Below are positions 1 through 20,940 of a stretch of DNA of 20,940 bases, piece after piece. The notes below the pieces were generated by a model, which saw nothing but the letters and a program-made list of their open reading frames with translations, did not search any database and was not told the origin of the DNA. Source of the DNA: a bacterium (GTDB lineage: Bacteria; Thermosulfidibacterota; Thermosulfidibacteria; Thermosulfidibacterales; Thermosulfidibacteraceae); contig JALVZS010000196.1 of NCBI GenBank assembly GCA_027022065.1, forward strand, positions 1-20,940, written 5' to 3'. Every line of letters begins with the position of its first letter. Position 1 is the first letter of the stretch. The translations under genes were made by a program, and so were the position numbers.

Positions 1-101
1 TTCCACCTTTTCCTCATAAGGAGTACAAGGAGCCCTTTATTCCACTGATTGTCCTCAAAGCCGCTTACTAGGGCCTCAAATATGGAGAAAAAGTCCTTCA
101 T
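1..101 (-). CDS. Unknown protein, N-terminal 33 residues (runs off left edge)
   Basis: An ATG at 101-99 on the minus strand overlaps the TGA of the HNH gene as ATGA, the usual sign of translational coupling. The frame stays open to the window edge for 33 codons. The peptide begins [20 protein letters not shown] and is amphipathic with no signal peptide. I do not recognise a family. It is probably the third gene of the comM-HNH transcription unit. The 4-nt overlap and open frame are seen directly; that it is a real gene is inferred from them. With so little sequence, chance openness is possible. Confidence 0.5.
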
Positions 102-649
102 AGTGCCAGGCTTTTCACAAGTCCCTGAGGTATGTATTTATCCCATATACTTCTCGTTGCTGTATCCACCTGCTTCACAAGCTTCATATACTTGGGGAAG
201 AGGAATTTGGGCTTGGCAGGGGTTGTATACTTGGGAATCCAGATCTCCTCTTTTTTCCTTATGTTGCAGTCCCTACAGCATGTTACCAGGTTTTCCCAGG
301 TCCACTTGCCTCCCTTTGCCTTGGGAACCACGTGATCTATGGTCAATTCGTTGTCCTTCAGCATCCTTCCACAGTAGGCGCATCTAAAGCCGTCTCTATA
401 GTAGATCATCATACGGGTTGGAGCACCTGTTACTAGCGTTGATCTTATGGAGTTTACCTTGATCACTATGGGAACATTCCATGCCCTCTTTACACTTTTC
501 ACCTTCCTTACCGGATGATATTCCAAGGTGAGGCACCTTCCCATGATCTCCAAGGTTATGGCCTTCTGCCAGGAGACAATATCAAATGGTAAGAAGCTTT
601 TGTTTAACACCAGACATAGAAGCTGTTTTTCCTCCTCTTTTCCTCCCAT
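98..649 (-). CDS. HNH endonuclease family protein
   Basis: This is a 183-residue HNH (McrA-like) nuclease of the small stand-alone type common in bacteria. A CxxC pair (C90, C93) and a second pair (C125, C128) frame the core and should bind structural zinc. Between them lie the catalytic-type D105-H106 ([13 protein letters not shown]), N120 and N129 of the HNH/HNN signature. The opening strand ([17 protein letters not shown]) is typical of this family. The gene starts 22 nt after the comM stop and ends in an ATGA overlap with the next gene, so all three are probably co-transcribed. No strong Shine-Dalgarno sequence precedes the ATG. Its substrate is unknown. A housekeeping or DNA-repair nuclease is as likely as a mobile-element enzyme, and nothing nearby suggests an intron or phage. 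Confidence 0.85.
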
Positions 650-671
650 AGGCCACCTTTTAATACTTTAT

Positions 672-2183
672 TCACAAGGTGTAAAGGCTTTCCAATTTTT
701 CCGCTCTTCTGTACTGTATAGCCTCTAAAAGATGGGAGCGCTTTATCTTTTCAGAACCTTCTAGATCCGCTATGGTTCGCGCTACCTTCAGTATCCTGTG
801 TATCCCTCTTATGGATATGCCCAGCTTATCCGTGATCTCTCTTAGTAAGGCTTCATCCTCAGGTGATAGCTTGCAGTGCTCTGATATTTCTTTCGGTCCC
901 ATTCTGGCGTTGAACGTGCCCTTTCCCAGCCTTTTCTTCTGTATTTCCCACGCCTTACAAACCCTCTCCCTTATACTTTCTGAAGCTTCTCCTTCCCCCT
1001 TTATCTTTTCGTACTCCACATGAGGGACCTCCACTATCATGTCCAACCTGTCCAGTATGGGGCCTGATATCTTAGATGCGTATTTTCTTATCTGCTGAGG
1101 GGTGCAACGGCATGCCTTTTTGGGATGTCCCCAGTATCCGCAGGGGCAGGGGTTCATGGAGGCCACAAGCATGAATCTAGCGGGGAAGGTAACGGTTGAA
1201 GAGGCCCTTGAGATGACCACATAGCCACTTTCAAGGGGCTGCCTCAGGGCTTCAAGCACGCTTCTTTTGAACTCGGGCATCTCGTCCAGATACAAGACGC
1301 CGTTATGGGCTAGGCTAACCTCTCCTGGTCGTGGGTTGCTTCCCCCTCCTATTATGGCTGTTTCTGAGGATGTGGAGTGGGGAGCTCGCAAGGGGCGCTG
1401 CACTATGGCCCCTTCTCCCACCAGCTCCCCTGCAACGCTGTAAATAAGCGTGGTTTCTATAATCTCCTCTTCTTCCATTGGCGGTAGGATAGAGGGAATC
1501 CTTGTGGCAAGAAGGCTCTTTCCCGTTCCAGGAGGGCCGAATAGAAGTATGTTGTGCTGTCCTGCTGCGGCTATCTCCATGGCCCTTTTTGCAGACTCCT
1601 GCCCTTTAACATCTGCCATGTCCAACGGGTATTTGTAATTGAAGACCACGGGCTTTTTCCCTGATGGAGAAAGCCTTCCCAAGGCCGCTTCCACAGCCTC
1701 TGTTAGTCTAGAAACCCCGTATATTTCTATTCCCTCTATTAAAGAGGCTTCCGATACATTCTCCTCTGGTATAACGAGCTTTTTCTTGTTCCACCTTTTT
1801 GCTCCTATGGCGTGGGAGAGAGCCCCTTTTATCCACCTTATGCCGCCGTCCAGCGAGAGCTCACCTGCAAAGATAAAGTCGTTTAAAGCATTTTTAGGAA
1901 GCACCCCCTGTTCGGCCAGTATCCCTATGGCTATGGGCAGATCAAAGGATGAACCCTCCTTTTTCACATACGCTGGGGCTAGATTGACGGTGATCTTAGA
2001 TACAGGGAAAGGGAAGTTGCTGTTCTTAATAGCTGCTTTTATCCTGTCCTTTGCCTCCTTTACCGTGGCATCGGGTAATCCCACTATGTTGAACCCAGGA
2101 AGACCTTGAGATATGTCAACCTCCACCTCCACCAGAACAGGCTCTATACCTACCACATGGCAGCTTAAAACTTTGGTTGGCAT
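672..2183 (-). CDS. comM: YifB/ComM family Mg-chelatase-like AAA+ ATPase
   Basis: This 503-residue protein has the full length and domain order of ComM/YifB. An N-terminal ChlI-like domain with a ribosomal-S5/Lon-like fold covers about residues 20-165 ([17 protein letters not shown]). The AAA+ ATPase follows, with Walker A GPPGTGKS at 216-223 and Walker B VLYLDE at 296-301. A cysteine cluster at 346-360 (CPC...CRC) and a C-terminal Mg-chelatase lid domain complete it. ComM is known as a hexameric branch-migration helicase that helps integrate single-stranded DNA during natural transformation, and the family is also widespread in bacteria not known to be competent. GAGGGG at 2193-2188 lies 4 nt upstream of the ATG and a plausible promoter lies just beyond it. 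It heads a minus-strand unit with the HNH gene. Confidence 0.93.
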
Positions 2184-2202
2184 CTTACCCCTCGGGTGCC
2201 AA

Positions 2203-2231
2203 ATTTAACATTTGCCCTTTAGTTTTGGCAA
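2203..2231 (-). promoter_or_regulatory. Candidate sigma-70 promoter of comM
   Basis: Read on the minus strand, TTGCCA (2231-2226, 5 of 6 matches to TTGACA) is followed after 17 nt by TTAAAT (2208-2203, 4 of 6 to TATAAT). Transcription would begin a few bases upstream of the GAGGGG ribosome site of comM. The -35 lies inside a GTTTTGGCAA 10-mer that also occurs upstream of the minus-strand pair starting at 5442. Recognised by eye only. Confidence 0.45.
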
Positions 2232-2259
2232 CATTTCTGTTAAATTTTGCTTAAAAACA

Positions 2260-2982
2260 ATGTTTCTGCTGAGGAAGATACTGGTTTATCTTGCAAGGCC
2301 CCTTTCGTTTCTGGTTATTCTTGCCCTTCTCTTGGGCCTTAGAAGGAGAAGCAGGGTATGTCTGCTTTTCGCTGTTTTGGTTTATCTTATGGGCATCTCC
2401 CCTGTGGCAGATCTTGTGGTAAAACCTCTAGAGAGGTCCTTTGGGGGAGGGGAGGTGGCAGTTAGCGAACCTGTAAAAACTGTTGTGGTTCTCTCTGGAG
2501 GGGTGTTCAGCAGAGAGGATGCTATATCAAGTCTCGGCTGCTCCTCTGTAAAGAGGTTGCTTGCTGCCCTTTACCTTTGCAGGGCCTTAGGAAGCTGTAA
2601 GCTCATAGTGTCTGGGGGAAGTGTGTTGGGAAGTCCAGTGGGAGCCGAGGTTATGGGGAGGGTGGCAAGGGCCGTTGAGGACATCACTGTGATAAGGGAA
2701 AGCTTCTCAAGAACCACCTATGAAAACGCCCTTTATGTTAAAAGGCTTGTGGGGGATATGCCCTTTTATCTTGTTACCTCAGCCTACCACATGCGCCGGG
2801 CTCTGATGCTTTTCAGGCATTTGGGTATGAAACCTATCCCTTATCCTTCGGATTATCTTTCAGAGGAGAGATACACCCTTGCAGACTTCTTCCCTCAGGG
2901 AAGGAACATCAGGAAGATAGAGCTTGCTTTGCACGAGTACCTTGCCATAGCCTACTATAAAGCCTTTCTGTTCCGCAAATGA
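2260..2982 (+). CDS. ElyC/SanA/YdcF family membrane protein (DUF218)
   Basis: The 240-residue product has two N-terminal hydrophobic segments (about residues 5-25 and 30-46). They are followed by the DUF218 alpha/beta domain: TVVVLSGG, then KLIVSGGS, then the conserved E/S-x-(S/T)-R-T-T-x-E-N motif seen here as ESFSRTTYENA, then LVTSAYHMRRAL. E. coli ElyC and SanA relatives act in envelope and peptidoglycan maintenance at the inner membrane. The frame can be extended to a TTG at 2212, but ATG 2260 puts the first membrane segment directly at the N-terminus; no good Shine-Dalgarno sequence supports either. The last 74 nt overlap the convergent glycosyltransferase gene. The family call is strong; the exact role is unknown. 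Confidence 0.85.
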   Translation: MFLLRKILVYLARPLSFLVILALLLGLRRRSRVCLLFAVLVYLMGISPVADLVVKPLERSFGGGEVAVSEPVKTVVVLSGGVFSREDAISSLGCSSVKRLLAALYLCRALGSCKLIVSGGSVLGSPVGAEVMGRVARAVEDITVIRESFSRTTYENALYVKRLVGDMPFYLVTSAYHMRRALMLFRHLGMKPIPYPSDYLSEERYTLADFFPQGRNIRKIELALHEYLAIAYYKAFLFRK

Positions 2983-4063
2983 GGTGATTCAGCAGGAACT
3001 GCCTTTCAATCACCTTTTTTCCCGTTGCTCCCATTTTTTGTTTGACCCTTCTGTTTAGAAGAAGCAACTTTGCCCTGTTTGCAGCTTTATCTGTATCCCT
3101 GGCTTTCACCACAAATCCGTTCTGCCCATCCCTTATGGATGCGTCCACTCCCCTTACTAAAAAAGTGACCGGTGGAACCCTCATGTAAAGGGCCTCAAGC
3201 ATTGCGGTTCCCAGCGATTCTCCCGATATGGGGGTGAAAAGAAATAGATCTGCACATCCCAAAAAGCCGGGGACATCCCTTCTCAACCCTGTAAAGTGCA
3301 AGCATCCTAGCTTTAGCTCTTTCTTTTTTCTCTTAAGCTCCCTTTTCAAGGGGCCCTCTCCAAGGGCAAAGGCCTTAATATTAAGAAACTTGCAGAGCTT
3401 TCCCAGAATATCTAGCATGTATATATGTCCCTTCTCTTTTGCTAGCCTTGCAACCTTAACAACAACGGGTGTGTTTCTGCCTATACCGAACTCTTTTTCA
3501 ATTTCCTTCTTTTGCTTTTCCCAGTTTTTAAACCTTGAGGGCTCAACCACGCTGTATATGGTGGTTAACTCCTCTATCTTGTGGCCCAAAACCCCTGTGC
3601 TTTTGTAAACCTCTGTAATACCCTGGGACACCACAATTACGTGGTCTATAAGGCACCTGTAAAGGAGGCGGTTTGCCAAATGGTTTGCCACGGGGAATGT
3701 ATTATGTCTGGTTCTTATAACCAGTATCCTTTTCCCCAAAAGCCTTGCTGCTAGAGTTGCGATCCAGGTGTCCTGAGAGCCGTGGGTGTGGACAATTTGG
3801 ATCTGGTTTTCCTCTATGAGCCTGGCAATTTTAATAATCTCTTTTACAAAGGTTACGGGGTTGAACTTTTTGGGAAAGCGGAGATCATCAAAGGTGGGAA
3901 TGCCGGCCTCTCTCGCTCTTTCTATCAAGGTGGCTCTCTTAGGGGCTGCTATAATGACGCAGTGTCCCCTTTCCATAAGTCCCTTTGATAGAAGTAGGAT
4001 CCTGTTGGGCTGCCCTCCCCAGCCTCCTCTATGCATATTTGTGTGGAGTATCCTGAACCTCAT
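2909..4063 (-). CDS. Glycosyltransferase family 4 (GT-B fold)
   Basis: This 384-residue protein has the two Rossmann-like halves of a GT-B retaining glycosyltransferase. The N-terminal half opens with MRFRILHTNMHRGGWGGQPN, the glycine-rich loop for acceptor and phosphate contact, followed by VHTHGSQD at 91-98. The C-terminal donor half has VVKVARLAKEKG (about 201-212), GEGP at 235-238 and the EX7E motif at E282 to E290 (GESLGTAMLE). It has no membrane segment and is likely cytosolic or peripheral, moving a sugar from a nucleotide or lipid donor to an envelope glycan. Its ATG overlaps the TGA of the upstream YyaL-like gene. The C-terminal 24 residues or so are encoded antisense to the elyC-like gene. 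The sugar and acceptor cannot be told from sequence. Confidence 0.88.
   Translation of the reverse strand: MRFRILHTNMHRGGWGGQPNRILLLSKGLMERGHCVIIAAPKRATLIERAREAGIPTFDDLRFPKKFNPVTFVKEIIKIARLIEENQIQIVHTHGSQDTWIATLAARLLGKRILVIRTRHNTFPVANHLANRLLYRCLIDHVIVVSQGITEVYKSTGVLGHKIEELTTIYSVVEPSRFKNWEKQKKEIEKEFGIGRNTPVVVKVARLAKEKGHIYMLDILGKLCKFLNIKAFALGEGPLKRELKRKKKELKLGCLHFTGLRRDVPGFLGCADLFLFTPISGESLGTAMLEALYMRVPPVTFLVRGVDASIRDGQNGFVVKARDTDKAANRAKLLLLNRRVKQKMGATGKKVIERQFLLNHLICGTERLYSRLWQGTRAKQALSS
2982..3020 (+). terminator. Rho-independent terminator of the elyC-like gene, inside the antisense glycosyltransferase gene
   Basis: The last base of the elyC-like TGA begins a perfect 8-bp stem, AGGTGATT (2982-2989) with AATCACCT (3008-3015). 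Within the loop is a second 4-bp hairpin, GCAG-GAA-CTGC (2992-3002). A run of six T (3015-3020) follows on the plus strand; the minus strand has no T run, so it acts only on plus-strand transcription. The hairpin also encodes part of the C-terminal region of the convergent glycosyltransferase. Confidence 0.7.
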
Positions 4064-5442
4064 AGCATACCAGAGACGGTGAGGCTCACTATGTAGTCCC
4101 TCAACTGGTTGGGGTCCCTTGTTTTAGGGAAGCATCTATCGGAAAAGCAAAGCTCAGCCCCCGTTTCCCTAGAGGGTATGTGGAGGATGAGCCTCAAAGG
4201 ATTCAAGAAGGTGTATGCTGCAAGAAGCATTTCGGGATCTTTTCCGTATAGCTTTATAACCGCTGGCCTTTGAAGAGCAAGTACAGTTGGAATAATCATG
4301 TAAAGCCCGAAAAGGCCACTGTCTATGGCCTTTTTTGCCATCCTTTCCACAACAGAGGCTGCTACTTCAAAGAGGCTGTCTTTGCCCGTTATAGCGTGTG
4401 CCTTGATTAAAGCTTCTGCTGCCTTGGCGTTTTCCTCCACGCCGTATATTTCTGGTATATTAGCCAGGCTGTTTTTAAAAACCCTTTTATTTGTTAAAAA
4501 CTTTTCCACAAGCTCTTGGGATAACGAGGCTATCTCATCCACATAACCTCCAGTGCACTGGTAAAGCTCTATGTATGCTAGAAGCCTCTCTATGTATTCC
4601 CCTATGTAGCTTCCAGGGATGTAGTCTTCTAAGAGCTTTAAGGCCTTGTTCAGGTGCCCTTTATTGTCCACATGGGCCTGATGAGCTACAAGATGTGCCC
4701 TTGCAAGGGCAAAGGCTGATAGGCTTCCCTCTAATGTGAGGTCAAGCCTATAGGTCGCATCAAGTATCTCAAAGGCCTTATCAATATAGACGCGCCTGGG
4801 TATGCTCTTTGCAGCTATAAACAGGAAAGTGGCCATCTCGGCCTGATTAAGCACTGTAAACTCTTCCGAAGGGTCATCCCAGCTGTGTGAGTAGGAAAAC
4901 GTGCTGATGAGTCCGTTTTTATACATGGGGGAGTGCAGCATAACATCAACGGTTTCCTCAACTATCTTTCTGTATCTTATATCCCTTTCCAGAAGCCACA
5001 AGCACAAGGAGGCTAGAAGCCCCTGGATGTGGGGAAACTTTGGGGAGTGGCCAAAGCCAGCGTTGTAAGGATCAAAGAAGAAAAGCGCATTCTTGCCCAG
5101 CTCAGCGAGGATCACATCCGTTACTCCTTTCCACGAAGGACTGGGATCATCCTCAAAGGATATCCCGTCTTCCTCTTGGGAGATCCTCACTATGGTTTTC
5201 CAGTTAAGGTCCTCGGGGCATATGTGGTCAAGGGGGATGTAGCGGTTGTCATCCCTAAGGATCACTATCCTTGGAGGATAATGGCAGAAGATCTTTGCCA
5301 GATCCCTCTCTTTGTGCCAGTCAACAACTTCAAAAGACCAGCCCTCTGGGGGTGATTTAAGCCTTTCTTCAATAATTTCCTTTATCCTGACAGACAGCGG
5401 TAGCGTGGTAGAGTGTATAAAAACTAAACCTCTTTTGAGCAT
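4060..5442 (-). CDS. Short, divergent YyaL-like protein (alpha/alpha barrel; degenerate thioredoxin-like N-terminus)
   Basis: The 460-residue product resembles the bacterial YyaL/spermatogenesis-associated-20 family (DUF255 plus an alpha/alpha-barrel). Three marks support this: GFGHSPKFP at 129-137, matching the family's GGFGxAPKFP; a long all-helical middle; and a C-terminal segment with C432 and C437 before P-K-T-R-D-P-N-Q-L, matching the family's terminal Cys-rich DP-L motif. Typical members are about 650-700 residues. Here the first 100 residues are short and could form a thioredoxin-like fold (beta GLVFIH, helix, beta FEVVDW), but the CxxC position reads TTLPLS, so no redox pair exists. 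It is coupled to the glycosyltransferase by ATGA. Function in this family is poorly known. The family assignment is by motif memory and needs a profile search. Confidence 0.6.
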   Translation of the reverse strand: MLKRGLVFIHSTTLPLSVRIKEIIEERLKSPPEGWSFEVVDWHKERDLAKIFCHYPPRIVILRDDNRYIPLDHICPEDLNWKTIVRISQEEDGISFEDDPSPSWKGVTDVILAELGKNALFFFDPYNAGFGHSPKFPHIQGLLASLCLWLLERDIRYRKIVEETVDVMLHSPMYKNGLISTFSYSHSWDDPSEEFTVLNQAEMATFLFIAAKSIPRRVYIDKAFEILDATYRLDLTLEGSLSAFALARAHLVAHQAHVDNKGHLNKALKLLEDYIPGSYIGEYIERLLAYIELYQCTGGYVDEIASLSQELVEKFLTNKRVFKNSLANIPEIYGVEENAKAAEALIKAHAITGKDSLFEVAASVVERMAKKAIDSGLFGLYMIIPTVLALQRPAVIKLYGKDPEMLLAAYTFLNPLRLILHIPSRETGAELCFSDRCFPKTRDPNQLRDYIVSLTVSGML

Positions 5443-5462
5443 GGGTTTCTAAATAAGGCATA

Positions 5463-5491
5463 TTGACTGTTTTGGCAATGGGTATTATTAG
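5463..5491 (+). promoter_or_regulatory. Candidate promoter of the cytochrome gene
   Basis: TTGACT (5463-5468, 5 of 6) and TATTAG (5486-5491, 4 of 6) are 17 nt apart, which leaves a leader of roughly 40 nt before the cytochrome ATG. A strong AGGAGGTGA Shine-Dalgarno sequence at 5524-5532 follows. The 96-nt gap is divergent: the YyaL-like gene leaves on the minus strand, where TTGCCA (5478-5473) could be its weaker -35. Confidence 0.4.
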
Positions 5492-5538
5492 GCATTCTAG
5501 TGATTGAGGTAACGAACTCTTTCAGGAGGTGATGAGGG

Positions 5539-5874
5539 ATGAAGAAGTGGTTAAGCGGTTTGATAGCTTTTGCCTTTTTGGCGGTTGCAGCTGTGTCCTT
5601 TGCAGGCGCTCCCAAGGTTGTAAAGCTTGATAAGTGCCAGAAGAGGAAGCCTGCGGTAACCTTCAACCATGAAATGCATTCCAAGATGTTCAAGTGCAAC
5701 ACCTGCCACCACAAGTGGAACGGCAAGGGAGAGCCTCGTTCCTGCTTCAAGTGCCACGGTTGCAAGAAGGGAGCCGCTCCCAAAGCTATGACAGCCTTCC
5801 ACAAGAGGTGCAAGGGCTGCCACAGGGCAAAGCACGCTGGTCCAACCAGGTGCAATCAGTGCCACAAAAAGTAA
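5539..5874 (+). CDS. Periplasmic tetraheme cytochrome c (class III, c3/c7-like)
   Basis: The 111-residue precursor has a clear signal peptide, with a likely cut after VSFA at residue 22, leaving about 89 mature residues. Four CxxCH heme-binding motifs lie at 53-57 (CNTCH), 69-73 (CFKCH), 91-95 (CKGCH) and 105-109 (CNQCH). Five other histidines (44, 47, 58, 88, 99) can supply the distal ligands for bis-histidine hemes. The F-N-H-E-x-H motif near residue 42 is typical of class III cytochromes c. Such proteins carry electrons between periplasmic hydrogenases or dehydrogenases and membrane complexes in sulfate, sulfur or metal reducers. The protein is very rich in lysine. It is a single-gene unit, with a strong Shine-Dalgarno sequence upstream and a terminator downstream, which suggests high expression. 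Confidence 0.9.
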   Translation: MKKWLSGLIAFAFLAVAAVSFAGAPKVVKLDKCQKRKPAVTFNHEMHSKMFKCNTCHHKWNGKGEPRSCFKCHGCKKGAAPKAMTAFHKRCKGCHRAKHAGPTRCNQCHKK

Positions 5875-5888
5875 GGTTTTAAATACCT

Positions 5889-5913
5889 AGGGGGCTTCGG
5901 CCCCCTTTCTTTA
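5889..5913 (+). terminator. Rho-independent terminator after the cytochrome gene
   Basis: AGGGGGC and GCCCCCT form a 7-bp GC-rich stem closed by a TTCG tetraloop (C-UUCG-G, unusually stable) and followed by TTCTTT. It separates the cytochrome gene from dnaG-rpoD. Confidence 0.92.
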
Positions 5914-5915
5914 AC

Positions 5916-5943
5916 TTGAAAATCGTTTTCTTTTTCCTATCTT
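5916..5943 (+). promoter_or_regulatory. Weak candidate promoter of dnaG-rpoD
   Basis: TTGAAA (5916-5921) and TATCTT (5938-5943) are spaced by 16 nt immediately after the terminator, in the only untranscribed gap before dnaG. The -10 match is just 4 of 6, and the transcript would have a very short leader with no clear Shine-Dalgarno sequence before ATG 5954. Confidence 0.3.
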
Positions 5944-5953
5944 ATTCTAAAGA

Positions 5954-7675
5954 ATGGGGATAGATGCCTTTCTTGAGGAAGTAAGGTCCCGTCTGGATAT
6001 AGTTAGTGTAGTTTCCTCCTATGTTCCCCTTAAGCGTGTAGGCAAGAATTATCAAGGTCTTTGCCCCTTTCACATAGAGAAGACGCCTTCCTTCACTGTA
6101 AGTCCAGACAAGCAGATGTTCTACTGTTTTGGCTGTGGGGTGGGAGGGGATGTTATAAAGTTCATCCAGCTCATAGAGGGGGTGGATTTTCTAGAGGCTG
6201 TTGAGATGGCGGCCCAGCTTGCGGGCCTTTCCCTTGACGAAATCAGAAGGGAAAGCCCTAAAGACAAACGGGAAAAGGATAGATTAAAGGCACTTCATGC
6301 CCTTTTGGCCTCCAGTTTCTCCTCCATTTTGAGGACCGATGCGGGTACCGTTGCCAGGGAGTACTTGAAGTCAAGGGGGATAACACCTCTTTGGTGGGAG
6401 GTTTTCAAGATAGGGTTTCTTCCCGCCGACATGGATATAGCGCCTCTCTGCTACAAGAGGGGGTTCACGCAGGAAGAGCTGATAGCCACAGGCCTTTTCT
6501 ACAGAAAGGGCGATGGTCTTGTCTGCAGGCTTTCCAACAGGGTCATAATCCCAATCTGCGATTATGCGGGCAGTGTGGTGGCCTTTGGTGGAAGGGTCAT
6601 CGGTGAGGGAGAGCCCAAGTATCTGAACTCTCCGGAAACTCCCATATTTCAGAAGGGTAAGCTCCTTTTCGGCTGGCACCTTGCCAAGGAGTACATCCGC
6701 ACCAAGGGGAGGGTGATACTGGTAGAGGGCTACATGGATGTGATCTCTATGCACATAGCTGGGTTTAGGGAGACCGTTGCTTCACTGGGTACTGCTTTTA
6801 CGGTGGAGCAGGCAAAGAGGATCTCAAGGCTCACAAGGAATGTTTTCATCCTATACGACGGGGACAATGCGGGACTAAAGGCTGCTTTTAGGGCTTCAAA
6901 GGTTTTCTACGCTGTGGGAGTTGAGCCTAAAGTGGTAGTTCTTCCCGATGGTAAGGATCCCGATGACTTTCTTAAAGATGTGGGTCCTTTGGATCTTGAG
7001 GCGCTTATGGTTAGGGCAAAGACCCCTGTGGATATGCTGATAGAGGAGGATGTTGGAGGGGCTCTTGGAACCAGGGAGAAGTTAAGAAGGATCTTTGAGC
7101 TTCTAGAGGATACCAAGGATGCACTGGTTGTGGATTCTGTCTTGAGCTACGCTGCTACTCGCCTGGGATTGCCCTTTGAGGATGTGAGGGCTTCTTTTAA
7201 AGAGAGCAGAAGGGCCGTTATCAGGAAGCAGGAAAATAGGGACAATGGCAGAAGGGTGTCTTGGGAAAGGGACTTTCTTGTTTATCTTCTCAGGGACCCC
7301 GGGCTCTTTGAGAGGTATAGGGGTAAGCTTTCCCCAGAGCTTTTTAAGGATAAAGAGGTGTCCTTTGTTGTGGACAGGCTTTTGAAGGGAGATCCTCCCG
7401 AGAGGATGGTGAATGACTGTGGGCAGGACATATCTTCTCTTGTTGCGAAGGCCCTGTTCTCTGAAGCCTCTCCCGATGAGGAGCTTTCTGTGCTTGAGGA
7501 AAGGATTCTTAAGAGAATAGAGCTTTTTGAGCTTGAGCGTATAAAGAGGCGAATAAAGGAGCTTGCGGCTTCCAATATGTGCGACACCGAGGAGTATAAG
7601 AGTTTGGTTAGTACATATATTGAAAAGTTGAAGGCAACAAAAAGAGTGGGAGGGGGGATACATGAATCTTGCTGA
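5954..7675 (+). CDS. dnaG: DNA primase
   Basis: DnaG makes the RNA primers for chromosome replication. The 573-residue protein has all expected parts. The CHC2 zinc ribbon uses C37, H40, C58 and C61 ([17 protein letters not shown]...CFGCG). The RNA-polymerase-like core begins near residue 110. The TOPRIM catalytic centre has E258 (VILVEGYMD) and D302/D304 (LYDGDNAG). A less conserved C-terminal helical domain from about 430 should bind the DnaB helicase. Length is normal for the family. Its 3' end overlaps rpoD by 14 nt, so the two are co-transcribed as in the classic macromolecular synthesis operon; rpsU is not in front of it here. No strong Shine-Dalgarno sequence precedes the ATG. Confidence 0.97.
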
Positions 7676-9455
7676 GACCTCAAAGCTTATAAACCTCAGA
7701 AAGCTTATAAGCATGGGCAAAAAGCAGGGTTATCTCACCTACGATGATTTAAGGGCCGTTATGCCTCAGGAGATGGAGAACAAGAAGCAGATGGAGGAGA
7801 TTGTAAGGATACTGGAGGAGATGAACATACAGGTGGTGGAGGATCCAGCAGAGGCGGCGGTTGCTCTGCTTTCTGCTGCGGTGGATGAGGAGGATGAGAT
7901 AGCGGATATAACGGAGCTTTTTGAGGAACAGGAGGAGCATTACGACAGTAGGGAAGCGGGCATAGCAGATCCTGTTAAGATGTATCTTCAGGAGATGGGC
8001 AATATCCCTCTTCTCTCCAGAGAAGAGGAGGTGGAGCTGGCCAAAAGGATAGAGGCAGGAAGGCTTAAGGCTATAGATACGGTTATGTCCATTCCTCTTA
8101 CAATTAAGGAGCTTATAGAGCTTGCTAAAAAGCTTGAGAGGGATGAGATAGACATTGAGGACATACTCATCATAGACGACAACTCTCCAGAGGTGGCGGA
8201 GAAGGAGAAGCAGCAGTTCCTCTCCAAGGTTGAAAAGCTCAAGGGGATATTTAGTGAGTTTGAGGCTTTGAGGAAGAGGCTCTTTGAAGGCGTCTCTTCT
8301 GAAGAGGAAGTGCGCCTCAAGGAAAAGGTGGAGGAGAAGCGGAAAAAGCTTGTTGAGATTGTCAGGCAGATGAGCCTTTCCTCCTCCCATATAGAGCGTC
8401 TGGTGGAGAAGATAAGGGAGTATGTGAGAAAGGGAGATGAGGCTCAGGAGGAGCTGAGAAGGTGCGAGGAGATACTGCTTATGCCCCACGATACCTTCTT
8501 GAAGTTCATGGAAACGGCAATTGATCCCATAGAGGATGAGAGGGAGAGGGATGAGAGGTGCAAAAAGGTTACCAATATGGAGTACCGCGTTTTGGAACAG
8601 TTGAGGAAAAGGGTCATAGAGGCAAAACGGCAGATACAGCAGATTGAAAGGGATGCAACGGTTCACCTTGAAGAACTGAAAATGGCCCTTAAAAAGATAG
8701 AAGAAGGCCTAGAGGAGGAGAGGGAGGCAAAGAGGCTTCTGGCAGAGGCTAATTTGAGGCTTGTTGTTAGCATAGCCAAAAAGTACACCAACAAGGGATT
8801 GCAGCTTCTGGATCTCATTCAGGAGGGTAACATAGGCCTAATGAAGGCCGTGGAGAAGTTTGAGTATCAGAGGGGATACAAGTTCTCCACCTACGCTACC
8901 TGGTGGATTAGGCAGGCCATAACCAGAGCCATAGCGGATCAGGCCAGAACCATAAGGATTCCTGTGCACATGATAGAAACCATCAATAAACTGGTGAAGA
9001 CCGCAAGGCAACTCTATCAGGAGCTTGGAAGGGAGCCTACGCCTGAGGAGATGGCGAAGAAGGCGGAGATGCCCGTTGAGAAGGTAAAGAAGATATTCAA
9101 GATTGCAAAAGAGCCGATTTCCCTTGAGACTCCCATAGGGGACGATGAGGACAGCTCCCTGGGCGATTTTGTGGAAGATAGAAGTATAGAGCGCCCCGAG
9201 GAGATAGCCATCCTTGAGGCGCTCAAAGAAAAGGTTTATGAGGCTCTCGCTACCCTCTCGGAGAGGGAGCAGAAGGTGCTCAAGATGCGCTTTGGTATAG
9301 ATATGGATGCGGAGCACACCCTGGAGGAGGTGGGAAGGGTATTCAAGGTTACAAGGGAGCGTATAAGGCAGATAGAGGCCAAGGCCCTCAAGAAGCTCAG
9401 AAACCCCGTGGATATGTCTGTATTTAAAAACATCTCCGAGGAGGACCTCCTTTAG
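7662..9455 (+). CDS. rpoD: RNA polymerase primary sigma factor (sigma-70)
   Basis: This is the housekeeping sigma factor, 597 residues. Region 1.1 (about 1-65, [12 protein letters not shown]) is followed by an acidic linker. Region 1.2 lies at about 103-133 ([20 protein letters not shown]). A large charged non-conserved region spans about 140-355. Region 2 lies at about 358-430 ([17 protein letters not shown], then [12 protein letters not shown], the -10 reader), region 3 at about 440-515, and region 4 at about 525-585 ([20 protein letters not shown], the -35 reader). Region 1.1 plus the large insert mark it as group 1 rather than an alternative sigma. GGGAGGGGGG at 7648-7657 is its Shine-Dalgarno sequence inside the dnaG end. 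Its TAG overlaps the stop codon of the convergent transporter gene. Confidence 0.97.
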
Positions 9456-10873
9456 GCGAAGAATACGATTGTTATCAGGATGAATGTGGGAATGAGAATG
9501 GGTATGGAGTACTTTAGCATGTAACCGAAGAAGCTGGGCATAGGCACTCCTGCCTCCTCCGCTATGGATCTCACCATGAAGTTGGGGGCGTTGCCTATGT
9601 AGGTATTGGCTCCCATGAACACGGCACCTGCCGATATGGCTTCAAGGTATAAGGACTTGTGAGCTATAAGCATGTGAACTGCCTGCTTTTCGGGCATGCC
9701 TGCAAAGAACCTGCCAAGTGCAGTGTTCAGGAAGGTAAGGTATGTGGGTGCGTTGTCCAGAAAGCTTGAAAGCCCTCCCGTTGCCCAGAAGAAGTGGGCG
9801 GGATCCCTGACGGAGCTGATGAACCATGCCAAGGCGCCGTGTTCTCCAGCTCTAAGTATAGCAAGGGGTGGTATCATGGTCATGAATATGCCCGCAAACA
9901 GATAGGCAACCTCCTTTATGGGGAACCATGTGAAGTCGTTGGCCTTCCTTATCTCCCATGGGGTTGTTTCAAGGGAGAGCAGTCCGAAGAACACCAAAAG
10001 CACATCCCTTATTACGGAGGAGACTTCCCTCTTCACTCCAAGGATATTTATGTGTCCCAGATGCACCATGCCACTGAAGAGCACTGCGCCTACAATACCT
10101 GCAAGGAACAGGAAGTTATGTAGCCCCTCCACTTTCAGCTTGGTTTTATCCTCAGGCTGCACGTTCTCCTCTTTTCTGTAGTAGTACCAGTCTATTAGGA
10201 AGAAGAGTACCAGAAGTATTCCAGATGCCAGAGCGAAGTGGGGGAAGATCTTAAAGGTCCAGAAGAAGGGAACGCCGTGGAGGAAGCCCAAAAACAGCGG
10301 GGGATCACCCAGGGGGGTGAGGGATCCGCCTATGTTACAGATTAGAAAGATGAAGAAGACAACCTGATATGTTCTGTACTTCCTGTGGGCATTGGCCCTT
10401 AAAAAGGGCCTGATCATGATCATGGCGGCTCCTGTGGTTCCCACCCATGAGGCTAGAATCGTTCCTATGAGGAGCATAAGGGTGTTTATTATAGGTGTTC
10501 CCCTTAATGTGCCCCTAAGCAGGATTCCCCCTGCCACAGTGTAGAGGGACCACAGGAGTATAATGAAGGGGATGTAGTCTCCTATGTATATGTGGAGGAT
10601 TTCGTGTAGCGCCACTCCCTTAAAGGTATAAAGGAGTGGAACCGCCACAACCAGTGCCCAAAAGGCAGAAACCTTTGGGAAGTGGTGGTGCCAGAACTCA
10701 GGGGCTATCAGTGGAAAGACGGCTATGGAAAGTAGTATCCCAACGAATGGGATGGAGCTCCACATGGGGAGCTGTTCTCCCAAGTGGAAGGCCTCTTCCG
10801 CCTCTCCTGCGAAAGCTACAGAGGCACAAAGAAGGAAGATAAAAAACGCTGTCAATATCCTGGCAGTCCTCAT
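9452..10873 (-). CDS. NhaD-type sodium/proton antiporter (ArsB/NhaD ion transporter superfamily)
   Basis: A polytopic membrane protein of 473 residues with about a dozen hydrophobic segments. It begins with a cleavable-looking signal sequence ending in SVAFA before a short hydrophilic piece, as in other NhaD-like proteins. Recognisable parts are [40 protein letters not shown], which matches the family's conserved G-D-P-P loop, and [15 protein letters not shown] near the C-terminus. It should exchange sodium for protons across the inner membrane; the exact ions are inferred. The frame extends to 10957, but ATG 10873 has AGGAG 7 nt upstream and starts the signal peptide, and the longer start lies upstream of the likely promoter. 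The stop overlaps the rpoD stop tail to tail. Confidence 0.87.
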
Positions 10874-10905
10874 GGCCTTTCTCCTTTGCTTTTGTTTTAG
10901 TCTTG

Positions 10906-10935
10906 TTTTTAGGAAAAGCCTTTGTAGGTTGTCAA
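10906..10935 (-). promoter_or_regulatory. Candidate promoter of the NhaD-like gene
   Basis: On the minus strand a perfect TTGACA (10935-10930) is followed after 18 nt by TAAAAA (10911-10906, 4 of 6). The start of transcription would give a leader of roughly 25 nt containing AGGAG (10885-10881). This supports ATG 10873 over the longer frame. Confidence 0.5.
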
Positions 10936-10957
10936 TAACATCTTGTGAGGCTAACAT
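10929..10957 (+). promoter_or_regulatory. Candidate promoter of the pil-aro string, overlapping the divergent -35
   Basis: TTGTCA (10929-10934, 5 of 6) and TAACAT (10952-10957, 4 of 6) are 17 nt apart. The start point would fall at about 10964, the A of the pilM-like ATG, giving a leaderless message. The -35 lies on the same TTGTCAA bases that give the opposite-strand TTGACA of the NhaD-like gene. Both -10 boxes are imperfect. Confidence 0.3.
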
Positions 10958-10963
10958 GAAACC

Positions 10964-11731
10964 ATGATTTTAACCGTGGATCTGGTGAGGGATGTTCTTC
11001 GCTATGCCTTATTTGACGGAGATGGTAATCTCGTTAAGCATGATCATTTATCTTTCCTGGGCTGGGCCCGAGGAATGGAAGACATCTTAAATAGCTGTGA
11101 GCTTACGGGAGATGTTCAGGTCTTTGTTTCTATATCCGCTCCTTATCTTTTCTGTATAGCTAGGAGCTATCCTTACGATATAAGAGTAGTGAAGGAATCT
11201 TTGGAGCTTGAGTTGGAGAGGCTACTTCCCTGTAGGGATGGGGTGTTGCATGTGGAGCTTTTTCCTTTTGGGAGGGGTGCGCTTCTTTTTGCCTCTCTTT
11301 TAGAGGAGGGCATGGCCCACGCCTTGGAGGATGTGGGCATCCCCGTTTCTATATCTGCCGTTTTACCTAGGCCTTTTGCCCTCTACAATGCCCTTTTAGA
11401 GAATATGGAAGGTTCTTTTTTGGGGGTAGAGGTATTTAAAGGAATAGCAACTTTTGTTATAAAGGGAGGAAAATCGGCTTCAGCCTGGGAAGTGCAAACA
11501 GAGTTTTTGGATAAAGAGGGCTTTTTTGGATCTCTTGAGGAACTTTTGGGGATTTCTTTTGGGGAGGGGGAGAAGATAAAGGCCTATATAAGTGGGGATG
11601 ATGAGGATTTTCTTTCCCAGTTCTCTGGTTTTGTGGAGTTCTGGAACATGGAGAGGGTAGATCCCTTTCAGGATGGCCCTCCAGCCTTTGGCGTTTTAAA
11701 GGGCATCTTTGTCTCTTCAAAGGCATTTTAA
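10964..11731 (+). CDS. pilM: Short PilM-like protein (degenerate actin-fold type IV pilus assembly protein)
   Basis: At 255 residues this is about 100 shorter than usual PilM. It is placed by position, directly before pilN-pilO-pilP-pilQ, and by weak resemblance: an opening MILTVDLVRDVLRYALFD that fits the first strands of an actin-like fold, a central QVFVSISAPYLF, and a regular alternation of strands and helices. PilM normally sits in the cytoplasm, binds the PilN N-terminus and links the alignment complex to the assembly ATPases. I do not see the glycine-rich phosphate loops of ATP-binding PilM, so nucleotide binding may be lost. A GspL-like cytoplasmic domain is the other possibility. Its TAA is 1 nt before the pilN ATG. 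Confidence 0.55.
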   Translation: MILTVDLVRDVLRYALFDGDGNLVKHDHLSFLGWARGMEDILNSCELTGDVQVFVSISAPYLFCIARSYPYDIRVVKESLELELERLLPCRDGVLHVELFPFGRGALLFASLLEEGMAHALEDVGIPVSISAVLPRPFALYNALLENMEGSFLGVEVFKGIATFVIKGGKSASAWEVQTEFLDKEGFFGSLEELLGISFGEGEKIKAYISGDDEDFLSQFSGFVEFWNMERVDPFQDGPPAFGVLKGIFVSSKAF

Positions 11732-11732
11732 G

Positions 11733-12326
11733 ATGGGTAGAGGAAAGGACTTCATAAAGGTAAACCTGGCGGAGCGAAAGGCAAAAAAAAGGCGCTTTAA
11801 ATTTAGTTTGCCTATTAAAGGCATAGAGAAGGTGCCCGATATATCAATATATGTTCCTATACTGGTGGGGTTGCTTGTTGGCGTTTTGGCGTTGGGCATC
11901 TGGGATTACAGATTGGCTTCTCAGAAGGCGGTTGTGAAGGCGGCTTTGGAGCGGAGAAAAACGGAGGTGGCCTTACTAAAGAGGAAGGTTGGAGATCTTC
12001 AAAGGGTGGAGAATGAACTTAAGCAGCTGAAGCAGAAGAAAAAGATCATAGAGGAGCTTATAAGAAGGGCACACCGTCCTCTGAAGATAATCCTTGCGGT
12101 TCAAGACAGCATGCCCGAGGAAGTGTGGGTTTCTGATTTTAAGCTGATGGGCAACAGGATCTCCATGAAGGGATACGCTCTGAATGACGATGTTTTGGCG
12201 GATTTTGTGGAAAAGTTGCAGGAGCAGAAGAGCTATGTAAGTGCCGTGAGAGTAAGCAGATACGAAGGGACAACAGTAAACGGGGTCAAGGTTAGAAGAT
12301 TTTATGCAGAGGTTCTTCTGAAGTGA
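11733..12326 (+). CDS. pilN: Type IV pilus inner-membrane protein PilN
   Basis: The 197-residue protein has a basic cytoplasmic N-terminus containing FIKVNLAERKAKKR, close to the conserved INLLP-type PilM-binding motif though altered. One membrane segment follows (about 37-58, SIYVPILVGLLVGVLALG), then a coiled coil (about 62-108) and a periplasmic alpha/beta domain (EEVWVSDFKLMGNRISMKG). PilN pairs with PilO in the periplasm to form the alignment complex. The frame reaches back to a TTG at 11709, but ATG 11733 is just after the pilM stop with AAAGG upstream. GTGA joins it to pilO. Confidence 0.85.
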   Translation: MGRGKDFIKVNLAERKAKKRRFKFSLPIKGIEKVPDISIYVPILVGLLVGVLALGIWDYRLASQKAVVKAALERRKTEVALLKRKVGDLQRVENELKQLKQKKKIIEELIRRAHRPLKIILAVQDSMPEEVWVSDFKLMGNRISMKGYALNDDVLADFVEKLQEQKSYVSAVRVSRYEGTTVNGVKVRRFYAEVLLK

Positions 12327-12901
12327 GGCAGGAGCTTAAGCAGAGCATACTGGCAGGCATTTTGCTAATGGCTGCTATACTGAGCGTAAATTACTACTTT
12401 TATGTGAGGGAATCAAAGCAGGAGCTTGTAAGGTTGAGGGCGGAGCTTTCTAGGGTGGATAAGCAGAAGGCTAAGTTTCTTTCCCTTCTCAGAAACAAAA
12501 GGCGGCTTTTGGAGCAGAAAAGGCAGCTGGAGGAGGAGATAGAGAGGTTGAAGGTTTATCTTCCGAAAACGGAGGATCTCCCTGGCCTTATAAGGGCCAT
12601 TGCCAATCTGGCCAGCCTTAGTGGTGTTGAGGTGAGCAGGGTGGAGCTGGGAAGGGAGATAAGCCATCCTGATAAACACTACGCGGCTATAAATATAAAG
12701 ATCTCTTTTTCATCCAATTATGAAGAGCTTATGAACTTCCTTAAGAAGGTAGATGCTTTGGACAGGCTGGTTTGTCCCTATAGTTTAGATGTGGTTGCCA
12801 AAGGCATTTCCGAGGATCCCAAGTTACAGGTTTCTGGGCTTCTTCAGACCTACAGGTACATAGAGACTGCCAAGAGGCCTAAAAAGAGGCGTAAGAGGTG
12901 A
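12323..12901 (+). CDS. pilO: Type IV pilus inner-membrane protein PilO
   Basis: The 192-residue bitopic protein has a membrane segment at about 9-27, a strongly charged coiled coil at about 30-78 (KQELVRLRAELSRVDKQKAK) and a periplasmic ferredoxin-like domain (LIRAIANLASLSGVEVSRVE, then FSSNYEELMNFLKKVDALDR), as in PilO. It heterodimerises with PilN and contacts PilP. It starts with GTG inside GTGA, overlapping the pilN stop, and ends in another GTGA with pilP. The tail is very basic (KRPKKRRKR), which is unusual for a periplasmic C-terminus. Confidence 0.88.
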   Translation: MRQELKQSILAGILLMAAILSVNYYFYVRESKQELVRLRAELSRVDKQKAKFLSLLRNKRRLLEQKRQLEEEIERLKVYLPKTEDLPGLIRAIANLASLSGVEVSRVELGREISHPDKHYAAINIKISFSSNYEELMNFLKKVDALDRLVCPYSLDVVAKGISEDPKLQVSGLLQTYRYIETAKRPKKRRKR

Positions 12902-13254
12902 GGTTTTTTTTGCTTGTGATAGGCTTCCTTATATTGGCATTTCCCGTTTACGGAAAGAAAAATATATTTGCTCCTCCTGCTATTGTGGTTAAAAAGCCTA
13001 AGCTTAAGCTGATCGTGGCTTCAAAGAATCCTCTACAGCGCTACAGGTTGGAGGCCTACAAACTCACAGGAATAGTGGTTTCTGCCACCAAGAAGGAGGC
13101 GGTGATAGTTGCTCCTGATGGGAAGACCTATTTTGTTAAGGAGGGGGATTATCTAGGCAATATGGGAGAGAGGATCGTGGCCATAGAGAGGAATGCTCTG
13201 ATCCTGGTTAGAGGGGACAAGAGAATAGTCTTTCCCATCAAGGTGGCAAAGTGA
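12898..13254 (+). CDS. pilP: PilP-like pilus assembly protein without a lipobox
   Basis: The 118-residue protein has a hydrophobic N-terminal segment (residues 2-18) and a small beta domain with the PilP signature: NPLQRYRLEAYKLTGIVVS, then DGKTYFVKEGDYLGNMGERI. PilP bridges the PilN-PilO complex to the secretin PilQ. Known PilP is a lipoprotein of about 170-180 residues with a lipobox cysteine and a long disordered linker. Here there is no cysteine near the signal end (FPVYGKKN) and the linker is cut to about 25 residues. It starts with GTG in GTGA after pilO. Confidence 0.85.
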   Translation: MRFFLLVIGFLILAFPVYGKKNIFAPPAIVVKKPKLKLIVASKNPLQRYRLEAYKLTGIVVSATKKEAVIVAPDGKTYFVKEGDYLGNMGERIVAIERNALILVRGDKRIVFPIKVAK

Positions 13255-13274
13255 TGCGGGGTGGAGGGATGTTT

Positions 13275-15272
13275 ATGAGGCTTTTTATACTACTGGCTTT
13301 TTTGGCCTTTCCTTTCTGTACCTACGCCGATTACCTTCAGGTTGGGGCCTTCCGCGCTTGTGAGCCTAAGGTTATAGGCGCTTCCTTTAGGAAAATCATA
13401 AATAGCGGCTATCATGTGGTGCTTCTTCGCAATAAAAACCTGTGTAAGGTTTTGGTGGAGGTTCCTGCTTCCCAAAGGGCTAAGTTTAAAGAGGCTTACG
13501 CAAAGGGGGCATTTGAAGTTTCCCTAAAGGGGCTTGAAGGCAGAGGCTTCAAGGTTGTTAAGGAGTGGAATGTGAAGAGGGCGAAGCACCGCTTCGTAAT
13601 GAACAGTTTGGAAGAGATAAAGATAAAAGGGGATTCCATATACCTCGTTGGTAAGTTGCCCTGGGAGTACGTGGAAACGGAGGAGTTGAAGAAGCCCGAT
13701 AGGGTGGTGATTCACCTTTTTAACGCCAAGAACGAATCTGGCATAAACGAGATGCTGGTCACCCCCATTCCCTCTGTCTCCAAGCTCAGGGTCATTTACG
13801 ACTATATCAATAAGGACACTCAGGTGGTGCTATACACCGTGGGTAAGGTTGAGGTTGAGATAACAAAGATGGGGAAAACGGTGAGGGTGCATCCCAAGAG
13901 CATACAGGTGGTTCCCGCAAAGATGAATGTGGAGATGGAGGAGGGGCGGAAGGTAACCCTTGAGTTTAAGGATGCGGATATTAGGGATGTTATAAATGTG
14001 CTGGCGGATATCAGTGGCTTAAACTTTGTTCTTGATCCTGAGGTGAAGGGCACTGTGACCATAAGGCTTAAAAATGTTCCGTGGAAGAAGGCCTTGCAGG
14101 TAATACTTGAGGTTAATGGCCTGGGCATGCTGGATGAGGGCGATGGAATCATTAGGATAGGTCCCATAGACAAGATCAACAGGGAGTTGGAGAAAAGGGC
14201 CCGTATGAAGAAGATAAAGAAGCAGGTAGAGCCTGTTTACACGGAGATCTTTGAGTTAAACTACGCCTCTGCCGATGAGGTGAAGCCTCTGGTTGAGTCC
14301 ATGCTGAAGAAATCCGCTGGTGGTGCCTCTAGTGAGAAAGGGGTGGAGGTGGTAGAGCGTTTGAATGCTCTGCTGGTGAGGGCTACTAAGGATGACCTTG
14401 AAAAGGTAAGGAAATTCATAAAGAAGGTGGATACCCCCATTCCTCAGGTGCAGATAAGTGCGAGACTGGTTGAGGTAACCACGGACTACACCAAGGATCT
14501 GGGGATCCAGTGGGGATTCTTGTGGAGCCAGTCAAGGACGGAGGCGAACTTCCCCTACAGCTTTGGCATAGGAGGTGGACTGAACACGGGAGGAGCAGCT
14601 GCTTCCCAGGTTAAAAGCTCCATGTCCAACACGGCGGGATGGACGCCAGATTTCGGGGGCTACGTGGTGGACCTTCCCGCAGGTGTGGGCACGGGATCTG
14701 GAGGTGCCATAGCCGCTACGCTGTTGAACAAGAGGCAGACCTTTGGCTTGGATATGAGGCTTTCCGCCATGGAGAACAACGGCTTTGCAAAGATAGTGTC
14801 CAACCCAAAGCTCATAACCATGGACAACAAGGAGGCTGAGATATCCCAAGGTTACGAGATCCCTTATGCCACAGTTTCCGAATCAGGAACCCAGACGGAG
14901 TTTAAAGAAGCCAAGCTGAAGCTGAAGGTTAAGCCCCACATCACCTCAAGTGGAGATGTGATACTGGACATAGAGGTGAGCAAGGACTCCCCGGACTTTA
15001 CCCACACCACTCCCGATGGCGTTCCCATCCAGACCAGATCCATAAAGACCAGAGTGAGGATGAGAAGTGGAGATACCTTGGTTATCGGAGGTATTTACGA
15101 GCTTAATAAGTATAACTCCAAAAACGGTGTGCCGGGTCTTATGAGGGTTCCTCTCCTCAACTGGCTGTTTGAGCATGAGAGCAAGAGCCTTCAGAGAAGA
15201 GAGCTACTCATATTCATAACCCCGCATGTGATGCGCACCAGGCAGGTGCTTGAGCTGGGAAGCTCCCAATGA
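13275..15272 (+). CDS. pilQ: Type IV pilus secretin PilQ with a SPOR-like N-terminal segment
   Basis: PilQ forms the outer-membrane channel for the pilus. From ATG 13275 it has 665 residues: a signal peptide cut near FCTYA (18); a SPOR-like segment at about 19-80 (DYLQVGAF ... KVLVEV); an AMIN-type domain at about 110-195; a secretin/TonB short N-terminal (N0) domain at about 227-297 (FKDADIRDVINVLADISGLN); N1 at about 320-390; and the secretin barrel at about 392-657 with the signature VPGLMRVPLLNWLF at 619-632. The frame opens at GTG 13251 and has ATGs at 13254 and 13269, but ATG 13275 gives a clean signal peptide with GGAGGG (13263-13268) 6 nt upstream. The C-terminus overlaps aroC by ATGA. 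Confidence 0.93.
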   Translation: MRLFILLAFLAFPFCTYADYLQVGAFRACEPKVIGASFRKIINSGYHVVLLRNKNLCKVLVEVPASQRAKFKEAYAKGAFEVSLKGLEGRGFKVVKEWNVKRAKHRFVMNSLEEIKIKGDSIYLVGKLPWEYVETEELKKPDRVVIHLFNAKNESGINEMLVTPIPSVSKLRVIYDYINKDTQVVLYTVGKVEVEITKMGKTVRVHPKSIQVVPAKMNVEMEEGRKVTLEFKDADIRDVINVLADISGLNFVLDPEVKGTVTIRLKNVPWKKALQVILEVNGLGMLDEGDGIIRIGPIDKINRELEKRARMKKIKKQVEPVYTEIFELNYASADEVKPLVESMLKKSAGGASSEKGVEVVERLNALLVRATKDDLEKVRKFIKKVDTPIPQVQISARLVEVTTDYTKDLGIQWGFLWSQSRTEANFPYSFGIGGGLNTGGAAASQVKSSMSNTAGWTPDFGGYVVDLPAGVGTGSGGAIAATLLNKRQTFGLDMRLSAMENNGFAKIVSNPKLITMDNKEAEISQGYEIPYATVSESGTQTEFKEAKLKLKVKPHITSSGDVILDIEVSKDSPDFTHTTPDGVPIQTRSIKTRVRMRSGDTLVIGGIYELNKYNSKNGVPGLMRVPLLNWLFEHESKSLQRRELLIFITPHVMRTRQVLELGSSQ

Positions 15273-16390
15273 GCCTTGTGTTGAAGACCTCTGGGGAATC
15301 CCACGGAAGAGGTGTTTTTGCCCTTCTTGAAGGAGTCCCCGCGGGCCTTTTCGTGGATCTTGATTTTGTGAATGCAGAGCTTGCAAGAAGGCAAAGAGGC
15401 TACGGCCGCGGTGGCAGGATGAGGATAGAAAAAGATGAAGCCGATGTGCTCTCTGGCCTTTACAATGGGAAAACCACGGGGGCACCTATTCTCATTGCTG
15501 TGTGGAACAGGGACTGGGAAAACTGGAAGGGGATTGATAGGCCCGTTTGGAGGCCGAGACCGGGCCACGCGGATCTTCCTGCACTTTTGAAGTACGGGTA
15601 TCCCAATGTGAGACCTTCCATTGAGAGGGCAAGTGCTAGAGAAACCGCTGCCAGGGTTGCGGCTGGTGCTATTTGCAAGCTTTTGTTGAAAGAGTTTGGC
15701 ATAGAAATCGCATCTTGTGTTGTATCCATAGGAAGGGTGAGGCTTGAAAGAGAGGTGTCCTTTGAGGAGATGCTCTCCTCTGATGGATCCCAGGTGAGGT
15801 GTCCAGATAGAGAGGTAGAGAAGCTGATGATGGAAGAGATTGATAAGGCGAGGGCTGAAGGCGACAGTGTGGGAGGGGTGTTTGAGGTTAGGGCTAGGGG
15901 TGTTCCTCCTGGGCTTGGCAGCCATGTTCAGTGGGATAGAAGGCTTGATGCATCCATAGCCCAGGCCATGATGAGCATACAGGCGGTTAAAGCTGTTTCA
16001 ATTGGCTGTGGCTGGGACTGTTTTGGGAGCTGGGGAAGCCGGTTCCACGACGAGATTGCCTGGGATGAGGGCATAAAAAGATCCACCAATAGGGCTGGTG
16101 GGATAGAGGGTGGGATATCCAACGGAGAGGAGATAGTGGTAAAGTGTTTCATGAAGCCTATCCCTACGTTGACCAAGCCTCTAAGGAGCTTTGATATAAG
16201 AACGAAGGAAACAGTTTGCGCCCAGGTGGAAAGAAGCGATGTCTGTGCGGTTCCTGCTGCCTCTGTGGTTGGAGAGGCCATGCTGGCCTTTGTTCTGGCA
16301 AAGGCCCTTCTGGAGAAGTTTGGAGCAGACAACCTTGATGACATAAAGGCCGCTTTTGATGCCTACAAAAAGCGTATCCAGAGGCTTTAA
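15269..16390 (+). CDS. aroC: Chorismate synthase
   Basis: AroC converts 5-enolpyruvylshikimate-3-phosphate to chorismate, the last shikimate step, using reduced FMN. The 373-residue protein is full length. Signatures seen are TSGESHGRGVFALLEGVPAG at the N-terminus, RRQRGYGRGGRM, RPRPGHADLPALLKYG, SARETAARVAAGA, the glycine-rich NRAGGIEGGISNGE, and DVCAVPAASVVGEAMLAFVL near the C-terminus. It starts in an ATGA overlap with pilQ and overlaps aroK at its 3' end. A pilQ-aroC-aroK order is known to me from Geobacter-type genomes, where aroB follows; here it does not. Confidence 0.97.
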   Translation: MSLVLKTSGESHGRGVFALLEGVPAGLFVDLDFVNAELARRQRGYGRGGRMRIEKDEADVLSGLYNGKTTGAPILIAVWNRDWENWKGIDRPVWRPRPGHADLPALLKYGYPNVRPSIERASARETAARVAAGAICKLLLKEFGIEIASCVVSIGRVRLEREVSFEEMLSSDGSQVRCPDREVEKLMMEEIDKARAEGDSVGGVFEVRARGVPPGLGSHVQWDRRLDASIAQAMMSIQAVKAVSIGCGWDCFGSWGSRFHDEIAWDEGIKRSTNRAGGIEGGISNGEEIVVKCFMKPIPTLTKPLRSFDIRTKETVCAQVERSDVCAVPAASVVGEAMLAFVLAKALLEKFGADNLDDIKAAFDAYKKRIQRL

Positions 16391-16880
16391 CATATACCTT
16401 GTGGGGTTTATGGGATCTGGGAAAACCACTGTGGGAAAGATTCTAGCGGGGAGACTTGGCCTGCCCTTTGTGGATCTGGACGAGGTCATAAAACTCAGAG
16501 AAGGGATAAACATAGAGGACATTTTTTTACAAAAAGGAGAGGCCTACTTTCGCCGTCTTGAGTCGGAGGTTCTAAAGGGCTGCGGCTTTGGTAAGGTGGT
16601 TTCAACAGGCGGAGGCATTGTTGAGAAGGGTGAAAATGTGGAATTTATGAGAAATACGGGAAAGGTGGTGTGGCTGGATGTCTCTTTTGAGGAGTTTCTC
16701 AGAAGAAAGCCCCATTTAGGTGACAGACCCCTTCTTAAAAGGGGGGAAGACTGGCTTAAGGCCCTCTTTGAGAGAAGGAGATCCTTTTACGAAAGGGCTT
16801 CCCATGTTAGGATAGGTGTGGATGGAAAAGGGCCGAAGGACATAGCGGAGGAGATTGTTTGCCTTTTAAGTTTAAGATAA
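16359..16880 (+). CDS. aroK: Shikimate kinase
   Basis: AroK phosphorylates shikimate at the 3-hydroxyl with ATP. The 173-residue protein shows the P-loop GSGKTTVG at 19-26, the shikimate-binding D39/D41 in FVDLDEVI, the STGGGIVEKG loop, and the lid arginine in GDRPLL. ATG 16359 lies 32 nt inside the end of aroC; the frame also includes a TTG at 16356. The eight or so residues before the first strand (NIYLVGFMGS) are slightly longer than usual, so a later non-ATG start is possible. It overlaps the next gene by 22 nt. Confidence 0.95.
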   Translation: MPTKSVSRGFNIYLVGFMGSGKTTVGKILAGRLGLPFVDLDEVIKLREGINIEDIFLQKGEAYFRRLESEVLKGCGFGKVVSTGGGIVEKGENVEFMRNTGKVVWLDVSFEEFLRRKPHLGDRPLLKRGEDWLKALFERRRSFYERASHVRIGVDGKGPKDIAEEIVCLLSLR

Positions 16881-17527
16881 CGAGAAAAGATAGGCTGAAA
16901 AAGCTCTCAAAAAAATCTCCCATTTACAGGGCCGCTTACGCCTATCTTCTGCTCAAAGAGGGAAAGGTGAAAGAGGCGAGGAGGCTCGCTACCGGTAAGG
17001 ATGATCTATCCCTTTTCGTTAAAGGGTGCTGTCTTGTAAAAGAGGGGAGGCTGGAGGAGGCCTTTGATCTCTTTTACGGGCTTGCACAGAAGAATCCTGT
17101 TTACTTCGGTGTGCACCTCAAGCTTGTGGAGGTGGCTAAAGAACTTGATAGACTGGACGAGGTGGAGGCAAGCGTTAATCTTCTCAAGTCTGTGTATAAG
17201 TGTCCTATACTAGAAGATCTAGAGCCTGCGGAGGTGGTGGTTATAGAGGAGGGAGAGGAGTCCCAGGACGAGGATGTGCTTGTCCTTGAGGAGGAGTCCT
17301 TTGTAACCGTGGAGATGGTGAGGAGCCTGTTTGAGCAGTTCCTCTTTGAGGAGGCCTATGAGCATGTCAAAAAGCTCCTGGAGCTTGAGCCGGAGAACGA
17401 GGAGGCCCTGGAGCTTAAGGCCAAGATTGAAAGTTACCTAAAATACCTTGAGCCGGAGGAGCCTGTTGAAGAGGGTGTTGGTGATGCACGGGCCCAACCT
17501 GAATCTTCTGGGGAAGAGGGAGCCTGA
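16859..17527 (+). CDS. TPR-like hypothetical protein
   Basis: The 222-residue product has helical pairs of tetratricopeptide type at about 22-110 (AAYAYLLLKEGKVKEARRLA, VKGCCLVKEGRLEEAFDLFY) and again at about 150-198 (FLFEEAYEHVKKLLELEPEN). A very acidic stretch lies at about 121-148 and an acidic tail at the end. It has no signal peptide or membrane segment, so it is cytosolic. It starts at TTG 16859, behind GGAGGAG (16847-16853) in the aroK 3' end, 5 nt away. No ATG or GTG exists near the start of the frame. It sits where aroB would be expected. The fold suggests a scaffold or partner protein; its partner is unknown, perhaps the pilus machine encoded upstream. Confidence 0.75.
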   Translation: MPFKFKITRKDRLKKLSKKSPIYRAAYAYLLLKEGKVKEARRLATGKDDLSLFVKGCCLVKEGRLEEAFDLFYGLAQKNPVYFGVHLKLVEVAKELDRLDEVEASVNLLKSVYKCPILEDLEPAEVVVIEEGEESQDEDVLVLEEESFVTVEMVRSLFEQFLFEEAYEHVKKLLELEPENEEALELKAKIESYLKYLEPEEPVEEGVGDARAQPESSGEEGA

Positions 17528-17909
17528 AATATACGGAAGAACCACTCTCTATCGCCTCAACAGGATGCTGGAGGAGTTGGGGGAGAAACTGGGACTTGAT
17601 GTTGTTACCTACCAGAGCAACAGCGAGGGGGAGCTTGTGGAGGCTGTGCACGCCGCAAGGGGCAGGTTTGACTTCATTATCATAAATCCAGGTGCCCTAA
17701 CTCACACGAGCATTGCCTTAAGGGACGCCCTGTTGGCCGCAGAGGTTCCTTTTATAGAGGTTCACCTTTCCAATGTTTTTGCCAGGGAGGAGATGAGAAA
17801 AAGATCCACGCTATCCGATGTAGCTAAAGGGGTGATTTCGGGCTTTGGAGTTCACTCCTACATCATGGCCCTTAGGTTTGTGGCGGGGGCGGATGGTGAA
17901 ACCAAGTGA
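17466..17909 (+). CDS. aroQ: 3-Dehydroquinate dehydratase, type II
   Basis: The enzyme converts 3-dehydroquinate to 3-dehydroshikimate. From TTG 17466 it is 147 residues and begins MKRVLVMHGPNLNLLGKREP, the family's usual opening. Active-site residues are present: Y23 in PEIYG, N74 in NPGALTH, H80, H100 in IEVHLSN, and R111. The frame opens six codons earlier at TTG 17448, and ATG 17484 would remove the first strand. TTG 17466 fits best because GGAGGAG (17455-17461) lies 4 nt upstream. The gene thus begins 62 nt inside the TPR-like gene, in another frame, and overlaps the peptidase gene by 17 nt. Confidence 0.95.
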   Translation: MKRVLVMHGPNLNLLGKREPEIYGRTTLYRLNRMLEELGEKLGLDVVTYQSNSEGELVEAVHAARGRFDFIIINPGALTHTSIALRDALLAAEVPFIEVHLSNVFAREEMRKRSTLSDVAKGVISGFGVHSYIMALRFVAGADGETK

Positions 17910-18960
17910 GCTCTGCGGCAGGCTGAAGGGCATCATGGAGGAAAAGGGGCTGGATGCGCTTCTTATTAGCAAGATAGAAAATGTGAGGTATCTGACGGGT
18001 TTTACGGGAACAAGCGGCTTTGTTCTGGTCAGGGAGGATAACGCACTTTTTATCACGGATCCGAGGTATACCCAGCAGGCAAAAAGGGAGTGTGAGGGCT
18101 GGGAGGTTTTTGAGCTTAAGGGTAAGAGGCTCTCCCAGTGGATGGCAGAGACTATCGCTCCGAAGAGGCTGGGGGTTGAGCAGTGGCTGACCTTGGGTAG
18201 CCTTGAGCGGATGAAGGAGCACTTGAAAGATACCGTTTTCGTGGTGGTTTTTGATGTTGTTGAGAACATGAGGGTGTCAAAGACCGAAGATGAGCTTAAG
18301 ATGATAAAGGAGGCCTTGAGGATAGCTGAGGAGTCTTTTAAGGAACTGCTTTCCCTGGTTAAGCCCGGTGTTTCTGAAAGGGACCTTGCCTTGGAGCTTG
18401 AGTGGCTAATGAGGAAAAAGGGGGCGGAGGCAGTATCCTTTTCCATCATTGTTGCATCCGGTGCAAGATCCGCACTGCCTCACGGGGTCGCCTCTGGTAA
18501 GGTGATAGAGCCAGAGGAGCTTGTGCTCTTTGACTTCGGATGCGTCCATAGGGGATACTGCTCAGACATTACCAGGGTGGTGAAGCTGGGGAAGGTTTCT
18601 CGAGAGGAGAAAAGGGTTTGGCAGGCGGTTGTTGATGCTTCAAGGGCTGCCGTTGAGGCTATAGAGAACGGGGAGAGGAGTTGTTCCAGGGTGCACAAAA
18701 CAGCGGAGGAGGTGCTTTCCAAATACGGGTATAACGAGTATTTCGGCCATGGATTGGGGCACGGGGTAGGGCTTGAGATACACGAAAAGCCTTCGCTTTC
18801 TCTCCTTTCGGAGGATAGCTTGGTGGATGGGTGCGTGTTTACTGTGGAGCCTGGGGTTTATCTGCCAGGTAGATTTGGCATAAGGATTGAGGATATGTTT
18901 TACCTAAAGGGGGATCTTGTGAGGCTCACCTCTTTGCATTCTGAGATAATAGAGCTTTAG
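17893..18960 (+). CDS. pepQ: Xaa-Pro aminopeptidase/dipeptidase, M24B family
   Basis: This peptidase removes residues next to proline using two metal ions. The 355-residue protein has a creatinase-type N-terminal domain (about 1-125, NVRYLTGFTGTSGFVLV, FITDPRYTQQA) and a pita-bread catalytic domain. All five metal ligands are visible: D214 (LFDFG), D225 (CSDITR), H290 (GHGLGHGVG), E319 (TVEPGVY) and E333 (RIED). H297, at the expected distance, completes the site. ATG 17893 is chosen over the in-frame ATG 17845, which lies deep within aroQ and would add 16 atypical residues. An aroQ-pepQ pair, often followed by efp, is common; here radA follows instead, in the same frame, just after the TAG. 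Confidence 0.93.
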   Translation: MVKPSELCGRLKGIMEEKGLDALLISKIENVRYLTGFTGTSGFVLVREDNALFITDPRYTQQAKRECEGWEVFELKGKRLSQWMAETIAPKRLGVEQWLTLGSLERMKEHLKDTVFVVVFDVVENMRVSKTEDELKMIKEALRIAEESFKELLSLVKPGVSERDLALELEWLMRKKGAEAVSFSIIVASGARSALPHGVASGKVIEPEELVLFDFGCVHRGYCSDITRVVKLGKVSREEKRVWQAVVDASRAAVEAIENGERSCSRVHKTAEEVLSKYGYNEYFGHGLGHGVGLEIHEKPSLSLLSEDSLVDGCVFTVEPGVYLPGRFGIRIEDMFYLKGDLVRLTSLHSEIIEL

Positions 18961-18972
18961 GAGGGGACCATC
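18960..18972 (+). promoter_or_regulatory. Shine-Dalgarno sequence and apparent ATC start of radA
   Basis: GGAGGGG (18960-18966) begins on the last base of the pepQ-like TAG and lies 3 nt before ATC at 18970 (5 nt counted from GGAGG). Reading from ATC restores the first Cys pair of the RadA zinc finger (Y-V-C-R-N-C-G-Y-E-S-P-K-W). Between the TAG at 18958 and ATG 19012 this frame holds no ATG, GTG or TTG. Confidence 0.7.
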
Positions 18973-20301
18973 TACGTATGCAGGAACTGCGGATATGAAT
19001 CTCCCAAATGGATGGGGAAGTGCCCAAGCTGTGGCCAGTGGTCCACATTTGAGGAGAAATCCAAGGAGAAAGTTCCTAAAGCTAAAAAGGTTAAGCCTAT
19101 AAAGCTGTCTAGGGTTGATCTCTCCTCTGTTCCAAGGCTTCCTTTTCTGTCAAGCCAGCTCAACAGGTTCTTCGGAGGGGGGCTTGCCCAGTCTTCCGTT
19201 ATTCTGATGGCAGGGGAGCCAGGAATAGGAAAGTCAACACTGCTTTTGCAGCTTCCCAAGATGCTGAAAGATCAGGCAGATGTGCTTTACATAAGCGGGG
19301 AGGAGAACCAGTTTCAGGTGGCAGAAAGGGCGGAGAGATTGGGGGTCGAGGATGCCTGGTTTCTTTCCACAAACAATTTGGAGGAGGCCTTTTCCTGCGT
19401 AGAGGAGGTTTCTCCTGAAGTCGTGGTGATTGACTCCGTTCAAACCCTTTCTGCAGGAGGGGTTGACGGGGTTCCTGGAAGCCCCTCCCAGGTAAGGGCC
19501 GTTGCTGAAAGGGCGGTGGAGTTTGCCAAATCAAAGGATGTGGTACTTTTCCTCGTGGGGCACATCACAAAGAGCGGTGTTATAGCGGGGCCAAAGCTTT
19601 TGGAACACTTAGTGGATGTGGTGGTGTATCTTGAAGGGGACAGGCGCTCTCCCTTAAGGGTGCTTAAGTGCGTTAAGAACAGATTTGGTCCCACAAACAA
19701 CGTGGTGCTTTTTGAGATGACGGCAAAGGGATTGATTGAAGTGGAGAATCCATCGGGTTACTTCGTTGATGAAGCCTCTTTGGAGGTGCCGGGAAGCGTT
19801 CTTTCCTCTGTGGTGGAGGGCACAAGGGCCTTTGTGGTGGAGGTTCAGTCTCTTGTTGCGCCCAGCGTTCACCCTGCGGCAACAAGAAGGGTGGCCTCTA
19901 TGTATGATGTCAAGAGGCTATTTTTCCTGCTTGCTGTTGCGGAGAAGTATCTGGGGGTGAGGTTTGCTGGAATGGATGTGTATTTGAATATTCCAGGGGG
20001 GCTTTATGTGAGGGATACTGCCACTGATCTTGCGGTTGTTGTATCTCTATACTCCAGCCTTTCAAACAGATCCGTTCCCAAAGATGTGATTGTAATAGGT
20101 GAGGTGGGGCTTACAGGAGAGGTGAGGTGGGTTAGGGATGTGGAGGCGAGGTTGGTTGAGGCTTCTTCCATGGGAGTGAGAAAAGCTTTGATTCCAGCCT
20201 CTTTTGGGTGTAAAATAAAACAAAGTGATGTGAAGGATCTGCAATTGGAGCTACATCCAGTTGCCAGGATCCAGGAGGCTGTGGAGGTGTTATTCGGATG
20301 A
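18970..20301 (+). CDS. radA: DNA repair protein RadA/Sms (non-ATG start)
   Basis: RadA is a hexameric RecA-like helicase that extends D-loops in recombination and natural transformation. The 443-residue form has a C4 zinc finger (C4, C7, C18, C21), Walker A GEPGIGKS at 82-89, VVVIDSVQT, the family-specific KNRFG at 236-240, and a C-terminal Lon-protease-like domain (LNIPGGLYVRDTATDLAVVV, GEVGLTGEVRWV). A conventional ATG at 19012 would delete the first half of the zinc finger, which RadA proteins conserve, so the start is placed at ATC 18970 behind a strong Shine-Dalgarno sequence. The frame is also continuous with the pepQ-like gene apart from its TAG. The gene ends in ATGA with carD. The product call is certain; the start is inferred. 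Confidence 0.93.
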   Translation: MYVCRNCGYESPKWMGKCPSCGQWSTFEEKSKEKVPKAKKVKPIKLSRVDLSSVPRLPFLSSQLNRFFGGGLAQSSVILMAGEPGIGKSTLLLQLPKMLKDQADVLYISGEENQFQVAERAERLGVEDAWFLSTNNLEEAFSCVEEVSPEVVVIDSVQTLSAGGVDGVPGSPSQVRAVAERAVEFAKSKDVVLFLVGHITKSGVIAGPKLLEHLVDVVVYLEGDRRSPLRVLKCVKNRFGPTNNVVLFEMTAKGLIEVENPSGYFVDEASLEVPGSVLSSVVEGTRAFVVEVQSLVAPSVHPAATRRVASMYDVKRLFFLLAVAEKYLGVRFAGMDVYLNIPGGLYVRDTATDLAVVVSLYSSLSNRSVPKDVIVIGEVGLTGEVRWVRDVEARLVEASSMGVRKALIPASFGCKIKQSDVKDLQLELHPVARIQEAVEVLFG

Positions 20302-20801
20302 GTGAAGCCTACAAGGTGGGAGAAAAGGTGGTGTATCCCGCCCATGGGGTAGGGGTTATAGAGTCCCTTGATGAGATGGAGATAGAAGGGCAGAGGCTGA
20401 GGCTTTTGACCATCAGGATAATGGAGACAGATGCGGTTATAAGGGTTCCTGTGGATAAAGCAGAGCGCATAGGGGTGCGCCGCATAATGGGAGAGAATGT
20501 GCTGGAGAAGGTTATGAAGGTGCTTAAGGAGAGGCCTGAGAGGGAGGCGTCTGACAAAAAGGTTAGCTGGACCGTTAAGCATAGAAACTACCTTGAAAAG
20601 GTAAAAAGCGGCAACGTTGAAACGGTTGCGGAGGTATACAGGGACCTGATGCTTCTGAAAAGAGAAAAGGAGCTTTCCTTTGGCGAAAGGAGGATACTGG
20701 AGTCTGCCCAGCAGTTCCTCGCTTCTGAGATTTCGGAAGCAAAGGGCATCTCCTTTGAGGAGGCGGAGGATCTCCTTAAAAGCTTATTTGAAGAGGATTG
20801 A
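20298..20801 (+). CDS. carD: CarD-family RNA-polymerase-binding regulator
   Basis: The 167-residue protein begins with the CarD/CdnL RNA-polymerase-interacting domain (KVGEKVVYPAHGVGVIESL, residues 6-24, through about 65), related to the Mfd and TRCF module. A helical C-terminal domain (about 75-165) includes the conserved W in VSWTVKHRNYLEKVKSG and the AEVYRDLMLLKREKELSFGE motif. CarD stabilises the open promoter complex of housekeeping sigma holoenzyme, notably at rRNA promoters. ATG 20298 overlaps the radA TGA. It is followed after 3 nt by a YacL-like gene, a common neighbour of carD. Confidence 0.93.
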   Translation: MSEAYKVGEKVVYPAHGVGVIESLDEMEIEGQRLRLLTIRIMETDAVIRVPVDKAERIGVRRIMGENVLEKVMKVLKERPEREASDKKVSWTVKHRNYLEKVKSGNVETVAEVYRDLMLLKREKELSFGERRILESAQQFLASEISEAKGISFEEAEDLLKSLFEED

Positions 20802-20804
20802 CGC

Positions 20805-20940
20805 ATGGGCAGAGTCATTCAGGTTGCAATAGTTCTCTGCGGGATCCTTCTGGGCGTCCTTACGGGAAGGTACTACGTAAAGGTAAGCGTTGAGGGGATG
20901 GTCCTTGGCGGTTTTGTAGGCTTTATGGGCTCTGTTCTTA
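20805..20940 (+). CDS. YacL-like membrane protein (expected PIN/TRAM), N-terminal 45 residues
   Basis: ATG 20805 is 3 nt after the carD stop and the frame stays open to the window edge. The peptide has two hydrophobic segments, VIQVAIVLCGILLGVLTG and MVLGGFVGFMGSVL, split by the short YYVKVSVEG loop. This pattern and the place after carD match the N-terminal membrane part of YacL-type PIN/TRAM proteins. The PIN nuclease and TRAM domains would lie beyond the edge and cannot be seen. No Shine-Dalgarno sequence is obvious in the 3-nt gap; GGAGG motifs lie within the carD end. Confidence 0.6.
   Translation, partial: MGRVIQVAIVLCGILLGVLTGRYYVKVSVEGMVLGGFVGFMGSVL

Follow-up and report, generated by a model that had tools for sequence, protein, structure and literature searches.

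A candidate AUC start codon for radA at a lineage-specific pepQ-radA junction

Background

The zinc finger of the RadA protein is required for its interaction with RecA, as substitutions C13A and C27A have indicated (PMC10003422), and C28Y abolishes the function of radA in Escherichia coli (PMC4786428). In the DNA of an uncultured bacterium analysed here (20,940 nt, hereafter the window) the frame 18961-20301 encodes RadA/Sms and is preceded, in the same frame, by the TAG stop codon (18958-18960) of an upstream peptidase gene. The question raised by this locus is where the translation of radA begins, given the original prediction that no ATG, GTG or TTG codon stands between that stop and the first cysteine pair of the finger and that the codon ATC at 18970 serves as the start. 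AUC is among the bacterial start codons discriminated against by IF3 (PMC4611024). According to data cited in PMC12350097, E. coli reporters that begin with it are expressed at over 100 times background. The gain of an AUC start has been recorded in 0 of 61,358 ancestral AUG starts (PMC5622118).

Methods

The start of radA was compared in 107 RadA rows, two of them being the window's own gene, which corresponds to about 105 loci. The radA gene of the sister genus genome G001 has its 5′ end beyond its contig and hence falls outside the start comparison. The use of start codons in the window's genome was surveyed in stretches of about 440 kb (about 28% of the genome), in which 226 genes with homologues were assessed with an approximate filter against a reference consisting mostly of one order-level relative. 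The infC gene served as a positive control outside the survey, having no counterpart in the reference sample.

Results

The radA/sms gene (18970-20301, + strand, counted from the proposed start) encodes a product that matches the RadA/Sms equivalog TIGR00416 with 444.1 bits, above the curated cut-off of 403.05. Upstream of it lies a pepQ-like gene for an M24 Xaa-Pro peptidase (17908-18960, + strand; PF00557 and PF01321), whose 5′ coordinate is the boundary of the query, and downstream a carD-like gene (20298-20801, + strand; PF02559, PF21095), which follows radA in relatives too. When re-read from the sequence, the frame and the coordinates of the original prediction proved correct. The codon order is GAG CTT TAG (18958-18960) GAG GGG ACC ATC (18970) TAC GTA TGC (18979) AGG AAC TGC (18988) ... 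ATG (19012), with six codons between the TAG and the first zinc-ribbon Cys at 18979 and no in-frame ATG, GTG or TTG among them. Thus the conserved N-terminus of RadA lacks a canonical start, as is expected of a gene with an AUN near-cognate start. In the two other frames no canonical start occurs from the last stops (TGA 18942 and TAG 18950) to the first Cys, except for ATG 18978, which opens six codons followed by TGA. Since neither of these frames offers a usable start, a single-base indel would not restore a normal start of radA, and the frameshift explanation was rejected.

The codons upstream of 19012 almost certainly code for protein, as judged from their conservation. The zinc ribbon PF18073 (C4, CxxC...CxxC) scores 48.9 bits when these codons are included. 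Counted from ATG 19012 it scores 20.0 bits, under the cut-off of 25.7, and the first CxxC is lost. Between the first Cys and the last Trp of the finger, comparison with the family relative G002 shows seven synonymous codon changes and four replacements. The Cys residues and the CGYESPKWMGKCPSC core are free of replacements, and this pattern argues that the region upstream of ATG 19012 has been kept as protein. A finger that is conserved here and needed elsewhere places the start among the six codons after the TAG. The only in-frame AUN codon between the TAG and the first Cys is ATC 18970-18972 (+ strand), which, by this reasoning, is the only plausible start preserving the finger, in agreement with the original prediction. 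The predicted N-terminus would be (f)M-YVCRNCGYESPKWMGKCPSCGQW.

The proposed start is preceded by a Shine-Dalgarno (SD) sequence, AGGAGGGG (18959-18966, + strand), which overlaps the pepQ stop codon. It contains a perfect AGGAGG (18959-18964) 5 nt ahead of ATC 18970, and the GGAGGGG that had been reported to end 3 nt before the ATC was found at 18960-18966. Such a strong SD with proper spacing is a mark of genes with AUN near-cognate starts. With a bacterial anti-SD assumed, the duplex energy is -10.9 kcal/mol at ATC 18970 versus -1.6 at ATG 19012, and the former value exceeds that of many genes of the window but not the strongest ones. By itself the motif is weaker evidence, its count being not significant across the window: AGGAGG stands 4-8 nt upstream of 0.8% of positions, and 0.36 occurrences of AGGAGG-N5-ATC are expected in the shuffled window. 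RNA folding of the start region gave weak structure only. The ATC lies 9 nt past the pepQ stop, a layout fit for translational coupling.

Among the approximately 105 RadA loci compared, the window's gene alone is devoid of a canonical start; in the others the start lies mostly 8-9 codons ahead of the first Cys. The original prediction had named a clearly different start in a relative as evidence against the ATC. Such a start was indeed found in G002, the nearest relative with the 5′ end of radA sequenced, in the form of a TTG 7 codons before the Cys, but it occupies another site on the chromosome, which marks the ATC as specific to the window's lineage and does not refute it. The AUC start is therefore not conserved in the relatives compared, which belong to other genera. 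In genome G026 (locus L032) an ATG is placed exactly 3 codons before the Cys, at the position of the window's ATC, and the protein begins M-F-V-C, which demonstrates that a RadA with so short an N-terminus exists. Ile occupies the position of the window's ATC in 17 of the 105 loci.

Comparison of gene order revealed that the pepQ-radA junction, which the original prediction had not noticed, is new, the product of a lineage-specific rearrangement. In the relatives the genes form two separate blocks, pilQ-aroC-aroK-(tpr)-aroQ-pepQ and radA-carD-PIN-ispDF, and in the sister genomes G001 and G002 pepQ is followed by a convergent gene. Only in the window's genome, among those compared, are pepQ and radA adjacent, the radA block beginning within 18 nt after the pepQ TAG. 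The end of pepQ, GAGCTTTAG, is common to the window and to G001, where radA is not adjacent. Contig C235 of the window's genome (L191, G000:C235, 1-5816) appears to continue the last gene of the window (20806-20940, PIN/TRAM); on it lie the remainder of that gene, ispDF, a GGDEF gene, an acetyltransferase gene and nuoA-nuoB-nuoC. An N gap separates ispDF from the GGDEF gene, and C235 does not overlap the window's contig C196. The acetyltransferase and nuo genes are located near pepQ in G002. C235 thus leads from the radA block back to genes that neighbour pepQ in G002, and this gene order makes an insertion of the block behind pepQ, in the window's lineage, the most likely event. Within the pepQ block, aroQ (3-dehydroquinate dehydratase, 17448-17910) begins inside the end of the TPR gene ahead of it, probably with GTG or TTG, and several genes around it overlap and have GTG or TTG starts.

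In the 226-gene survey radA alone gave clear evidence of a conserved protein extending upstream of all canonical starts; non-canonical start use throughout the lineage was accordingly rejected. Six other flags were dismissed as N gaps or as 3-5 chance identities. In L145 (G000:C20) and L175 (G000:C30) genes are interrupted by short runs of N (scaffold gaps), which give the false impression of a missing start or a broken frame. The infC gene of the window's genome (L113, G000:C249, - strand) has an AUA start behind GGAGGT. In most members of the order that were read no ATG, GTG or TTG fits infC, and the AUA behind GGAGGT is kept in five others (L251, L249, L246, L247 and L248), which indicates that the lineage tolerates AUN starts.

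Discussion

We consider it probable that translation of radA begins at AUC 18970 with fMet-tRNA and that this start was born of the rearrangement behind pepQ. The rearrangement would have set radA-carD-PIN-ispDF behind pepQ, stripping radA of its leader, promoter and start codon, so the loss of the ordinary start may be attributed to the placement of the radA block directly behind pepQ. The start would then have been taken over by a codon just ahead of the zinc finger, either an internal Ile codon or a former ATG that had mutated. The AGGAGG overlapping the pepQ stop would direct the initiator fMet-tRNA to AUC 18970, and ribosomes finishing pepQ would re-initiate 9 nt further on, which is probably the main source of radA translation. 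Both an SD sequence and a short distance are known to favour re-initiation beside a stop codon (PMC2268962). The expression of radA may consequently be low, sensitive to IF3 and coupled to pepQ. A more specific version, in which the rearrangement placed radA under IF3-sensitive AUC and pepQ-coupled control and an Ile sense codon became the start, is a tentative and rather doubtful proposal; if true, the levels of RadA would depend on IF3 and on the translation of the peptidase.

The case for AUC comes from one draft metagenome assembly of a single genome, in 251 contigs with N gaps, and an error of assembly or consensus has to be weighed against it. Were C18972 a miscall, the true codon at 18970 would be ATG, an ordinary start at the short position. 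One substitution would be enough, G026 has ATG at this very position, and natural AUC starts are very rare; the rarity of AUC gains (PMC5622118) gives the AUC reading and a consensus base error comparable priors. On the other hand, the window contains no N, single-base indels yield no canonical start, and about 220 kb of aligned coding sequence of the window's genome displays no frame breaks outside N gaps, although this is little informative on substitutions. Because the rearranged junction explains the lost start and the frames are clean elsewhere, we favour initiation at AUC and regard a miscalled base as unlikely, while still a real possibility. A chimeric assembly, with the real radA possessing its own upstream region and start, would be in line with the separation of pepQ and radA in relatives and with the fragmented state of the assembly, in which the N gap of C235 falls on the right-hand side of the block. 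A random misjoin, however, would hardly leave pepQ whole, radA whole from 3 codons before the Cys and an SD between them, and C235 returns to the neighbourhood of pepQ in G002, which renders a chimera highly improbable.

The other two alternatives accept the sequence as it stands. No canonical start precedes ATG 19012 (19012-19014, + strand) in the frame, and a standard gene finder would presumably choose it; initiation there would yield a RadA lacking the first Cys pair as well as YVCRNCGYESPK. This is very unlikely: the codon is the conserved Met of KWMGKC and has almost no SD, the 11 codons upstream of it encode the conserved CxxC core with synonymous changes versus G002, and the finger that would be damaged is needed for RadA function elsewhere. 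Amber readthrough producing a pepQ-RadA fusion, which the original prediction had offered as a rarer alternative, takes its appeal from the shared frame and from the G following the TAG. We find it disfavoured, and indeed exceedingly improbable, because TAG is a common stop, ending 52 of the 231 surveyed genes, because prfA (RF1) is present, and because the pepQ stop is ancestral, G001 having the same tail with a different gene behind it. Moreover, readthrough would not need an SD overlapping the stop, and no suppressor tRNA was found among the few tRNAs in the partially sampled contigs.

Initiation at AUC 18970, if true, would be a natural use of AUC as start in a gene other than infC, and one whose cause can be seen, namely a rearrangement removing the normal start. 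The rescue by a strong SD beside an upstream stop would represent a concrete route to near-cognate starts, and radA would offer a means of testing whether a recombination gene is under IF3-sensitive control. Gene finders that take only ATG, GTG and TTG are expected to call ATG 19012 and so to drop a functionally essential pair of the finger. A literature search for a near-cognate start of radA found nothing relevant.

The best known near-cognate AUN starts are those of infC, encoding IF3, e.g. AUU in E. coli, and they serve the autoregulation of IF3. Like infC, radA would combine an AUN start and a third-base mismatch to fMet-tRNA with a strong SD and an upstream stop that is near or overlapping; unlike the AUA of infC, which is kept across the order, the AUC of radA is found in one genome only, and any regulatory role of it would be putative. 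The dsg gene (infC) of Myxococcus xanthus has an AUC start codon and is in this respect the likeness of the window's radA, differing in being a translation-factor gene. The pepQ-radA junction, with stop, SD and start within 15 nt, also resembles gene pairs coupled by termination-reinitiation (PMC2268962), from which it differs in that the start is AUC instead of AUG, GUG or UUG and that the coupling is predicted. The observation itself is real, and the AUC start is a rare but known device of which radA is an unusual instance.
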